From Opitutia bacterium ISCC 52 (GTDB taxonomy: Bacteria; Verrucomicrobiota; Verrucomicrobiia; Opitutales; UBA2995): 64,000 nt of DNA. This document shows, in pieces, positions 1 to 64,000 of the stretch (the first letter of the stretch is position 1; the number at the start of each line of letters is the position of its first letter). The notes beneath the pieces are model-generated. The model saw only the letters and a list, made by a program, of their open reading frames with translations. It was not told where the DNA came from and did not search any database. Both the position numbers and the translations under genes were made by a program. The stretch spans positions 3,429,894 through 3,493,893 of the forward strand of contig CP076040.1 in NCBI GenBank assembly GCA_014529675.2. Direction: 5' to 3'.

Positions 1-253
1 AAAAAAGCGTAACCAACAAAACCGTAATGAGCAGAGAAGGGATGACATACCGAGCTTTAAAGCTTCTCCGCATGCCTCTGAAGTTTTGTTTCACATGGCC
101 AACCACCAGACCAATCAGAACGAATCCCATAAGCGCATGCAGCCCGACCACCAAAATCGAAAACGGCTGAAAAAAGGCCAGCAAGCCGGATACGGATGTG
201 ACCACAAAGGTCATCGCCGCCAGCAGGATTACGATTTTATGCTTCGTGTTCAA
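1..253 (-). CDS. Small membrane protein, DUF4405-like (3' end cut by window)
   Basis: An open frame runs from a TTG at 253 to the window edge, giving 84 residues with no stop. It begins 24 bases after the stop of the FAD oxidoreductase, with GAAGAGG upstream, so it is probably the next gene of that operon. Three hydrophobic segments are visible at about residues 8-28, 31-53 and 69-84. Two histidines (H39 and H53) flank the second segment, in HALMGFVLIGLVVGH, a layout seen in DUF4405/PepSY-type membrane proteins, where such histidines may bind haem. The family name is inferred from this pattern only. The role is unknown. A start at the internal ATG (codon 14) is possible but would remove part of helix 1. 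Confidence 0.5.
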   Translation of the reverse strand, partial: MNTKHKIVILLAAMTFVVTSVSGLLAFFQPFSILVVGLHALMGFVLIGLVVGHVKQNFRGMRRSFKARYVIPSLLITVLLVTLF

Positions 254-277
254 ACGATTGCGGAGAACGACCTCTTC

Positions 278-1651
278 TTAGACGAGCGGTACCACCGCGT
301 TATGAGCTTTTAAATTCTGACGGATATCCGCAAGAGCCACGTTTGCAGGTGAGGTTTTCTTGCTCGCTGCCAAAACTGCCGCGACGGCTGCCGCCTGCCC
401 CATCCCCATACAGGAGGCCTGGACACGTGCCGCCGAGTTGGCCAATCGATCACTCGATAGGCAGCGCCCGGCCACCATAATATTTTTCGAGCCCTTCGGA
501 ATGAGGGCCCCTCTCGGAATAGTCGGCACCGTACCGTGAGAAAGCGGCTTAGGTTTCACCCCATGCTCGTCGTGTAAATCGATCGGGTAGAAGGAATAAC
601 TCAGGGCGTCATCAAAAACTCTGCCCGAGGTGTAATCGTTCACCGTCACCGTCTTCTCTCCTACAATGCGGTAGGTTTCACGGCTGGCGGTTTCGTTCAT
701 CATCCTATCGATGGTTGCGTTTTCGCCCCCGGGTATAGTCTTCATGAACTTGAGCATGCGCAGGACGTGCTTACGACCGGCCAAATTGGTTTGGGTTTGT
801 GTGGCGGCGGTGGAGGAGTCGGCGCCGAAGATGTGGTTGCTGCCACTCCCTCCCCTGATCGGCGCCATCGCATTGCCTCTCCAGGTATCCCCTTTCTGAA
901 GCCTGCCGTCTTCGATAGCCTCATCATACATTTTCTGGATGAGAGCCGCGTTCTCTTTAATGACCTCATGGTCAAAGCCCTTGAAGACAACCATTTGCGT
1001 TCCTGGCTGGCGAACATCGCTCCACATTCGCTCAAGGCCCAGCATGTCGACAACCGAAGCACTACCCGTGCAGTCAATGATTTGGCGACAGCGCAATTGG
1101 TACTGTACCCCTTGCCCCACTACATCAACCAGCCAGCCACCTTCGGTTTTCTCGATCTTTTGAGGGAATTGATAGTAAGCCAGCGAAACTCCGGCTTCCA
1201 AACAGGCCTCCTCCGCGAGCAAGGCATACAGGTGTGCGTTAATGCGAACTTGGTGCTGTGGATGACTTTTTGGTACTTTGGAAAAATTCGGAAGTTCTTT
1301 CCCATCGATCTCCACCGATTTCGCAACCAGCTCCCAACCGATTCCAGCAATGTATTGCTTTCCCCAGGCATGAAAAAGACCGGGAAAATTAACCCCACCC
1401 GTAGTGGTGGTTCCACCCAGTTGCGAGTTGCGCTCCAGCAACACGGTTTTCGCTCCCAGACGGCCCGCTTGAATAGCGGCCACATGACCGGCAGAGCCAC
1501 CACCCACGACCAACACATCCACATCCAGAACATCCGGGCTTTTCGGATCCACAGAAGGCAGATTCTGAGCACTTGCTTTATGCACCAGGCCGGAGGCTGC
1601 TAAAATGGCAGTGCCTGCTATCTGGCGTTTAATAAACTGACGACGATCCAT
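278..1651 (-). CDS. Secreted FAD-dependent oxidoreductase (FAD_oxidored family)
   Basis: A 457-residue protein that probably oxidises or reduces an organic substrate outside the cytoplasm with bound FAD. Residues 1-28 form a Tat-type signal (DRRQFIKR followed by a hydrophobic stretch and ASA). The dinucleotide-binding motif VVGGGSAGHVAA lies at about residues 48-59, followed by an acidic end of strand 2 (LLERN). A conserved TTGGVNFPGLFHAWG segment and a C-terminal MVAGRCLSSDRLANSA and ASCMGMGQAAAVAA block are typical of the FAD_oxidored family, which is abundant in Verrucomicrobia and Planctomycetes near sulfatases. It ends at 278 and starts 18 bases after the sulfatase at 1670, so the two are likely cotranscribed. 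No clear Shine-Dalgarno precedes the ATG. The substrate cannot be told from sequence. Confidence 0.85.
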   Translation of the reverse strand: MDRRQFIKRQIAGTAILAASGLVHKASAQNLPSVDPKSPDVLDVDVLVVGGGSAGHVAAIQAGRLGAKTVLLERNSQLGGTTTTGGVNFPGLFHAWGKQYIAGIGWELVAKSVEIDGKELPNFSKVPKSHPQHQVRINAHLYALLAEEACLEAGVSLAYYQFPQKIEKTEGGWLVDVVGQGVQYQLRCRQIIDCTGSASVVDMLGLERMWSDVRQPGTQMVVFKGFDHEVIKENAALIQKMYDEAIEDGRLQKGDTWRGNAMAPIRGGSGSNHIFGADSSTAATQTQTNLAGRKHVLRMLKFMKTIPGGENATIDRMMNETASRETYRIVGEKTVTVNDYTSGRVFDDALSYSFYPIDLHDEHGVKPKPLSHGTVPTIPRGALIPKGSKNIMVAGRCLSSDRLANSAARVQASCMGMGQAAAVAAVLAASKKTSPANVALADIRQNLKAHNAVVPLV

Positions 1652-1669
1652 AGGGTATAAAAATTAAGA

Positions 1670-3502
1670 TTACTGATGCATGCTTAGCTTAAATCGATCG
1701 ATCTGCAATTGTTGTTTCGGGACCCTGGACATAAGGCGGATGAGCTTGAGTCCTGGTTGATCAAACCTAACCACCCCGACCGAAACGTCTTTGAGGCCAC
1801 CGCTGGCGGGCTCAACCGTGCCGACTGTTTTCATTGGATATCCGGTGTCCGCCTGAGCGGCGGCGTTCTCCACAGTGTCAACCAGCACAGACGTCGTCCC
1901 ACCCACTGAGAGGGTCGCCGCCAGCTCGTAAGCTCCGGGCTTTTGAATATCCAATACAAAATCAATATAGCTACCGGCACCCTTGTTCAGGTCGGCGCAT
2001 ACGGCTTTCCCCTGGGATGCTTCGGAGTGGTCCAGCGGGTAGTGAAAGTTGCCGCGCTGCCCGAAGTCGGACGAGGTTTGATGAGGTAGGTTCTCCGCTT
2101 CCAACCAGCCCTCGGCGTTGGGTTCAGACTGTCTAAGGCTAAGGTGTTCGCCCAGTTTTGCGATGACGCCTTCGTATTCAGGTTTGTCGGCTAAGTTGGT
2201 GAATTCGTGTGGGTCGCTGTCGAGATGGTAGAGTTCGGTCTCTCCGGTCGCGAAACGAGTCATGCGATAGTCATTGCTCAAAACCACGTCGTAGCGGATC
2301 CCCTCCTCTTCGCTCGACATGAGGACGGGCTTGTCCCAATCGGCCTGGGGATTTTGGAGCAAGGGAACCAGACTGTTGCCGTCGAGCGACTGCGGTGGTG
2401 CGGGGAGATTCAAAAGGTCGACCAAGGTGGGATAGAGGTCCAACAAGGATACGGCCTTGTTGCAAAATGCCCCTTCGGCAAGACCCGGACCAGCGATCAT
2501 AAGGTTTACTCGCGCGGAGTCGTACCAAGGCTTCATTTTCGACCAGCCTTCTTTTTCGCTCAGCTGATAGCCATGGTCGCTCCAAAGGATGACATAGCCG
2601 CTCTCAGCGTGAGGGCTTGCATACCAGGCTTAGAGAATGCGGCCAACCTGTTCGTCAACAAAACTGACGCAGGCGAGGTAGGCCCGGACCTTTTCCCGGT
2701 CATAGCCCTTGGCCACGAGCATCTCGTGATATCCGGGACCGAACTTGGCGGGGGCGCGAGCCATGGTTGTGAAACGTTCTGGCAGATCGGCCAAATCATC
2801 CTCCTGGCGTTCGGGCATAAGCAGGCTTTCGAGCGGATGGCGATCGAAGTATTCCTGAGGCACGACCCAAGGCACGTGGGGACGATAGATTCCAAGGGCG
2901 AGGAAGAGCCCGACGCGATTCGATTCAAGAGCCTCGATCTCTTGGCTAACCGATAGGTAGTCGGGCATCTCATGAGTGGGAACGGATGCCACGCCCCATC
3001 TGCCGGATGGATTGAGGTTACGGTAGGTTTCCGGGATTGGCTTTGGCTCTTTGCTGCGGCGTGTGTACTCGTCGAACTCGGCTTGGTCGCCGTTGTGAAA
3101 ATTCTTTCCGATCCCAACACTCTTCCATCCGCCTGCGCTTAAGAATTTGGGCAGGGTGATTGCATCGGGGACATAGCTTCGCCAAGGTCTACCCCAATTC
3201 CAATTGGACTTCGCTCCCATTCGCACGGGATGCAGACCCGAGAAGATTGAAGTCCGGGAGGGAAAGCAAACGGGCGAGGAACAAATGGCCCGAGTGAAGG
3301 TAATGCTGCGAGATTCAAAGCCTTCGAGGTTCGGCGTGATCGCTTGCGGGTGGCCATCGAGTACGCTATTCCAGTCGTTCCAATCGTCGATATTTAGAAA
3401 TAGCACACTGGGTCGCTCTGCACTGGCCGCTTGCACTGATTGGGCCGAAAAAATGCCAACGAGAAGGATTAAAAGCCCTGTTATGTATGTCACCGATTTC
3501 AA
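1670..3502 (-). pseudogene. S1 sulfatase, interrupted by one in-frame TAA
   Basis: Signal peptide (residues 1-26), a metal-binding NIDD motif, and the formylglycine signature CFPSR with Cys79 mark an iduronate-2-sulfatase-like S1 sulfatase. The frame is open from 3502 to a TAA at 2630-2632 (codon 291), then stays open in the same frame to 1670. The first codons past the TAA keep family motifs (VILWSDHGYQLSEKE), so the gene is a full sulfatase carrying a nonsense codon, not two genes. The codon could have been GAA (one G-to-T change), as GRIL-EAL would fit the family. The last ~150 residues (from EAENLPHQTS) look like a CBM6/CBM35-type beta-sandwich, unusual for this class. If the stop is real, the product lacks the C-terminal half of the active site. 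A read error is possible. Confidence 0.8.
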
Positions 3503-3662
3503 TGAGTGGGAATGTAGGGTTATGGTTAATCGTTGTTATCCTCGCAGGAAAGATGGTCAAATGTGAAGGGAAAAGGTTATTAAATGAAAACTATAGAAGT
3601 GTTACCTACCGTGTCTCGCCGAAACGAGTGAAGGCGGATGTCTTTGGATAATAGTCACCTTT

Positions 3663-3911
3663 CTATTCCTCTCCCCCGAACGTCTTCCGGGAGCCTGATG
3701 GATTGAGATTTCGAGCGTTACGCCAACTTATCCGGTGGTTGCGAACCCAATCAAGCAGTGCAGCTTCAAAGCCGATGTCTTCACCCATGCGCTCAGATTC
3801 CAACCACTTGTGTCTTAATACCTCTTCTCTCTCTGCCAGAAATTCCTGATATAGACTGGAGCGCTTAACAATCTCACTTTTGTCATGGGAACTGGAATTT
3901 AAAGTCATCAT
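3663..3911 (-). CDS. Small protein, family shared with the one at 42323-42565
   Basis: 82 residues, no signal peptide, highly charged and probably helical. I do not recognise a named function. The core LRHKWLESERMGEDIGFE, then AALLDW and NHRISWRNAR, closely matches the 80-residue protein at 42323-42565 (LKWLESEKSGTDIGYE, QALFMW, RHRSPWRAAR). The paralogue pair supports real coding despite the short length. It lies between a sulfatase and a triosephosphate isomerase gene on the same strand, and a terminator-like hairpin (3924-3960) sits just upstream, so it is likely transcribed on its own. The basic C-terminal half could touch nucleic acid, but this is a guess. Confidence 0.7.
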   Translation of the reverse strand: MMTLNSSSHDKSEIVKRSSLYQEFLAEREEVLRHKWLESERMGEDIGFEAALLDWVRNHRISWRNARNLNPSGSRKTFGGEE

Positions 3912-3923
3912 GTTAAAAGAAGC

Positions 3924-3960
3924 AAAAGCCCTCCCTGTACCCCTACAGTTGAGGGCTTTT
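3924..3960 (-). terminator. Nested hairpin after the triosephosphate isomerase gene
   Basis: A 10-base outer stem (AAAAGCCCTC with GAGGGCTTTT) encloses an inner 5-base stem (CTGTA with TACAG) and a CCCC loop. Read on the minus strand it lies 163 bases past the isomerase stop and ends in a T-rich run, as expected for a factor-independent terminator. It also lies 13 bases before the 82-residue gene, so it could act as a leader structure for that gene. Confidence 0.55.
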
Positions 3961-4122
3961 GATTTTCACTCTACAAACTAGAACAACATGAAGGAACTAC
4001 CTTCTAATAGTAAGACGAATGAGAGGCGGGATTCCTCTAAAGGATAATGCAAAAAAGTTTCATAGATGCTTGGCGACTTGGAAAAGAATAGGGAAAGACG
4101 GCCGTCTAAACACACAAAGGCC

Positions 4123-4902
4123 TCAAATCAGATCAAAAGCCTTACCCACAATTTTTGCAATACTGGCGAACTCCTTAGCGTCACGACTTTTTCGTCCAGC
4201 GCCTAAACCATCGATATCGGGGGTCGATAGCAACCAGGCCGCATTGTCGGGGAAGACCGCTCCGCCATAGATCATGGGGATAGGTTGAATCGCTTCTTCT
4301 CCGAATCGCTCGATCATCCAATTCCGCATAAAGGTTGCACGCTCAGCGATGTATTCAGGAGGAGCCGGTTCGTCAGCGCCGATAGCCCACTCCGGTTCGT
4401 ATACCATCATGGCGGTGGCAATCTGTTCGGCGGTGACTCCGGCAAGCATGGTTTCCATACGATCGACCAGGTCGTTAGCTGGAGTGCCCTTATCGGTCTC
4501 CGATTCGCCCACCAGGATGATCGGACGCATGCCGCTCTTGAATACGGCATGCAGCTCGCGGTTTAACTCCTCGTCCGACTTGTTCATCCGCACCTTCATT
4601 TCCCAGTGACCTACCATACACCAAACGCATCCGGCGTCGGCTAGAAGTTCAGCAGAAATTTCACCGCTGTGTTCCGGATCGGGAAAGGCTGAGGAGTTCT
4701 GAGCTCCAGGATCAACCATCGGAAGATCCTGGAGCGCTTCAGCCAAGGTCGACATGGCAGTAGCCGGAGCACAAAGAATTACCTGCATCTTACCAATCAG
4801 GTCTCCCATTTCTTCTTCAAATTCCTGGGCGAAAGCACGACACTGGTCCAGGGTCATGGCCATCTTCCAATTGGCAACGGCAAGGTGAGGTCTTATAGGC
4901 AT
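4123..4902 (-). CDS. Divergent triosephosphate isomerase family protein
   Basis: 259 residues of a TIM barrel. Catalytic residues are present: Asn11 and Lys13 (ANWKMA), His99 (in VGHWEMK) and Glu169 in YEPEWAIG; the phosphate loop GGAV and DGLGAGRKS segment are recognisable. It departs from housekeeping enzymes in that the usual GHSERR is GHWEMK and the last loop reads GLGAGRKSRDAKEF. Family relatives with such changes include erythrulose-phosphate isomerases, so it may isomerise another sugar phosphate rather than serve glycolysis. It is cytoplasmic with no signal. It sits 18 bases downstream of a sulfatase on the same strand, so it may be co-expressed with polysaccharide breakdown. The substrate is an inference. 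Confidence 0.75.
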   Translation of the reverse strand: MPIRPHLAVANWKMAMTLDQCRAFAQEFEEEMGDLIGKMQVILCAPATAMSTLAEALQDLPMVDPGAQNSSAFPDPEHSGEISAELLADAGCVWCMVGHWEMKVRMNKSDEELNRELHAVFKSGMRPIILVGESETDKGTPANDLVDRMETMLAGVTAEQIATAMMVYEPEWAIGADEPAPPEYIAERATFMRNWMIERFGEEAIQPIPMIYGGAVFPDNAAWLLSTPDIDGLGAGRKSRDAKEFASIAKIVGKAFDLI

Positions 4903-4920
4903 GTTTGTTGGTTTTGGGCG

Positions 4921-6525
4921 TTAACGACGCACTCTGACGCGAGGTTTGCTTGGGTCGGAGTACGGGAGGTAATCAAAGCTGTCCGTCAACCGGGGATCGT
5001 TGGTGGCGAGCATCACTGCATCCACTCGCTGTCTCAGTTTTTTCAATACGTTAGCTTTTGAAGGATCCTCAGCGAGGTTGTTCAGTTGGTCGGGGTCGTT
5101 TTTTATATCGTAGAGTTCTTCAGCTGGCCGTTTACCGAAGGCGAGTTCGAAGTGATCATCCGGATAGGTGAACAGGTAGGCTTTGGTCAGGCTGGCATCC
5201 AGATCGGTCGTAGTAACGGCCGTCTGCGTATGCAGCTCGTCGTAGGAGGGCTTCTGATCGGTATTCCAGCTAAAGGGATCTCCCAGTGGCCAGCGGTTAG
5301 GCTTAAAGTTTTTGATATAGAGGTAGTCTTTATTGCGCAAGGCTCGCATGGGGTATGGTAGATTACCGTCTCGTGCACTGTGGTAATGGCGCTCCCGACC
5401 TATAATGACGTGGTCTCGGGTGGGATCCACCCAGCCACTTTCCTGGCTCTTGATTTGTTCGAAAAAACTGCGGCCCGTCATACTTTCGGGAATGTCTGCT
5501 CCTGCCAGCTCAAGCAGGGTTGGCCCCAGGTCCATCAGGCTGACAAAGTCCTCTACCGTGCGGCCCGGCCTTATATGCCCCGGCCATCGCATGAGTAAGG
5601 GTGCCTGGATCCCCAGATCGTAACACTCGGTTTTACCGCGCGGAACTCCAGGGATGCCATGATCGCCTGAGAGTATGATCAAAGTGTTATCCAGTTCACC
5701 CGATGCCTCCAATTCTTCCAGCATTACACCGAGCATCAGGTCCAAGGCCAGGACTTCTCCCAGATAGTCGGCAAAGTCGCGCCGAATGTCATCCACATCG
5801 GGCAGAAATTTAGGAATGAGCCCTTTCAGATCATCCGGGTTGATGCCCCACAGGTTCTCTCCTGAATCGGCAACATAGGGACGGTGCACATTGATCGGAC
5901 CGAACACAAAGAAGAAGGGTTTCCCTTCGGGTGTGCCCAGGAGTGCTTTCTTTATTTCATGGCGGGTGCGCTCAATCACATAGTCATGGCGTTTCTGCCT
6001 TTCGGCTTCATCGGTGGCCTCCCCCACATACAATCCGTATCTGGGAAACTTGTCCTGGTGGACCGGCAGAGATCGTTGTTTGCCAGACGTCTTGGTCGGA
6101 GTGAAAGCAAAGGTCTTTCCGGAGCGCGCTGTGTGGTAGCCAGAATCGGTCAGGCCATCCACAAATTTAGGCAGTCTGGAGAATGGATTGTTGTCTGCCG
6201 TCCAGCTACTGCCGCCCGCATTCAGGAAGGCGCCTGAACCACAATTCCAGAAATAACGGCCCGTCGCCAAGGAAGACCGGCAAGGATTACAGGACGCGAC
6301 CGGGACAAAGGCATTTTCAAACACCAAGCCTTCACGGCCAATACGATCGATATGGGGTGTCTCGATCACATCGTTCATGGAGGGCTTATCGGGATCGGCA
6401 TAAATGCTCGCATACCTCCCCCAGTCATCGGCGAAGAAGAAGAGGATGTTCGGCTTGCTTTCAGCCAACAACCTGAGAGGTGAACAAAACAGAAACGTTA
6501 GGAGAATCAATACAGCGAATCGCAT
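4921..6525 (-). CDS. Secreted S1 sulfatase with atypical CNPCR signature
   Basis: 534 residues. I place the start at the ATG at 6525, because the frame remains open to 6804 but the extra 93 residues lack hydrophobic signal features and would overlap the divergent esterase gene; MRFAVLILLTFLFC is a good signal peptide. Metal-binding FFADDWG (about residues 29-35), formylglycine Cys79 in CNPCRSS, ILSGDHG and a C-terminal ELYDIKNDP block place it among N-sulfoglucosamine- or heparan-type S1 sulfatases. The signature has Cys at the position normally Ser (CxPSR), which still fits the looser CxPxR rule for maturation. Substrate unknown. The basic tail PRVRVRR is intact, and the isomerase gene follows. 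Confidence 0.82.
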   Translation of the reverse strand: MRFAVLILLTFLFCSPLRLLAESKPNILFFFADDWGRYASIYADPDKPSMNDVIETPHIDRIGREGLVFENAFVPVASCNPCRSSLATGRYFWNCGSGAFLNAGGSSWTADNNPFSRLPKFVDGLTDSGYHTARSGKTFAFTPTKTSGKQRSLPVHQDKFPRYGLYVGEATDEAERQKRHDYVIERTRHEIKKALLGTPEGKPFFFVFGPINVHRPYVADSGENLWGINPDDLKGLIPKFLPDVDDIRRDFADYLGEVLALDLMLGVMLEELEASGELDNTLIILSGDHGIPGVPRGKTECYDLGIQAPLLMRWPGHIRPGRTVEDFVSLMDLGPTLLELAGADIPESMTGRSFFEQIKSQESGWVDPTRDHVIIGRERHYHSARDGNLPYPMRALRNKDYLYIKNFKPNRWPLGDPFSWNTDQKPSYDELHTQTAVTTTDLDASLTKAYLFTYPDDHFELAFGKRPAEELYDIKNDPDQLNNLAEDPSKANVLKKLRQRVDAVMLATNDPRLTDSFDYLPYSDPSKPRVRVRR

Positions 6526-6777
6526 AGGACTAAGTTCTAGCTTTCTCTGGAATGCGGCAAGTGTGGTTTTAAAGGTCCATTCCGAAATAGAAGAACCGTA
6601 TATCCGTAACGGGATCGATATGGTAGTTGAGCCACCCGACACCTGGTGTTTCGCTGGTACGCGGGAAGACGAGTTTCCAGTTTCCGCCGCGCACAGCCTG
6701 CAGATGAGATCAGGCAAATGGGGCACCCAATCAACCGAACAAAGAGCCTTGGAATTTGGGAGTAAACAGTCTGTATC

Positions 6778-8133
6778 TTGAATACATCTAATATGGGTAA
6801 CCATTGTCCGAAATTATTAAGTCCCTCGCGGAAGAGCCTCCATTTCCTGATCCTCCTGGTTTGGGCGCCACTGCTCTATGCCCAACCTAGTATCAGTACC
6901 CAACCGATTTCACAGCGAATACCTGAAGGATCATCTGTTACTTTTTCGGTGACGGCCGACGACTCCAATCCCATTAGCTTTCAATGGCGCAAGAATGGAA
7001 TCAACCTGGAAGGCGAAACGGATGGACAACTGCAGCTAACGAATATTCAGAAGGAAGACGTCGGTTGGTACGATGTGGTAGCTACCGATCCCACAGGGTC
7101 TACCACGAGTAACCGGGCTGGCCTATCCGCAATCATCGATATCGATCCGCCCTTCGATCCCAGCATGACCTTGGCATCCGAGAATGGCGACTTGACCTTG
7201 TCCTGGGAAGGGGAAGGCGTGCTGGAAATGTCCGATGATCTGACAGAGGATTCCTGGGAATCAGTTAGCGAATCCAGTCCAAGTAAAATCAATCCCGCGA
7301 GTGAAGATCATGCATTTTACCGGCTTCGGAATCCACAGCCCCGATCGGTTCCGATCACATTGCCTCCCGGTTATGATGGGGAATCCTTACTGCCCATGAT
7401 CGTAATGCTACATGGCTATTCGGAGTTTCCGAATTACATCAATGGCTACATGAAGATTCACGCCCAGGCAGCGAACTATGACCTCATTTACGCCTCGCCC
7501 GATGGAATCAGGGGGCCGGGCGGGAATAATTTCTGGGATGCTACCGATGCCTGCTGCAACTTTGTTAACTCAGAGGCCGACGACGTCGCCTTCCTCCATT
7601 CATTCGTTGTCGAGGCGATGAATACGCTGTCGGTGGATCCCAATCGCATTTATTTTGCAGGGCATTCAAACGGTGGATTTATGTCCTACCGCATGGCCTG
7701 TGAGTACCCCAACCTCGTTGCAGGTATTGCCAGCCTCGCAGGGGCCACCTTTAGAAATGCGGATGATTGCACGCCATCCGAACCCGTTAACATTCTCCAG
7801 ATCCATGGCACCGCCGACTTCGTGATTCGTTACAATGGTGGAAGCACGGGGCGATCCCCCTACCCTGGCGCACTGCAAACCATCCAAACCTGGGGAACCT
7901 ACAACGGCTGCGAAAATTTGATAAGTGATGCGACAGCAAGCCTGGATCTGGATTTTAACCTAGGGGGGCTCGACACCACGGTTACGAAATTTACGGACTA
8001 TCCTCCAGGAGGTGCGGTGGAGCTTTGGACGATCAATAACGGAGGTCACAGCCCAAGTATCACAGCCGGACAAAATATAAGCGAATTCCCGGTCAGAGTC
8101 ATTGAATGGCTACTCGCCCACCCCAAACCCTGA
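6778..8133 (+). CDS. Secreted Ig-domain esterase of the PHB-depolymerase/feruloyl-esterase type
   Basis: 451 residues. A signal peptide (hydrophobic residues 20-35, LLYAQ) precedes an I-set-like immunoglobulin domain at about 38-118 (SFQWRKNG, VGWYDVVATD), a linker, and an alpha/beta hydrolase from about residue 188. The nucleophile Ser297 lies in FAGHSNGG, the acid is probably Asp347 (HGTADF) and the base His424 (NGGHSP). The LHGYSE oxyanion region is at 211-216. The hydrolase matches the LpqC/COG3509 esterases that release ferulate or acetyl groups or cleave poly-hydroxyalkanoate. The Ig domain probably binds carbohydrate or spaces the enzyme from the surface. It is transcribed divergently from the sulfatase at 6525. 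The natural ester is not known. Confidence 0.8.
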   Translation: MNTSNMGNHCPKLLSPSRKSLHFLILLVWAPLLYAQPSISTQPISQRIPEGSSVTFSVTADDSNPISFQWRKNGINLEGETDGQLQLTNIQKEDVGWYDVVATDPTGSTTSNRAGLSAIIDIDPPFDPSMTLASENGDLTLSWEGEGVLEMSDDLTEDSWESVSESSPSKINPASEDHAFYRLRNPQPRSVPITLPPGYDGESLLPMIVMLHGYSEFPNYINGYMKIHAQAANYDLIYASPDGIRGPGGNNFWDATDACCNFVNSEADDVAFLHSFVVEAMNTLSVDPNRIYFAGHSNGGFMSYRMACEYPNLVAGIASLAGATFRNADDCTPSEPVNILQIHGTADFVIRYNGGSTGRSPYPGALQTIQTWGTYNGCENLISDATASLDLDFNLGGLDTTVTKFTDYPPGGAVELWTINNGGHSPSITAGQNISEFPVRVIEWLLAHPKP

Positions 8134-8195
8134 GCTGGTTCCGAGACCGTCCAAGGGAGCAGGACTACGCAAGGATCGCATGAGAGTTGAATAAC

Positions 8196-9902
8196 TCAAT
8201 TAGCAGAACGGGCTGCTTTCCGCCGTTCGCGTTCGGCCTTTCGAGAGGCTCTGCTATCGGTTTTCTCGTGGGGCAACTTGGCTGCTTCTGGAAGGGTCAC
8301 TGTTTTGCCCTGTATCTTTAAGGTTTTCACAAGCGCAATTTGCTCATCCACCATTCCACCCGGCCGGGCGTTCCCTCCGGGAACAAATTCTCCGAAGGGC
8401 CGACCCATTTTCACAAGGTCCGCTTTTAACAGCCTACGCATGGTATTTAGCTGGGAACGATAGCGAAGATCTTCAGCCAGATTATTAAGTTCCTCCGGAT
8501 CGGCCTTCAGATCGTAAAGCTGGTCGCCATCCCAAAACCCTGGACGATCCGCACCACGCACACCAATACCCAGGCGACCAATATAGGATAAGGCTCTTGG
8601 TAGATTTTCTAAACTGGATTGCTTGATCACTTTGATCTGCTCCTCGGTATAGCGCACGGCTGCGTATTTCCAGCGCTTGGTCGCTACGCCTCGTGCATAG
8701 CCCATTTCCAGATATACATGATCACGGCCTTTTGCGTTTTCTTCCCCACGCAAAATCGGAAGGAAACTGTTTCCATCCATACGATAGGCATCCGGGGCAC
8801 GAACTCCGGCCGCATCGAAAACGGTCGGTACCCAATCCACATTCTGAACCATTTCATGGCTTACCGCGTTGGCAGGAGTTTTTGCAGGCCAGCGAGCAAT
8901 CATTGGAACGTTAAGTCCATCAGCGGCGTAAACGGATCCTTTACCACGTCGTCCATGATCGGGAGCAAACAGGACCAGCGTATTATCATCGATGCCGAGC
9001 TGTTTCAGCTTTTTGAATACAGCACCAATGGCATCGTCTATCCACGCCTCTCCGGCGGTCTTACTATTGGGATCAAACCCGGCTGCCTCTACTTGCGCCA
9101 ACAATTCCTTCCGGGGCGTCATTACTTGGGGTAGTGAAGATAAGCTTCCCTCGCCCGAGGAAGTAGGAAAGTCCATCGACTTGCGCCATGACCCTTCGCC
9201 TCCATGCAGGAGTGTTGTGCAATAATGTAAATAGAACGGACGGCCTTGGTTCTCTTCGATAAATTCCAAAGCCGCTTCCGTGGTCCACTCTGGATTGTGA
9301 TGATTGTAAGGCGAACCCATGTTGCCGCGATAAGTATGCTTTACCCATGAAAATCCCAAACTCCGGATATAGCGGCGCATGATTTGTTCATTGTGAGCAA
9401 ATATCGCCGTTGTTTCCGCGTTATCTTCCAATCCTCGTTTCGGGAACTTTCGAAACCCATCCTTTCCTTGATAGAATTCCGGAAAATCCTCCTCCGACTC
9501 GATGTGGTACTTGCCCACCCAACCGGTTTGATAACCTGCATCGCTTAACACCTTCCCGACATTCATGCCATCGGGCTCAATCGCCAGGTTGAAGCTGGGA
9601 TGACCTTGCTGATCAGGACCACCAACAGCTTCTTCATAATGCTTACTGTAGGAATTCCCTGCGTAACGTCCGGTGGCAAAACTGTAACGAGAGGGTGTGC
9701 ATACTCCACTACTTACATAGGCCTGGGTGAACTTCATCCCTTCTGTCGCCATTCTATCCAGGTGAGGAGTATAAGTGTCACCACCGAAGGCCCCGATACT
9801 GGACCAATCCTGGTCGTCGATGAGTATGAGAATAATATTCGGTCGATCATCGGCTACCACGATCGAACCCAGGAAAAGACTGAGAATTAGAAGATACTTC
9901 AT
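8196..9902 (-). CDS. Secreted S1 sulfatase
   Basis: 568 residues with a signal peptide (MKYLLILSLFLGSIVVA). The metal-binding LILIDDQDW is at about 25-33, and formylglycine Cys68 lies in CTPSRYSFATG. Other sulfatase marks are GKYHIE, FAPDHGRRGKGS and a late LYDLKADPEELNNLA. It ends in a strongly basic tail after residue 545 (RASRKAERERRKAARSAN), which could help bind an acidic polysaccharide or the cell envelope. It is convergent with the esterase (62-base gap) and stands alone on the minus strand. Its substrate is not predictable by eye. Confidence 0.83.
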   Translation of the reverse strand: MKYLLILSLFLGSIVVADDRPNIILILIDDQDWSSIGAFGGDTYTPHLDRMATEGMKFTQAYVSSGVCTPSRYSFATGRYAGNSYSKHYEEAVGGPDQQGHPSFNLAIEPDGMNVGKVLSDAGYQTGWVGKYHIESEEDFPEFYQGKDGFRKFPKRGLEDNAETTAIFAHNEQIMRRYIRSLGFSWVKHTYRGNMGSPYNHHNPEWTTEAALEFIEENQGRPFYLHYCTTLLHGGEGSWRKSMDFPTSSGEGSLSSLPQVMTPRKELLAQVEAAGFDPNSKTAGEAWIDDAIGAVFKKLKQLGIDDNTLVLFAPDHGRRGKGSVYAADGLNVPMIARWPAKTPANAVSHEMVQNVDWVPTVFDAAGVRAPDAYRMDGNSFLPILRGEENAKGRDHVYLEMGYARGVATKRWKYAAVRYTEEQIKVIKQSSLENLPRALSYIGRLGIGVRGADRPGFWDGDQLYDLKADPEELNNLAEDLRYRSQLNTMRRLLKADLVKMGRPFGEFVPGGNARPGGMVDEQIALVKTLKIQGKTVTLPEAAKLPHEKTDSRASRKAERERRKAARSAN

Positions 9903-9948
9903 AGGGATAACTTTATGGATCGGATTCAGTCCACTAAGATCATAGCTA

Positions 9949-10198
9949 TCAAATCAATAAATCGGGGACAATCAAAGGCGTCGGCCGAGCCGAATCGGCG
10001 ACTGCAAAGCCTTGAGGCTCGGGCCTGGCAATCTTTCCCCGCCTGACAATCCCCATGTCATCTTCGGCCTGTGCCTCGTGGAAGGCCGCAGGATCTGGCG
10101 GACACCAGCCGTGCAGTGTGCCCTCGTAGACTTCGATTTCCGCAGTCACACCGGCGGCATCGAAGGTATTGTTCTACATCCTTATTGGTAAGTTCGTC
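9949..10198 (-). pseudogene. Relic of a dienelactone hydrolase C-terminal region
   Basis: The frame 9949-10149 encodes TAEIEVYEGTLHGWCPPD followed by AAFHEAQAE, the histidine-containing end of dienelactone hydrolase family proteins. Upstream, DAAG and TFDAAGV continue the match to 10167 in the same frame. From 10198 to about 10162 a different frame gives DELTNKDVEQYLR, which normally precedes that segment, so there is a frameshift near 10165. The nucleophile region is absent and the last ~35 residues look degenerate. I read this as a decayed 3' fragment. Confidence 0.6.
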
Positions 10199-10344
10199 AC
10201 ACATGGAGAAATCTGGTTCGGGTGGTTATCTCTGATTGAAAATGCAATGTATCCTATTTGATTCGAGGCGAGTGAAAGGAGCAAGGCTAGAGAAGGTTAG
10301 GCTCCTGCGAACGTTACGAGTATTAAAGTAAGTTCTCAAAGTAT

Positions 10345-10920
10345 CTATTTCTTTTGTGACGCTTTGCGTTTGTACTTCGCTTTAGGTTCTTTAGTCCGAA
10401 ACCCAATCCGTTTATTACGTTCGTCAGTAGAAGGCGCAATCAACGGTAATAGTTTCTGGTATATGTCCCAAAGAGTATTGTCATGCTCCAACAACGTTTT
10501 TTCAACCTCGGCCAATCTATTGAGAATCGCGGCGTTGGCGGTTATTTGCTCCCTCATCTCAACAAAGGTACGGATCACATAAACACTCATTGCAACCGCC
10601 TCATTTGAATTTAAAATGGTAGCGGCCATAAGAGCACCATGCTCTGTAAATACCCATGGTGGCGTGCGCCTTCCACCGTGACGACTTGATGTCACAGATT
10701 GTGATATCAAGTTTCTAAACTGTTCATGGGTAAGTTGAAACGCAAACTCCTTCGGGAATCTTTGAATGTTCCTTTTAACCGCCTGATTGAACGCTCCGGT
10801 TCGAACGCCATAGACGTTTGCGAGATCGCTATCTATTACAACAGGTAGTCCACGAACGGTGTAGATTTCAGGTTGTTGATAGGTCTGCAAAAGCTGAGAG
10901 GACTTCTTCTTAGATCCCAC
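10345..10920 (-). CDS. ORF6N-domain DNA-binding protein
   Basis: 191 residues, no signal. Residues 15-105 match the ORF6N (KilA-N related) domain: IYTVRGLPVVIDSDLANVYGV, NQAVKRNIQRFPKEFAFQL and WVFTEHGALMAATIL. Residues about 120-165 are helical (LNRLAEVEKTLLEHDNTLW) and the C-terminal 30 residues are very basic. Such proteins are found in phages and mobile regions, and also free-standing in chromosomes, where they are thought to regulate transcription. No phage genes adjoin it. A 13-bp near-palindrome occurs 63 bases before the start and again inside the gene, suggesting self-regulation (inference). Confidence 0.8.
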   Translation of the reverse strand: MGSKKKSSQLLQTYQQPEIYTVRGLPVVIDSDLANVYGVRTGAFNQAVKRNIQRFPKEFAFQLTHEQFRNLISQSVTSSRHGGRRTPPWVFTEHGALMAATILNSNEAVAMSVYVIRTFVEMREQITANAAILNRLAEVEKTLLEHDNTLWDIYQKLLPLIAPSTDERNKRIGFRTKEPKAKYKRKASQKK

Positions 10921-10982
10921 ACCATTAGTTTACTGTCTCGTACTGCTATCGCTCAAGCTCATGTTCTTAAAAGATTTTAAGG

Positions 10983-10995
10983 TCACAAATTGTGA
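10983..10995. promoter_or_regulatory. Candidate operator, palindrome TCACAAATTGTGA
   Basis: A perfect 13-bp palindrome around a central A lies 63 bases upstream of the ORF6N start. A second copy with one mismatch (TCACAGATTGTGA, 10692-10704) lies inside the gene. The spacing fits an operator overlapping the promoter. Binding by the ORF6N protein is inference. Confidence 0.4.
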
Positions 10996-11088
10996 TCTTA
11001 AACTGTCCACACAAAATTGAAGCGCTGAGATGGGGAATGGGGGAAGATTGCTTTATTTGAAGCGTTTCGAAAATACCTAGAGCGCCCG

Positions 11089-11859
11089 TCACTTCATGGC
11101 GGAAAAGTCAGTCGGAACGATCAACTCGCCTGTCACTCCTCCTTCGATCACCATTCTGCCACCCGCACGCTCTACGGACGCAGCGGCAGCCGTCTTCCAG
11201 TCTTCATCTGCCCGCTGACCTGCGAAGGCCACTTCGCGCCCTTCTTCACTTTCGTGAGCCACAATATAGATTAACGTGCTTGTTCCGCCCTCCTGATCAG
11301 GCATCGGATGGAAATAGGCGATATTCTCAATTCCATGTTTCTCAAATAGACCAATCGTATGGTCTTGAAAACGAGCATCCAGATGACGCCGCATGCCCTC
11401 GTTGCAGATATAGGTCCGAAGCTCGAATAGACGCTCAGGAGAGGCCTGGATTTTCTTGATCGGCATTGAATATCCGGTCGTCTGCATAAACACAGCGTCT
11501 ATCTTTTTGATCAGCCTTCCGTTTACTGACGATGCCTTGGCAGCCGCCTTCCAATCGGGATCGGCTTGAAAGGATTTCCACATCGACTCCTGATCCAGCC
11601 TACTCGGGAAAGCGATAATGTAGATCAACTTGTTCTCCGGATTGTCTTTTGGAACCCAGTATCCGACATTCTCTATGCCGTGCTTCGCAAACAATGCGGT
11701 GGTATGATCCCGGAACCGAGCTACCAAGTCGTCTAGTTTGCCCTCATTCGCATAGTAGGTTCGCAATTCGTAAACACGCGTGTCATGAGCCTGAACAGAC
11801 GTCAAAGAGATGAGATTAAGTAACAGGACGATAAACGAGAAGAGAGAAATGAGTTTCAT
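11089..11859 (-). CDS. Secreted protein with two NIPSNAP domains
   Basis: 256 residues. A signal peptide (to VQA at about residue 24) is followed by two NIPSNAP-type ferredoxin-like domains, at about 27-130 (VYELRTYYANEGKLDDLVAR, ALFAKHGIENVGYW) and 145-250 (LFELRTYICNEG, GLFEKHGIENIAYF). The two halves are clearly a tandem duplication. NIPSNAP proteins are small dimeric alpha-beta barrels; secreted versions are frequent in Verrucomicrobia and their role is not known. It lies 140 bases past the sulfatase stop on the same strand, so it may share a transcript. Confidence 0.82.
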   Translation of the reverse strand: MKLISLFSFIVLLLNLISLTSVQAHDTRVYELRTYYANEGKLDDLVARFRDHTTALFAKHGIENVGYWVPKDNPENKLIYIIAFPSRLDQESMWKSFQADPDWKAAAKASSVNGRLIKKIDAVFMQTTGYSMPIKKIQASPERLFELRTYICNEGMRRHLDARFQDHTIGLFEKHGIENIAYFHPMPDQEGGTSTLIYIVAHESEEGREVAFAGQRADEDWKTAAAASVERAGGRMVIEGGVTGELIVPTDFSAMK

Positions 11860-11999
11860 GATACCATGGAAGATTACGTCGCCAATATTGCGAGCAAATT
11901 TGAACCGCTAAGTTATCCAAAAACGATTTTTTAAGGTAGCGCCAGGCCTGTCCCTCATCGCTCGTAAAGCGACTCGGGAGATCCTTCCCCATTTGAAAT

Positions 12000-13745
12000 C
12001 TAATTTGGTAGTAGTGCCAAGGTTGCGTAAAAGGCTCCAGAAAGCGGTTTACCTGAGGCATCGTGGAACCAAGCTTGAAGCGTGTGTTTGCCTGCAGGTA
12101 TCTCAATAGTGAATTCGATCAGAGTACCTTCGTCCTCAGGCATAGCCACAATCCTGTCTCCCCCATTCAAGCTAAGCGTTCCTGAAGCGATGGGCAAGGC
12201 TACACCCGGATCGATGGGCATTCCCCCGATTGTTTCTCCAGGACCGATTGCCGAAAGAGGACGATTCATGTAAAAAGGCCAGCGACTAAGTTGCACACGA
12301 TAATTGCCGCCTCTTTCTACTTCAATATACCAAGGTCCACCCATAGAGTCTGCCCCGGCAACTTTGTCGCGGTTATCGAAATCCACATCGAACCAATTGC
12401 TGCAGGTAAGGTTGGTGATGGGCTCTGCCGGATTGCCGACAATAATAGGTTCTATCACATCGATAGATTCTTCTATGGAAGCCCAATAGGCATCGTAATG
12501 TCCCTTCAGCTCGCGAACGATGTCAGGATGCTTGGCGAAGACATTTACCGTCTGACCAGGATCTGCATCCAGGTTATAGAGTTCTGAATCACCTTGCAGA
12601 CGCCAGTCTTTCCACATCACTGAACTCCTGAAGTACTTCTCCGGCTTCGTTCTGCCCCCGAATTGAACAATTGCCTTTCTATCTTCTAAAGCAGCTGCGT
12701 CTTTGAAGACGGGCACAAGAGAGTATCCATCAAATGGCTCTGCAGTAGCTGGCAATTTGAAATTCAACAAATCGACGAATGTCGGAACAAGATCAACGAT
12801 GTGAGAAACCGTTCCTATCGTTCTCGGTGAACCCAGGTCGCCATTGGGCCAGCGAAGAAAACAGAACGCTCGATGGCCGCCTTCATAGCCAGACCCTTTT
12901 CTGCCCCTCATACCAGCGTTGAAGATGTCAGCGCCTAAGGCGGTTCCATTGTCATTCATAAAGATGACAATCGTGTCTTCTTTTGCGTCTCTTCCTTCGA
13001 GCCAATCCTCCAGTCTTCCAAAATTCTCATCCGCGTTGGCGATGAGCCCGTAGAATTTGGCAATTCTCTCGTCGTCGACCTTACCTTTGTATTTCTCATA
13101 ATCCTCTTGAAGTGGATGAAAAGGACTGTGAGGTGTATTCAGAGCGATGTAGGTGAAAAAAGGTTGTTTGGCTTCCATTTTCTGGTCCATCCATTCCATC
13201 GCTTCATCAAACCAAAGGTTGGCGCAAAAACGGTCGGAATACTTGACCTCAGTCCCGTCTAAGTACCGGGTATAGTAATAATCGTTGTCGTATTCATTTT
13301 CCGATGCCAATCCCCAGCCTTTGTGCCAAATGGAATGCGTGAAACCGCGATCCATTGGCCGGTTGGGATAGGCGTCTCCAAGACCCCACTTACCAAATAA
13401 TCCTGTCGCGTATCCATTGGCCTGAAATATCTCTGGCATGGTTACGATGTCGCGTCTCATCCAATTGCGGGCGGATGGCACCGTGCTTGCTTTGTTGCGG
13501 ATCGCATACAGACCGGTCATAAGTTCGCTTCGAGTCGGCGTGCAGACAGGTGCGACGTGAAAATTATCCAAGCGAACGCTCTCCCGGTGTAGCGCATCGA
13601 AGGCAGGTGTCTCAAGGATGGGATGCCCGTGGCATGAAAGGTCACCGTAGCCTTGATCGTCGGTAATGAGGATTATGACGTTTGGATGCTCTATCGCGAA
13701 ACAACTCAGAGCGTTGATTAAAATGAATAGCGTCAACTTTCTCAT
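12000..13745 (-). CDS. Secreted arylsulfatase-type S1 sulfatase
   Basis: 581 residues. Signal peptide ending near residue 18, metal motif LITDDQGYGDLSCHG (26-40), formylglycine Cys68 in CTPTRSELMTG, then GKWGLGD and FMNDNGTALG. After about residue 430 there is an extra beta-rich domain (SNWFDVDFDN, GGNYRVQLSRWP, IPAGKHTLQAWF), typical of the large arylsulfatase A-like enzymes of PVC bacteria and often read as a substrate-cleft or binding domain. Signature carries Thr in place of Ser (CTPTR), a common variant. It is the largest sulfatase in the window and looks intact. The sugar target is unknown. Confidence 0.83.
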   Translation of the reverse strand: MRKLTLFILINALSCFAIEHPNVIILITDDQGYGDLSCHGHPILETPAFDALHRESVRLDNFHVAPVCTPTRSELMTGLYAIRNKASTVPSARNWMRRDIVTMPEIFQANGYATGLFGKWGLGDAYPNRPMDRGFTHSIWHKGWGLASENEYDNDYYYTRYLDGTEVKYSDRFCANLWFDEAMEWMDQKMEAKQPFFTYIALNTPHSPFHPLQEDYEKYKGKVDDERIAKFYGLIANADENFGRLEDWLEGRDAKEDTIVIFMNDNGTALGADIFNAGMRGRKGSGYEGGHRAFCFLRWPNGDLGSPRTIGTVSHIVDLVPTFVDLLNFKLPATAEPFDGYSLVPVFKDAAALEDRKAIVQFGGRTKPEKYFRSSVMWKDWRLQGDSELYNLDADPGQTVNVFAKHPDIVRELKGHYDAYWASIEESIDVIEPIIVGNPAEPITNLTCSNWFDVDFDNRDKVAGADSMGGPWYIEVERGGNYRVQLSRWPFYMNRPLSAIGPGETIGGMPIDPGVALPIASGTLSLNGGDRIVAMPEDEGTLIEFTIEIPAGKHTLQAWFHDASGKPLSGAFYATLALLPN

Positions 13746-13922
13746 AATATTCGTTAAAGGAATGCTGATTGGATGTAAGCTTGGAGAATGATGCTCTCTT
13801 TTTTCCCATGTCGTGAGTTCGTCGAAGCCAAGCTAGATCTGCTGGAGCCCAAAATCATCACGTACTTCCGTTGTAAGCCGAGGACCCTAAAACAAATTTC
13901 CGTGAGGTTTCGATGATAAAAG

Positions 13923-14117
13923 GTCCGTTCCGGTCATCTCAAGTCCCTCCATCAATTTATTAAGGAGAAAAAGCCAGCCGTCGCTATTCGCTTCAACAGC
14001 GATTTACCGAGCTTACTCACGCTGGAAACAGAATACGAAAAAGACTGTCAGCTGCTCTCATTACCTTGCTACATGGTAGAACAAACGAAGAAACATATCA
14101 GTCGTCTTATTGGATAA
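13923..14117 (+). pseudogene. 3' relic of an AAA ATPase with DUF4143 domain
   Basis: Sixty-four codons before a TAA give VRSGHLKSLHQFIKEKKPAV, then AIRFNSDLPSLLTLE and LLSLPCYMVEQ. This resembles the nuclease-like tail of DUF4143 ATPases (typically VKSG...LKSLHQF...RF...LPS...LLSLPLYLVE). Stops close the frame upstream and no start or Walker motif is present, so only the C-terminal end survives. Family call is from pattern memory. Confidence 0.5.
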
Positions 14118-14209
14118 ACTAATGAACCCGATACTCTCAAAAATACTACTGTGTCCCTCCTCATGCCCTTCATCATGTCGACCATCGCGTCCTTCATAGC
14201 CTTGTTATA

Positions 14210-14278
14210 GGCGACGTAGGAAGCTCGAGAGCGACGGTTGACGTGTGCCTCGTAGCTTATAGGGCGAAGTGGTAAGCC
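14210..14278 (+). repeat. Dispersed repeat, copy 1
   Basis: Starts GGCGACGTAGGAAGCT, contains GACGTGTGCCTCGTAGC and ends AGGGCGAAGTGGTAAGCC. A second diverged copy follows at 14287-14352, and a third, sharing GACGTGTGCCTCCGTAGC and GTGGTAAGCC, is at 50297-50346. Confidence 0.6.
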
Positions 14279-14286
14279 TTGCAAAA

Positions 14287-14352
14287 GGCGACGTAGGAAG
14301 CTGGCAAGCGCAGTGGGACGTGTGCTGCGTAACTCGTAGAGTGTACCGAGGC
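14287..14352 (+). repeat. Dispersed repeat, copy 2 (tandem to copy 1)
   Basis: Shares the first 16 bases (GGCGACGTAGGAAGCT) with copy 1 and then GGACGTGTGCTGCGTAAC, with a more diverged end. The 77-base period suggests tandem duplication of one element. Confidence 0.55.
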
Positions 14353-14566
14353 TTTTTATGCCGACACCTCAACGAACGAAGTGAGAATAACAGAAGTAAG
14401 GGCCGACCCTTTTGGTCCCCCTAGGCTCCTCTTTGTTGTTTACTTAAATACTAGGTCCGTCCCCTTTTGCTCCCCTTTAACTGTTCTCTATCAGTCATTC
14501 TTGAAAAACCTATCGTAGTTGAAGCTGGAATGTTTTAGGTATCTAATGAAAAATCAATTGGTACTT

Positions 14567-15571
14567 ATGAACCGAAAACAATTTATTCTTTCGTCGATGG
14601 GAGCTGGTATGTTCGCGTTATTACCAGACCAGGCTTCTTCAACTCCATCAGACCAACGGGCAGACTCATCAGGTGGGCAATCCATTCCCCGCAAAGCTAT
14701 AATCCCTGCTGCACTTACCTCGTTTGATAAAGACGGTAAGATCGACTATCAGGACTTCAATCGACACATCAGCTCCCTGGCAGATGTAGAGGGTGTAACC
14801 GCGATTATGGTAAACGGAGGTTCGGGGCTCGACAAAACATTGACCCGGGAGGAACGCCGAAAGTTACTAGGTGTAGCATTGGCGGCAGTCGATAACAGGG
14901 TTCCCGTTTTGGCAGCTGTTAGGGAATCTGACACCATTCACAAGCTTGCACCTCTGGCTAAGGATGCTCAGAAGGAGGGTGCCCAGGCGATGACGATTAT
15001 GCCTCCTTCCAATGAGCAAGGTTTTAACTGGGACGCTGCTAAAATGCGATTCGAGGAGGCCTGCTCGGCGAGTGATTTACCGGTAGTCATTTATCAAACC
15101 CGGTATGAAACGGACGTTCTCGTTCGCTTGGCAAAAACGTTTCCCGTAGTCGGAGTCAAAGAAGGTAGCAGAGACCCCTCGACTTTTGAGAGCAACCTTC
15201 GGGCATTGCGGGGTCTGAAACGCAATATTGCAGTTTGGTCCACCCATAGTAGGTGGTTACTTGCCGATTTGGCTATCGGTGCTGACGGAATTTTATCCGG
15301 CATGGGAAGTATTACTGCTGATCTTCACGTGGCCCTTGCTGAAGCCGTCCACCGTTCAGACTTAAATGCAGCTAGAAAAATCAATGATCAGATATTTCCC
15401 TTAACGCAGGTTTTCTATCGTCCGGGACAGAACGCCCATGTTCGCATGATGTATGCGCTCAAAAAGCTCGGCCGTCAAAAGCATGGCTTTGTGCGATCTC
15501 CCTATGAACCTCTCGACGCTGGTGAACGTTCCAGAATCGACCAGGCCCTGGTGCGGGGTGGGCTTTTGTAG
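14567..15571 (+). CDS. DapA/NanA-family aldolase with N-terminal export-like segment
   Basis: 334 residues from the ATG at 14567; the frame extends 16 codons further up but MNRKQFILSSMGAGMFALL reads as the real, signal-like start. From about residue 45 it is a dihydrodipicolinate synthase-family barrel: ALTSFDKDGKIDYQDF, VNGGSGLDKTLTREER, the tyrosine of VVIYQTR and the Schiff-base lysine in VVGVKEGSRD. Family members cleave or form C-C bonds next to a pyruvate-like carbonyl, or dehydrate sugar acids. YNxP is replaced by YQTR, so it is not a classic DapA. An exported member of this family is unusual. It is monocistronic as far as seen. Confidence 0.75.
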   Translation: MNRKQFILSSMGAGMFALLPDQASSTPSDQRADSSGGQSIPRKAIIPAALTSFDKDGKIDYQDFNRHISSLADVEGVTAIMVNGGSGLDKTLTREERRKLLGVALAAVDNRVPVLAAVRESDTIHKLAPLAKDAQKEGAQAMTIMPPSNEQGFNWDAAKMRFEEACSASDLPVVIYQTRYETDVLVRLAKTFPVVGVKEGSRDPSTFESNLRALRGLKRNIAVWSTHSRWLLADLAIGADGILSGMGSITADLHVALAEAVHRSDLNAARKINDQIFPLTQVFYRPGQNAHVRMMYALKKLGRQKHGFVRSPYEPLDAGERSRIDQALVRGGLL

Positions 15572-15671
15572 GGCAGAGATCAGAGGTCCCTAGTTCGCTT
15601 CGGCTGTTCGATCGTTCAGAAAGTAAGCTGCGTCTGGCCCCAATCGGCTTCTACCCGCCCGGTAGATTCAT

Positions 15672-16901
15672 TTACCGTAGTGTTCTAAAAAACTTCCTGA
15701 GGTCCTCGACTAATAACTCCGGTTCCTCGACGGCGGCGAAGTGGCCACCTTGCGGCATCTCGGTCCATTGCTGGAGATTGTAACCTGCCTCCACCCATTT
15801 TCGAATGGGCAATCGTATTTCTTGAGGAAAAATGGCAGCGGCGGTCGGTACCTCGACGCGGCCTCGCTTCCAATTGTCCCGGCGTGTCTCGTAGTAAATG
15901 CGGGTGGAGGAATTGATCGTTCCGGTGGTCCAGTAGATCATGATGTTCGTCAGGAGTTGGTCTTTGGTAAACGCATTTTCAATATGGCCGTCATGGTCGC
16001 TCCACACGTACCACTTGTCGGTGATCCACGCGGCCAATCCCACCGGAGAATCATTGAGCCCGTAGCCCAGCGTTTGCGGCCGCGTTCCCTGAATGTCAGC
16101 GTAGGCCCAATGGTTTTTCATTGCTTCCTCACGATCGTTCATTCGCTTGATCTCCCAATCAGGGACTCCTTCGAATGGATCCTCGACGCCTTGGGGTGGG
16201 CGGCTTCTGGCAAAATTAATATGAATGCCGACCACCTGCTCTGAACAATTTTCACCTAGCCAGGAAGTAACACCGGCACCCCAATCTCCGCCTTGTGCAC
16301 CGTAGCGCTGGTAGCCTAAGCGAGCCATCAATGTTCCCACGGTTTCTCCCATTTTACGCACGCTGTAACCCGGAACACTCGGCTTGTCGGAAAATCCGAA
16401 TCCAGGCATGGAAGGACAGATCACGTGGAAGGCGTCCTCGGCGTTTCCTCCATGCGCTTCCGGATCGGTTAAAGGTCCGATAATCTCCTGAAACTCCATC
16501 ACGGATCCCGGCCACCCATGGGTGATCACCAAGGGCAAGGCGTTCTCATGTTTTGAACGCTGGTGGATAAAGTGAATATCCAGTCCATCGATCTTGGTTT
16601 TAAAGTGGTCCAATTCGTTGAGTAGCCGTTCCTGCTGTCTCCAATCGTATTCGTCTTTCCAATACTCAACCAGTTCTTTCAGGTAGGACTTGTCCGTTCC
16701 ATAATCCCAACCGCTGTTTTCAACCTGATCCGGAAACCGTGTTCGAATCAATCGGTCCTGGAGGTCTTTTAGCACAGCATCCTCGACGTGGATCGCAAAG
16801 GGCCGAATGGATGTGTCCTGAGCGGAAACAAGGTTTCCACATGCCAAAAACAGCAAAAGCCAAATCCGTCTATTTGTGATCATGACCGATAGCTTTATCA
16901 T
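15672..16901 (-). CDS. Secreted epoxide hydrolase with EHN domain
   Basis: 409 residues, or 403 if the ATG at 16883 is used. A signal peptide (WLLLFLACGNLVSA) precedes an epoxide hydrolase N-terminal domain (about 30-140: RFPDQVENSGWDYGTD, WKDEYDWRQQE) and an alpha/beta hydrolase fold. The oxyanion motif HGWPGS is at 129-134, nucleophile Asp206 in GGDWGAG and His387 in GGHFAA. The lid carries the expected tyrosines. It would open epoxides to diols by the two-step ester mechanism. Microsomal-type homologues are common in soil and marine bacteria. It stands alone on the minus strand. Confidence 0.85.
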   Translation of the reverse strand: MIKLSVMITNRRIWLLLFLACGNLVSAQDTSIRPFAIHVEDAVLKDLQDRLIRTRFPDQVENSGWDYGTDKSYLKELVEYWKDEYDWRQQERLLNELDHFKTKIDGLDIHFIHQRSKHENALPLVITHGWPGSVMEFQEIIGPLTDPEAHGGNAEDAFHVICPSMPGFGFSDKPSVPGYSVRKMGETVGTLMARLGYQRYGAQGGDWGAGVTSWLGENCSEQVVGIHINFARSRPPQGVEDPFEGVPDWEIKRMNDREEAMKNHWAYADIQGTRPQTLGYGLNDSPVGLAAWITDKWYVWSDHDGHIENAFTKDQLLTNIMIYWTTGTINSSTRIYYETRRDNWKRGRVEVPTAAAIFPQEIRLPIRKWVEAGYNLQQWTEMPQGGHFAAVEEPELLVEDLRKFFRTLR

Positions 16902-17003
16902 AATCTCCAGAAATTAGAAGTCGATTAGACGGTTATTGCGTTTGACCCCTTTCGCTGCCTCGGTCGGTTTGGCTGTATAATTACTCGTCTTTTGGGACTG
17001 GGG

Positions 17004-17714
17004 TTAATCAGCTTTTTTGGCAGTCCAGGAAAACTTCCTAGTTTGGCCAACAGACGCGGCGGTGATAATCAGTTCCCCTTTTATTTCATCTCCTTCAACA
17101 AGCCCCCGGTAATTAGCAACATAATCATAGCCTTGATATTGTCCTTCAGTGGAGAAAGTAAACACACCGTCATCCAAATTGCCGTCTTTGATCTCACTGG
17201 GGCCTCTCCGCGCTTCAATCGTGCCGGAAATTTTTCCATCACTTCCAGCCGTCAGGATCAGAGTGGCAGTGCCGGTTTGTCCCTGCCGTTCAGTTTTCGA
17301 ATTCCAGGTACCGGTCAGTCCGCCACCTTGTGCCTCGCGCACTGCGGTAAAGCCTGCGTCATACTGCTGCCCCTGGTAGTCAAGGCGAGCTGAACCGCTC
17401 AACTTGTTACCTTCGACGTTTCCCGCATACGCAACGGTTAAGCCCTGAGTGCTCACCGTGAAATGGAGCGTATTATTGGACTCCAGTCGCACGTCTTGCA
17501 ATTCGAGCGTCTGGTCATAGGTCGGAGAATAATAAGATCCACCCAGGTTGCTGCCGTTTTCCTTAACAGTGGCCTCAGGATAGTAGGTTTGCCCATTGGG
17601 ACCAACAAGACTGATCTTCCAAGTGCCGGATGGATTTGTATTACTGTTTGCCATGGCGTGCATGGCGGTGAACGCGAGTAAAACGGTAATGAAGAAAGCT
17701 GTAATTGAACGCAT
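17004..17714 (-). CDS. Secreted beta-rich protein of unknown function
   Basis: 236 residues with a clear signal peptide (to AMA, about residue 22). The mature part is made of repeated beta strands of the kind GTWKISLVG, LGGSYYSPTYDQTLELQD, GNVEGNKLSGSA, GTWNSKTE, ISGTIEARRG, which give two similar lipocalin- or avidin-like halves (about 27-115 and 130-230). I do not recognise a named family. A near-perfect ribosome site (AGGAGGT at 17721-17727) precedes the ATG, by far the strongest of any gene here, which suggests high expression. No operon partner is evident. Confidence 0.7.
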   Translation of the reverse strand: MRSITAFFITVLLAFTAMHAMANSNTNPSGTWKISLVGPNGQTYYPEATVKENGSNLGGSYYSPTYDQTLELQDVRLESNNTLHFTVSTQGLTVAYAGNVEGNKLSGSARLDYQGQQYDAGFTAVREAQGGGLTGTWNSKTERQGQTGTATLILTAGSDGKISGTIEARRGPSEIKDGNLDDGVFTFSTEGQYQGYDYVANYRGLVEGDEIKGELIITAASVGQTRKFSWTAKKAD

Positions 17715-17720
17715 TATGTT

Positions 17721-17727
17721 ACCTCCT
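17721..17727 (-). promoter_or_regulatory. Strong Shine-Dalgarno AGGAGGT
   Basis: Reads AGGAGGTAACATAATG on the minus strand, six bases before the ATG at 17714. Most other genes in this window have weak or no such site, so this one is notable and fixes the start. Confidence 0.75.
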
Positions 17728-17941
17728 AATATTTGTTTTTTTGAGACTGTTTACTGATTGAGAGTCTAGATATTGAATACCGCCAACTATTCTTCAACCC
17801 GAAAAAGGTTAATTTTTTTAACTCTAATCGCTAGGAGAGATCAAAGCAGCGTCATTCATTGATGCTTGCTAGAACCCATTCGGGACAACCAAAGGGGACT
17901 AACGCCCAATCCGTCGACACTCTGCCTTCCATGAAGGGATT

Positions 17942-18142
17942 CTAGAGAAGTTTAATTTTGATTGTCACTCGCTGACGATCTCCTCTTGTCAAAAGTACAG
18001 ACCTGACGTCATTTACTCCCTTGAGATCGGCTCCCGCATCCGGGTATCCTGTATTGGCCCTCATCAAGGACGCGAATGGCGCAAGGCCGACGGCTACTCC
18101 GGTGGTTTTGACAAACGATCTGCGGGTGATGCGGTGGTTCAT
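17942..18142 (-). pseudogene. 5' stub of a Tat-exported protein, probably DUF1552
   Basis: 66 residues: NHRITRRSFVKTTGVAVGLA is a twin-arginine signal, then ASLMRANTG and an unrelated-looking tail. DUF1552 proteins begin with this kind of signal and normally follow DUF1592/DUF1585 genes, which fits the fragment just upstream (18192-18653). The rest of the expected ~400-residue protein is missing, so this is a remnant left by deletion. The tail (from about residue 40) may come from another gene. Confidence 0.5.
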
Positions 18143-18191
18143 GTTTAGATTTTTTTAGCTCAGTAAAGGGATGCTGATTCAGCTTCGGGTA

Positions 18192-18653
18192 CTACTTTTT
18201 CTGAAAGGCTTCGCTCCGGACCAGCGCATGGATGAAAGCGCTTACTGCATAATCATCTTTCTTCGCAGAACTGACGATTTCGATGGCCAGATCTTCATCG
18301 GTAAATCCAAAGGGCCGACCCAGTGCATACCCGATCAAGTGCTCGACGAAGCCACGGGCGAAATCGTCCTCTCGCTGAGCGACCAAGTCCCGCAGTTCAT
18401 GATAGTCGCCAAACGCGGGTCCCTTATGAAACGCTCCGGAGACATCGATGTCCCAGACCTTCTTCCGTTTGCCCTCGCCAAAGAAGTCTTGGGTCCGCCA
18501 GCGCTTCACCGTGCGAATATAGGCCTCCTGGATTATATCCTCAAAGTCGGGGATCGTGGAGAATCGACTCGCCAGCCAAGCCCTCAAGATCGCCTCATGG
18601 GGGTACAGTTCCTCCAGAAACCAATCGTTTTCTTTTTTATTAAACTGAGGCAT
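18192..18653 (-). pseudogene. Chimera: ECF sigma region 2 joined to a DUF1585 domain
   Basis: A 153-residue open frame. Residues 1-52 (WFLEELYPHEAILRAWLASR, PDFEDIIQEAYIRTVKRW) match the start of ECF sigma factors of PVC bacteria. Residues from about 67 (DVSGAFHKGPAFGDYHELRD, QREDDFARGFVEHLIGYALG, then FIHALVRSEAF) match DUF1585, the C-terminal domain of large DUF1592 proteins. These belong to different proteins; the sigma factor lacks region 4 and the DUF1592 protein lacks its first several hundred residues. In-frame fusion by a deletion is the simplest reading. It is followed by a DUF1552 stub. Whether the fusion is expressed is unknown. Confidence 0.65.
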
Positions 18654-18809
18654 GCGGGTTTGAGTGTAGGTACGTTATCGTAGGCCAGATTAGCTAGCAA
18701 TGGTAGAATCCATCGCCCTTGAGTCCGGCTTAACTAACCAAAACGCATGGCGAAGCGATGACCCCTAAAAAAACCTGAACTTTTTTTTGGGATCCCAGTT
18801 TTCTTCCAG

Positions 18810-20171
18810 TTACGGCCGCGTCGGAGTGCCGTCGATCCCCCGTAGTTGAGTCCAATTGTAGTTATAGACTATGGGCGGATACTTGGCCGCCAGTTTTTCA
18901 TCGATATCGATGCCCAACCCAGGAACTTCGTTCACGTAAATAAAACCTTCCTTCATGGTCGGCATGCCAGGGAATACTTCGTAGGCGGCTTCTTTAAAGA
19001 GGCCCATTTCCTGAACCCCAAAATTCCAGACTGCGAGGTCGATATGGCAATTAGCCGCGTGACCCACGGGCGAAGTATCCCCGGGACCATGCCAGGCTGT
19101 GCGCACGTTGAACCACTCGCCGAGGCGAGCCACTTTCATCGCAGGCGTGATACCACCGATCTGAGAAATATGAATGCGGATGTAATCGTACAAACGCTCA
19201 GTCATAGGGATGAGCCATTCGTGGGGACTGTTAAATAATTCCCCCATCGCGATGGGTACGTTGCATTGCTCACGGAGCCGTTCGAACCAACCAATGTTTT
19301 CCGGAGATACCGGGTCCTCTATAAAGAAAGGTCGATATTCTTCTACCCTCCGGATCATGTCGATGGCCTCCATGGGCTGAAGACGCTCGTGCATATCGTG
19401 GAGTAATTCCACATCATCACCAAAGCGCTCTCGGGCTTTCTTAAAGATCTCGATGGTGCCTCTCTTATATACCTGGGGCGTTATAGTTCTATCATCGGGA
19501 TCTCCAAAGCCTGCCTTCTTATAAGGGGGATTATCGGAAAGATGGGTTGATCCGTATCCGCCCAACTGGATGCGAATATTCCGGTAGCCTTTTTCTTTAA
19601 ACCACTGAACGCGATCTACCACGGCCTCCGGTGTATCGCCGGACGCATGACCATAGGCGTCGACCGCAAAACGGCATTTACCTCCCAACAATTCGTAGAC
19701 CGGCATCCCGGCCATCTTGCCCTTGATATCCCAAAGCGCCTGGTCGACCCCACTCAATGCATTGTTCAGCACGGGCCCATTTCTCCAATAGGAACTCTGG
19801 TAAGCCATCTGCCAATTGTCCTCGATGGTGTTCACCCTTTTGCCTTTAAAAAAGGGATCCAGGTACTCATCAATCGCAGCAACCACGGTGTGAGCTCGTT
19901 GCGTAAATGTGGCGCAACCTAACCCATAAAGTCCGGGCTGGTCGGTCTCCACTTTCACAATAACCAAATTGATACCATAGGGAGCGGTTAGGATGGACCG
20001 AACCTTGGTGATTTTAACGGGATCCATACCACCCACTTTGGGATGAGGTTCCGATGCGTGACTGTTTGCATGGGCCTGATTTCCAAAAGCTCCAAGAGCC
20101 CCTGCGGCGGAGCCAAGACCTAGTGCTTTGAGAGCACTCCTACGATCGAATTGAGAATGTGGGGATTTCAT
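18810..20171 (-). CDS. Tat-targeted enolase-superfamily enzyme, mannonate dehydratase-like
   Basis: 453 residues. Residues 1-35 form a Tat signal (FDRRSALKALGLGSAAG). The rest matches D-mannonate dehydratase/RspA proteins of the enolase superfamily: capping domain at about 50-165 (GVDQALWDIKGKMAGMPVYE), metal and acid/base region LLHDMHERL, FIEDPVSPEN, AMGELFN, and the late WHGPGDTSPVGHAAN with its histidine. Mannonate dehydratase makes 2-keto-3-deoxygluconate from mannonate in hexuronate breakdown. ManD enzymes are usually cytoplasmic, so an exported version is odd. It stands alone. Other acid sugars are possible substrates. Confidence 0.8.
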   Translation of the reverse strand: MKSPHSQFDRRSALKALGLGSAAGALGAFGNQAHANSHASEPHPKVGGMDPVKITKVRSILTAPYGINLVIVKVETDQPGLYGLGCATFTQRAHTVVAAIDEYLDPFFKGKRVNTIEDNWQMAYQSSYWRNGPVLNNALSGVDQALWDIKGKMAGMPVYELLGGKCRFAVDAYGHASGDTPEAVVDRVQWFKEKGYRNIRIQLGGYGSTHLSDNPPYKKAGFGDPDDRTITPQVYKRGTIEIFKKARERFGDDVELLHDMHERLQPMEAIDMIRRVEEYRPFFIEDPVSPENIGWFERLREQCNVPIAMGELFNSPHEWLIPMTERLYDYIRIHISQIGGITPAMKVARLGEWFNVRTAWHGPGDTSPVGHAANCHIDLAVWNFGVQEMGLFKEAAYEVFPGMPTMKEGFIYVNEVPGLGIDIDEKLAAKYPPIVYNYNWTQLRGIDGTPTRP

Positions 20172-20375
20172 AATTCATACTATAGGCACGCTGAAACTAA
20201 AACCGAGCAAAAATCCCAAAAAGGAAGGATCCCGATCAAATAAGCATTCTCACCATCAAGTTGATATAATCGAGTATCCGTTAACATATCCAGAGTATGG
20301 ATACACATCAGAACACATCACTTCACTATACGAAGTTCAGTTCAATAGTACCAAGGGCAGCTAGGCCCGAATACA

Positions 20376-20413
20376 ATTAAACCTGAGGCCACATCGACCT
20401 CAGGTTCAATTTG
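20376..20413 (-). terminator. Terminator downstream of tonB
   Basis: A 9-base stem (AACCTGAGG with CCTCAGGTT) and 9-base loop, followed on the minus strand by TTAATTGTATT. It lies about 35 bases past the stop of the TonB gene. Confidence 0.6.
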
Positions 20414-20444
20414 GTATTATTGAAAGAAAGACTTATTGTATTGC

Positions 20445-21095
20445 TTAACCGCGCAAAGAAAAAGCCAAGGGAATCCGAATCCGAGTCTTAACCGGCTTCC
20501 CGCCTTTTTTACCTGGATGAAATTTCCAGATCTTAATCGCATCGAGTGCGGCTTTAGAAAATTCAGGATGAGGCGACTCGGTCACACGAGCGTTTTCAAC
20601 TATGCCATCCTCGTTAACGACAAAGAGCAGAAACACACGGCCCTGGATACCCGAACGTTTGAGATTAAATGGATATTTGGGCGCGATGCGATAAAGAGGC
20701 TCGGGCTTTTCATCCAGGTCAGCGATTTCAAAGACCATATCGTCAAGGTTATCCGGCAACTGAAACGATTGCGTCGTCAACGATCCAGCACTCATCCCCC
20801 CCATACCGGCATTGAGTGCCATGTTGATTTGGTCGAGTGAGATTCTTTGAACCTCGGCTTCCAATTCTATTTCTTCCTCTTCAATTTCTTCTTCAGGTGG
20901 AGGAGGTAGCTCAGGAGGAGCCGGAGGAACCGCTACGGCGATTGTTGTAAGGTTTGCCTGATCAGGATTTTGGCGCAGATCACTCGCCCACTGCATAAGC
21001 GGAAGGGTGACGAACAGTCCCCCTGTAATTGCGACCGAACTAATCAAAGGAATAGCCCGGCTGAGGATGGTTGGTTTTTCAGTTATGATTTTCAT
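20445..21095 (-). CDS. tonB: Energy transducer TonB
   Basis: 216 residues. An N-terminal membrane anchor (about 12-34, AIPLISSVAITGGLFVTL) is followed by a Pro/Glu-rich linker (PPAPPELPPPPEEEIEEEE, residues 57-76) and a TonB C-terminal domain from about 125 (PLYRIAPKYPFNLKRSGIQG, then VFLLFVVNEDG and KIWKFHPGKKGGKPV). It couples inner-membrane proton force to TonB-dependent outer-membrane receptors. ExbB/ExbD partners are not adjacent. The linker is acidic rather than the more common Pro-Lys type. A terminator follows at 20376-20413, so it is probably monocistronic. Confidence 0.88.
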   Translation of the reverse strand: MKIITEKPTILSRAIPLISSVAITGGLFVTLPLMQWASDLRQNPDQANLTTIAVAVPPAPPELPPPPEEEIEEEEIELEAEVQRISLDQINMALNAGMGGMSAGSLTTQSFQLPDNLDDMVFEIADLDEKPEPLYRIAPKYPFNLKRSGIQGRVFLLFVVNEDGIVENARVTESPHPEFSKAALDAIKIWKFHPGKKGGKPVKTRIRIPLAFSLRG

Positions 21096-21342
21096 GTTCC
21101 ATGTTCAATAAGTTGGGATTGACCATGGGGTAACTGAGAGGGGGTTGAGCAGCAATCAGGCCACGTTCTTAAAAAAACCGTAGGAATCAAGAATTATCGG
21201 TTTCTGTCACGCAATTGTTGCATAAGCTGTATAATAACTGACTACGCGCTTCGACTCTTGGGCGTCTCGTGTAAAAAACTGACCAGCAAAATGAAACAAC
21301 CCCCAGGAAAACGGAATGCGATGAGCTAAGAGAGAGATCCCT

Positions 21343-22107
21343 TTAGTTGATCGAAATGCCTCCATCGATAGTCACCGCTGAACCGGTCATCCAGGAGGAT
21401 TCGTTGGAGATCAGAAAGAGAGCCAACTCCGAGATGTCCTTCGGTTGTCCAAGTCGTTTCAAGGCGGTGGCTTCCCTAGCCTCTTCCACGGCCTTCTCCC
21501 CTTCTTCAAAGGCTTTTGCCGAGTCCCAGATCATAGGTGTATCAACGGGTCCAGGACAGAGAGCATTGGCTCGTATGCTCGGGCCATATTCCGACGCCAG
21601 TTGACGGACCAATGCTACCTGGGCTGCTTTGGAGGCACAGTAGGCAGGGTGCTTGGGGTAGGCTTTAAACGCGGCGAGCGATGCATTGGCCAAAACGACA
21701 CCGGAGACATTCTTTTCCATCTGAGGTATCGCACACTTACTCAAATAGAACAAAGCTGATACATTGGAATTCAAGGTGTTCTGCCAGGTTTCCTGAGACA
21801 ATTCGGTGACTGAGCCGATGCCCAAGGTGCCTGCGTTGCAAACAATCGTATCCAAGCTGCCAAATCGTTCGAGAGCTAGATCAACCAAGGACTCGTTGGT
21901 TTCATATTCGCTGATGTCACCGATGTGCCAGGCAATTTGCTCCTAATAAGGTGACAACTCCTCCATCACACTTTTCGCCTTTGCATCACTTCGCCCATTG
22001 AGAACCAGCTGAGCGCCTTCTGCAGCAAATCTCAGCGCCATGTCCTTCCCCATACCACTGGTTGCACCTGTTAGAATGATGACGCGATCTTTAAGCCGAT
22101 TACCCAT
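21343..22107 (-). pseudogene. Short-chain dehydrogenase, interrupted by an in-frame TAG
   Basis: From ATG at 22107 the frame reads GNRLKDRVIILTGATSGMG, with the Rossmann motif TGATSGMG, to a TAG at 21943-21945 (codon 55), then resumes in frame with EQIAWHIGDISEYETN and runs to 21343. Past the stop come CNAG, the catalytic Ser in NASLAAF, and YCASK, so the enzyme is otherwise complete (254 codons). It starts 15 bases after the PhoD stop and belongs to that operon. Loss of the first 55 residues would remove NAD(P) binding, so the gene is dead if the stop is real. Start at TTG 21888 gives only the partial protein. Confidence 0.8.
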
Positions 22108-22121
22108 GTCTAATCTTAAGC

Positions 22122-23558
22122 TTAATTGGAGTAGCTGTATTCATAGGCAATACTTCCATCGACCCGATGGTGCCTCATGGTCAATTTATCCCCATCCTGA
22201 CCGGAGTGAATCTCACCACTTAAAAATCCACCAATGATAGCCAGATATTTATGCTCATCCGTTTTCAGATCCAAACTGAATCCTCCTGCATGCGCTTTGG
22301 AAGTAGCCCCCGAGGAGAACTCATGCACCCCCGTGACATCATCAATACTGTGATACTGCCAGTGACGATCTCCGCAGATAACAATTACATTATTCTCTTC
22401 ACAAAACTGGCGGATTTCATCTCCTTCAAAAGACCAATTCGCATTGGAATGATTATCCTTTTTGTTTTTGCGGTCAGGTCCAACCACCGGTGTAGGTGAG
22501 AACAAGATTTTGAAGGGAGCGTCCGATGCAAGCACCTCTTGTTTAAACCAAGCTTTCTGCTCAGGTCCCCAGATGGATTTGTCCTTACCATCCGGCATAT
22601 CGTTGGGGCTACGAAAATCACGACCTTCAACAATCCAAAACTGCAAGTCTTCGCTCCATCGGCGACTGCGATAGGTGCGCTCACCCATGGGCGCCTGTTC
22701 GCGAAAAATAGAAAGTCCGGCATTCCATGTGAGATCACCGACTCGCCTACCAGGAGCACTGTCGTTTGTGACTGTATCATGATCGTCCTTGATAAAGAAG
22801 CTGGGGATCTGCCTGTGAAAATCCAAAACATCGGTGCAACCATACCAGCGGTTCCAATGAAAGCGGGCCAGCTCTGGTGTCCGGGCATCGACGTCGCCAC
22901 CAGCGCTGCGCTTGTCGTAGTAAACAATGTCACCCAAGTGCACAAAGAAAGCCGGATCAAGCGCCAGCATATGATCATAGATCTGCAGCCCAGCCGTTCC
23001 TTTGTCACGGGTTTTCCAGCTTTGACAGGTCGATATTACAAAACGAAAAGCACCCCCGCCAGAAGCTCCCAAAGCCGTCTTAAACGAACCACCAAGAGAC
23101 TGGCCTGGCTTTCCTTCGACTGATCGACTTTCCACGGCTAATTCGTAGCGACGATTGGGTTCCAGATTTTCGATCAGAACTTGCCGAGTAAAGTCTTGGT
23201 TTGGATCAACGGGTAACCAGCTTGTCCGGCGGATATTCGTCTGCTGCCCTTCCGGCCACCAACTGACTCGAACACTTCCCTCCAAACCCATGAGGCTACC
23301 TTCCATATCAGAAATCGTAGCCCCTTTAGGGAATTGTTTTTCACCTAATTTGCCGACGTCAAAATCACGATCATCCACACCGATCCAATTCAACCCATTC
23401 CACTTGGGCTCCGCTCGATCCGTTAACCTCAGCCAAACGATGGTTGAGTCAGTGCTCGTCTCACCGATCTTGATTCCATTACCCAAAAAAGGTTGGGCAT
23501 AAACTGCAGTAATCGATGAGAGAAACGAGAGGGCAAATAACACGGGGTAGCATTTCAT
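22122..23558 (-). CDS. Secreted PhoD-type alkaline phosphatase
   Basis: 478 residues from the ATG at 23558 (MKCYPVLFALSFLSS, signal peptide); a 12-residue longer start at 23594 is less likely. An N-terminal fibronectin-like domain (about 35-165: STIVWLRLTDRAEPKW, RRYELAVESR) is followed by a metallophosphoesterase domain with FVISTCQSW, HLGDIVYYDKRSAGG, IKDDHDTVTNDS, and VICGDRHWQYHS. These supply the metal ligands of PhoD phosphatases, which release phosphate from esters outside the cell using calcium and iron. Homologues here often act on other esters. The SDR gene follows 14 bases later. Confidence 0.85.
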   Translation of the reverse strand: MKCYPVLFALSFLSSITAVYAQPFLGNGIKIGETSTDSTIVWLRLTDRAEPKWNGLNWIGVDDRDFDVGKLGEKQFPKGATISDMEGSLMGLEGSVRVSWWPEGQQTNIRRTSWLPVDPNQDFTRQVLIENLEPNRRYELAVESRSVEGKPGQSLGGSFKTALGASGGGAFRFVISTCQSWKTRDKGTAGLQIYDHMLALDPAFFVHLGDIVYYDKRSAGGDVDARTPELARFHWNRWYGCTDVLDFHRQIPSFFIKDDHDTVTNDSAPGRRVGDLTWNAGLSIFREQAPMGERTYRSRRWSEDLQFWIVEGRDFRSPNDMPDGKDKSIWGPEQKAWFKQEVLASDAPFKILFSPTPVVGPDRKNKKDNHSNANWSFEGDEIRQFCEENNVIVICGDRHWQYHSIDDVTGVHEFSSGATSKAHAGGFSLDLKTDEHKYLAIIGGFLSGEIHSGQDGDKLTMRHHRVDGSIAYEYSYSN

Positions 23559-23647
23559 AATCTGATATCTGAATCTATCAGCCTGCCGAAGCAAGTTTTG
23601 TTGAACACATCCTACTTAACTTGGCAGATTATCTTTCAGAGAAACTC

Positions 23648-24976
23648 TTAGCCATTCGCTTTAATCTCTCTCAAAAGCGCCTGTAACTCCCGAGCTTTCT
23701 CGAGGTATTTTCCATACAGATCAATCGACTGTGTAGGATCGGTTTTCAGGTTATATAACTGGCCTGGATAATCATGTGACTCTACTTTAAGTTGCTCCCG
23801 AAACCATTCCGATTCGTCGGCCTCGGGAGGCCCATGATCCACAAAGACCCAGTCGTTGTGACGGATGGCAAATTCACCACCTGGAGTATGATGAATGACA
23901 CTTGTGCGGTAGGGTTTATCGAGGCGCCCCTTGAGCAAGAGCGGAAGGAAACTAAGACTATCTTCACCCGCGTTGTTGGGAATTTTTTGTCCGGTAATTT
24001 CTGCGAGGGTGGCAAACCAATCGGTCAGGGAAACAAGTTGGTCACTTGTTTGATCGAGTCCGATGACTCCGGGCCAGCGAACAAGCAATGGCAAGCGATG
24101 TCCGCTTTCCAAGACATCGGTTTTGATGCCGCGACGATTACCCATGCTGAAGTGATTGTGGCTTTGAATCCGTTCATAGGATGAAACATCCGGACCGTTA
24201 TCGGATGCGAAGATGACCAAGGTCTGGTCGGCCAGGTTGAATCGATCGAGTGCATCCAACATGTCACCGATATAGTGATCGATTTCAAAAACAAAGTCGC
24301 CATAAGCAGCGGCACCGGATTTCCCGATAAAGGCTTCGTTAGGCACCACAGGATCGTGCGGACTGGGAGGATCCCAATAAATAAAGAATGGCTGGTCGGC
24401 ATCGATACCGAACTTTGAGTTTTCCTTTTCCCCGGCATAGACTTCCAAATACTCAACCACCTTCTCAGCGTTGTCAGGGAGCCACCGGTAGGGATCGGTA
24501 TCGGCGAGTGTTGGGTCAAGCGGACTGCCGTTTTCAAATTGGGTTTTGAAGTTGCTGTCTTCTTTTTTCAGATAGGTGATACACCACGAATAATCGAAGC
24601 CCACCAACTGAGAACCCAGTAGTCGTTTGTTCTCAAAATCGTAGGCGTCGAGGGCTCCCGGTTCCCTGCCCGAATGAACGGCATCCGAGTAATTATGTCG
24701 AAGCCCCCATTTACCAAGTTGAGCCGTGTTATACTTCTTTTGCTTCAGTAAAGAAGCCAGGGTAAGTCGCCCTTCTTCCACATAAAGGTCACGAAACTTC
24801 GCGCCGTTACTGGTTCCCCCTTTCCCTCTTCGCCAAGGGTAACGCCCTGTTAGCAATCCATAACGGCTGGGACCGCAAACCGCCGCCGCTGTATGAGCAT
24901 CCGTAAAAGAAATACCTTCGTGGGCCAGACGATCAATATGGGGTGTTGGGATTTTTGATTCTCCATTAAAAGAGCT
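23648..24976 (-). pseudogene. S1 sulfatase lacking its 5' end
   Basis: The frame is open from 24976 but has no start codon before the internal ATG at 24856 (MLTGRYPWRRG). Upstream of that ATG it still encodes ESKIPTPHIDRLAHEG and the formylglycine signature AVCGPSRYG (Cys codon 24875-24877). What is missing is the signal peptide and the DD metal motif, about 40 residues. The truncated end abuts and overlaps the stop codon of the DUF6807 gene. A start at 24856 would yield a protein without the catalytic cysteine. The rest (FASDNGPDVSSYE, LYNLKTDPTQSIDL) is intact. Deletion of the promoter-proximal end is the likely cause. Confidence 0.75.
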
Positions 24977-26087
24977 GGAAGGCTTTCACAGAAACCTGCC
25001 GTTCCGAGGCCGTTTCCACCACGGTAATCTTAGAATCTGAGTAACTCACTGATTTGACTCCAGCGAAGTGGTCTGGGATCTCAGCCAGGAACATAGCGTA
25101 GCGAAAGGTCTGGGTCTCGTCGGCGTCGATGTAGCGGTAGAGAGCCTGGTCGAAGATGCGGCCTTTGGCTACCAGGTCGTGACCAGGTTTGTGAAGACCG
25201 GAGGTGCCAAATTCCAAGCCACGAGCAAAAGGCTTTCCATCTTTGACGTGTCGCCAGATGTTGAGCCAGGGATAGTCGGAGGTTTTCCAGATGTAGCCGA
25301 GCAAAAGTCCTGTATCGGGGCTGGTTGCGGTGACCCAGCCGTATTCGTCCTCGACGATGAACGAAACGACGTTGGGCGAAGGATCATCTTTCAGATAGCG
25401 AAGGTCAACTTTTGTCCCGTTCATTTGAAGTGCCTTGGGCCAGCGTACTTCCGGGTCTTCGGGATTGGGTAAGGGACGCTCCTGCATGAAACCACGGGTA
25501 CCATTAGAATCTACAATGGTTCCCTTATTGAGAAAAGGAGGACCGATGGTCGGGTGCTGGACTATGTTGTAGATTCGACCTATAGGATTCTCGTTAGTCA
25601 CGAATTCTTCAACCATCACTACAGCCGAGCCTTGGTGCATGTGAATCGACCGTTCCACTTTGATGCCGGCCATAGGAAGTTGAGCCTTCACACGCGTATT
25701 TAACTTACCCGTCGCCGATTCCATTTCGTGCGACACTGCCCACCAGACTTGTGCGGCTTCTCCGTGCTGATGCATACCATGCACTTTTTCCGTATCGGAT
25801 GCAGAGCCCCAACGATCCAGACAAAGGAAGTGTCCCATAGAGCGAGGTTCTATAGGAGGTTCTGCCTCAGGCGTTGGACTAAATGACCAGGAATCCCACT
25901 GCAGCGGATTCAAAACGTTCGTCTTTAATCGATACTCAGAAATCGATCCACCTCCCAAGTCAATTACAAGTTCCGCCTTATCGCTCTCCATTTTTACAAC
26001 AGGGCGGCTTTCATCTCCTGAACTGGAAATACTCATTACAATTATACTAATTAATATCCCAACAATCGCTTTCATGCTCCTACTCAT
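24966..26087 (-). CDS. Secreted DUF6807 (PmoA-like) protein
   Basis: 373 residues. A short signal peptide (IVGILISIIVMSISSS) precedes a beta-rich protein of the DUF6807 family: DFDGGxx-type KAELVIDLGGG, MGHFLCLDRWG, GMHQHGEA, VMVEEFVTNENP and TSDYPWLNIWRHV. DUF6807 proteins in PVC bacteria sit in carbohydrate clusters and are thought to be galactose-mutarotase-like, role unclear. Its ATG overlaps the stop of the upstream zinc peptidase (ATGAGTAG), so the two are translationally coupled. Its last codons abut the truncated sulfatase, and I cannot tell whether the end has lost residues. Confidence 0.72.
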   Translation of the reverse strand: MSRSMKAIVGILISIIVMSISSSGDESRPVVKMESDKAELVIDLGGGSISEYRLKTNVLNPLQWDSWSFSPTPEAEPPIEPRSMGHFLCLDRWGSASDTEKVHGMHQHGEAAQVWWAVSHEMESATGKLNTRVKAQLPMAGIKVERSIHMHQGSAVVMVEEFVTNENPIGRIYNIVQHPTIGPPFLNKGTIVDSNGTRGFMQERPLPNPEDPEVRWPKALQMNGTKVDLRYLKDDPSPNVVSFIVEDEYGWVTATSPDTGLLLGYIWKTSDYPWLNIWRHVKDGKPFARGLEFGTSGLHKPGHDLVAKGRIFDQALYRYIDADETQTFRYAMFLAEIPDHFAGVKSVSYSDSKITVVETASERQVSVKAFQLF

Positions 26088-26811
26088 TGTTGGAAGCTAT
26101 CCAGATCTCCGTCAACAGATCATACATCTCAGGATCGTGCTCTTTGAGCTCTCTTGAATTAAAAGGATAGAAGTCGTTCTCGCCAAAGAAGGCTTCGGTG
26201 CATTCAGCAAAGTACTCCTTGTGATTAGTAATGGCGTAGGCCTTCTGCGGTTCACGATTGCGGCGCCTGACTCGATCATAGCTTCCTTTCGCTTTGGCTT
26301 TCTCATAGAGCGCCAAAATCCCCGGATGATCAAAACCTAATAGCAGATTGTGATAGGCATGAGACAACTCATGCAGCAGCAACATCGGCATACGAATAAT
26401 CTCTTTCTCCAAAATGGCGGTGTTCGTAAACTCCACCCCCTTTTCCTTTTCCGGGAGCATACCATTGTCGATCAACCAATCCTTACTCGGGTGAAATTCT
26501 GCACGTGGTCGCCGTTCGCCAGCTGGCAAGGATACCCAGAGTCGCACTTTCTGTAATTCTGAAACCGTAGCGACTGGGACCACATTGATCACCTTACGAC
26601 ACTGCCCTTTTAGAAGTTCCATCGCGCGCTTCGTTTCCTCAGGTCGCTGATCTCGGAGTTCATCGCTCACATAGACCGTCCAACCTTCGACCACCTGAGA
26701 CGAATAACCTTCGACCTGCAGAGCTTCAGCCTGCGCACTTTTCGACGACTGTAATAATACACCCACCATTACACCAAGCAGCAGCGACACATTTTTTATC
26801 TTCATCATCAA
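26080..26811 (-). CDS. Secreted zinc metallopeptidase-like protein
   Basis: 243 residues with a signal peptide (to AQA, residue 28). The motif LLLHELSHAYH is a zinc-binding HExxH helix, and the downstream NHKEYFAECTEAFFG provides a likely third ligand and matches the gluzincin-type layout. RRRNREPQKAYAITN lies in between. Peptide or other substrate unknown. The stop is overlapped by the start of the DUF6807 gene (eight bases shared). It may form an operon 26811-24966. Confidence 0.75.
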   Translation of the reverse strand: MMMKIKNVSLLLGVMVGVLLQSSKSAQAEALQVEGYSSQVVEGWTVYVSDELRDQRPEETKRAMELLKGQCRKVINVVPVATVSELQKVRLWVSLPAGERRPRAEFHPSKDWLIDNGMLPEKEKGVEFTNTAILEKEIIRMPMLLLHELSHAYHNLLLGFDHPGILALYEKAKAKGSYDRVRRRNREPQKAYAITNHKEYFAECTEAFFGENDFYPFNSRELKEHDPEMYDLLTEIWIASNNE

Positions 26812-26878
26812 TAATATGAATTACCGTTCTGCTTTATAGTACTCGTCATGCTACAGCCTGTGGAATACTGTGCACGGA

Positions 26879-28654
26879 ATGTCAAATATCAAGACCTCCA
26901 TTCGACTAGGCTCACTCACAACCGGAATCCTATTATGGAGCTCCTTACAGATCATGGCTCAAGATTCGAATCATCGCTTTACCGGTATCGTCGATCGCTA
27001 CTTTGAAGAATCAGCCCAACTCTCGCCAGTCAGTGCCACTAGAAGAGGAGATCATAGACTTGATAGCGAAATCAATGACGTGAGTGCGGAGGGTCGCAAC
27101 CGTTTAGCCGCCTTCTACCAAGAGATTCAAACTGAACTTGCTTCATTAAAACCGTCTAAACTCTCACGAGATGAACAGATCGATCGAGCGCTTCTCGAGC
27201 ATCGTCTGAAAGCTGCCCTGTGGAGCCAGCAAGAGCTGGAGGAGTGGGCCTGGAATCCGCTCGTTTATTCGGGGTTAGCTGGTGGATCTATCTACAGTTT
27301 GATGGCACGAGACTTCGCTCTGCTGCCCGATCGCCTCAGGTCCGCCACGGCTCGTTTGGAAAAGCTGCCGACCCTTTATGCTCAGACTCGAACGGAACTT
27401 CAACCACACCGCGTACCAAAGATCCATGCCGAAACCGCCATCGGTCAAAATCGTGGTCTCTTAAGCATTATTAAAAACACCATCGAACCTGAAATGGATC
27501 AGCTGAATCAGGCAGACAGAGGACGACTCACCAAAGCCATCAAAACTGCCACCACAGCGATGGAGGAACATCAACGCTGGTTAGAGGATGACCTGCTGCC
27601 TCAAGCAAAAGGCGAATTCCGGATAGGCAAAGATCTCTTTGATCAGAAACTGGCCTGGACCCTGCAATCATCACTGACAAGAGAGCAAATTCGAGACCGT
27701 GGTCTGGCCTTCATGAATGATCTGCATGAGCGCATGTAAGATCTGTCCAAAGAAATTTACGCGGATCGCTTTCCCTATACTGAGTTTCCAACAAGACCAT
27801 CCAAGGCCTATAAAAAAGCCATCATTCGATCCTGCCTGGAAATGGCTTACCAGGATCGCCCATCCGCTGAAGGCGTCGTCGATGCCATCCATCATTCAGT
27901 GAAACTGACCGCCGACTTTTTGAAGAAGAAAGATATTATTTCACTGCCCGAGGATCCGATGGAAGTGATCATCATGCCGGAATTCCAACGGGGTGTCTCG
28001 TTAGCGTATTGCGATTCGCCAGGGCCACTTGAAACCAATCTAAAGACTTTCTACGCCGTGGCTCCCCCACCCGCTTCCTGGACGGTGGCGCAAGTCGAAT
28101 CGCACCTGCGAGAATACAATCACCGGTCGCTGCACAATCTAACGGTACACGAGGCCATGCCCGGACATTTTGTTCAACTGGCCCATGCCAATCGCAATCC
28201 GAGAACTCTAAGAGCCGTTCTTTCATCCGGCGTTTTCGTTGAAGGCTGGGCCGTCTATTCCGAATGGATGATGTGCGAGGAAGGCTTCCTGGAAGGTGAT
28301 CTATTGATGCGACTGATCGTATTAAAGTGGTATCTGCGCGACGTGACGAATGCCCTCCTTGATCAAGCCGTCCACGTCGATGGAATCTCTAAAGAAGAAG
28401 GCATGCGGATGCTCGTTGAAGATGCCTTCCAGGAAGAGCGGGAAGCGGATGGTAAATGGCGCCGCGCTCAACTTACCTCCGCACAGCTGTCTACTTACTT
28501 CGTCGGTTACCTTGAACACGTCGATCTTCGCGCTGAAGCAGAACAACGTTGGGGAGGTGCTTTCGATCTCAAAACCTATCAAGATCGTGTACTCTCGTTT
28601 GGATCGATCCCAACGCAGTACGTGAGGTCGCTGTTGTTTGATTTGGAGTTGTAG
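26879..28654 (+). pseudogene. DUF885 peptidase, interrupted by an in-frame TAA
   Basis: From the ATG at 26879 (a GTG lies three codons earlier) the product has a signal peptide (LGSLTTGILLWSS) and DUF885 sequence (SPVSATRRGDHRLDS). A TAA at 27737-27739 splits the frame after NDLHERM; coding then resumes in the same frame with DLSKEIYADRFPYTEF and continues past HEAMPGHFVQL (zinc helix) and FVEGWAVYSEWM to 28654. Both halves together make about 590 residues, a normal length. Without readthrough the zinc site is lost. The stop could have arisen from GAA, CAA or AAA by one base change. A sequencing error is an alternative. Confidence 0.8.
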
Positions 28655-28721
28655 GAAAAACTGGACTTCGAAATCGGCAATGCGGGGACGCAGTGAATGG
28701 CACTACCTTTAAAAGCTAGAA

Positions 28722-28813
28722 TGGTAGGGACGGACCGCCGGGCTGTCCGCTTTTCACAATGAAACGGCTCGTGTTGGTGTCGCTTAGCTCGAAACGGCGA
28801 TCGAGCCCTACCA
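28722..28813. repeat. GGTAGGG ... CCCTACC repeat
   Basis: GGTAGGG at 28723-28729 is matched by its reverse complement CCCTACC at 28806-28812, with a GC-rich core containing GGACCGCCGGGCTGTCC. The same pair forms a tight hairpin at 58795-58816. It lies in the 292-base gap between convergent genes. Confidence 0.5.
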
Positions 28814-28906
28814 TTTCCAAAAGATGAAATCGGGGCGTTACCGAGAAACATCATGACGACACCTCAACAAGCGAAGCGCAGTTTCGAACGAAGTGACACC
28901 GGCATA

Positions 28907-28923
28907 ACAAGCTACTCCTACAG
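28907..28923. repeat. Half of the REP-like hairpin family
   Basis: AACAAGCTACTCCTACAG matches one arm of the long hairpin at 35541-35608 (GCAAGCTACCTCCTACAG). It lies 24 bases from the POT stop, in a convergent gap. Confidence 0.5.
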
Positions 28924-28946
28924 TTTTGAATAACCTCAGAAAATCT

Positions 28947-30437
28947 CTACTCCAACTTCCCAATCAGTTTCTTAATCGGCTTCGTAAAGATAAGTAGAAT
29001 GATTCCACCGCCCACCGTGGTCATGACAATCTGCATAAACAACCCGGGCATCTCATTCAAAGATTCGGGATTGAAACGGCCTGCCAACAGACCGGCCATC
29101 AAATTACCCAGCGACGTCGCCAAAAACCAGATACCCATCATCTGACCGACGAATCGTTTTGGAGCGAGCTTGGTCACTGAGCTTAACCCAACCGGGCTGA
29201 TGCAAAGTTCTCCCATGGTATGTAACAGGTAAGTCAGAATGAGCCAGTATGGGGCTGCTTGATTGCCAGCTACGACTAACTTGGCTGCTCCGACCATAAC
29301 AAGAAAACCAAGGCCAAGAATCACAAGTCCCAAGGCGAACTTAGCTGGCATGGATGGATCGAGTTGCTTCTTGGCAAGCCGTACCCAACAGGCTGCGAAG
29401 ATCGGAGCCAGCACCACGATATAAAATGGATTCAATGACTGAAACCAACCCGCCGGAATTTCCCATCCGAATAACATCCGGTCAGTGTGACGATCCGCAA
29501 AAAGATTCAGAGAAGATCCCGCCTGTTCAAACCCCGACCAGAATAAGGCAGATGAAATAAACAAGACTACGATGACGATGGAGTGGTTGCGTTCGATTTT
29601 CGTCAGGTTTCCAAAAGCAAATACATAGATAAAAAACGTAAATGCTAAACCAACGATCAGGTAGGTTGTATTTTTTGCGAGCGCGAGCGCGTTGAATTGA
29701 ACGGCACCGGTGATACCCAGTAATACCAGAATGAATACAAGACCAAACCCACCGATAACTGGATACCAAGCTTTATCCATTCCACTCGAAGCTGCTCCCT
29801 TGGGTTTCGAAGGATGGAGTCCAGCATCGCCCAATCGCCCGACTGAGTATTTGTATTGGATCACACCAAACACCATGCCTACTCCAGCTGCACCAAAACC
29901 TGCGTGCCAATTTACTTGTTCACCGAGGTAAGAACAGATCAAAGGACCTAAGAACGCGCCCATATTGATCCCCATGTAAAAGATAGTGAACCCGGCATCA
30001 CGACGTGCCCCCCCTTCAGGGTAAAGCTGCCCAACGATCGCACTGATATTTGGTTTTAGGAATCCCGTTCCAATTACAACCAAAACTAAACCAAGAAAGA
30101 AGGTCGGTGTGGATGGCACAGCCAAAGTAAAGTGACCTGCGGCAATAATTAAACCTCCTACCCAAACAGAACGTTGGGCACCCAGAAGTCGATCGGCGAT
30201 CCAACCACCGGGCAAAGCCGCCATATAGACAAAAGCGGCATACAAACCGTAAATAGAGCTGGCAGTTTTGTCATCGAGCCCCATGCCTCCATTCTGCACC
30301 GCATCGACCATAAAGAGCACGAGCAGTGCCCGCATGCCGTAGTAACTGAAGCGCTCCCACAGTTCGGTAAAAAATAAAGTCGATAGTCCGCTCGGATGGC
30401 CGAACCAGGTTTTGGCTGCTTTTTCGTTTTCTAGCAT
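28947..30437 (-). CDS. POT-family di/tripeptide:proton symporter
   Basis: 496 residues with about 12-14 hydrophobic segments. The N-terminal FFTELWERFSYYGMRALL is the ExxERFxYYG proton-coupling signature of the PTR2/POT family. The segments GLYAAFVYMAALPGGWIADR, VVIGTGFLKPNISA and LGELCISPVGLS-like MGELCISPVGLSSVTKLAP are also POT marks. It takes up di- and tripeptides driven by protons in the inner membrane. It is 7 bases after the serine dehydratase, so both are in one operon, matching use of imported peptides. The neighbours supply peptidases. Confidence 0.9.
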   Translation of the reverse strand: MLENEKAAKTWFGHPSGLSTLFFTELWERFSYYGMRALLVLFMVDAVQNGGMGLDDKTASSIYGLYAAFVYMAALPGGWIADRLLGAQRSVWVGGLIIAAGHFTLAVPSTPTFFLGLVLVVIGTGFLKPNISAIVGQLYPEGGARRDAGFTIFYMGINMGAFLGPLICSYLGEQVNWHAGFGAAGVGMVFGVIQYKYSVGRLGDAGLHPSKPKGAASSGMDKAWYPVIGGFGLVFILVLLGITGAVQFNALALAKNTTYLIVGLAFTFFIYVFAFGNLTKIERNHSIVIVVLFISSALFWSGFEQAGSSLNLFADRHTDRMLFGWEIPAGWFQSLNPFYIVVLAPIFAACWVRLAKKQLDPSMPAKFALGLVILGLGFLVMVGAAKLVVAGNQAAPYWLILTYLLHTMGELCISPVGLSSVTKLAPKRFVGQMMGIWFLATSLGNLMAGLLAGRFNPESLNEMPGLFMQIVMTTVGGGIILLIFTKPIKKLIGKLE

Positions 30438-30444
30438 AAGCTCA

Positions 30445-32022
30445 TTATTCGTTCTCAGCCAATCGCTCTTCGATGGCCTTGGAGGTTGGGGTTACGGAGA
30501 GTCCGCCTTTGGCGGTACAACAAAGTTCATGGGGAATGGCATCGGCCACTTCGTTCATAGCATAGATGACTTCGTCCAATGGGATGAGGTGCTCGTAATC
30601 AGCCAAGGCCATGTTTGCGCAAGACAGGGCATTGGATCCAGCTAAGACGTTTTTGCCAAGACAGGGAGCTTCAACGCGATTGGCCACTGGATCACAGGTC
30701 ATTCCAAATGAGTTTTGCAGGGCTACGGATGCGGCTGCGAGTTGCTGGTCAAGCGTACCATTGGCCAGGCCGACCATGGCTGCGGCAGACATACCGGCAC
30801 CGGATCCGCATTCGGCCATACAACCTCCAACTTCGGCAGCGAAGGTTGCGTGCTTACAAATAAAGACACCTATTAAACCTGCAACGAGGAGCGCGCGAAC
30901 TTTCGCCTCCTCGTCAGCGCCTAGAGAATCTGCAACCGCTAACATCGATCCCGGCATCGCACCACAGGATCCGGCGGTAGGTGCAGCTACAATCACTCCC
31001 ATCGAGGACTTCACTTCGAGAATGGCGGAGATGTAACCAATGACGCGGATATTCACATCGCCCGGGATCAAACGTCCCTGAGCTTCACGCTCCATGAGGG
31101 TCACTGACTGACAGGGAAGAATGCGATCGGCGTATTGCGTTCCAGCGAGTCCGGTTTTCACTCCATTCTCCATGATCTTAAGAATGGCCCTGCCCTTCTC
31201 TATCACTTCATCATGCGAAATACCTCCTCGAGCACTTTCGTATTCGAGTGCCAGTTCCCAAAGCGCCAGGTCTTTACCTTCGTTAAAGGCCAACATGGCT
31301 TCAACCGTTAGGAATGGAACGGAAAGATCTTCCCGAGACATCACAGGTAAAACGGGGCTTAAGACTCTTAGGTCCAGGACCGAGGGATGGTCGTGTATAG
31401 ATGCCATCTGTTCAGATGTCGGATGACTAACCCTGGAAATACGCAGCAGAGTCATGTCGCCGGAGCACACTTCACTTCCCTCGTTGTCCAATCCTTCCAG
31501 TAATTTAGCCAGAACGGACCCTGCATTAGCATCCGGTTTTAAATAGAGCAAGAGTTCAAAATAATCACCTCCCATACGGACAGCGGTGCCATCAATCTCT
31601 GTCACTTCGATCATGCCGCCTCCAGTGGAGATCGCCTGCATGCTATGCGTCGAACCATTCACTCCTTCGACCAATAAACGGTAGTTATTGGGATGGGTCG
31701 CACCATAGGATTCATAACGCACCTCGATCTCAAGCCCGGCAGCTTCGGTATGCTCAGCATGATCCGGTAAACGAGGATCATCCGGCTCCCAACCTAAGAA
31801 TCCTCCATAAAGCCCCATGTCGGTCCCCTGTGACTTATGCGTGGTGACTAGCGATCCATTGGGATCATAATCAATGACGGCCTTTTTTAGATCACCCTGA
31901 ACCAGATCCCGGCACAATCGACCGATACGGTTAGCGGCTGCACTGTGAGAACTCGAAGGTCCACGCATGACAGGACCCAGTACGTCATTAAAAATACTGG
32001 GTATATGATCGGTTTCACTCAT
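30445..32022 (-). CDS. sdaA: L-serine dehydratase, iron-sulfur type
   Basis: 525 residues, with the alpha and beta parts fused in one chain. MRGPSSSHSAAANRIG is the N-terminal regulatory/beta segment. Cysteines for the 4Fe-4S cluster appear in PTAGSCGAMPGSM, EVGGCMAECGSGAG and TCDPVANRVEAPCLG, and the substrate loop is SKSQGTDMGLYGG-like HKSQGTDMGLYGG. It deaminates L-serine to pyruvate and ammonia in the cytoplasm. It lies just upstream of the POT transporter in the same transcript and downstream of the DapA-like lyase, which together feed amino acids to pyruvate. Confidence 0.9.
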   Translation of the reverse strand: MSETDHIPSIFNDVLGPVMRGPSSSHSAAANRIGRLCRDLVQGDLKKAVIDYDPNGSLVTTHKSQGTDMGLYGGFLGWEPDDPRLPDHAEHTEAAGLEIEVRYESYGATHPNNYRLLVEGVNGSTHSMQAISTGGGMIEVTEIDGTAVRMGGDYFELLLYLKPDANAGSVLAKLLEGLDNEGSEVCSGDMTLLRISRVSHPTSEQMASIHDHPSVLDLRVLSPVLPVMSREDLSVPFLTVEAMLAFNEGKDLALWELALEYESARGGISHDEVIEKGRAILKIMENGVKTGLAGTQYADRILPCQSVTLMEREAQGRLIPGDVNIRVIGYISAILEVKSSMGVIVAAPTAGSCGAMPGSMLAVADSLGADEEAKVRALLVAGLIGVFICKHATFAAEVGGCMAECGSGAGMSAAAMVGLANGTLDQQLAAASVALQNSFGMTCDPVANRVEAPCLGKNVLAGSNALSCANMALADYEHLIPLDEVIYAMNEVADAIPHELCCTAKGGLSVTPTSKAIEERLAENE

Positions 32023-32105
32023 TCAGAAAGGCGTGGGCAGATGACAAATGACAGGTCACGATCACATTGAAAAGGACATTTAATGCCTACTAAGGCACAA
32101 ACAGG

Positions 32106-33038
32106 TTACATTCCAAAGTCCGCCGGATTGGGCCGCGTCTCAATGCCTTTCCGAATGATAGCCAAAACCTCTTCCCGCTCCGCTCCTTCAATGACCAGCC
32201 GCGGTGCTCTTGTAAGCTCTGAACCATAACCACATTCCTGCACCGCCAGTTTAATATACTGAACCAGCTTAGGCAGGGTATCCAGTTTTAGAAGTGGCGT
32301 ATACCAACGATAGACATCACGCGCTTCTTGCCAGCGATCGGCGAGAGCCAGATCCCAGATCAGTCGATTCTCAACCGGAAATGCATTTACTAAACCAGAT
32401 ACCCAACCATCGATTCCCAGGACAAGACTTTCGAGCACCAAATCATCCACCCCGGCAAAGAGCTGATAACGATCTCCGCATAGATTCCGCAATTCGGTTA
32501 TACGGCGTGGGTCTTCCGATGATTCTTTAATGGTAGTAAACTTAGGCTCATCAGCCAACTCGACGAAGGTCTCGGGCTTGATGTCGACTCCGTAAGAAAC
32601 GGGGTTGTTATAAATCATGATGGGAAGATCGCTTGCCGCAGCGACCGTGCGAAAGTGGGCAACCGTTTCACGCACATCCGTCTTGTAAACCATAGCCGGT
32701 AACACCATGAGTCCATCGATGCCTGTCTTCTGGGCGGCAGCGGCATAGCGACAAGCCTGATCCGTGGTGTATTCAGCTACACCAGAAAGAATAGGTACTC
32801 TGCCCTGCACGTGCTCCACCGTTGCTTGGAGCAATTCAAGCTTCTCGGCAGTTTCATGAGAACAATTTTCTCCCACGGTTCCCAACATGACAAATCCATG
32901 TACACCTCCCTCCAGCATGACATCCAAGTGTTTGAGTGTCGCAGGAATATTGAGTGATCCATCTTCCTTAAATTGCGTGGTCGTTGCGGGAAATACACCG
33001 CTCCATTTTGCCTGAGTATTACTAGTTTGATCGGTCAT
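32106..33038 (-). CDS. Cytoplasmic DapA/NanA-family lyase
   Basis: 310 residues without signal. Family marks are GVFPATTTQFKEDGSLN, FVMLGTVGENCSHE, the tyrosine in MIYNNPVSYGVD and the Schiff-base lysine in TTIKESSED. It is more canonical than the paralogue at 14567. Members include dihydrodipicolinate synthase, N-acetylneuraminate lyase, and a pyrroline-4-hydroxy-2-carboxylate deaminase of hydroxyproline breakdown. Its place next to serine dehydratase, a peptide transporter and DPP-IV makes the last an attractive but unproven guess. It is divergent from the DPP-IV gene (150-base gap), which likely carries both promoters. Confidence 0.8.
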   Translation of the reverse strand: MTDQTSNTQAKWSGVFPATTTQFKEDGSLNIPATLKHLDVMLEGGVHGFVMLGTVGENCSHETAEKLELLQATVEHVQGRVPILSGVAEYTTDQACRYAAAAQKTGIDGLMVLPAMVYKTDVRETVAHFRTVAAASDLPIMIYNNPVSYGVDIKPETFVELADEPKFTTIKESSEDPRRITELRNLCGDRYQLFAGVDDLVLESLVLGIDGWVSGLVNAFPVENRLIWDLALADRWQEARDVYRWYTPLLKLDTLPKLVQYIKLAVQECGYGSELTRAPRLVIEGAEREEVLAIIRKGIETRPNPADFGM

Positions 33039-33188
33039 AATCTAAATGCTGTGAACTGAATTGATCTGGCCACATTTTTTATTTTTGCACACAATGTCAA
33101 ATTAAAGATTGAATTCAAGCGAATCAAAGAGTTGCCTCATCATTCCCCCAATTCGACTTTGTATAACACAAAACACCTGTGAGCAGTT

Positions 33189-35510
33189 ATGACCGCACCA
33201 ACCTACATAAGGCTTCTAATCATTCTTTTACTTTCTAACTTTATGCCCTTAAGCTCAATTCAAGGAAACAACATCATGGCCCAGTGGGAAGAAATCCCTG
33301 AAACCGTCGATGATCCGTCGCTGTTTACTCTCCAAGAGGTCATCGACGAAAAAGCGATCGAAACCAAAAAAGAGGCCCAAAACGCTTGGCGCCCGGAAGG
33401 AGCCAGTTGCCTCGTTCTTGAAAAATCAGAATCCGTTGAAGGCGGTAAAGACCTCTTCGACTGGAACCCGGAGACCGACGAAAAGACCTTATTGCTGTCC
33501 GCCGATAAATTCATTCCCGAAGGAAAGGACAAAACCCTCAAGCTTGAGAATCAAAGTAACCTTACCTGGTCACCGGATGAGAAGAAACTACTCATTTACA
33601 CCAACACCAAGAAAGTGTGGCGGATCAATTCCCGAGGAGACTATTGGGTGCTGGATCTCAAAACCTATGAACTTCGGCAACTGGGTGCCAAGTTCGATGA
33701 AGCCACCCTCATGTTTGCCAAGTTTTCTCCAGACTCGAAGCGAGTCGCCTATGTACAGGATCGGGACGTCTATGCGGAGGATTTGAAAAACAACCGGATT
33801 CGGAAGCTGACTTCCCGTAAAAAAGAGAGCATCGTCAATGGGACATCTGACTGGGTGTATGAAGAAGAATTTCGATTACGCGATGGTTTTGCCTGGAGCC
33901 CCGATAGTAAATCTATCGCCTATGTCCAATTCGACACTGAAGGGGTGGGCACCTTTCCTCTCACCAATTACCTGGCAGGCAAGTATCCCGAGGTAACACC
34001 TCTGCCCTACCCGAAGGTGGGAACGACAAATTCGTCGGTGCGCATTGGAGTTACCAGCTCGACCCGCGCTCGCACCAAATGGTTCGATGACCTGCCCGGC
34101 GATCCACGCATGCACTACATCCCCCGATTTACCTGGACTGACAATTCAGAGGAGCTCGTTTTTCAACGATTGAATCGCAATCAGAACCACAGTATCCTCT
34201 GGATGGCGGATGTAAAGTCGGGCAAGCTGAATCCGTTTTTCGAAGAGCAGAGCGATACCTGGATCGATGTTCACAACCACATGACCTGGTTCGACGATGG
34301 GCAGGCATTTCTGTGGCAAAGTGATGAGGATGGTTATCGTCACTTTTACCGTGTAAATCGCGACGGCCAAGCAAAGACACTCATCACCAAAGGCGACTAC
34401 GACGTCATAAGTATGCTCAAGTTTGACGAAGACAATGGGTGGCTCTACTTCATTGCATCACCCGAAGACGCCACCCAGCGCTATCTCTTCCGTGAACGCA
34501 TTGATGGCACGGGCGAAGCTGAGCGGTTGACTCCCATGGATAGCAGCGGAACACACGCGTATCGACTTTCCAGTGACGCGACACGTGCATTCCATAGTTT
34601 CTCCAACGCGAACACGCCCCCTTCCTACGACCTGGTCGAGCTCCCTAGCCACCGGGTCATTCACTCAGGCGAAGACAATGCAGAAGCCCGAACCCAAATG
34701 AAGGAGCGAAACTTTCAGCAGGTATCCTTCCTCACTATCGATATCGGTGAAGACTTCGACCTTCCAGCCTACATGATCAAGCCCTACAACTTTGATCCAT
34801 CGAAGAAGTATCCGGTCCTGTTCTATGTGTATGGAGAGCCTGTCGGTCAAACCGTCAAAGACACTTGGCAGAAGAGCCAGTGGTACCAATACCTGGCACA
34901 ACGAGGCTACATCGTCATGTCGATCGACAATCGTGGCACATCTGCCCCACTCGGCCGGAAGTGGCGTCACCACCTCCATCACAACATCGGCATTTATTCT
35001 TCACACGACCAATCAGCTGCTGTTAGGAAACTGCTTGAAACGTATCCCTACCTCGACGCGGATCGTATTGCGGTAACCGGCTTCAGCGGTGGAGGCTCCA
35101 TGAGCCTCAACCTGCTCTTCCGTTATCCTGAACTCTACAGCCTGGCAATGGCTGGAGGTTTTATCAGCGATCAGTTGCTTTACGATACGGTTTATCAGGA
35201 ACGCTACATGGGCCTCCCCGAAGATAATCCAGACGGATACAAAATCGGTTCACCCATCACTCACACAGAAAACCTGCAAGGAAACCTGCTTATCTTTCAC
35301 GGCACGCAGGACGATAACTGCCACTATCAGAATTTTGAGAATCTGGTTAATGAACTTATCCGTCTCAACAAACAATTCACAGCGGTCCCCTATACCGGCG
35401 GCACCCACTCCATTAAGTCTGCTGGTGACGGACAAGGCACCGCCCACAATCTAAAGACCAAAACCTGGTATCTAATGAACCATATTCAGCCGGGACCGAG
35501 AGCGCAGTGA
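33189..35510 (+). CDS. Dipeptidyl peptidase IV (S9B)
   Basis: 773 residues. A signal-like N-terminus (about 1-26) is followed by the DPP4 beta-propeller (about 60-500) and an alpha/beta hydrolase. The DWVYEEEF motif supplies the two glutamates that hold the substrate amino end. Catalytic Ser633 lies in TGFSGGGSM, the Asp in HGTQDDNCH and the His in YTGGTHSI. It removes Xaa-Pro or Xaa-Ala dipeptides from peptides in the periplasm or on the surface. The released dipeptides match the POT transporter encoded opposite, and the M24 peptidase at 39387 could split them. Intact and of family length. Confidence 0.9.
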   Translation: MTAPTYIRLLIILLLSNFMPLSSIQGNNIMAQWEEIPETVDDPSLFTLQEVIDEKAIETKKEAQNAWRPEGASCLVLEKSESVEGGKDLFDWNPETDEKTLLLSADKFIPEGKDKTLKLENQSNLTWSPDEKKLLIYTNTKKVWRINSRGDYWVLDLKTYELRQLGAKFDEATLMFAKFSPDSKRVAYVQDRDVYAEDLKNNRIRKLTSRKKESIVNGTSDWVYEEEFRLRDGFAWSPDSKSIAYVQFDTEGVGTFPLTNYLAGKYPEVTPLPYPKVGTTNSSVRIGVTSSTRARTKWFDDLPGDPRMHYIPRFTWTDNSEELVFQRLNRNQNHSILWMADVKSGKLNPFFEEQSDTWIDVHNHMTWFDDGQAFLWQSDEDGYRHFYRVNRDGQAKTLITKGDYDVISMLKFDEDNGWLYFIASPEDATQRYLFRERIDGTGEAERLTPMDSSGTHAYRLSSDATRAFHSFSNANTPPSYDLVELPSHRVIHSGEDNAEARTQMKERNFQQVSFLTIDIGEDFDLPAYMIKPYNFDPSKKYPVLFYVYGEPVGQTVKDTWQKSQWYQYLAQRGYIVMSIDNRGTSAPLGRKWRHHLHHNIGIYSSHDQSAAVRKLLETYPYLDADRIAVTGFSGGGSMSLNLLFRYPELYSLAMAGGFISDQLLYDTVYQERYMGLPEDNPDGYKIGSPITHTENLQGNLLIFHGTQDDNCHYQNFENLVNELIRLNKQFTAVPYTGGTHSIKSAGDGQGTAHNLKTKTWYLMNHIQPGPRAQ

Positions 35511-35540
35511 ACGGTGCTTGATATTTGGACACTTAATCTA

Positions 35541-35608
35541 TCGGCAGCAAGCTACCTCCTACAGAGGGCGTTTCAATATCTCAACTGTAGGAGGTGGCTT
35601 GCTGCCGA
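35541..35608. repeat. Long REP-like hairpin between convergent genes
   Basis: Arms of 24 bases (TCGGCAGCAAGCTACCTCCT continuing ACAG, 35541-35564, and its near-complement 35585-35608) pair with one mismatch over a 20-base loop. It sits between DPP-IV (+) and a sulfatase (-), so it may also stop transcription from both sides. Related hairpins: 54222-54252, half copy 28907-28923. Confidence 0.7.
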
Positions 35609-35631
35609 AAGGAAGTGGCCATTAAAGCAAC

Positions 35632-37203
35632 TTAATCATCCCAATGCTTATCGATGATCTTTTGGATGTGGGGGAAATTTTCGTCGGTCTCGTTAAGTTC
35701 TTCACGAAGAGACTTAAGTCGGTCTTTAAGCTCCGCAATGGTCTCTACGTATTCCGGATTCAAATACAGGTTGTTCATTTCATGCGGATCATTCTCCACA
35801 TCATAGAGCTCCCAACCCGGAGGCGTGGCAATATCTGCCTGAGAGCCCCAGTAGTTCATGCGGGGTGGGTCTTCATAATCCGCGCCGTAGAAAAAGATCA
35901 GCTTGTATTTACGTGTCCTGATTCCGAAGTGAGCAGGATTACACAATTTGTGTGCCATGTGCATCCAGTAGCGGTAGTATGTCGCATCGCGCCAACCGTG
36001 TTGCTCTTCGCCAAGCAAGGTTTCGGCAAAGCTATCGCCCTGCATGAAGTCGGGCACGAAGCCTCCTGCAAATTCAATTAGGGTCGGAGCGAAATCCGTA
36101 TTATTGATTAACAGGTCAGATTGACTCCCCTGCTCCACTGTTTTCGGATAGCGAACAATAAAGGGCATCCGCATGCCTTCCTCATACATCCAACGCTTGT
36201 CGAAAAAATCATGTTCACCCAAAAAGAAGCCCTGGTCGCCGGTATAGATAATCAAGGTGTTGTCGTAGATACCTTCCTCTTTCAAGTAATCAACCAGGCG
36301 ATTGACGTTGTCATCCACGCCTTTGACGCAACGTAGGTAGCGTTTCAGATAGGTCTGATATACAACAGAGGTATATTCGGGCTCAGGAATGGACTCATCA
36401 ATTCCCAGCCGCTGCCCCAACCCCCACTGATTGTTTCGCTTGGAAATGGAAGCACCGATAGTGTTGATCATTTCGTCGTTGTGACCTCGAGTGGACGGGG
36501 ATCCAAAACCAGCCGCCGGCTGATCATACAGATTGTCCGGTTCAGGTATTTCCATATCCTCTAAATAGGAATCGTAGCGCTTTGCATTCACGAACATATC
36601 GTGGGGCGCCTTGAAGTGATGCATGAGAAAAAATGGTTTGCTTGTATCCCTACTCTTGAGCCAATCCAGACTGAGGTCCGTGATGACGTCCGAGGAGTGA
36701 CCTTCGTGTTGACTGGTATTCTCAGGCCAAGCACCCTTCTTCATGTCTCGAGTGACCGGATTGTTATACCGACCCTGCCCAGGCAGGACATTGTAGTAAT
36801 CAAACGCAGCAGGTTCCTCCTTGAGATGCCATTTGCCAATCATGGCGGTCTCATAACCCGCTTTATGCATTTCCTTGGGCAAGTATTGTCGTTCGGGAGC
36901 GATTCGTCCTAACAAATCCAATACGCCATTCGTTTGAGGATATTGCCCGGTAATGATCGATGCGCGGCTCGGTGTACAGATGGAATTATTACAAAAAACC
37001 TGAGTGAAGAGCATTCCTTCGTTTGCCAACTGATCGATATGCGGAGTCGGATTAAGCGACGCCAAGCGAGAACCATAAGCCCCAAAAGCCTGGGTCGTAT
37101 GGTCATCCGACATAATGAACAGGATGTTGGGTTGCTTCGCAGCGAAGAGCGTAGAGCTGAGAGCGGAGAAAAGGAAAACCAGGAAAATCCTAAAATCAGT
37201 CAT
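35632..37203 (-). CDS. Secreted S1 sulfatase
   Basis: 523 residues from the ATG at 37203; the frame extends to 37254 but MTDFRIFLVFLFSALSS is the signal peptide, and the shorter start leaves 13 bases after the LVIVD gene. Metal motif MSDDHTTQAFGAYG is at 31-44, formylglycine Cys76 in ICTPSRASIITG, then MIGKWHLKEEP, YTGDQGFFLGEHDFFDKRWM and LYDVENDPHEMNNL. The GEHDFFDKRWMYEE region is typical of iduronate/heparan-type sulfatases. Co-transcription with the LVIVD gene is likely. Intact. Confidence 0.84.
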   Translation of the reverse strand: MTDFRIFLVFLFSALSSTLFAAKQPNILFIMSDDHTTQAFGAYGSRLASLNPTPHIDQLANEGMLFTQVFCNNSICTPSRASIITGQYPQTNGVLDLLGRIAPERQYLPKEMHKAGYETAMIGKWHLKEEPAAFDYYNVLPGQGRYNNPVTRDMKKGAWPENTSQHEGHSSDVITDLSLDWLKSRDTSKPFFLMHHFKAPHDMFVNAKRYDSYLEDMEIPEPDNLYDQPAAGFGSPSTRGHNDEMINTIGASISKRNNQWGLGQRLGIDESIPEPEYTSVVYQTYLKRYLRCVKGVDDNVNRLVDYLKEEGIYDNTLIIYTGDQGFFLGEHDFFDKRWMYEEGMRMPFIVRYPKTVEQGSQSDLLINNTDFAPTLIEFAGGFVPDFMQGDSFAETLLGEEQHGWRDATYYRYWMHMAHKLCNPAHFGIRTRKYKLIFFYGADYEDPPRMNYWGSQADIATPPGWELYDVENDPHEMNNLYLNPEYVETIAELKDRLKSLREELNETDENFPHIQKIIDKHWDD

Positions 37204-37216
37204 AAAAGAAAAATGC

Positions 37217-38349
37217 TTAGGCTGAATCAGCCAAATGGCGAATACGTTTATCATTCACCTTCAGAATAAGAAATCCGTAATCGGTCTGCGCACTGATGTA
37301 AAGAAATCCATTCCGGTAAATCAAGTCGTGGTAATTGTCTGTCCGTTTTCTTTGATTGTAGACAGGAAAGCTCTGGGTACCGAGAAGAACGGGTTTCGTT
37401 GGCTGGCTGATATCGTAGGCCGTTACGGTTTGCCACCGGCACAGAAAACCACATTGCCAGCCACCGTTAGACCGTTGGGTCCGCGAATGTCCCCAAACGG
37501 AAGTGAGGCAACCACCTCGGGATTATTTGGATCAGCCAAGTCAACCACTGCCATGCGATTGAAATCAGGCCCCGCCTGTCCACTGGCCTCAACCGTAAGG
37601 CTACCTCCTATAAATGCATAGTTACCTTTTACCTGAACACGGTTAGCCCCGATCAAAGCTTCGTCTTCCACCTTGCCGACCAATCTCCAATCTTCCACGG
37701 GCAACACAACCCCATCCTGGAAGGCTTTAAAAATTCCCACCTTTCCTAACGGTGGTTTGAATCCATTAGGATCAACAATCACAATGTGATCACCGTACCG
37801 ATCAATATCATGAGGAAGACTCAGGCTAAATTGCTCCTTTGTCTCCAAAGCATCAACCAGGAATGGATTACGGATGTCACTCACATCAAAGAGGTCGATG
37901 AACCCGGACTTGTTCGCCGCGAGAACGGAAGAACCCACCTTAATCATCCCATTGATGCGATCAATCCGCGAGCGATCGGAGACCTTCTTCAGTATGACTG
38001 GATTCCGTGGATCCTTTACATCCAGAGTCAGGAAATCTTTGGTCCCCAAGAACAACTTATCCTCCACCGGAAGAACCGTCTCCGAATCAGAAATTCCAGG
38101 ATCATTCATATACCACAGGATCTCCGGGTGCGCGGGATCACTAATATCGATGATGGAAAGAGCATTTTGTTTCCCCGGCACGAAGGCGAGGTTGCCGGAC
38201 AGCTCTACATCATGCGCACGAGCGAGCGCCTCCTCGTGCAGCGTCATCGAAACGATTGAAAAAGGAGATTCCGACTTGGAGCACCCCAAAAACAAAGCAA
38301 GCCATAGGATCCCTACTGTCATTGGTTTAAAAAGGCTTCGCATAGTCAA
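37217..38349 (-). pseudogene. LVIVD-repeat lipoprotein-like protein with a frameshift
   Basis: The first frame (38349 to 37423) has a lipoprotein-like start (ILWLALFLGCSKSES) and LVIVD repeats (LSIIDISDPAHPEIL, LLTLDVKDPRNPVIL, LFDVSDIRNPFLV, VVDLADPNNPEVV). It stops after GGKP. The next frame continues the protein: TVTAYDISQPTKPVLLG, YHDLIYRNGFLYISAQTD, to a TAA at 37217. One base appears lost in the GGTGGCAAACC tract near 37440. The repaired protein would have ~378 residues and end 14 bases before the sulfatase start. Function of LVIVD propellers is unknown. A sequencing error is possible. Confidence 0.75.
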
Positions 38350-38488
38350 TCATGTAGATTTACTTTGCACACAATGGCAATGACGAACAGAAATCACAGC
38401 AACCTCCTTCAGTTATCAAAAATCAAAATGACTGCCGACTTGAACTTTAAGGCCATCCCATTCTTTCTAAAAAGAAGATATTAGCTGA

Positions 38489-39379
38489 GTGACTATTTCT
38501 GAACATATCGAAAATGACCTAAAGGAAAAGATCCGCAATGGCGATCTCTTGTCAGACAAACTGACCCTCACTGGATTGGCCGAAGCGTACGAAGTCAGTC
38601 TAACGCCTGTTCGGGTCGCTTTGGAACGTCTGATTGAGGACAAATATATTCTCAAAGGGATCAATGGCCGCTTGCGCATTAACACGCGACGGAAATCAAA
38701 GACCAAATCCAAAATACGAAAACCGGTCCCCGGCCTTCCATCGCTCAACTGGGACACAATCATCACAGAGGATGTTATCCAACTCAGCATACTCGGTGAG
38801 TCGGTTTACCTGAGGGAAGAATCATTCGCTCAAAAGCATGGGGTCGGTAGAACAGTCATACGACAGGCATTCAATCGTCTAGCGGGTTCAGGCTTAATCG
38901 AGCATATCCCACGACGAGGTTGGCTGGTGCATCCATTTCGCGAACAGGATATGCTGGACTATATCGAGATGCGTGAAACACTCGAGCTGAAGGCGCTTCA
39001 ACTGGCCAAAAAGCATTTGGATCCGGGTGTCTTAAAAGAGTTCATAAAGTCCAACTCCCCTGACTCAAAAGGAAAGCCCCAACTCAATAATGAACTCCAT
39101 AGCTACTGGATCGAAGAATCGGGTAATCGCTACATACGATCTTTCTTCTCACAGTTTGGTATCTATTACAATTACCTGTTTACATACTCCACGGTAGCTA
39201 CCTCAGTCATCGATGAAAAAGCGACCGAACATCGTCGTATTCTAAAAGCACTACTCCGAAAGGATTGGGAGGCAGCATCCAAGGCCCTACGGCAACACAT
39301 CCGTTCTCAGCGACCGAATGTGACGCACCTTTTCGAACAAATCAGCAAGCAATCAGGAAAGAGTAAGACAGCGATCTAA
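38489..39379 (+). CDS. GntR-type regulator with two winged helices
   Basis: 296 residues starting at a GTG. Residues 3-65 form a first GntR-like winged helix (LTLTGLAEAYEVSLTPVRVA, LERLIEDKYIL). After a basic linker (residues 66-84) a second one follows at about 95-150 (ESFAQKHGVGRTVIRQAFNR, LAGSGLIEHIPRRGWLV). The rest (about 155-285; MLDYIEMRETLELKALQL, EHRRILKALLRKDWEAA) matches the FCD ligand domain. FadR-type GntR proteins have just one winged helix, so this layout is uncommon. It is divergent from the LVIVD/sulfatase operon and convergent with the Xaa-Pro peptidase, and may control either. Confidence 0.8.
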   Translation: MTISEHIENDLKEKIRNGDLLSDKLTLTGLAEAYEVSLTPVRVALERLIEDKYILKGINGRLRINTRRKSKTKSKIRKPVPGLPSLNWDTIITEDVIQLSILGESVYLREESFAQKHGVGRTVIRQAFNRLAGSGLIEHIPRRGWLVHPFREQDMLDYIEMRETLELKALQLAKKHLDPGVLKEFIKSNSPDSKGKPQLNNELHSYWIEESGNRYIRSFFSQFGIYYNYLFTYSTVATSVIDEKATEHRRILKALLRKDWEAASKALRQHIRSQRPNVTHLFEQISKQSGKSKTAI

Positions 39380-39386
39380 CAGGTCC

Positions 39387-40541
39387 TTATTTCCAGTCGA
39401 GATCCTCAGGGAGTTTATTCAAATTCTCACAACCATCCTCGCGAACAATCACCATATCCTCCAATCGGACCCCTCCAATGGATTTGGAATACAGGCCAGG
39501 TTCAATAGTCAGTGCATCTCCACTTACCAATTCGAGTCCCTTGTAATCGAGAAGCGGTGGCTCGTGGACTTCCAGACCAATTCCATGCCCGGTCCCATGA
39601 GTCATGGCACAATAACTATCTGGATCATCAGATGAGGGTAAACCAGAGGCGAAGCCACTCGCTAGGAGACTTGCTAAGGTGGCCTCGTGCACGACCTGAC
39701 CACCAACACCCGCTCGCGTTGTATTCATTCCAGCTTGTTTAGCTTCTTGAACAGCAGTGTGCATACGAATGACTTCATCTGGTATATCGCCATGAACGAC
39801 CGTGCGGGTAGAATCGCCACAATATTGAGTGGCTCGATTCTTCGGGAAAATATCTACGATCACAGGCTCACCTGTTTTAATTTCACCAGAGCCCAAATAG
39901 TGACAATCAGAAGCGGACGGTCCTGCAGCGATTATCGCCGGATCTCCACCATACCCCTGTTTTAGAAAGAATTTATCTACTTCAAACCTTAAGGCCTCAG
40001 ATGTTAATGCCTGCCCTTTCGATTCTAAGACACCATCCGATCTCGCATCTGCCTGAGCGATGGCGCGGCAGACCATTTCGATGGCCTGTTCCGTAACCCC
40101 CTGGGCCTCACGCAACCATGCAACTTCTTCTTCCGTTTTCTGTCTCCGTTCGAGCACTCCGAGGTCGGGATCAAACTGGACTTGGATTCCCGCCTTTTGG
40201 ATACGGTCCACATAAGCCAGGGGCAATAGGCGATCCCCATAAACAAGCTCGATCCCATGTTGCCGGAGACACTCCACAGTCGCTTGAGCGGTAGCCGTTT
40301 CCCGGTCGCCTGAGAGTCCTCCCGCGGGCGCAAAATCTGCAGGACAATGCACGTCTGTCACGCGAGCCTTTGCCCTGGCGCGTTCCATTTCTATATCTCG
40401 AAGAATAAGCACCTTCTTATCCCCCCCCTCCAACTCTATCAGTACAACCGGATCGTGTACCGAGAATTGAATACGCCGAAAAAGCGACAAATGGACTTCT
40501 GGAAGTCCAGACATAACAACTGCAGTTTTAGAATCAGACAT
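39387..40541 (-). CDS. M24 Xaa-Pro peptidase
   Basis: 384 residues from the ATG at 40541 (the frame extends to 40598). An N-terminal creatinase-like domain (about 1-150) is followed by a pita-bread domain. The metal ligands are Asp in IVDIFPKN, Asp in CGDSTRT, His in THGTGHGIGLEVHE, Glu in IEPGLY and Glu in VRLEDM. It cleaves the Xaa-Pro bond of peptides (PepP/PepQ-like) in the cytoplasm; no signal is seen. Together with DPP-IV and POT it fits proline-peptide use. It starts 13 bases after the CE4 gene, so they form an operon. Confidence 0.88.
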   Translation of the reverse strand: MSDSKTAVVMSGLPEVHLSLFRRIQFSVHDPVVLIELEGGDKKVLILRDIEMERARAKARVTDVHCPADFAPAGGLSGDRETATAQATVECLRQHGIELVYGDRLLPLAYVDRIQKAGIQVQFDPDLGVLERRQKTEEEVAWLREAQGVTEQAIEMVCRAIAQADARSDGVLESKGQALTSEALRFEVDKFFLKQGYGGDPAIIAAGPSASDCHYLGSGEIKTGEPVIVDIFPKNRATQYCGDSTRTVVHGDIPDEVIRMHTAVQEAKQAGMNTTRAGVGGQVVHEATLASLLASGFASGLPSSDDPDSYCAMTHGTGHGIGLEVHEPPLLDYKGLELVSGDALTIEPGLYSKSIGGVRLEDMVIVREDGCENLNKLPEDLDWK

Positions 40542-40554
40542 ATAGCTTAAAAAA

Positions 40555-42228
40555 TTAGTGAGTTTGCGTATATTCAGCAGGAATCTCAGTTCCTTCATAA
40601 AACCAGATGCGTCCTTTCACCCGAACCGTTTCTCCTACCTTACAAGGATTCAAGATAGGATCAAAATGCACACAAGGACATTGTGGATTATCCCAGGTCC
40701 GACGCAACTGATCCCACTCCGTCAATATCCAACGGGTCTTATCCTCAGAATGAACGGCAGCAATTTTATCCGTGAGCACTTTATTATCGCGGGTCTGTAA
40801 ATCAAATTCATGAGCCCCCTTAAGCATGATGTAAACCTGTCCATTGATAAACTCCATATCCACGTCGGAGCCATTATAAACCTCCAACTCCATCTCAACA
40901 GAATCACGTAGTGGCTTAACTAATACACGGACTTCCATGCCGTTCGGTAGTTTCCACTCGTTTTCATAGTCACCTGCCTGAGTCATTGACCAATCAGAGT
41001 TCTCAATGGTGATCTTATCCTTATCCCAAATCGTGGGCACATGCGTGTGTCCAAGAAAGGTCACTCCCAGCTGACAGAACAAAGCCTCTGGCACATCCAA
41101 AACCGCATATTGTCTTTTATCCCAAGGAAGAAAAATACTCAGCTTGGTCCCACGCATAGGGTCAAGCATACTGGACAAAGCTCCTATCCGCGGATGACGC
41201 CCCCCGGGATAAGGCAATAAGGTAAGTTTATCCTCGCCCGGCTGGATGACTTCACCAAAACCGGCAGCCAGTTCCTGAATCTCTGGAACGGTATATCCGG
41301 ATACATCCGCAATCTCACCCCAGCTGTAGTGGTGAAATCGGCGCATATTATCAACCCAGTATTCGAGATTCTCTCGTGTGGCCTCCTGCTCAAGAGACAG
41401 GGTGTTTATCGCTTTCGCTCTCGACCAGCGATATCCAACCAAGGGATCTTCAGGTGCTTCATATCCATCCGGCAAAAAATCGGCAACTTCCTGAAGTGAT
41501 ATCACCTTAAAGTCCCCATCTTTCAAATACTGCATGAATGATTTAAAGGCTTCTTCATCGGTATGGACCCAGGGGTGAGCCACATCAGGTACTCCATGAA
41601 ACTGCAGTACCACAAACTTCCCGGGTTCCGCTCTATCCACAACCTCCTTAAAGTAATTCAAATCCCACTCAGGGTATGCATCAGCAGTCGTAGGCACCAA
41701 CAAAGGATGATGAATGGCTGGATCGTAGAGGGGCCCCGACTCCATTTTTCCATAAGCCGTTTCAGGCTGCATCCCACGACGCGCAAACTGATAACCATTT
41801 GCTTGAAGCACTTCAAACGCCTCCGGCCCAAACCTGTTTCCAGGATAGGCGAAGGTAACAGGATCGGGAATGCCCTGCTTTTGCAGGTTCCAATTCACCA
41901 GCCCTAGTTCACCTGCAAGTCGTCTCGCATTCGAGGGATCTCCCATATCTCGATGGGTCCATGTGTGGTTTCCAATCTCGAAGCCCAGCTCATGAAGCTC
42001 CTTTATATCCTCCCATCTCATGAAGTTTTCTGTGTCATCCATCCAATTGTAGGTGACATAGAAAGTAGCTCCAAATCCAAGTTCCTTCAGGAGTGGAGCG
42101 ACAAAGGTACGATGCGACTTCACGGCATCGTCGAAGGTCAACACCACTAGTCTCTCTTCGTTGGCCGCCCATAAACTTCCAGGGAATAAAAGTGATAGGA
42201 GGAAGATAGAACGGGGTAAACGAAGCAT
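40555..42228 (-). CDS. Secreted polysaccharide deacetylase (CE4) with extra C-terminal domain
   Basis: 557 residues. After the signal peptide (to LWAA, about 22) the NodB domain (25-240) shows VVLTFDDAVKSHRTF with the base and metal Asp pair, IGNHTWTHRDM with the metal histidines and FAYPGNRFG. It removes acetyl groups from N-acetylated or O-acetylated sugars. About 320 further residues hold a beta-rich region of no clear family (FLGHTHVPTIWDKD, LEVYNGSDVDMEFINGQVY), perhaps substrate binding. The protein is about twice the CE4 norm. It is upstream of the Xaa-Pro peptidase on the same transcript. Confidence 0.8.
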   Translation of the reverse strand: MLRLPRSIFLLSLLFPGSLWAANEERLVVLTFDDAVKSHRTFVAPLLKELGFGATFYVTYNWMDDTENFMRWEDIKELHELGFEIGNHTWTHRDMGDPSNARRLAGELGLVNWNLQKQGIPDPVTFAYPGNRFGPEAFEVLQANGYQFARRGMQPETAYGKMESGPLYDPAIHHPLLVPTTADAYPEWDLNYFKEVVDRAEPGKFVVLQFHGVPDVAHPWVHTDEEAFKSFMQYLKDGDFKVISLQEVADFLPDGYEAPEDPLVGYRWSRAKAINTLSLEQEATRENLEYWVDNMRRFHHYSWGEIADVSGYTVPEIQELAAGFGEVIQPGEDKLTLLPYPGGRHPRIGALSSMLDPMRGTKLSIFLPWDKRQYAVLDVPEALFCQLGVTFLGHTHVPTIWDKDKITIENSDWSMTQAGDYENEWKLPNGMEVRVLVKPLRDSVEMELEVYNGSDVDMEFINGQVYIMLKGAHEFDLQTRDNKVLTDKIAAVHSEDKTRWILTEWDQLRRTWDNPQCPCVHFDPILNPCKVGETVRVKGRIWFYEGTEIPAEYTQTH

Positions 42229-42322
42229 GGGTATCTATAAAAGAACCAGACGCCTACCAATCCTACCGTAATGGGGCAAGGCATTCCCTTTGCTCATAAT
42301 GCAGAGGCAACGTCTCAGAACT

Positions 42323-42565
42323 TTACTTACGTTTCTGAAACATGCGCTTTCGACGCGCTGCACGCCAAGGCGACCGATGTCGTCGAGCCCACATAAACAA
42401 GGCCTGCTCGTAGCCAATATCTGTGCCGGATTTCTCTGACTCCAACCATTTGAGTTTAATAATTTCCTGCTTCTCTTTTTTCAATTCCCTAAGCACAGAG
42501 GACTGCTCCAGAATCCTATCCGATTCTGCAACTTTGGAACGAGGGTATGTCACTCGCATTTTCAT
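42323..42565 (-). CDS. Small protein paralogous to the one at 3663-3911
   Basis: 80 residues, very basic at both ends. LKWLESEKSGTDIGYE, QALFMW and RHRSPWRAARRKR align with the paralogue at 3663-3911 without gaps across the core. No signal, no membrane segment, no known domain that I can name. It lies between the CE4 gene and a divergent sulfatase. Conservation of the core at two loci, but not of the ends, supports a real family. Confidence 0.68.
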   Translation of the reverse strand: MKMRVTYPRSKVAESDRILEQSSVLRELKKEKQEIIKLKWLESEKSGTDIGYEQALFMWARRHRSPWRAARRKRMFQKRK

Positions 42566-43021
42566 TAGTCATGTGTGATTAAGTCGATTTTTTCTAGGGT
42601 ATGATAATAGCTTATACGTTCTGAGACAGGCTCTGGATTACTTGGGTTCATTATTTATTATAAAAATCAATCTCCTTTGCTTAGGTGCGCTTCTCTCAGA
42701 TGCTATTTATTCCCTTTATCACCTGTCCATCTATCAAGAGCTAAACGAGTTACCCCGTTCCCTTATTAGTCAGATGTATTTAAAACCCGGAGGCGCCCAT
42801 ACAGCATAAAATCTCCTTTTTCATTTTAAAATGAAAATTAAAACACCCTTTTCTAAATACATTTTTAACCACTCTCAATACCCCTAGCATACCTGCAAAT
42901 TCCAAAAACTCAGAAAGTAATCCAAAACTCGTCCATCACTACGAATTCGGCCTTCCACGAAAATCATTTTCCAAGATTGATCATTGAGGACATCCCCGTT
43001 GAACTATGCCTCACCAAAATT
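42566..43021. other. AT-rich gap with a perfect 20-bp palindrome
   Basis: The 456-base divergent gap before the iduronate-type sulfatase is AT-rich and holds TTTTCATTTTAAAATGAAAA at 42818-42837, a perfect palindrome, within an AT-rich setting. It could be an operator or a chance AT structure. No gene is evident. Confidence 0.4.
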
Positions 43022-44488
43022 ATGAAAGTATCTACCCTTCGATTATTTCTTCTCTCAATGTTCTTCGCCCTGCCGTTGGCAGCGGAGAAGCCCAATATTC
43101 TTTTCATCGCCATTGACGACCTCAACGATTGGGTCAGCCCCCTGGGTGGACACCCACAAGTCCAGACTCCCAATATGGAACGTTTGGCACAGCGGGGCAC
43201 TACCTTTCTCAATGCCCATTGCCAATCACCGCTCTGCAATCCGTCACGAACGAGTCTCATGACGAGCATGCGTCCAAGTTCAACAGGCATCTATGGATTG
43301 GCTCCGTGGTTTCGCGAAGTAGATGAGTTTAAATACGTTCTCTCTCTCCCCCAATACCTTGAAACTCAGGGTTACACGACCTACTCAACCGGTAAAATCT
43401 ATCATGGCGGGTACGGTCGAAAAGAAAACGACAGTGAGTTCCAGGTCATGGGCCCTGCGGCAGGAGTTGGCGTCAAACCACCTGAGAAGCTGGTGACAAC
43501 TCCCTTTGGCAACCATCCCCTGGTAGACTGGGGAACGTTTCCTCACCAGGACGAAGACAAAGGTGACTGGAAAGTCGCCAGTTGGGCTGAAGAGGTTCTC
43601 GATGGAAAACCGAAAGGCCCCTGGTTTTTGTCGGTTGGATTTTTCCTCCCCCACGTACCCAATTACGCGACCCAAAAGTGGTTTGATCTCTATCCAGAAG
43701 AATCGATTCAACTTCCCCCCTGGATACCGGGAGACCGCAATGACACATCTCGCTCTTCCTGGTACACCCACTGGTACTTACCAGAGCCGCGTCTGAAGTT
43801 TATTCGGGAGACCCACCAATGGCGAAACCTTGTTCGTAGCTACTTGGCTACCGTTAGTTTCGTGGATAGTCAGGTAGGTCGCGTATTGGACGCATTGGAG
43901 CGCAATGGCCTGGCTGAAAATACCATCGTCGTGTTGTGGTCGGATCACGGCTATCACCTGGGCGAGAAAGACATTACGGGAAAGAACACGCTTTGGGATC
44001 GTTCCACACGCGTGCCGCTCATCTTTGCCGGACCCGGCGTAGGTATAAATAAGAAAACCAACCGCCCAGCCGAATTACTCGACATCTACCCCACGCTTCT
44101 GGAACTCACCGATCTACCCGAAAATGATAAGCTCGAAGGCCATAGTCTAGTACCTCAACTGGAAAATCCGGAAGCGAAGCGCGAGTGGCCAGCCATCACC
44201 ACTCACAATCAAGGCAACCACAGCATACGCACCGAAGACTGGCGTTACATTGTTTACCGAGATGGAGAGGAAGAACTCTACGACATGAATGAAGATCCAC
44301 ATGAATGGAACAATCTGGCTTATAACTCCAAGTATGGACGGGTTAAGAAACTCATGCGTAAATGGCTACCTGAAGAAGATCGTCTACCGGCTCCTGGCAG
44401 CCGAGCTCGTATCCTGGTTTTCGACAAAGACGAAATTATCTGGGAAGATAAAATCATTCAGGATAGCGACGAAATACCCGGACTGTAA
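43022..44488 (+). CDS. Iduronate-2-sulfatase-like S1 sulfatase
   Basis: 488 residues from ATG 43022, where MKVSTLRLFLLSMFF is the signal peptide; upstream codons to 42977 lack such features. AIDDLNDWVSPLGGHPQV (30-47) is the metal and substrate loop of the iduronate-2-sulfatase group; formylglycine Cys72 lies in LCNPSRTSLM. Later come YSTGKIYHGGYG, WSDHGYHLGEKD, and LYDMNEDPHEWNNL. Related proteins remove 2-O-sulfate from uronic acids in glycosaminoglycans or similar marine polymers. The pseudogene at 1670-3502 belongs to the same group. Intact and monocistronic. Confidence 0.87.
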   Translation: MKVSTLRLFLLSMFFALPLAAEKPNILFIAIDDLNDWVSPLGGHPQVQTPNMERLAQRGTTFLNAHCQSPLCNPSRTSLMTSMRPSSTGIYGLAPWFREVDEFKYVLSLPQYLETQGYTTYSTGKIYHGGYGRKENDSEFQVMGPAAGVGVKPPEKLVTTPFGNHPLVDWGTFPHQDEDKGDWKVASWAEEVLDGKPKGPWFLSVGFFLPHVPNYATQKWFDLYPEESIQLPPWIPGDRNDTSRSSWYTHWYLPEPRLKFIRETHQWRNLVRSYLATVSFVDSQVGRVLDALERNGLAENTIVVLWSDHGYHLGEKDITGKNTLWDRSTRVPLIFAGPGVGINKKTNRPAELLDIYPTLLELTDLPENDKLEGHSLVPQLENPEAKREWPAITTHNQGNHSIRTEDWRYIVYRDGEEELYDMNEDPHEWNNLAYNSKYGRVKKLMRKWLPEEDRLPAPGSRARILVFDKDEIIWEDKIIQDSDEIPGL

Positions 44489-44506
44489 TAGGACTGTATT
44501 TCCTGA

Positions 44507-45184
44507 CTAATTCCTCAGGTCAGCGGTATAGATCATATAGGCATCGCGCTTAGCTCGCTCGTGTACCTTAGCTGGGATTCCCTTTACCTGGAAACCAGCC
44601 GACTTTAATCGACTCTCAAATTTGTCGTCTTTCCCCGCCGACCAATAGACTACACGACCATTGGGTTTCAGTGCCTCCTTGACCGCTCGAACCCCCATGT
44701 AGGAATAGAGCATCTTATTGGACTTATCGACCATAGGAATCGATCCGTTATCCGTATCCAGTAATATCGCATCGTAGGTTTGAGGCTTCGCTTTTAGTAT
44801 GCGACGAGCTACATCACCATTGGAAACGAGTACACGAGGATCATCCAGTATCGGCCCATTGAGTGGCTCTAGATGCTCCCGATACCAATCCAGCACTTCA
44901 GGGAAAATTTCGACCATCTCGACTACGGCGGGAGGCCCCAACGATTTTAGCGCATAGCGCAAAGTGTTTCCCAATCCTAATCCACCGACCAATACACGAG
45001 CCTCAGTTTCCTTATTCAAGCGCCCCACTCCAAGTGTGCCTAGCATCTTCTCAGAAGCACTGGCCTTTGAGTGCATGAGCTCAGTCCCGTTAAAGCTGAT
45101 AGCGTGAGCGCCGTCATGTTCGAGGAGACAGAGTGAATCTCCATCACCAACCGTAATTTCAGCGAGATTGATACGTGGTTTCAT
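44507..45184 (-). CDS. Spermidine-synthase-like methyltransferase-fold protein
   Basis: 225 residues, no signal. The Rossmann core reads VLVGGLGLGNTLRYALKSLG, then VVEMVEIFPEVLDWYREHL and DAILLDTDNGSIP, as in spermidine-synthase-like proteins. The catalytic region of true spermidine synthases (GGGxG and gate loop) is altered, so polyamine synthesis is not certain. It lies 18 bases after the phosphoesterase on the same strand. Cytoplasmic. The donor and acceptor are unknown. Confidence 0.72.
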   Translation of the reverse strand: MKPRINLAEITVGDGDSLCLLEHDGAHAISFNGTELMHSKASASEKMLGTLGVGRLNKETEARVLVGGLGLGNTLRYALKSLGPPAVVEMVEIFPEVLDWYREHLEPLNGPILDDPRVLVSNGDVARRILKAKPQTYDAILLDTDNGSIPMVDKSNKMLYSYMGVRAVKEALKPNGRVVYWSAGKDDKFESRLKSAGFQVKGIPAKVHERAKRDAYMIYTADLRN

Positions 45185-45202
45185 AGTTATTCAAGTTAAT
45201 TG

Positions 45203-46099
45203 CTAGCGCAGTTCCAGAACACGGTCCTCTTCCCGACCATACCCACGAACCTCAAGCGAGTCCTCTTTTATTTCAACGACCGAATAGGCAGTCTCGGTTG
45301 TATCCACCATACCTTTCATTGTCATATAATGAATCCCCTCTCGATGGGCGTAGTTGCCTGCATGATTGTGCCCATTAATATAGGCCTTCACGCAATCGTA
45401 TCCAGATAGTAATGATACCACCTCTTTTGCATTCCATGAATTGTGGTCATTCTCCGGGTAAACAGGGAAATGACTATACAGGATCACTTTCTCTCCTGTT
45501 CGTTCTGCTTGATCGAGCGTTTGCTTCAGCCAGCTTAGTTGCTCCACCCCCAGAGCACCATTCCACTTAGGTGAGGTAATTTGGTTTTCCGTATAATACT
45601 GCTCCGCCTTAAGATACTCAGCACTGCCTTCAGGATGAGCATGAAAGCTAACATCATTACCATCCAACACGACAAAGCGCCAACCGTGCATCTCAAAGTC
45701 GTAGTAGCGAGACGTCAGCCCCAGCCGCTCCGGAACCTTGGACTTTAACGAATCATCAACTGAGAAGTCGTGATTCCCAAGCACATGATAGTGCGGCGCT
45801 TTCAACTGATCATAGATGGGAGCCACCACCTCAAAGCTTTCAAAATCCTTATCAATAAAATCCCCAAGATGAATCACGTATGCCAGATCCATAGTATTGA
45901 GGTAATCAATACATGCTTGAAGCTTTTTCTCCGAGAGAGAATACTTTCGCTTCCCGGTCCCGGGATCAGAACAATACTGACAATCAGCAATGACCCCGAT
46001 CGAAAAGGATTTGGCAGCTGCTTCTGCCACTGACAACGAAAGCAGCACAACTGTAAAAACAGCCAGCCTTCTTTTGAATCGGGAAAAGGAATGAATCAT
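45203..46099 (-). CDS. Secreted metallophosphoesterase
   Basis: 298 residues with a signal peptide (to AEAAAKS, about 30). Metal ligands of the calcineurin-like fold are present in order: IADCQYC, HLGDFIDKD, VLGNHDF, ILYSHFPVYP and NGHNHAGNY. The CQYC variant resembles manganese-dependent ADP-ribose/CDP-alcohol diphosphatase-type enzymes. It probably cleaves phospho- or diphospho-esters outside the cytoplasm. It follows the VOC fragment by 6 bases on the same strand. Confidence 0.8.
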   Translation of the reverse strand: MIHSFSRFKRRLAVFTVVLLSLSVAEAAAKSFSIGVIADCQYCSDPGTGKRKYSLSEKKLQACIDYLNTMDLAYVIHLGDFIDKDFESFEVVAPIYDQLKAPHYHVLGNHDFSVDDSLKSKVPERLGLTSRYYDFEMHGWRFVVLDGNDVSFHAHPEGSAEYLKAEQYYTENQITSPKWNGALGVEQLSWLKQTLDQAERTGEKVILYSHFPVYPENDHNSWNAKEVVSLLSGYDCVKAYINGHNHAGNYAHREGIHYMTMKGMVDTTETAYSVVEIKEDSLEVRGYGREEDRVLELR

Positions 46100-46105
46100 T
46101 CAGGG

Positions 46106-46408
46106 TTAGCTTGCCGGAACGTTGACCTTAAAAGCAAGCTGGTTTCCTGATGGATCTTTAAAGAACGCCATCCAGACATCCACTCCATTCCAGTTCTTAG
46201 CGATGCAATGGGGAGAGTCTCCCACCGATCCCCCTGCCTGTTTCAAACGATTGTAGGCATTTTGGATAGATGCTTCGGTGTCACCCACATTCAAGTAGAG
46301 TATGGAATTCGGCGCGACTTCTTCCTTCAGGCCAATCAGCAAGGTAACGCCTCCACAATCGAAGAAGACCATCTGACCTGGGACTTCACCTGTCCTGGTC
46401 AACCTCAA
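46106..46408 (-). pseudogene. VOC (glyoxalase-like) protein lacking its N-terminus
   Basis: 100 codons of a vicinal-oxygen-chelate domain: EVPGQMVFFDCGGVTLLIGL and ILYLNVGDTEASIQNAYNRL, WMAFFKDPSGNQLAFKV with the metal Glu/His set incomplete. The first ~40 residues expected of a VOC domain are absent. The frame abuts the stop of the NHL fragment upstream. It has no good start. It is the 3' half of the deletion scar described in the findings. Confidence 0.6.
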
Positions 46409-46710
46409 GAGTTACCCAAAAAGGTTCCGGTTTCGCGATCGTAGCGCTTGATTTCATGTGTCCAACTGGCCACCAGGATATCGGAGCCGCGATCCACAAT
46501 CCCATGCGGATTGGTCAATCCAGCTTGAGTGGGGATAAATGCACCGTCACCGATTCGTTGACCGGTCTCCTCATCATACTTGTAAATATCGTGACTACTG
46601 AAACGACTGCTGAAAACTTGCGCTTGTACAGCAGATGCCAGGGCGAGAAAAAGGAAGACTGTAGGTATAAACTTCAAAGGCTGGTTTAAGCGCCATGCTG
46701 GAGAAAGCAC
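46405..46710 (-). pseudogene. NHL/SMP-type secreted protein truncated after ~100 residues
   Basis: Signal peptide (FIPTVFLFLALASAVQA) then one propeller-like segment: DIYKYDEETGQRIGDGAFI, GLTNPHGIVDRGSDILVASW and IKRYDRETGTFLG. The protein ends abruptly at GNS, where the family normally continues GTFLGxF through several more repeats. It is fused by sequence to the VOC fragment. Read as a 5' relic of a beta-propeller protein. Confidence 0.6.
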
Positions 46711-47032
46711 AGGCTATATCAAAACCAACGCTAGAAAAGCTACTTCTGCTACAAACTTTTTACAAGAACTCAAATGTTTCAAAAAACTAAGATGTGATGA
46801 GGAGCAAGGCCCAGTTCGCAAGCTGGCGCGGGAGCGTAGATAACTACATGACCAAGCGGGTTCCGGGCTGCAACGCAGCTCATCGCGCATGTTAGGTTTA
46901 GCCTTCGAAAGCGCTACCGGCGAGGTTCATCCTCAGTGAGAATTGAAATGTTAATAGTAACAGTCATAACAATCTCTTTTCTAATGACTTAAAACCCGCG
47001 ATTGCGAAGGCGTTTGAATCTATGAGGAGAAC
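46711..47032. other. Gap without genes
   Basis: This 322-base gap lies between the truncated NHL gene and the helicase. I see no gene, clear hairpin or relic; it contains mixed short repeats of no clear order. Confidence 0.5.
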
Positions 47033-48448
47033 TCAGCGGCGCCTGCGATTGCGTCGGTTTTTGGGCCTTGCAGCCACTGCGCTGGCAGGAGCCGCACTTG
47101 AAGTACTACTAGATCTCGATTCTGGCCTGCTACTGCTCGCAGTTCTCTTTTTCACAAACGACTTCTTTTTTGAAAAAGACTTTTTGTTAGATCGTTCAGA
47201 CCGACCATTATCGTTCGACTTCCTACGAGGGCCTCGAGCTTGCCGAGCTGCTTCTTTCCGCCTTGCAGCGGCCTTCTGAACTTCACTGGCTGTAGGTGCC
47301 TTCGCGGGCCAATGACTTGGTTCAAAGCCTTTAACTTCTGAAATTTCAATTTTCTTCCTAAGCAAACGCTCTATACCTTCGAAGAATGGACGCTCATCAT
47401 TCCCAACCAAGGAAATCGCCTCTCCTTCTCGCCCGGCACGACCGGTCCGGCCAATACGGTGCACATAATCTTCCGGAATGTTCGGCAACTCGTAATTGAT
47501 CACATGGGGGAGTTGAGCGATGTCGAGTCCACGGGCAGCGATATCTGTCGCAACCAGCACACGAATGGTTCGCTTCTTAAAGCCTTCCAAGGCGCGAGTC
47601 CTTGCTCCTTGAGCCTTATCACCGTGAATCGCGCTAGACTGGACACCAGCTTGGGTGAGTTTTTTACTCAAGCGATTGGCCCCATGCTTGGTCCGAGTAA
47701 AGATAAGCACCTGCTCCCAATTGCCTTTTTTGATCAGGTGGGTGGTCAGCTGAGCCTTCTGGGAAACATCACAACGGTAAGCCCGTTGCGCTATCAACTC
47801 AGCCGCCGGTTTTTCAGGCGCAATTTCGATGGAAATGGGTTTATGGAGAAACTCGCGGGTTAGTTGGCGAATCTCTTTCGAGTAGGTTGCGGAGAATAGC
47901 AGCGTCTGGCGTTTCCGTGGCAGCAGACTTATCGTCCGGCGGATGTCCGGGATAAATCCCATATCCAACATACGGTCCGCTTCATCCAGAACAAAGATGC
48001 CTACCTGATCCAGTCGACAAACTTTCTGGCTACAGAGATCGAGTAATCGACCCGGGGTGGCCACAAGAATATCGACCCCTCTTTGAAGCTCCTTGATCTG
48101 CGGGCGAATGTTTACCCCCCCGAAAACAACCAGGCTTCTGAAAGGCAAATGCTTGCCGTAGGTTTGGATACTTTCCTGCACTTGGGCAGCCAGCTCGCGA
48201 GTAGGAGTCAAAACCAGAGCCCTTATGGGATAGCCTTTGCCCTTCTCCTCTTGTTGGAGCCGATGCAGAATCGGCAAGGTGAATCCGGCCGTTTTACCGG
48301 TACCGGTTTGAGCGGCCGCCATTACGTCCTTCTTGGTCAAAACAGCAGGTATAGCCTCTGCTTGTACCGGTGACGGTGTCTGATAGCCTTTATCCGCTAT
48401 AGCGCGGAGTATTTCTTTGGATAAGCCGAGATCGGCAAAAGTGTTCAT
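47033..48448 (-). CDS. DEAD-box RNA helicase (RhlE-like)
   Basis: 471 residues. All core motifs are visible: Q motif ([14 protein letters not shown]), motif [13 protein letters not shown], Ia [29 protein letters not shown], and [13 protein letters not shown]. It unwinds RNA duplexes with ATP, and helps ribosome assembly or mRNA decay, often in cold. The last ~90 residues are Arg/Lys/Ser-rich ([20 protein letters not shown] then RNRRRR), a disordered RNA-binding tail as in RhlE. It is the only clear housekeeping-type gene in this part. Confidence 0.93.
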
Positions 48449-48868
48449 CTAAATAAATGTTTTTGGAATCCACCTCACGAATAGAATCTGTGCCATGAGA
48501 TGGCTTGTGGTTAAGTTGGTTGCTCTGGCTGGTCACCCATGTGGACACGATTGCCAAAAGCGGTTAGGAATTACCCTAAATAAGTTCAATTGATCACCGC
48601 AGCGCCTGGTTTTCCATGGGTGTATTTCAGGCGTCGATGCGAGAGGGAAACCCGGTAATCCTTTAATAGAAGCTGCATGGGTGAGGTGCTTTGCCTACAA
48701 TTGCAAGCTAATCCTCCGAATGCTTCAATGACACAGACAGGAAATTATTCCTTACGGAATACCGATAAGCATCGGTCTTACGGTTACATGTAACATGATT
48801 AGCATTGAATCCCACTTGATCTATTGTGATCGGCAGGATTGGATATTTGATTCACTCCTATTCCTTTA
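48449..48868. other. Gap without genes
   Basis: 420 bases between the helicase start and the sulfatase, so it carries two divergent promoters. I see no conserved element or gene. Confidence 0.5.
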
Positions 48869-50260
48869 ATGAAAAAACTTCTTACTACCCTACTTGTCTC
48901 AGCCACCCTGATTCTTGGTGTTGCCTGCTCCGGACCCGAAACAAAGGAATCCGGCAGTAACAAACGAAAGCCCAACATCATCCTCATCATGGCCGACGAT
49001 ATGGGCTATGAGACAGTGGGAGCCTATGGAGGAGCTTCCTACGACACACCCGTCCTTGATCGATTGGCAGCCAACGGTGTTCGCTTCGATCATGCGCACG
49101 CCCAACCCCTCTGCACCCCCACACGAGTCTCGTTGATGACCGGCAAATACAATTGGCGCAACTGGCACTCCTTTGGAATCCTTCCTCCTGAATCGAAAAC
49201 CTTCGGGCACTGGATGACGGCCGCCGGCTACAAAACCTGCATCTCAGGCAAGTGGCAGCTACAAAGCTATAACCCACCCGACTTCTTACCGGAGTACCGT
49301 GGCCTGGGCCAAAAGGTAGAAGATGCCGGTTTCGATGAATACTTTCTCTGGCACGATGCGCATACCGAAGACAAAGGAGACCGCTTCCCGGATCCAACGA
49401 TCAACGACAATGGTACCTATTTAACGGATACAGTAGGTAAATATGGCCCCGACCTATACGTCGATTACATCAACGGCTTCATGGAGCGCAATAAGAACGA
49501 ACCCTTCTTTGTCTACTATCCCATGGCGCTCCCTCACGGCCCTTTCCAGCCCACACCTGACAGTCCTGAATGGCCGGAGCAGAGACACGACGAAGACGGC
49601 CGCTATTACAAAGACATGGTGGATTACATCGACGTTTTGATCGGCCATATCGAAGCAAAGGTCACCGAACTTGGACTCGAGGAAGACACCCTGATCATTT
49701 TCTACGGTGATAATGGTTCGCCACGTCACGTCCGCACGCAAATGAAAGATGGCTCCATCTATCCAGGTGGCAAGGGGCACAACAACCTGCGCGGCACCCA
49801 CGTCCCACTTATCGTTTCCTGGCCCGGATCGGCCGCCAAAGGCCACGTCGTGGATGATCTTGTCGATTGCAACGATATTACCCGTACCCTATTTGATGTA
49901 GCCAACATCCCATTACCTGAAGGTGAAATCTTCGATGGCGAATCCATCCTCCCACAAATCAAAGGGCAAAAAGGCGAACACCGCGATTGGCTCTACATTT
50001 ACCACGATCCCCTTCCCGGAGTCAATAAGGAGGACCGTGTCTTAAGAAGCTGGGCCTTCGACAAGCAGTACAAACTGGTCAAGGAAACTGGCGAACTCTT
50101 CGACCTAAGAATTGACCCAGAAGAGACCTCTCCCATCGATATGGCCACCGCTAATGACGAAGCCAAAGCCGCCCACGCCAAGTTGAAGAAAATTAACGAC
50201 TCCATGGGCCAGAACTACACGCCCTGGACCTGGGCCATAGACGGCAAGGATTTGCTATAA
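48869..50260 (+). CDS. S1 sulfatase lipoprotein
   Basis: 463 residues. A lipobox (LILGVAC with Cys20) predicts a lipid anchor, so this sulfatase is membrane-bound, unlike the others here. The metal motif IMADDMGYETVGAYGG is at 40-55, formylglycine Cys82 in LCTPTRVSLMTG, then SGKWQLQSYNPP, YGDNGSPRHVRT and LFDLRIDPEE. It is intact. It is followed by a 477-base repeat-bearing gap. Substrate unknown. Confidence 0.86.
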   Translation: MKKLLTTLLVSATLILGVACSGPETKESGSNKRKPNIILIMADDMGYETVGAYGGASYDTPVLDRLAANGVRFDHAHAQPLCTPTRVSLMTGKYNWRNWHSFGILPPESKTFGHWMTAAGYKTCISGKWQLQSYNPPDFLPEYRGLGQKVEDAGFDEYFLWHDAHTEDKGDRFPDPTINDNGTYLTDTVGKYGPDLYVDYINGFMERNKNEPFFVYYPMALPHGPFQPTPDSPEWPEQRHDEDGRYYKDMVDYIDVLIGHIEAKVTELGLEEDTLIIFYGDNGSPRHVRTQMKDGSIYPGGKGHNNLRGTHVPLIVSWPGSAAKGHVVDDLVDCNDITRTLFDVANIPLPEGEIFDGESILPQIKGQKGEHRDWLYIYHDPLPGVNKEDRVLRSWAFDKQYKLVKETGELFDLRIDPEETSPIDMATANDEAKAAHAKLKKINDSMGQNYTPWTWAIDGKDLL

Positions 50261-50737
50261 TCCTGGGAACGGTGCGGTGTCACGCCATAGCGCCTAGGCG
50301 GCGGCGGACGTGTGCCTCCGTAGCCCTTAGGGCGGAGTGGTAAGCCCCAGCTCGGTATTCAGGTATCAGAGCTATCAATCTTCCTCTTCCTCCTACTCTT
50401 CCTCGAAAATACAAGACAACACTCTAATGAACCACCCGCTTTCGCCTGCGCTGAGCTTGTCGATGCGATCGAGGACGTAGAGTTCGCCGAGTTTAAATTT
50501 CCTCCGCGTTCTCAACGAACTCGGCGGTTAATCTTTCAATAACACACATAACGCCTAATCATCCTCAGAAGGCTTGATTGGTGCTTTACCTACCATCCTC
50601 GAAGGTGATCCATGGATAGTTTTTCTGGTTCGCGGAAATGAGGACAGGCTGAATCTTTGTAAGTAGTACAAAAACAAGCGGGCCGTCCTGAAGACGCTCC
50701 CCCCTGCTATTTGTTTTCGCAGACAAAGTCTAAATGT
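50261..50737. other. Gap with dispersed repeat
   Basis: 477 bases between convergent genes. It holds the third copy of the repeat seen at 14210 (50297-50346) and a short CGTTCTCAACGAACTCGGCG stretch. No gene or tRNA-like fold is evident. Confidence 0.5.
50297..50346 (+). repeat. Dispersed repeat, copy 3
   Basis: GGCGGCGGCGGACGTGTGCC, then TCCGTAGCCCTTAGGGCGG, then AGTGGTAAGCC match the copy at 14210-14278 with substitutions. It lies downstream of the lipoprotein sulfatase. Confidence 0.6.
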
Positions 50738-51682
50738 CTAGTTGGTCGATCTCTTCAGCTGGTACTTCCTCGTCTCAACGTATTCGGTTCCCTCGAGCGA
50801 TTTCCAGGTCACGGTCATCGTGTCACCAGAAACTTCACGGATCAGGTAATTGTTTCCCTGAAACTGAATAACGGTGCCGGAGCCTTCAGGTTCATAGCGT
50901 CCGGCATGCTGAGCGAAACCTTGGGCTCCCATATAAGACCGACTGATGGTTCCGTTGCTGAGATTGTCGACGCCAGCTATATTGGTTCCTGGTGGACCGT
51001 CGCCGTCTGCTCCACCGATACGCCAGAATTCCAAAACCCAGCGGGGCGAATGTTTAACAAACATGTTTCGGTGATTGCAGCCTTCCGAATCTGTGCCTTC
51101 CCAAACTCCAAGCAACGGTTCCATAAACTTCAATTCATCGTCGAGCTCAACCGTTCCACCAACGGACCGGTATTGAGTGTTGAACGCTTCCAGATCAATC
51201 TCTGTCCAGCGCCAGGTTTTTCTCCAGAACATACTTTCGTTTACTTGTCCTCGTGCAACCAGAGGGCCGGATGAAATCCTCAGTCTGCCATTGCTCGCCG
51301 CGTTGTAGTTATGCTCGGTAGCAAAATTGAAGCCGCGAATGGTTTCATTCACACCAACTCCCTTGTAGCCAGAGGCTACACGAGCCATAGCGGTTACGAC
51401 GTAATTCCCATTCGGCATCAGGGCGAGGCGAAAATGGTTGTTTTGACGTTCATCAGTGAACCACCAAGCACGTTCTCTTTCCGTTAGCTCACCGTTTATA
51501 GAAGTTAGGCTTCGCTCAACGATCAGCCCCGATACTTCATTTAGATGAAAATGCTTGGTTTCTTCAATTTTCCGTCTGGAAGGAGTGATTTCGTTATAGG
51601 TGTAGGATTGGTCCAAGAAGCGAAAGTCCTCCTGTATGGGTGTGATACCATAGAGCGAAGACGCGATGAACAGAGAGACCAC
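50738..51682 (-). CDS. Secreted protein of unknown function
   Basis: 314 residues from a GTG at 51682. The hydrophobic start MVSLFIASSLYG is short for a signal; the frame is open upstream with IIVSIVPLV, which would complete a signal peptide, but no ATG, GTG or TTG is found there. Mature protein is beta-rich: LMPNGNYVVTAMARVASGYK, WTEIDLEAFNTQYRSVGG, and GTVIQFQGNNYLIREVSGDT. No known family is evident to me. The strand is divergent from the DUF3472-like gene. Confidence 0.6.
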   Translation of the reverse strand: MVSLFIASSLYGITPIQEDFRFLDQSYTYNEITPSRRKIEETKHFHLNEVSGLIVERSLTSINGELTERERAWWFTDERQNNHFRLALMPNGNYVVTAMARVASGYKGVGVNETIRGFNFATEHNYNAASNGRLRISSGPLVARGQVNESMFWRKTWRWTEIDLEAFNTQYRSVGGTVELDDELKFMEPLLGVWEGTDSEGCNHRNMFVKHSPRWVLEFWRIGGADGDGPPGTNIAGVDNLSNGTISRSYMGAQGFAQHAGRYEPEGSGTVIQFQGNNYLIREVSGDTMTVTWKSLEGTEYVETRKYQLKRSTN

Positions 51683-51841
51683 TAGGGGTACAATAGATAC
51701 GATTATTTTTTGGGGGGTTGGGGGCTTATATTACTAGATGCGCCGTTTCAGGTTCAATCGGGTCATCGAATTAAAAATAAAGATAGCTTGATGAGAATTC
51801 ACGGTGAGGAAATGCTCAATGAGACTGATGAATTCCACTCT

Positions 51842-52618
51842 ATGAAAGCTTCAACGATCCTCATTTCGCTCACCCTATTTCTTAGTTTTTGTTTAAACGC
51901 TCAAGGCCAGCACCTCAAGGCGGCCTATGCGGTAGCTCATCACGATGTGAAGAACATCACGGCCTTTTATCGTGAAGTGGAAGTGGTCGATCTGCCACAA
52001 GGGACCTACTCGGCTATTTCGTTCACCGGTGGCTATGTTGGTCTGGCGATGAGAAACCCCCATATCAATTTCTCGATCTGGGATACCAAAGTAAAAGGTA
52101 AGATCATCGGTCAGGCGAAAATGATCAAGTCGTCCAAGATGGGAACCCCGGACAACCATCGATTTGGCCATGAAGGATCAGGTTATCACACCGAGCTGGA
52201 TTTTAAGTGGAAACCCGGTGTGCGCTACAAGGTGTATGTGGAGGTAGAACACTTGAATGAGAACACGCGTTACTCAGCCTACTTTGGTGAGGTGGCAAAA
52301 GAGTGGCATTTCATCGCGACCATTGAGCGGCCAGGTATTCACTATCTGAGAGGACCGGGAGGTTTCCTGGAGCATGTAGGCAAGAAGCTGGCGGATCAAA
52401 GACGAGCGACCACTTACTACGGAGCCTGGGTATCGGATGGAGAGCGATGGGAGCCAGTCACCAAGATCAAATATAATTTCAAAGATCCCACAACAGCGAA
52501 CGCCATATTCAAGGATAACGGAGTCACACTCCAAATCGGTCAAGGGATCCGATCACAGTACGAAAAAAACCACATCTTCGAAATCGAAGCTCTGGATCGA
52601 CCGGAGTTCCCAAACTAA
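51842..52618 (+). CDS. Secreted DUF3472-like protein
   Basis: 258 residues from the ATG at 51842 (MKASTILISLTLFLSF is a signal peptide; upstream codons to 51710 are not signal-like). The mature part contains SISFTGGYVGLAMRNPHINF, IWDTKVKGKIIGQAK, and KPGVRYKVYVEVEHLNENT, resembling DUF3472 proteins with a lectin-like beta fold. It is 132 bases before an SSS transporter gene on the same strand and could bind the sugar that is imported. The family name is from pattern memory. Confidence 0.65.
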   Translation: MKASTILISLTLFLSFCLNAQGQHLKAAYAVAHHDVKNITAFYREVEVVDLPQGTYSAISFTGGYVGLAMRNPHINFSIWDTKVKGKIIGQAKMIKSSKMGTPDNHRFGHEGSGYHTELDFKWKPGVRYKVYVEVEHLNENTRYSAYFGEVAKEWHFIATIERPGIHYLRGPGGFLEHVGKKLADQRRATTYYGAWVSDGERWEPVTKIKYNFKDPTTANAIFKDNGVTLQIGQGIRSQYEKNHIFEIEALDRPEFPN

Positions 52619-52750
52619 GCTCTAGAACCCATTCACTCTACCTACGGTGTAGACCGTCTACATCGTTCTAGCCAAATGAGAGAGAAGTTGTTTGGGTCAG
52701 AATGCTTTTCTAACTTCGATCTCCAACTCTAATTCATCTCCACGCACTTT

Positions 52751-54211
52751 ATGCCTGCTGAATCTACGTTTAATAAAGAACTCTTTCTTATCATCTTCGG
52801 TTTCTACATGCTCGGCATGGTCATACTGGGGTGGTGGGTATCGAGAAAGCAGAAGACGGGAGATGACTTTTTACTCGGTGGTCGGAAGGTGCCATTCTTC
52901 CTGGTGCTGGGAACGACAATAGCGACGATGGTGGGTACGGGGTCGAGTATGGGCGCTGTGGGCAAGGCCTACGTTCAAGGCTGGGCCGGTGCATTGTTCG
53001 CGCTGGGTGGAGCCTTTGGACTGTTCTTTCTGGCGAAGTTTTTTGCCGATGTGCGGAAGTACAAGTTCATGACCTTGTCCGAGGAGATGTCATTCTACTA
53101 TGGTGGCAATAGGCTCATCAAAGGGATCGTTGGAGTAGCCATATTCTTTGCCTCGGTGGGTTGGCTGGGAACACATATCCTTGGCGGTAGCCTTTATCTG
53201 AACTGGGTAGCCGGCATCGATATGACCTGGTCGAAGATAATCGTTGCATCCGGGTTCACCATCTACGTGATCATCGGAGGTTATACAGCCGTTGTATGGA
53301 CGGATACGATACAGGCCGTGATTCTATTCTTTGGATTTATCCTGATGGGATTTCTTTGCCTGGGTCAACTGGACGCTTTCAACAATTCGGAGGCCTTATT
53401 CAGCCCTAAATATTTTACTTTCCTAGAACCTGGAACGATTCTCGCTTCGCTTACGGTGGTCGCCAGTATCTTTATCAGTACGGCGACGGTCCCCTCATTC
53501 AGGCAACGGATATACTCGTCAGTCGATAAGGAAACGGTGCAGAAAAGCTACTATCTCTCGGCACTGATGTATCTGCTCTTTGCCATCATTCCGGTCATCG
53601 TCGGTATTACGGCTTTCAATCTCATTCCCGATATCGCCAATCCCGATCAAGCCTTTCCGGAACTCGTGACCAAGATCCTTCCGGCAGGTATCGGTATCAT
53701 TGTTTTATTGGCTGGATTGAGCGCCGTGATTTCTTCTGCCAGCTCGGATGCGATTGCTGGAACATCCATCTTATTGCGTGACGTCTTTATTCTTCTAACG
53801 GGCAAGATGCCCCCAAAGGAAAAAGCGATTCTCTACTCTCGTTATGGGGCCATGATCACCTCGGTTTTTGCAGTAGCGTTCTCGATGTTGTCGAACAACA
53901 TTTTCGACTACATCAAAGACATGGTGGGAATCGTCATGAGCGGCATGTTCGTCTGCGCGGTGTTCGGAAAGTTCTGGAAACGCTCTACCTGGCAAGGTGG
54001 GGTTGCGGCATTGGTTACGGGATCATGTACCGCTTTAATTCTAATGTTTATCCCAGATTGGAAAGCGATGTTTGGCGGGGTCACCCTTCCCTCAGTGGCG
54101 GTGTCGTCGATCTGTTGTGTGGTGGTGAGTCTGATGACACCGGCAAGCACAGTTACTGATGAAGAAGCACTGGCATCCCTGGAAAAAGAGCGGGAAGTGT
54201 TTTCAAGCTGA
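52751..54211 (+). CDS. SSS-family sodium:solute symporter
   Basis: 486 residues with about 13 hydrophobic segments. TGDDFLLGGRKVPFF and IATMVGTGSSMGAVGKAYVQ are SSS marks, as is GLSAVISSASSDAIAGTSIL (helix 8 region). It brings in a sugar, amino acid or acid with sodium. The gene ends just before a REP-like hairpin. The DUF3472-like secreted gene upstream may share a transcript. Substrate unknown. Confidence 0.85.
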   Translation: MPAESTFNKELFLIIFGFYMLGMVILGWWVSRKQKTGDDFLLGGRKVPFFLVLGTTIATMVGTGSSMGAVGKAYVQGWAGALFALGGAFGLFFLAKFFADVRKYKFMTLSEEMSFYYGGNRLIKGIVGVAIFFASVGWLGTHILGGSLYLNWVAGIDMTWSKIIVASGFTIYVIIGGYTAVVWTDTIQAVILFFGFILMGFLCLGQLDAFNNSEALFSPKYFTFLEPGTILASLTVVASIFISTATVPSFRQRIYSSVDKETVQKSYYLSALMYLLFAIIPVIVGITAFNLIPDIANPDQAFPELVTKILPAGIGIIVLLAGLSAVISSASSDAIAGTSILLRDVFILLTGKMPPKEKAILYSRYGAMITSVFAVAFSMLSNNIFDYIKDMVGIVMSGMFVCAVFGKFWKRSTWQGGVAALVTGSCTALILMFIPDWKAMFGGVTLPSVAVSSICCVVVSLMTPASTVTDEEALASLEKEREVFSS

Positions 54212-54221
54212 TCGAATTGAA

Positions 54222-54252
54222 CTGTAAGAGCGGGGTAAACCCGCTCCTACAG
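54222..54252. repeat. REP-like hairpin
   Basis: CTGTAAGAGCGGG and CCCGCTCCTACAG (12 of 13 bases pair) flank a GTAAA loop. It lies in the 58-base convergent gap between the SSS gene and tricorn, so it likely doubles as a bidirectional terminator. It shares CTGTAGGAG with the hairpin at 35541-35608. Confidence 0.65.
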
Positions 54253-54269
54253 CTAGGCATAAATTCGAA

Positions 54270-57200
54270 CTACCCCGCGTCAAGTTGCTTGATCAGCTCA
54301 TCAACCGCGCGTTTCAATTGGGGATCTACCTTCCTTGATTTATAAGCCGGCGGATTCTCGACAAGGATATCCGGGACGGCGGGATTGTGCTCCATATTAA
54401 GCTCGGTTTCTTTGACGAACCAGCCACGGAGAGGCATGCGAACGTAGGAACCGTCGACTAATCCGTAGCCACCGGTTGAAATGACCGCACCGAAGGTTGG
54501 CTGACCCACCAACGTTCCGAGCCCGAGGGATTTGTAGGCATGAGAAAAGATCTCAGCATTGCTGTAGCTGTTTTCGTTACAGAGGGCGACAGATGGTTTT
54601 GAATTGGAAGCCAATGGCAGGCGAGTACTTGGGTAGTAGCTCTTAAACTGCAGATGCTCCTCCGCCAAATTGGATGCCGCTCCTCGAGGGATCGTGTAGG
54701 CGTGCTGATCTACATTGAGCACAGCCATGAGGTAGTCCGTGGTCCAACCACCGCCGTTGTAGCGCACATCAATCACAATCCCTTCCTTGCCATAGCCAGC
54801 TGCAATTAGCTCGGTCTGAAAACGTTCGAAGCTATCCCAGCCCATGGCCCGAATGTGCAGATAACCCAATCGGCCACCGGAAAAGTCATCGACAAGTTCA
54901 CGACGAGCTTCAACCCAGGCATCGTAGTTTTCCGAGCTCAAAGAACCTACCGGCCAAATAATGCTCTCAAGCGTCTCCCCTTCCCTTTCGATCTCCAAAA
55001 GCACTTCGTTGTTTGCCTTGTCGGCGAAGAGAGAGAATACGTTCACATCGTTGGCCACTGGTTCTCGATCGACGGATATGATTACATCGCCGACTTCAAT
55101 CGGCGTAGAAGCTTTAGTTAGTGGACTGGAGGGTACGATTGAGCTAACCCGGAAACCGTCCTCGGTATTCACACCTTCCATACCGACCAATCCAGATTTC
55201 TGGGACTGAGTCTCCTTGGGATTATCCACCCCACGCATTCCCATATGACTCGCATTGAGCTGACCCAACATCAGGTTGAAGGTGTATTGAAAGTCCTCCG
55301 TGGTAGAGGCAGCCTTGGCCAGTGGAAGGTATTTATCTCTGAGAGCCGAAAAATCATAGCCGTGGAAATTGGGGTCGTAGAATCCACGATCAAGGGCACG
55401 CCAGGCATCATGGTAAATCTGCTCCTTCTCCCCAGCATTATCAATTTGGATGCGGGAGGATACAGCGAGTTTTTCGACTTTATTATCTTTCGTCACAATC
55501 CGCCGAATTACCCCACCCTTAGTCAGAGCGTAGACGTGATCACCTTTTCCTGAAAGGTATAATGCACGAGGCCCACTTTTATCCCCGATGACCGTTTTCT
55601 CTTTTTCGCCATCCCAGCGGACTTTGTAGAGGTTTCGGACCGTTTCGTAATCCTGCCGACCAGGACTACCAATGGTGTAATAGATCATCTCACCTTCCTT
55701 ATCGAAAACGAATTCTCCTTCATTCCCAGACTTGGAAGTCACCTGAACCAGGCGCAGATAGATGCGATCGAAATCGATCTCGATGGCGGGGACTTCCTCA
55801 TCCTCATCACCCTTCTCTTCCTCTTCGTCTTCATCTTTCTCTTCATCTAACTCTGCCTCTTCCTCACTCTCCGTTTCTTTCGAGGCTTCCTCGGGCTTAT
55901 CACCCTTCTTCTTGGAAGGTGCTTTCTTTTCTTTCTCCTTATCGTCTTTTTGCTGACGCTCGCGCTCCCATTGCTCGTCTGATTTTTCCCAATCCGATTT
56001 TTTCAACCAGGCAAACCACACATCGGCATCGCCGTTATTTCGTTCGGAAAGGAAACCCAACTTGCTCCCATCACAACTCCAGGCCGGGCTGGAATCATAA
56101 CCGGGATGCATCGATACGTTCACGGGATCCGAGGAATTGTCGACCGGGTGGATAAAGATCTCCGAGTTGTAGTTCAGGTCATCTTGCGAGTAGGCAATCC
56201 AACGACTGTCTGGAGACCAACTGATGTCCGCTGGCTCGGCCCATCCGTCGAGTAGCGTTACGGCATTAGAAAAAGCACCCTCCTCATCTACTTCGGCGGC
56301 AATCAACTTACTGTTTCCTTGAAGATAAACGAGCTGCTTTCCATTTGGCGCCAGGATCGGTGCAAATTCCTCTTCCGGCGTATCGGTAAGCTTTCGGGTC
56401 TGCGTCTTAAGGGTTCTAAATAGATTCTCCTCATCTTCGTCAGCCGACTCGATGAGGTAAAAGTCGTTTTGCCCATCCTGATCGGAAGCGAAGAGAATGG
56501 CCTGATCATTCAGCCAGATGACATCGCGTTCCCGAGATGGGCTATTGGTTAAACGCACACTGCGATCATCCTCCTTGTCATTGCGGGTAACAAACAAGTC
56601 TCCACGAATCGCATAAGCCGTGTGCTTTCCATCCGGTGACACCGCATACTCGTCGACCTTGTCTTTCATCGTCTCAGAAACAACAGGGTCAAATCGAACA
56701 TCCGCCGACAGCTCGATCTCAAGAAGAGAGCTGGACCTTGAACCGACCTTTCGAAGAGACACATCAGCACCGTGCTGATAAACGATCTGTTTGGTGCGTG
56801 GGCTGAGGTCGAAGGAGTTCACACCGAACTCCTCTTCAAAAGTGATCTGTTTGACAGATCCTTTAAGGGTCGTTTGGAAGACATTGTATTTTCCTTCGCG
56901 GGACGAAATGAAAAGCAGCGTCGAGTCATTCAGCCATTTGGGGGAGAAGTCGTTCCCTTCATAATCGGTGAGCTGCGTGTATTCCTCACTCTCCATATCA
57001 TAGATCCAGACATCGCGATTGGCAGGCCCCTGATAAGCTTCACGTTCGATCCGGCAGGTACCACGCACAAACGCGATCTTACTTCCATCTGGTGACACCA
57101 CGGGATCGAATCCCAAGGCATCCATGTATCGTGCTGGCGTTCCCCCTTCGACTGCAGCTCGATAGATTTCATACTCTCGTTCTACTTGAGCATATACACG

Positions 57201-57566
57201 CCGAGTCAGAAAGAGAATCGATCCATCCTCATTATAATTAGCCAAATTATCGGTCGCCGAGTGATGCGTATGTCTCGTCGGAACCCCACCCTGGCTGGGC
57301 ATGGAAAAGATATCGTTGTTACCATAACGATCACTTTGAAAGGCCAGGCGCTCGCCATCCAAGCTCCAACGCGGATTGGAGTCGTAGCCCTCATGCACGG
57401 TCACTCGGAAAGGACGCCCACCTTTCGATGAAACGGTCCAAATGTCACCCTGATAACAAAAGGCCACCTGTTTGCCATCCGGGCTGATGGCGGGTTGAAG
57501 TACGTAGCCAAAGGCTGGGCTGGCTAATAGAAAAAAAGTGGTTAGAATACAGAGGAGACTTTTCAT
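54270..57566 (-). CDS. Tricorn protease homologue
   Basis: 1098 residues. A signal peptide (LLCILTTFFLLASPAFG) is followed by beta-propeller repeats of PD40/WD40-like type (about 25-330 and 360-540: ISPDGKQVAFCYQG, FSPKWLNDS, FAPILAPNGKQLVYL). An acidic linker lies at about 580-640. Then a tricorn C1 region, a PDZ domain (about 830-910, DVIISVDREPVANDVNV) and an S41 core (VIDVRYNGGGWTTDYLM, NENSYSNAEIFSHAYKS with the catalytic Ser). It degrades peptides. The signal peptide suggests a periplasmic place, unlike archaeal tricorn. Confidence 0.88.
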   Translation of the reverse strand: MKSLLCILTTFFLLASPAFGYVLQPAISPDGKQVAFCYQGDIWTVSSKGGRPFRVTVHEGYDSNPRWSLDGERLAFQSDRYGNNDIFSMPSQGGVPTRHTHHSATDNLANYNEDGSILFLTRRVYAQVEREYEIYRAAVEGGTPARYMDALGFDPVVSPDGSKIAFVRGTCRIEREAYQGPANRDVWIYDMESEEYTQLTDYEGNDFSPKWLNDSTLLFISSREGKYNVFQTTLKGSVKQITFEEEFGVNSFDLSPRTKQIVYQHGADVSLRKVGSRSSSLLEIELSADVRFDPVVSETMKDKVDEYAVSPDGKHTAYAIRGDLFVTRNDKEDDRSVRLTNSPSRERDVIWLNDQAILFASDQDGQNDFYLIESADEDEENLFRTLKTQTRKLTDTPEEEFAPILAPNGKQLVYLQGNSKLIAAEVDEEGAFSNAVTLLDGWAEPADISWSPDSRWIAYSQDDLNYNSEIFIHPVDNSSDPVNVSMHPGYDSSPAWSCDGSKLGFLSERNNGDADVWFAWLKKSDWEKSDEQWERERQQKDDKEKEKKAPSKKKGDKPEEASKETESEEEAELDEEKDEDEEEEKGDEDEEVPAIEIDFDRIYLRLVQVTSKSGNEGEFVFDKEGEMIYYTIGSPGRQDYETVRNLYKVRWDGEKEKTVIGDKSGPRALYLSGKGDHVYALTKGGVIRRIVTKDNKVEKLAVSSRIQIDNAGEKEQIYHDAWRALDRGFYDPNFHGYDFSALRDKYLPLAKAASTTEDFQYTFNLMLGQLNASHMGMRGVDNPKETQSQKSGLVGMEGVNTEDGFRVSSIVPSSPLTKASTPIEVGDVIISVDREPVANDVNVFSLFADKANNEVLLEIEREGETLESIIWPVGSLSSENYDAWVEARRELVDDFSGGRLGYLHIRAMGWDSFERFQTELIAAGYGKEGIVIDVRYNGGGWTTDYLMAVLNVDQHAYTIPRGAASNLAEEHLQFKSYYPSTRLPLASNSKPSVALCNENSYSNAEIFSHAYKSLGLGTLVGQPTFGAVISTGGYGLVDGSYVRMPLRGWFVKETELNMEHNPAVPDILVENPPAYKSRKVDPQLKRAVDELIKQLDAG

Positions 57567-57646
57567 AATAATTAGGGTAGGACTCTCATTAAGATCTCAC
57601 GGAAGATCACGAATGCAACGCATAAGAGGCTCACGCTTGTCTTATG

Positions 57647-58753
57647 CTAAAACAACTCAGCCAACTTCTTATCCAACGCCTCACCCCGCAGATTCTTGGC
57701 GATGATACGCCCGTCTCCATCGAGAAGAAAACTCATGGGCAATGCGGAAACGTTATAGGCTTTGGCCATGGGTGAGTTGAGTGCTTGGAGGTCCGAAATT
57801 TGAGGCCAGATGACACCGTCTTGCTGGGAAGTGCGTGACCAGATGGTGCGGTTACTATCCATATTGACTCCCAGGATATTGAATCCATTTTTTGAATACT
57901 TTTCCAAGACCTTGGGGAAGTGTCGGTTTTCGACGCGACAAGGTCCGCACCAGGAAGCCCAAAAGTCGACCAGGACAACCTGGCCTTTAAAATCGTCGAG
58001 GGATCGATCGGTTTCATCCAAGTCCTGACCAGCTAGAGGAGCCGCCTTTGCCCCGATGGCTGTCAGCTTAAATTTCCTAAGCCGCTCCTGCATACTCTTG
58101 GTGATGGCCAGGTCGGGATGCTTTTCCGCGAAGGATGCTACCTGTCTTTCTATTTCCTCGATCCGGTGACTATCGTCCCAACGAAGCGAGGTGGCATAGA
58201 GGGCGATGGATGTTCCGGCTTTTTCTGCCGTGAAATCATTGAGCTCCCGTTTGTGAGCAATATAACCATCCACCTCTGCTTGAGCGAGCGGAGCCATTTT
58301 GTCCGGTGACATTCTCATGGCAGTCGCTTTGTTGAGGGCTGCTCGGGGAGGATAAACCAGACGGTAAAGAGAGTCTTTGCGGTAGGCTTCGTAATCCAGC
58401 AACACTTTTGTATCCGGAGAGCCCGCTACAGTAAAATCAGATGCCTCTTTGGATAGAATCGAAATCTCGACTTGTTGTCCATCGGCCGCAGCAAGAGGAA
58501 TTTTCCCCCAACCAGAAATAGCGAGAGTAAAGTAGCCGGGGTCTCCAGTGACCTCTATTTCAAAGGAGTTGTCCGACTGGACCTGAGTCGACAGTTCCTC
58601 CCTCTGACTGCGAGCATCCAGGTCCTGACGGTAGAGTTTAACTGTACTTCCAGTTGCGAAGACCGATCCCGAACCGGAAATGGTGAAATCGGCCTGGGCC
58701 GACGCACAGAGAGTAATGAAGCCGGCCAGAATTGAAAAGGTGGGAAGACGCAT
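57647..58753 (-). CDS. Thioredoxin-like TlpA/ResA-family protein with N-terminal domain
   Basis: 368 residues with signal peptide (to QADF, about 22). Residues 25-110 form a beta-rich DUF4369-like domain, then a helical middle, and a thioredoxin domain from about 240. The CxxC is WCGPC (Cys269 and Cys272) in VDFWASWCGPCRVENR. It reduces disulfides in periplasmic proteins, e.g. in cytochrome maturation. The cis-proline region is LPMSFLLDGDG. It lies 80 bases after tricorn in reverse order (upstream on the same strand), so both may be one operon. Confidence 0.85.
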   Translation of the reverse strand: MRLPTFSILAGFITLCASAQADFTISGSGSVFATGSTVKLYRQDLDARSQREELSTQVQSDNSFEIEVTGDPGYFTLAISGWGKIPLAAADGQQVEISILSKEASDFTVAGSPDTKVLLDYEAYRKDSLYRLVYPPRAALNKATAMRMSPDKMAPLAQAEVDGYIAHKRELNDFTAEKAGTSIALYATSLRWDDSHRIEEIERQVASFAEKHPDLAITKSMQERLRKFKLTAIGAKAAPLAGQDLDETDRSLDDFKGQVVLVDFWASWCGPCRVENRHFPKVLEKYSKNGFNILGVNMDSNRTIWSRTSQQDGVIWPQISDLQALNSPMAKAYNVSALPMSFLLDGDGRIIAKNLRGEALDKKLAELF

Positions 58754-58794
58754 AGGGTTAATTTCTTACATTATTCTGGGACAATCAAGGGAAA

Positions 58795-58816
58795 GGTAGG
58801 GTCGGATCGCCCTACC
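58795..58816. repeat. Hairpin GGTAGGG...CCCTACC
   Basis: A 7-base perfect stem over TCGGATCG. The same arms occur 84 bases apart at 28722-28813. Confidence 0.55.
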
Positions 58817-58919
58817 GCCTGCAACGACGCTATTTTTGAACAGAAGGAAACGGAGGTAACGAAGATCACCTCTATTTCTGTCCTTCTTTTTTTGTCTTAA
58901 ACTAGTTTAAAATTACGAT

Positions 58920-58939
58920 CCACGGTCTTCCGACCGTGG
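58920..58939. repeat. Hairpin CCACGGTC/GACCGTGG
   Basis: An 8-base perfect stem with a TTCC loop followed by CTACAG, the end motif of the REP-like family here. Confidence 0.5.
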
Positions 58940-59242
58940 CTACAGCTTTTTAGGCATTTTCTTAAGTGTAGGAAGGTAGCTTCCAACTAAGCCAGAAGGC
59001 TTCAATGGACACGTGCTGCCCATCCGATATTTCTTCGTTATCTCCGTTGCCTTCTGTTCAAATTGCAGAGGATAAGGACAGAATCAGGGTTTCGTCGCCC
59101 TCAGGCTTCGCACAAGGCTTCGACCCGACACAGTCGGCGATCGGTCTCTACCATAGGACCATAAATATTCTCAGGTTTTGACTGGCGACGGCTGGAATAA
59201 ATAGAGATGGTTTGGATCCTACCCTATCTATAAGAATTATCT

Positions 59243-61771
59243 ATGCCCTTTTTTCGCTCGGTACACCTCGCCGCATCCCTGTTGATGGCAACCTCGGTAT
59301 TTGGTCAGTCTATGAACTCCGCCCAGCTCCAAAATGAGCTTCAAAAACTCAACATGGTTGGTTCGGTGCTTTTCGTGGCTGCCCACCCGGACGATGAAAA
59401 CACCGCCCTGCTTACCTACCTGGCGCAGGAGTTAAAACTGGAAACCGCCTACCTTTCACTGACCCGCGGGGGCGGCGGTCAAAATCTGATTGGTCCGGAA
59501 TTAAAGGAAAACCTGGGACTGATTCGTGCGAATGAGCTACTGCAGGCCCGCAAAATTGATGGGGCCAAGCAACTCTTCACCCGAGCGCGCGACTTCGGCT
59601 ATTCCAAGAACCCGGAGGATACGCTGGAAAACTGGCAGGAAGAAAAAGTCCTGGGCGACGTGGTTTACGCGGTTCGTTCCTTTAAGCCGGATATCATCAT
59701 CACCCGTTTCAACCCCGATGCCGGGCCCACCCATGGTCACCACACGGTATCGGCTCAACTCGCGGTGAAAGCATTCAGCCTGGCTGCCGATCATAAGCAA
59801 TTTCCTGAGCAGCTCAAGGATGTGGGCGTTCACCAGACCAAACGCATTTTCTGGAACGGCTATGGTCGACGGGGCCCTGGAGGCAGAGCTCCGAGTATGG
59901 CCAATGAAACCCGTGAAGTCATTTCCCTTGAGATTGGAAAATATAATCCGCTTCTGGGGACCTCTTACACAGAAATCGCGGCGCGCAGTCGCAGCATGCA
60001 CAAGAGTCAGGGCTTCGGCCGGGCTGGAAACCGTGGTCCACAAACTGAACGACTTGTTTTACTAGACGGAGAGCCGACGAATGGAGACATGCTCGATGGA
60101 ATCGATACGAGTTGGTCGCGTTTTCCAGGTGGCAATAGCCTGACCGAACGATTCTCAAACATAACTTCAGAGTTTGATCCGCGGGCGCCGTGGAATGTCG
60201 TGCCCGAATTGTTGGAGGCTGAAAAGCAGCTAGCTGAACTGGGTGATCATCGAACCATCCACACAAAACGAGAGACCATCAAGCATCTGGTCGCAGCTGC
60301 ACTCGGGCTCCACTTTGAAGCTCGGTCACCAAGCGCTTACCTGACACCCGGTGACAAGGTAGAGCTCGACGTTGAACTCACCAACCGCTCGCCGATTAAG
60401 TCAGTTGCCAAGAGCGTGACCATCAGAGCTTTTAAGAGCAAGCAATGGCCCAAGTCGATTGAGTTGAAAAGCATCTCGGGTTTAAATAAATCACTTGGAC
60501 AGGATCAATCTGAGATAACGTCCGTGAATTTTAGCTTAGAAAATGATGCGCCGCTCACGCAGCCCTTTTGGCTAGAAGAAGAGCCAGAAACAGGCATCTA
60601 CCATTTTAAGAACCAACGGCTTTTGGAGCTCACGACGGTTCCTGCTCCCATGTCGGTGACAGCCGAGATCGAAATAGACGGCCATACCGTTGAACTTTCC
60701 ACACCGGTCATTCAACGAGTCAGCGATCCGGTCAAAGGCGAAGTGCATCACCGTGTAAGCATACGTCCCAAAGCGGTTTTAAAACCGGATGCGACGGTCA
60801 TGCTATTTGAGACTAACAACGGCAAAGCAGTTGAGCTCACGGTGTCGGCCAATGCGGGTCGACTTTCCGGAACGCTGATCGCTGAGGCACCCGAAGGCTG
60901 GTCGGTCGATTTTGACCAATCGGAAGTTTCAATAACTGGTGCCAATTCAGAGCAAACTCGGATCGCCACGATCCATCCGCCAGCCAACGCATCGGAAGGC
61001 ACGATCTATTTCAAACTTCGCACTGAGAACGGAGAGACCTACGACCTCCGCTCGAACCAGATCGAATACGATCACGTTGGCCGCCAACCCATTCTGGCCA
61101 AAGCGGCAACCAAGGTGACTCGCCTGGACTTGAAACGAGCCGGCAACCGCGTCGCTTGCGTAGTGGGCGTGGGTGATCCGGTACCTGAAACTTTGAAACG
61201 TATTGGTTATGAAGTCGACCTTATCGATGTCGCCAATCTCGACCGTAATCAATTGAAAGGTTATGACAGTGTCATCCTGGGTCCTCGCACCTTCGATGCA
61301 CTGACCGGACTGGACAAGAAGTTCGAAGAGCTTCTGGCCTACGTGGAGGACGGAGGCACACTCATATCGCAATTTAACACCACCAGCTCTCGGACCAAGT
61401 CGAAGTTCAGCTCCCCCTACCCGCTTCAGCTTTCCCGAGACCGTGTTTCCGAAGAACATGTGGAAATGCGCATGCTGAAACCCAAGCATCCGGTGTTCAA
61501 CGTGCCGAATAAGATCAAGGCCAAGGACTTTGACAATTGGATCCAGGAACGAGGCCTTTATTTTTCAAATAACTGGGACGAGAAGTACGAAGCGGTTATC
61601 TCGGCCAACGATCGCGGAGAACCGCCCAGAGACGGCGGACTCTTGATCGCTCCGTACGGAAAGGGCTGGTATGCCTACACGGGTTTATCCTTTTTTAGAC
61701 AGTTGCCGGAGGGAAATCCGGGAGCCATAAGATTCTTTGTAAATTTAATTTCTTTAGGACATGGAAACTGA
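59243..61771 (+). CDS. Secreted PIG-L deacetylase with large C-terminal region
   Basis: 842 residues. Signal peptide (LAASLLMATSVFGQ), then a PIG-L/LmbE domain (about 38-260) with zinc-binding AHPDDE at 47-52, TRGGGGQNLIGPEL, and PTHGHHT. PIG-L enzymes remove N-acetyl groups from sugars (GlcNAc-inositol, GlcNAc-malate, chitobiose). After 340 there is a beta-rich region (YLTPGDKVELDVELTNRSP) and, from about 640, a class I glutamine-amidotransferase-like or ThuA-like fold (VILGPRTFDAL, AYVEDGGTLISQFN). Its stop overlaps the next small gene by 11 bases, and the SSS gene follows, so an operon is clear. Confidence 0.85.
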   Translation: MPFFRSVHLAASLLMATSVFGQSMNSAQLQNELQKLNMVGSVLFVAAHPDDENTALLTYLAQELKLETAYLSLTRGGGGQNLIGPELKENLGLIRANELLQARKIDGAKQLFTRARDFGYSKNPEDTLENWQEEKVLGDVVYAVRSFKPDIIITRFNPDAGPTHGHHTVSAQLAVKAFSLAADHKQFPEQLKDVGVHQTKRIFWNGYGRRGPGGRAPSMANETREVISLEIGKYNPLLGTSYTEIAARSRSMHKSQGFGRAGNRGPQTERLVLLDGEPTNGDMLDGIDTSWSRFPGGNSLTERFSNITSEFDPRAPWNVVPELLEAEKQLAELGDHRTIHTKRETIKHLVAAALGLHFEARSPSAYLTPGDKVELDVELTNRSPIKSVAKSVTIRAFKSKQWPKSIELKSISGLNKSLGQDQSEITSVNFSLENDAPLTQPFWLEEEPETGIYHFKNQRLLELTTVPAPMSVTAEIEIDGHTVELSTPVIQRVSDPVKGEVHHRVSIRPKAVLKPDATVMLFETNNGKAVELTVSANAGRLSGTLIAEAPEGWSVDFDQSEVSITGANSEQTRIATIHPPANASEGTIYFKLRTENGETYDLRSNQIEYDHVGRQPILAKAATKVTRLDLKRAGNRVACVVGVGDPVPETLKRIGYEVDLIDVANLDRNQLKGYDSVILGPRTFDALTGLDKKFEELLAYVEDGGTLISQFNTTSSRTKSKFSSPYPLQLSRDRVSEEHVEMRMLKPKHPVFNVPNKIKAKDFDNWIQERGLYFSNNWDEKYEAVISANDRGEPPRDGGLLIAPYGKGWYAYTGLSFFRQLPEGNPGAIRFFVNLISLGHGN

Positions 61772-61904
61772 TTCGAACAACGAAGTGATGTCGTCGGTAA
61801 AAGACGAGAGCAGCTCTGGCTGGACACGCTTGTATATCCTTGTGGTTGTGGCTCTCGTGTCACAGATCGCAATTTACGCCTGGCTTACGAACGCTTTCGC
61901 CTAA
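61761..61904 (+). CDS. 47-residue single-helix membrane protein
   Basis: A small gene whose ATG at 61761 lies inside the PIG-L gene and shares 11 bases with its end; GGAC precedes it. The product has a charged, polar first 20 residues (METDSNNEVMSSVKDESSSG) and one hydrophobic helix (LYILVVVALVSQIAIYAWL, 24-42). It stands directly between PIG-L and an SSS symporter, 21 bases before the latter, so it may be an accessory subunit of the symporter. I know no named family. The short length makes chance possible, but the overlap and clean helix argue for it. Confidence 0.7.
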   Translation: METDSNNEVMSSVKDESSSGWTRLYILVVVALVSQIAIYAWLTNAFA

Positions 61905-61925
61905 GAAACGAGTTTCGTATCATAC

Positions 61926-63626
61926 ATGAGCACATTCGATATCATAGTTCTGGGTAGCACCCTGATCTCCATTGTATTCTTCGGCGTTTGGAAGACACGC
62001 AACGACAGAAAACTGGACGAATTCCTGAGAGGTAGTTCAAACCACTGGGGCACCATCGGACTCTCAGTGATGGCGACCCAAGCCAGCGCGATCACCTTCC
62101 TCTCCACACCCGGCCTCGCTTATGACAGCGGCATGGCGTTTGTGCAGAACTACTTCGGCATGCCTTTGGCTTTGATCCTGATTGCGGTGGTATTTGTCCC
62201 CATGTATTACAAGCTGGAACTGCGTTCGGTCTATGAGTTTCTCGAACATCGATTTGATACGAAGACGCGTACGCTGGGTAGTATTATCTTTCTCATTCAA
62301 CGTGGCTTTTCTGCAGGCATAACCATTTACGCTCCATCGATCATTCTAACGAGTGTGCTCGGGTGGGACATGAATACGACTGTCATCGGCGTGGGATTAG
62401 CCGTCATCATTTACACAGTTACAGGAGGTAATCATGCGGTCAGCCTAACTCACAGATACCAAATGACTGTGATTCTGACGGGGATGGCCATCGCATTTGG
62501 AATTGTGGTTTACAAGATCTCCAATCATGCTGGCTTTGTGGAAAACCTGAGTGTAGCCGGAGCGCTCGGACACCTGAACGTGATTGATTTCTCATTCGAT
62601 ATCAACAAGCGCTATACACTCTGGTCCGGTCTTTTGGGAGGCTTCTTTCTGTCCCTCTCATACTTCGGGACCGACCAGTCACAGGCACAACGTTATATGT
62701 CAGGCCACTCGATACGAGACAGTCGTCTGGGCCTAATGTTTAATGCGCTCCTTAAAGTGCCGATGCAGTTCATGATCCTGCTATTGGGCGTATTAGTGTT
62801 CGTATTTTATCAATGGGAAAAACCTCCAGCCACCTTCCTCCCTGCATCCATGACGGAAACGGCCATGGAACAGGATGCCCTGGCCTACCAGAATCTTGAA
62901 GATGCATTTACGGAAAACTTCGAGAGTCAGCAATCTGCTTTGACCGACTATGTAAATGCAATGCGATCAGGAGATGAAGTCCTTGCAGCAAGCTCGAAGT
63001 TGGAGGTTCAAACAGCCGGAGCTGAAATCAAGGAAGCTCGCGCCAACCTGAAGGATCACATTGCGACGGTCACCGGACAAGCGAGCATGAAGGAAACGGA
63101 TTATGTGTTCATACATTTTGTGCTCAATGAACTCCCCATCGGCCTCATCGGATTGCTGGTTGCGGTAATACTGAGTGCGGCGATGTCTTCCACGGCTTCC
63201 GAACTGAGTGCACTCTCCACCATCTCTACCGTCGACTTTTACCAGAATCACTTTGTGAAAGACCGCGGCGACCGTCATTACATGAGGGCATCGCGCATCT
63301 TCACCGCCATCTGGGGAGGGCTGGCCATTCTGTTTGCGCTGTTTGCCAGCATGGTAGAAAGCCTGATCGAAGCGGTGAACATTGTAGGGTCCCTATTTTA
63401 TGGCACGGTGCTCGGACTTTTCCTGGCAGCCTTCTTTATCAAGCGCATCGGAGCCCACGCGGCTTTTATTGCCGCCGTTATCGCCCAGATATCCGTTCTC
63501 GTCATCTACTTCACCAACTTCATTGAGATTGGTTACCTGTGGTATAACCTGATTGCTTGCGTCCTGGTGATCGTATTGAGTTTAATCATACAGACATTCT
63601 CTGGTAGCAAGCAAGTTGAAGCCTAA
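61926..63626 (+). CDS. SSS-family sodium:solute symporter with inserted helical loop
   Basis: 566 residues, about 13-14 membrane segments. QASAITFLSTPGLAYDSG and LVAVILSAAMSSTASELSAL are family marks; DEFLRGSSNHWG lies in the first loop. A 90-residue polar, helical insert (about 300-395, FTENFESQQSALTDYVNAMR) between two membrane helices is longer than in most SSS proteins, and may contact the small partner protein. Probably imports the product of the PIG-L enzyme or another sugar. Its TAA overlaps the ATG of the next gene (TAATG). Confidence 0.85.
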   Translation: MSTFDIIVLGSTLISIVFFGVWKTRNDRKLDEFLRGSSNHWGTIGLSVMATQASAITFLSTPGLAYDSGMAFVQNYFGMPLALILIAVVFVPMYYKLELRSVYEFLEHRFDTKTRTLGSIIFLIQRGFSAGITIYAPSIILTSVLGWDMNTTVIGVGLAVIIYTVTGGNHAVSLTHRYQMTVILTGMAIAFGIVVYKISNHAGFVENLSVAGALGHLNVIDFSFDINKRYTLWSGLLGGFFLSLSYFGTDQSQAQRYMSGHSIRDSRLGLMFNALLKVPMQFMILLLGVLVFVFYQWEKPPATFLPASMTETAMEQDALAYQNLEDAFTENFESQQSALTDYVNAMRSGDEVLAASSKLEVQTAGAEIKEARANLKDHIATVTGQASMKETDYVFIHFVLNELPIGLIGLLVAVILSAAMSSTASELSALSTISTVDFYQNHFVKDRGDRHYMRASRIFTAIWGGLAILFALFASMVESLIEAVNIVGSLFYGTVLGLFLAAFFIKRIGAHAAFIAAVIAQISVLVIYFTNFIEIGYLWYNLIACVLVIVLSLIIQTFSGSKQVEA

Positions 63627-64000
63627 TGAGCGAACCCGTCATATGCTTCGGGCAGCAGCCCTGCGGTATTTTTCCGAATCGTTTTGTGTTTTCGAAAATT
63701 AGGACCGCTCGACGACTGCAGTCCGAGATCGGCGGAAAGATTATTTTTTTCCTCCACGACAGTGACCACGATCATCGGGAGACATGCTCGAAACTTACCA
63801 ATCGGCATACCAATAAAATTGAGCGCGTTAATTTCGAAGTCCTCAACAAGACCCAGAAACTTTACTCCCCGCTTTATTGCAAGACCATCAAACCAGAGTG
63901 GAAGGAAAAAACCCGGCGTTGTCTTCCCAACCTGGTAGGTCCGGAATGCGTCGACGTATTTTCCGATGTCGAGTCGGACAATGTCACTGAGTTTTGCATC
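63626..64000 (+). CDS. BshC-like protein, start only (cut by window)
   Basis: 125 codons from ATG 63626, which overlaps the symporter stop by one base (TAATG), open to the window end. The N-terminal CFGQQPCGIFPNRFVFSKI, then IIFFLHDSDHDHRET, follow the order of the BshC core (QPG-LF---KI---L---PVFWIAxEDHD). BshC adds cysteine in bacillithiol synthesis. Sequence identity is low, so the name is inference. Its link to PIG-L (the fold of BshB) makes a thiol or glycoconjugate pathway worth testing. The rest of the protein is outside the window. Confidence 0.5.
   Translation, partial: MSEPVICFGQQPCGIFPNRFVFSKIRTARRLQSEIGGKIIFFLHDSDHDHRETCSKLTNRHTNKIERVNFEVLNKTQKLYSPLYCKTIKPEWKEKTRRCLPNLVGPECVDVFSDVESDNVTEFCI

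Follow-up and report, generated by a model that had tools for sequence, protein, structure and literature searches.

An open reading frame joining an ECF sigma factor head to a DUF1592-type tail in Opitutia bacterium ISCC 52, most probably a scar of DNA loss or rearrangement

Gene remnants produced by deletion-fusion, in which the head of one gene runs into the tail of another and the parents are lost, are a general kind of pseudogene in bacteria. The frame described here shares these features and shows no essential difference from them. Two described protein groups are related to its halves. The Fec-type ECF sigma factors, encoded in sigma-FecR-TonB receptor operons, resemble its first ~50 residues with 70% identity, but the frame lacks a complete region 2, region 4 and a FecR neighbour. 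The DUF1592/DUF1588/DUF1585 proteins of Planctomycetes and Verrucomicrobia, with the domains PSD4, PSCyt3 and PSD2, have as their last domain what forms the tail of the frame (88% identity to an intact member), although everything before the last ~103 residues, including the cytochrome domains PSCyt1 and PSCyt3, is missing. In the literature library searched, no paper was found on chimeric pseudogenes of such a type, on a link between an ECF sigma factor and DUF1592, or on DUF1585 treated together with DUF1592.

The frame lies in a stretch of 64,000 nucleotides of the genome, referred to here as the window, and the coordinates of its parts are collected in Table 1. In the ORF listing it appears as a single open frame of 153 codons on the minus strand, with an ATG start and zero internal stops. 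The original prediction described it as an ECF sigma region 2 fused in frame to a DUF1585 domain. The one open frame and the complete DUF1585 domain were borne out, but region 2 is represented by only about half its length. In hmmscan, PSD2/DUF1585 (PF07624) was matched at residues 78-150, far above its cut-off of 25.8 bits, and Sigma70_r2 at residues 25-56 with 17.6 bits, below the cut-off of 24. The frame thus carries the C-terminal DUF1585/PSD2 domain that marks DUF1592-type (PSD/PSCyt) proteins, and lacks the complete region 2 (PF04542 above cut-off) that marks ECF sigma factors. The Pfam scan of the frame detected neither region 4 (PF08281), which is present in the sigma relatives L014 and L129, nor PSCyt1, PSD3, PSD4 or PSCyt3 upstream of PSD2, all of which are found in the tail relative L032. 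A promoter and terminator scan gave one weak promoter-like match within the frame, on the same strand, and no terminator.

Table 1. Features of the fused frame and its surroundings (window coordinates)
Feature	Position	Strand	Evidence
Fused open frame, 153 aa	18192..18653	-	ORF listing; Pfam
Head: ECF sigma factor N-terminus (~50 residues), with region 2 shortened and region 4 missing	18501..18653	-	70% identity to the G036 and G053 sigma genes; Sigma70_r2 profile 11-42/71
Junction	18495..18509	-	Tail-side identity to G006 starts at 18500; similarity to sigma fades
Tail: final ~103 codons of a DUF1592-type gene	18192..18500	-	88% to L032 residues 811-913; 85% to G006
DUF1585 (PSD2) domain, whole	18204..18422	-	PF07624, 74.5 bits, profile 2-74/74
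Short 3' flank common to G006, mostly not to L030/L032	18175..18191	-	DNA comparison
Separate 66-aa frame with Tat leader, probably another gene remnant	17942..18142	-	TIGR01409, 22.9 bits

The closest relatives of the head are whole sigma genes within sigma-FecR-TonB receptor operons. An ECF sigma gene in genome G036 (E 6e-22; locus L090), which carries both regions 2 and 4, shares 70% identity with residues 1-56, and a sigma gene in genome G053 (locus L129) shares 70% with residues 2-54. The G053 gene lies upstream of Tct-like transporter genes, and its operon continues into them. Judged by direct comparison with the G036 sigma gene, the derivation of the head from a sigma factor is secure despite the sub-threshold Pfam match. 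The other sigma genes of the window's own genome match the head at no more than 51%, among the matches listed. In a sister genome (G001), a 36-residue sigma head that is 76% identical to that of the window (L092 4837-4944, plus strand) stands ahead of a short frame for a receptor N-terminus, which represents decay of the same sigma type.

For the tail, the closest relatives in GTDB genome contigs all belong to the Opitutales: L030 (88%), L031, which is the G006 locus (86%), and L032 (88%). From residue 49 on, the frame is 85% identical to G006. L032 provides the intact parent type, a protein of 913 aa with PSCyt1, PSD3, PSD5, PSD4, PSCyt3 and PSD2 that is 88% identical over the tail; its gene order is TBDT-DUF1080-DUF1552-DUF1592, on a contig that begins inside the TBDT (TonB-dependent receptor) gene. 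Frames were read in 20 of the 62 GTDB loci: 17 were at least 521 aa long, two were cut by a contig end, and the remaining one was a stub in G006. In the genome itself, the most similar DUF1592 paralogue reaches 46-52% identity, as against 87% for the fragment, and only the fused frame, among 25 DUF1585 matches, sits in a frame shorter than 689 aa, the other 24 being in frames of at least 689 aa. Short DUF1585 frames were also observed in genomes G004, G042, G002 and G003, at contig ends (L146, L147, L151 and L152) or near one (L148); a 251-aa DUF1585 frame in G003 (L149) is interior to its contig.

The fusion itself was not found in any of 52 other relatives' genomes, among the matches listed: 20 of the 53 genomes, own included, gave a match, of which the own genome alone matched across both halves. 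Among eight family genomes searched, own included, no other has the fusion, and it is absent from the 62 GTDB loci, of which 61 match the tail side only and one the head only. The search of viral contigs yielded no relative of the fused frame. The comparison with relatives that the original prediction proposed gave intact parent types and no fusion, and a conserved new two-domain architecture was rejected because the same fusion occurs in one genome only. The expected gene order of sigma, DUF1592 and DUF1552 was not recovered. DUF1552 usually precedes DUF1592 (37 of 62 loci; it follows in 4, and 21 have none within the available DNA), and a sigma gene adjoining the DUF1592 locus was not found in any relative; sigma or FecR genes occur in one of the 62 loci, the one that had been retrieved through its sigma gene.

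At the DNA level, the similarity to the tail in G006 (88.96% over 326 nt) begins at window position 18500, which places the junction at the interval given in Table 1. No clear microhomology with the sigma relatives was seen there, as the tail side reads TGGCGG and the two sigma relatives CATCGT and CACAGG, and the exact junction string had zero matches in the viral contigs. One join in three would be in frame by chance, so that the open frame itself says little.

The same tail has been given another head in G006, which belongs to another genus of the same family. There, a DUF1552-like Tat leader, 77% identical to the L032 DUF1552 protein over the first 22 residues of that protein, continues in frame as PSCyt3 (profile 21-98) and PSD2. 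This stub (L010 1261-1818) resembles the window frame in its tail (85%), in being a short in-frame chimera and in its bacterial family, but differs in its head, in its longer tail piece and in its separate join. The occurrence of the same tail on a different head in a second genus indicates that the join is not conserved. Moreover, ~14 bases past the stop codon are common to the window and G006 tails and absent in L030 and L032, which suggests that the two tails stem from a single ancestral gene that was disrupted in two different ways. Little homology can be claimed at the join in G006 either, where CCCGCG stands on the DUF1592 side, just as in L032, and CCTGCT at that place in the DUF1552 leader of L032. 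In the G006 locus L095, the DUF1552 leader joined in frame to PSCyt3 and PSD2 lies at 9674-10231 (plus strand), and a second DUF1552-leader stub lies upstream (L095 5569-5643), sharing with the first a 50-nt direct repeat at 88%.

With a probability of roughly 0.9, the fused frame is a scar of DNA loss or rearrangement and not a new kind of protein. The parents have intact relatives, the fusion is absent from the sets searched, and no close intact parents are present in this genome. Illegitimate DNA loss or rearrangement would have linked the 5' part of an ECF sigma gene, ending near codon 49, with the 3' end of a DUF1592-type gene, keeping the reading frame by luck; the remainder of the sigma gene, whatever genes lay in between and roughly nine tenths of the DUF1592 gene would have gone. 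Had the fusion arisen after a duplication, the parents would still be present. The predicted product, an incomplete sigma region 2 with no region 4 plus the lone last domain of a larger cytochrome-type protein, most likely does nothing; it is thus probably without function, and the scar would seem to be recent. The original prediction had leaned towards a deletion. Intact parents elsewhere, a unique fusion, the lack of close parents here and a tail that was re-headed support a deletion or rearrangement well, but its argument from a DUF1552 stub right after the frame fails. The short frame downstream has a Tat signal only: neither Pfam nor a comparison of the L032 DUF1552 protein with the window gave a DUF1552 (PF07586) match in it, no relatives of it were found in the 52 other genomes, and it is not evidence for DUF1552. 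The usual order in relatives, with DUF1552 ahead of DUF1592, also speaks against that argument.

Selection on the tail was assessed over 103 shared codons, where pairwise dN/dS was 0.10-0.17 in all six pairs. Private changes, counted as synonymous to nonsynonymous over 102 codons with the junction codon left out, were 5:2 in the window, 5:3 in G006, 11:3 in L032 and 7.5:4.5 in L030; those of the window copy are no more relaxed than those of L032 and L030, with too few changes to decide selection. Before the break, the tail was under constraint. The absence of a stop or frameshift, together with the low dN/dS, fits a young scar and is no proof of lost function.

The open frame, the complete DUF1585 domain and the low dN/dS of the tail would also be expected of a new two-domain protein kept by selection, in which an RNA-polymerase-binding, sigma-derived segment is tied to DUF1585. 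Nevertheless, the fusion occurs in one genome only, region 2 is halved and sub-threshold, the low dN/dS mostly covers the time that the tail spent within the full-length gene, and another lineage bears the same tail on a different head, all of which makes such a protein very improbable. In its boldest form, the product would be made and kept, the sigma segment would touch the core RNA polymerase as a competitor or regulator, DUF1585 would provide a new binding partner, and the family's lineages would repeatedly make new short genes of this head-and-tail kind as operons collapse; we regard this, too, as very improbable. An assembly artefact, with two distant loci wrongly joined in a genome that forms one contig of 4.8 Mb and is 97.8% complete, seems hardly more probable. 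A mis-join should leave the remaining parts of the parents elsewhere in the genome, but neither a close DUF1592 N-terminal part (best 46-52%) nor, among the matches listed, a sigma gene closely resembling the head was found, and like scars occur at other places.

As regards how the scar arose, the loss may have taken place within one locus. In the narrowest version, for which we see about an even chance, one contiguous deletion would have struck an ancestral operon with the order sigma-FecR-TonB receptor-DUF1080-DUF1552-DUF1592. The order needed is given by L032 (TBDT-DUF1080-DUF1552-DUF1592) together with L090 and L129 (sigma-FecR-TBDT). However, the whole series is found on no single contig, the contig of L032 begins within the receptor gene, and the G053 sigma operon runs on into other genes.

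A scar of DNA loss or rearrangement is not an isolated case in this genome. At 3.593 Mb (L093 2839-3256, minus strand), a sigma head of 81 residues meets, out of frame, the C-terminal ~60 residues of a TonB receptor, and this join is a second scar of the same kind. Other irregular genes were also observed: a TonB receptor without its middle and with a later frameshift at 1.945 Mb (L127 5147-5790, plus strand), a truncated sigma head that stops just before a sulfatase gene at 1.217 Mb (L094 3027-3296, plus strand), and a truncated or decayed sigma gene before an anti-sigma-like frame at 2.052 Mb (L125 about 11505-11612, minus strand). The truncated sigma genes at 1.217 Mb and 2.052 Mb have no recognisable last-gene tail. 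Three of the 19 PF04542 matches in the genome, to which the window head does not belong, sit in frames of at most 101 aa; a 138-aa PF04542 frame at 1.264 Mb and a stop-bearing one at 4.646 Mb had no sigma match in a reference-protein search. One further short sigma frame, C52 in G006, was set aside, as it runs into the end of its contig. The peptide SNRG-NPL-Q is common to the translations of two unrelated frames (L092 6341-6511 and L094 1362-1470, both on the plus strand) and looks like a dispersed DNA repeat.

A general rule by which a collapsing operon leaves its first head plus its last tail was considered and not retained, given that only three joins were examined closely and that two in frame is compatible with chance. 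The loss of such operons is not rare in this genome; the cases are few and no rule is claimed. The analysis removes a candidate new domain architecture, for which an in-frame deletion scar is easily mistaken. Taken with the join at 3.593 Mb and the G006 stub, the scar in the window suggests frequent gain and loss of Fec-type sigma operons and of DUF1552-DUF1592 loci in this family of Opitutales.

Follow-up and report, generated by a model that had tools for sequence, protein, structure and literature searches.

A half-size BshC-like protein as the probable cysteine ligase in a bacillithiol operon of Verrucomicrobia and Obscuribacterales

The operon described here encodes a protein of 259 amino acids that very probably works like BshC, that is as a reduced and diverged replacement cysteine ligase, a reading that is built on its fold, its conserved positions, its linkage and its exact complementarity with canonical BshC. 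The best explanation of our findings is that the final step of bacillithiol synthesis in Verrucomicrobia and Obscuribacterales is carried out by this protein, termed short BshC in the following. The bacillithiol pathway itself and each of the flanking families are already known.

The window, i.e. the whole stretch of 64,000 nucleotides that was analysed, covers positions 3,429,894-3,493,893 of a single 4.8-Mb contig and displays only 125 residues of the BshC-like protein. An earlier note on this DNA had described four coupled genes on one strand and had proposed reading past position 64000 for BshA and the end of the BshC-like gene. All of its coordinates check, and upon extension of the reading past the window end (stretch L002) BshA was found and the BshC-like gene proved complete at 259 aa. 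The complete unit is a six-gene bacillithiol operon extending beyond the window end (Table 1), with all genes on one strand in the order secreted PIG-L, 47-aa one-helix protein, SSS symporter, BshC-like protein, BshB1-like deacetylase and BshA. The first two genes overlap by 11 bases, the second and third are separated by 21 bases, the symporter gene shares one base with the gene for half-size BshC (TAATG), the latter overlaps the BshB1-like gene by 11 bases and a gap of 6 bases precedes bshA. BshA exceeds the cut-off of its equivalog model (TIGR03999, 340.7 vs. 273.7 bits); the BshB1-like protein stays below that of TIGR04001 (131.3 vs. 182.5 bits) with a match spanning residues 6-221 of 237. 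The family matches of the PIG-L, SSS, BshA and BshB1 proteins together with the recurrent order and the conserved microprotein demonstrate that the cluster is not due to chance. Since BshA and a cytoplasmic BshB1-like protein are encoded directly downstream, all steps of the conventional cytoplasmic pathway are encoded in the operon, the unusual part being the half-size BshC.

Table 1. Position of the operon genes and of neighbouring genes (window numbering unless L002 is given; positions above 64000 lie beyond the window)
Feature	Position	Strand	Basis
Secreted PIG-L/LmbE metalloamidase, 842 aa	59243..61771	+	PF02585 over cut-off
47-aa one-transmembrane-helix microprotein	61761..61904	+	ORF conserved between PIG-L and SSS
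SSS-family Na+/solute symporter	61926..63626	+	PF00474, TIGR00813 over cut-off
Half-size BshC, 259 aa	63626..64405 (to 64000 inside window; L002:4620-5399)	+	Fold, linkage
BshB1-like deacetylase	64395-65108 (L002:5389-6102)	+	TIGR04001 below cut-off
BshA	65115-66242 (L002:6109-7236)	+	TIGR03999 over cut-off
Tricorn-like protease	54270-57566	-	PD40 propeller, PDZ, peptidase S41; signal-peptide-like N-terminus
TlpA/ResA-like thioredoxin-fold protein	57647-58753	-	Signal-peptide-like N-terminus
DUF2911 protein, ~180 aa	L002:7926-8471 (beyond window)		Signal-peptide-like N-terminus
Cysteine synthase, cysK	L002:13203-14282	-	TIGR01139 over cut-off

Among the neighbouring genes, that for the TlpA/ResA-like protein is divergent from the operon, and most of the closest relatives (L028-L031, L034-L037) likewise have this divergent gene ahead of PIG-L. 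The gene for the tricorn-like protease has the same orientation. The DUF2911 protein is a conserved operon neighbour that is encoded downstream of bshA here and upstream of the PIG-L gene in most other loci, from other lineages. The cysK gene is located about 6 kb downstream of bshA.

The 259-aa protein is not filed as a member of the BshC family, because its score is below the curated cut-off and its length and architecture differ from those of the family. A profile check of the last gene, as the earlier note had proposed, went against BshC at that cut-off (PF10079, 12.8 vs. 27 bits), a result that is outweighed by fold, profile-profile comparison and co-occurrence. No NCBIfam model matched at E values up to 10, and a canonical BshC was not detected elsewhere in this genome by PF10079. 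PF10079 is nevertheless matched by 14 of 70 relatives of the short protein (best E 8.4e-6) and is the sole widely recurrent family among them; the sub-threshold PF10079 matches in genome searches map within the short BshC gene itself. When the short BshC profile was aligned with five canonical BshC sequences using hhalign, a score of 35.6 was obtained, as compared to a mean of 16.3 (SD 2.6, highest 24.8) for 60 column shuffles. The GQQ, K, DHD, E, Q and GxxE..Y positions that are invariant in the five canonical proteins are in register in the short form; the Arg preceding that Gln is displaced by a single alignment column, and further canonical invariants have not been retained.

When the 259-aa protein or its profile was used to search the PDB by sequence, nothing but chance matches resulted (thioredoxin-like, 0.009; GST, 1.3), and a search at the level of the fold was therefore needed. 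The AlphaFold model (pLDDT 93.2, pTM 0.91) finds the crystal structure of BshC, 4WBD, as its first structural match (Foldseek E 3e-10) and superimposes on it with a VIA Z score of 19.5 and an rmsd of 2.8 Å over 243 of 259 residues, at 15-16% identity to canonical BshC in structure alignments. The next family, class-I LysRS, follows at Z 14.0 (1irx), and CysRS at Z ~8. It is hardly credible that the short protein is a BshC remnant or a regulatory relic in an incomplete pathway: half the length of BshC and a score below the Pfam cut-off are what such a relic might exhibit, but length is steady at 253-273 aa in 113 loci, about 50 columns are invariant in 70 sequences, the predicted fold is confident over the full length and the short gene is always accompanied by bshA where this can be assessed.

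The distribution of the short form was followed in an order sample of 177 genomes and a phylum sample of 319 genomes, with ten BshA genomes common to both. In the order sample BshA occurs in 22 genomes, short BshC in 23 that are scattered over several families, with 22 genomes shared, and canonical BshC in none; the 23rd short BshC genome is a half-complete MAG in which the gene is a contig-end fragment. The phylum sample contains 22 genomes with BshA, 20 with short BshC and two with canonical BshC, the latter being exactly the remaining two BshA genomes. Pooling both samples yields 34 BshA genomes, 32 with the short and two with the canonical form, none with both or neither. Canonical BshC over cut-off is also absent from all 50 genomes reached via other short-form loci, some of which repeat sample genomes. 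Fisher tests by genus gave p values of 2e-14 (order sample) and 1e-17 (phylum sample), both of which are optimistic due to shared ancestry, although the genes occur in a patchy manner among families. In the two Verrucomicrobiota genomes with the canonical form (loci L145 and L146 of G217 and G284) the cluster reads methyltransferase-BshC-BshB-BshA and is devoid of SSS or large PIG-L genes nearby. The methyltransferase of these clusters is possibly NmbA-like.

The earlier note had made its reading depend on a gene order conserved in relatives, and the order SSS-short BshC-(BshB1)-BshA in fact recurs in most of more than 100 loci; in the order sample the symporter gene is missing beside short BshC in one genus only. 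A scan of GTDB genome contigs returned 306 stretches encoding relatives of short BshC, and in the 80 of these 306 that were examined the usual neighbourhood consists of DUF2911, large PIG-L, microprotein, SSS, short BshC, BshB1 and BshA. Some carriers are known by MAG record titles only (Rokubacteria, Betaproteobacteria, Acidobacteria, Gemmatimonadetes, Akkermansia). In the order Obscuribacterales, 21 of 53 genomes contain BshA, with the short gene adjacent in 19 of the 19 cases where the contig is long enough. In a quick tree the 19 Obscuribacterales sequences cluster together within the verrucomicrobial ones (support 87, drawn open), a pattern that fits an apparent single transfer of the operon, albeit support in that part of the tree is less than strong. 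At the sensitivity applied, no relative of either form of BshC was detected in viral contigs, and the plasmids searched for canonical BshC gave three records only (Bacillus, Paenibacillus, Deinococcus).

Fold and linkage would by themselves fix neither cysteine as the amino acid nor bacillithiol as the product. The short protein could ligate another amino acid, in which case the operon would yield a novel conjugate of GlcN-malate rather than bacillithiol. The strong divergence from canonical BshC (see above) and invariants of its own, among them C124, C216, H218 and W209, are in line with such a deviation, which we nonetheless regard as very unlikely given that BshA is over its equivalog cut-off, that the positions common to canonical BshC are retained and that the two forms replace each other exactly among BshA genomes.

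From sequence, predicted fold, operon linkage and complementary distribution we infer the following chemistry, product and salvage role. BshA would join UDP-GlcNAc to L-malate, BshB1 would take off the acetyl group to produce GlcN-malate, and the 259-aa protein, having kept the class-I-synthetase-like Rossmann core of BshC without its inserted domains or coiled coil, would join cysteine to GlcN-malate and thus produce bacillithiol. PIG-L, microprotein and the SiaT-like symporter could constitute a periplasmic salvage arm, in which the secreted PIG-L would cleave N-acyl-GlcN-malate compounds, either GlcNAc-malate or S-conjugates of bacillithiol that had been exported, and GlcN-malate would return to the cytoplasm via the symporter for short BshC. 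Salvage is preferred as the role of this upstream arm because a cytoplasmic BshB1-like gene is part of the operon in this genome; taken alone, the assignment is tentative, its chances lying somewhat below even.

The earlier note had recognized PIG-L and BshC-like folds of the bacillithiol pathway, a secreted PIG-L and a hidden micro-protein in the four genes, and each of these points is borne out. The large PIG-L is over the PF02585 cut-off (59.6 vs. 28.2 bits) and consists of a signal peptide, a catalytic domain, Ig-like domains and a C-terminal ThuA/GATase1-like domain. A signal-sequence-like N-terminus, judged by eye, is present here and in nearly all PIG-L loci with a readable start. The metal motifs of the catalytic domain, AHPDDE and HGHH, are kept in 67 and 69 of 69 loci, respectively. 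In the AlphaFold model, residues 37-290 resemble MshB (Z 20.7) and BshB (Z 18.2) and residues 634-842 are ThuA-like; the best NCBIfam match, Mca, is below cut-off. A plasmid search for large PIG-L matched mostly alphaproteobacteria, including two proteins alignable over nearly the full length whose plasmid-borne genes have a ROK regulator and sugar ABC transporters as neighbours (L177, L178), and no bsh gene occurs in the two plasmid neighbourhoods read.

Of 68 loci, 64 have an ORF for a one-helix protein of 45-55 aa with a W-x-x-[AVL]-Y motif and a hydrophobic helix between the PIG-L and symporter genes; it is absent in four Obscuribacterales loci. Fusion of the microprotein to the symporter was considered and ruled out where the gap between the genes vanishes, as the microprotein is absent there. 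The protein is probably an accessory of the symporter. The latter is over the cut-offs of both PF00474 (131.9 vs. 22.8 bits) and TIGR00813 (208.1 vs. 184 bits), and its nearest solved relative is SiaT (5nv9, E 1.2e-39), a sialic acid symporter that carries an acidic amino sugar. It is from this cargo and the gene order that GlcN-malate is guessed, by analogy, as the substrate transported.

The earlier note had also put forward a different route of periplasmic deacetylation, import and ligation. Such a route is not needed in the organism studied here, with its complete cytoplasmic pathway, and may serve as a second arm; in seven relatives it is the only visible route. In 17 of 108 loci the operon has no BshB1 gene, a trait with a minimum of eight changes on the tree, and short BshC is directly followed by BshA in L041, L042, L043, L047, L065, L069, L073, L075, L086, L090, L102, L103, L132 and L144. 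Twelve BshB1-less genomes were scanned for all PIG-L proteins, and seven of them contain exactly one, the large signal-peptide form with intact metal motifs, so that no PIG-L-type deacetylase other than the secreted one is visible there; by coordinates it resides in the operon in five of the seven. In three genomes titled Rokubacteria with a BshB1-less operon, other BshB-like genes are present. A periplasmic deacetylation route is therefore possible in these lineages, as judged from incomplete MAGs. Synthesis could also be split between compartments: GlcNAc-malate would leave the cytoplasm, lose its acetyl group through the action of the secreted PIG-L and come back as GlcN-malate through the symporter for ligation, a scheme compatible with the short protein as the ligase. 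The recurrent lack of BshB1, the seven genomes with a single, secreted PIG-L and the SiaT-like symporter in the same operon speak for it. It is nevertheless unlikely: the operon of most carriers, among them the organism studied here, includes a gene for a cytoplasmic BshB1-like protein, an exporter is not known, genes may be missing from the MAGs and the signal peptides were assigned by visual inspection. A narrower form, in which a minimal BshC is combined with a two-compartment pathway confined to BshB1-less lineages, where the secreted PIG-L would deacetylate or recycle GlcNAc-malate derivatives outside the cytoplasm and symporter and microprotein would import GlcN-malate for ligation, appears rather doubtful. 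For the operon studied here, cytoplasmic synthesis with an upstream salvage arm remains the preferred reading.

For Verrucomicrobia, no low-molecular-weight thiol has been documented or predicted (PMC6282198). A survey of bacillithiol producers from 2025 demanded BshC matches of similar length and more than 80% coverage (PMC12719100), and organisms with a half-size BshC would thereby be missed. By 2015, BshC activity had yet to be demonstrated in vitro, and the mechanism of the enzyme was described as unknown (PMC4360819). The literature searched, in which few subscription papers were covered, contains neither a half-size protein replacing BshC nor bacillithiol synthesis in Verrucomicrobia or Obscuribacterales, nor does any paper there connect bacillithiol to Melainabacteria, or bshC to a symporter and PIG-L. 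If our reading is true, Verrucomicrobia gain a glutathione-like antioxidant, bacillithiol, that nobody had predicted for them, and the operon provides a prediction testable on a cultured strain. Furthermore, a half-size, single-core BshC in which about 50 columns are invariant offers a simpler object in which to locate catalytic residues. The repeated loss of BshB1 from operons that encode a secreted PIG-L and a symporter poses a question of compartment.

Among known systems, BshC (PF10079; 4WBD) is closest to the short protein. Both have the Rossmann core, the GQQ, DHD..E and Q..GxxE..Y positions and the company of bshA and bshB, and they are mutually exclusive among BshA genomes. Canonical BshC possesses a coiled-coil dimerisation domain and connecting peptides (PMC4360819) and comprises ~520-540 aa, whereas 259 aa leave no room for these inserts; the parts absent from the model are consistent with the connecting peptides and the coiled-coil dimer domain. 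The short form further differs in staying below the curated profile cut-off and in sharing its operon with a secreted PIG-L and an SSS protein. With class-I lysyl-tRNA and other class-I synthetases it has the general Rossmann synthetase fold in common, but the structural match is weaker than that to BshC, tRNA-binding domains are lacking and the context is a bacillithiol operon. The large PIG-L resembles the LmbE-like amidases BshB, MshB, Mca and Bca in fold and HxDD..H metal site and is distinguished by its signal peptide, its Ig-like and ThuA-like domains and its size of ~842 aa; its likeness to the bacillithiol-conjugate amidase Bca is one of fold alone. The symporter, finally, belongs to the same family as SiaT, its nearest solved structure, and is set apart from SiaT and other SSS proteins by its microprotein partner and its place in a bacillithiol operon.
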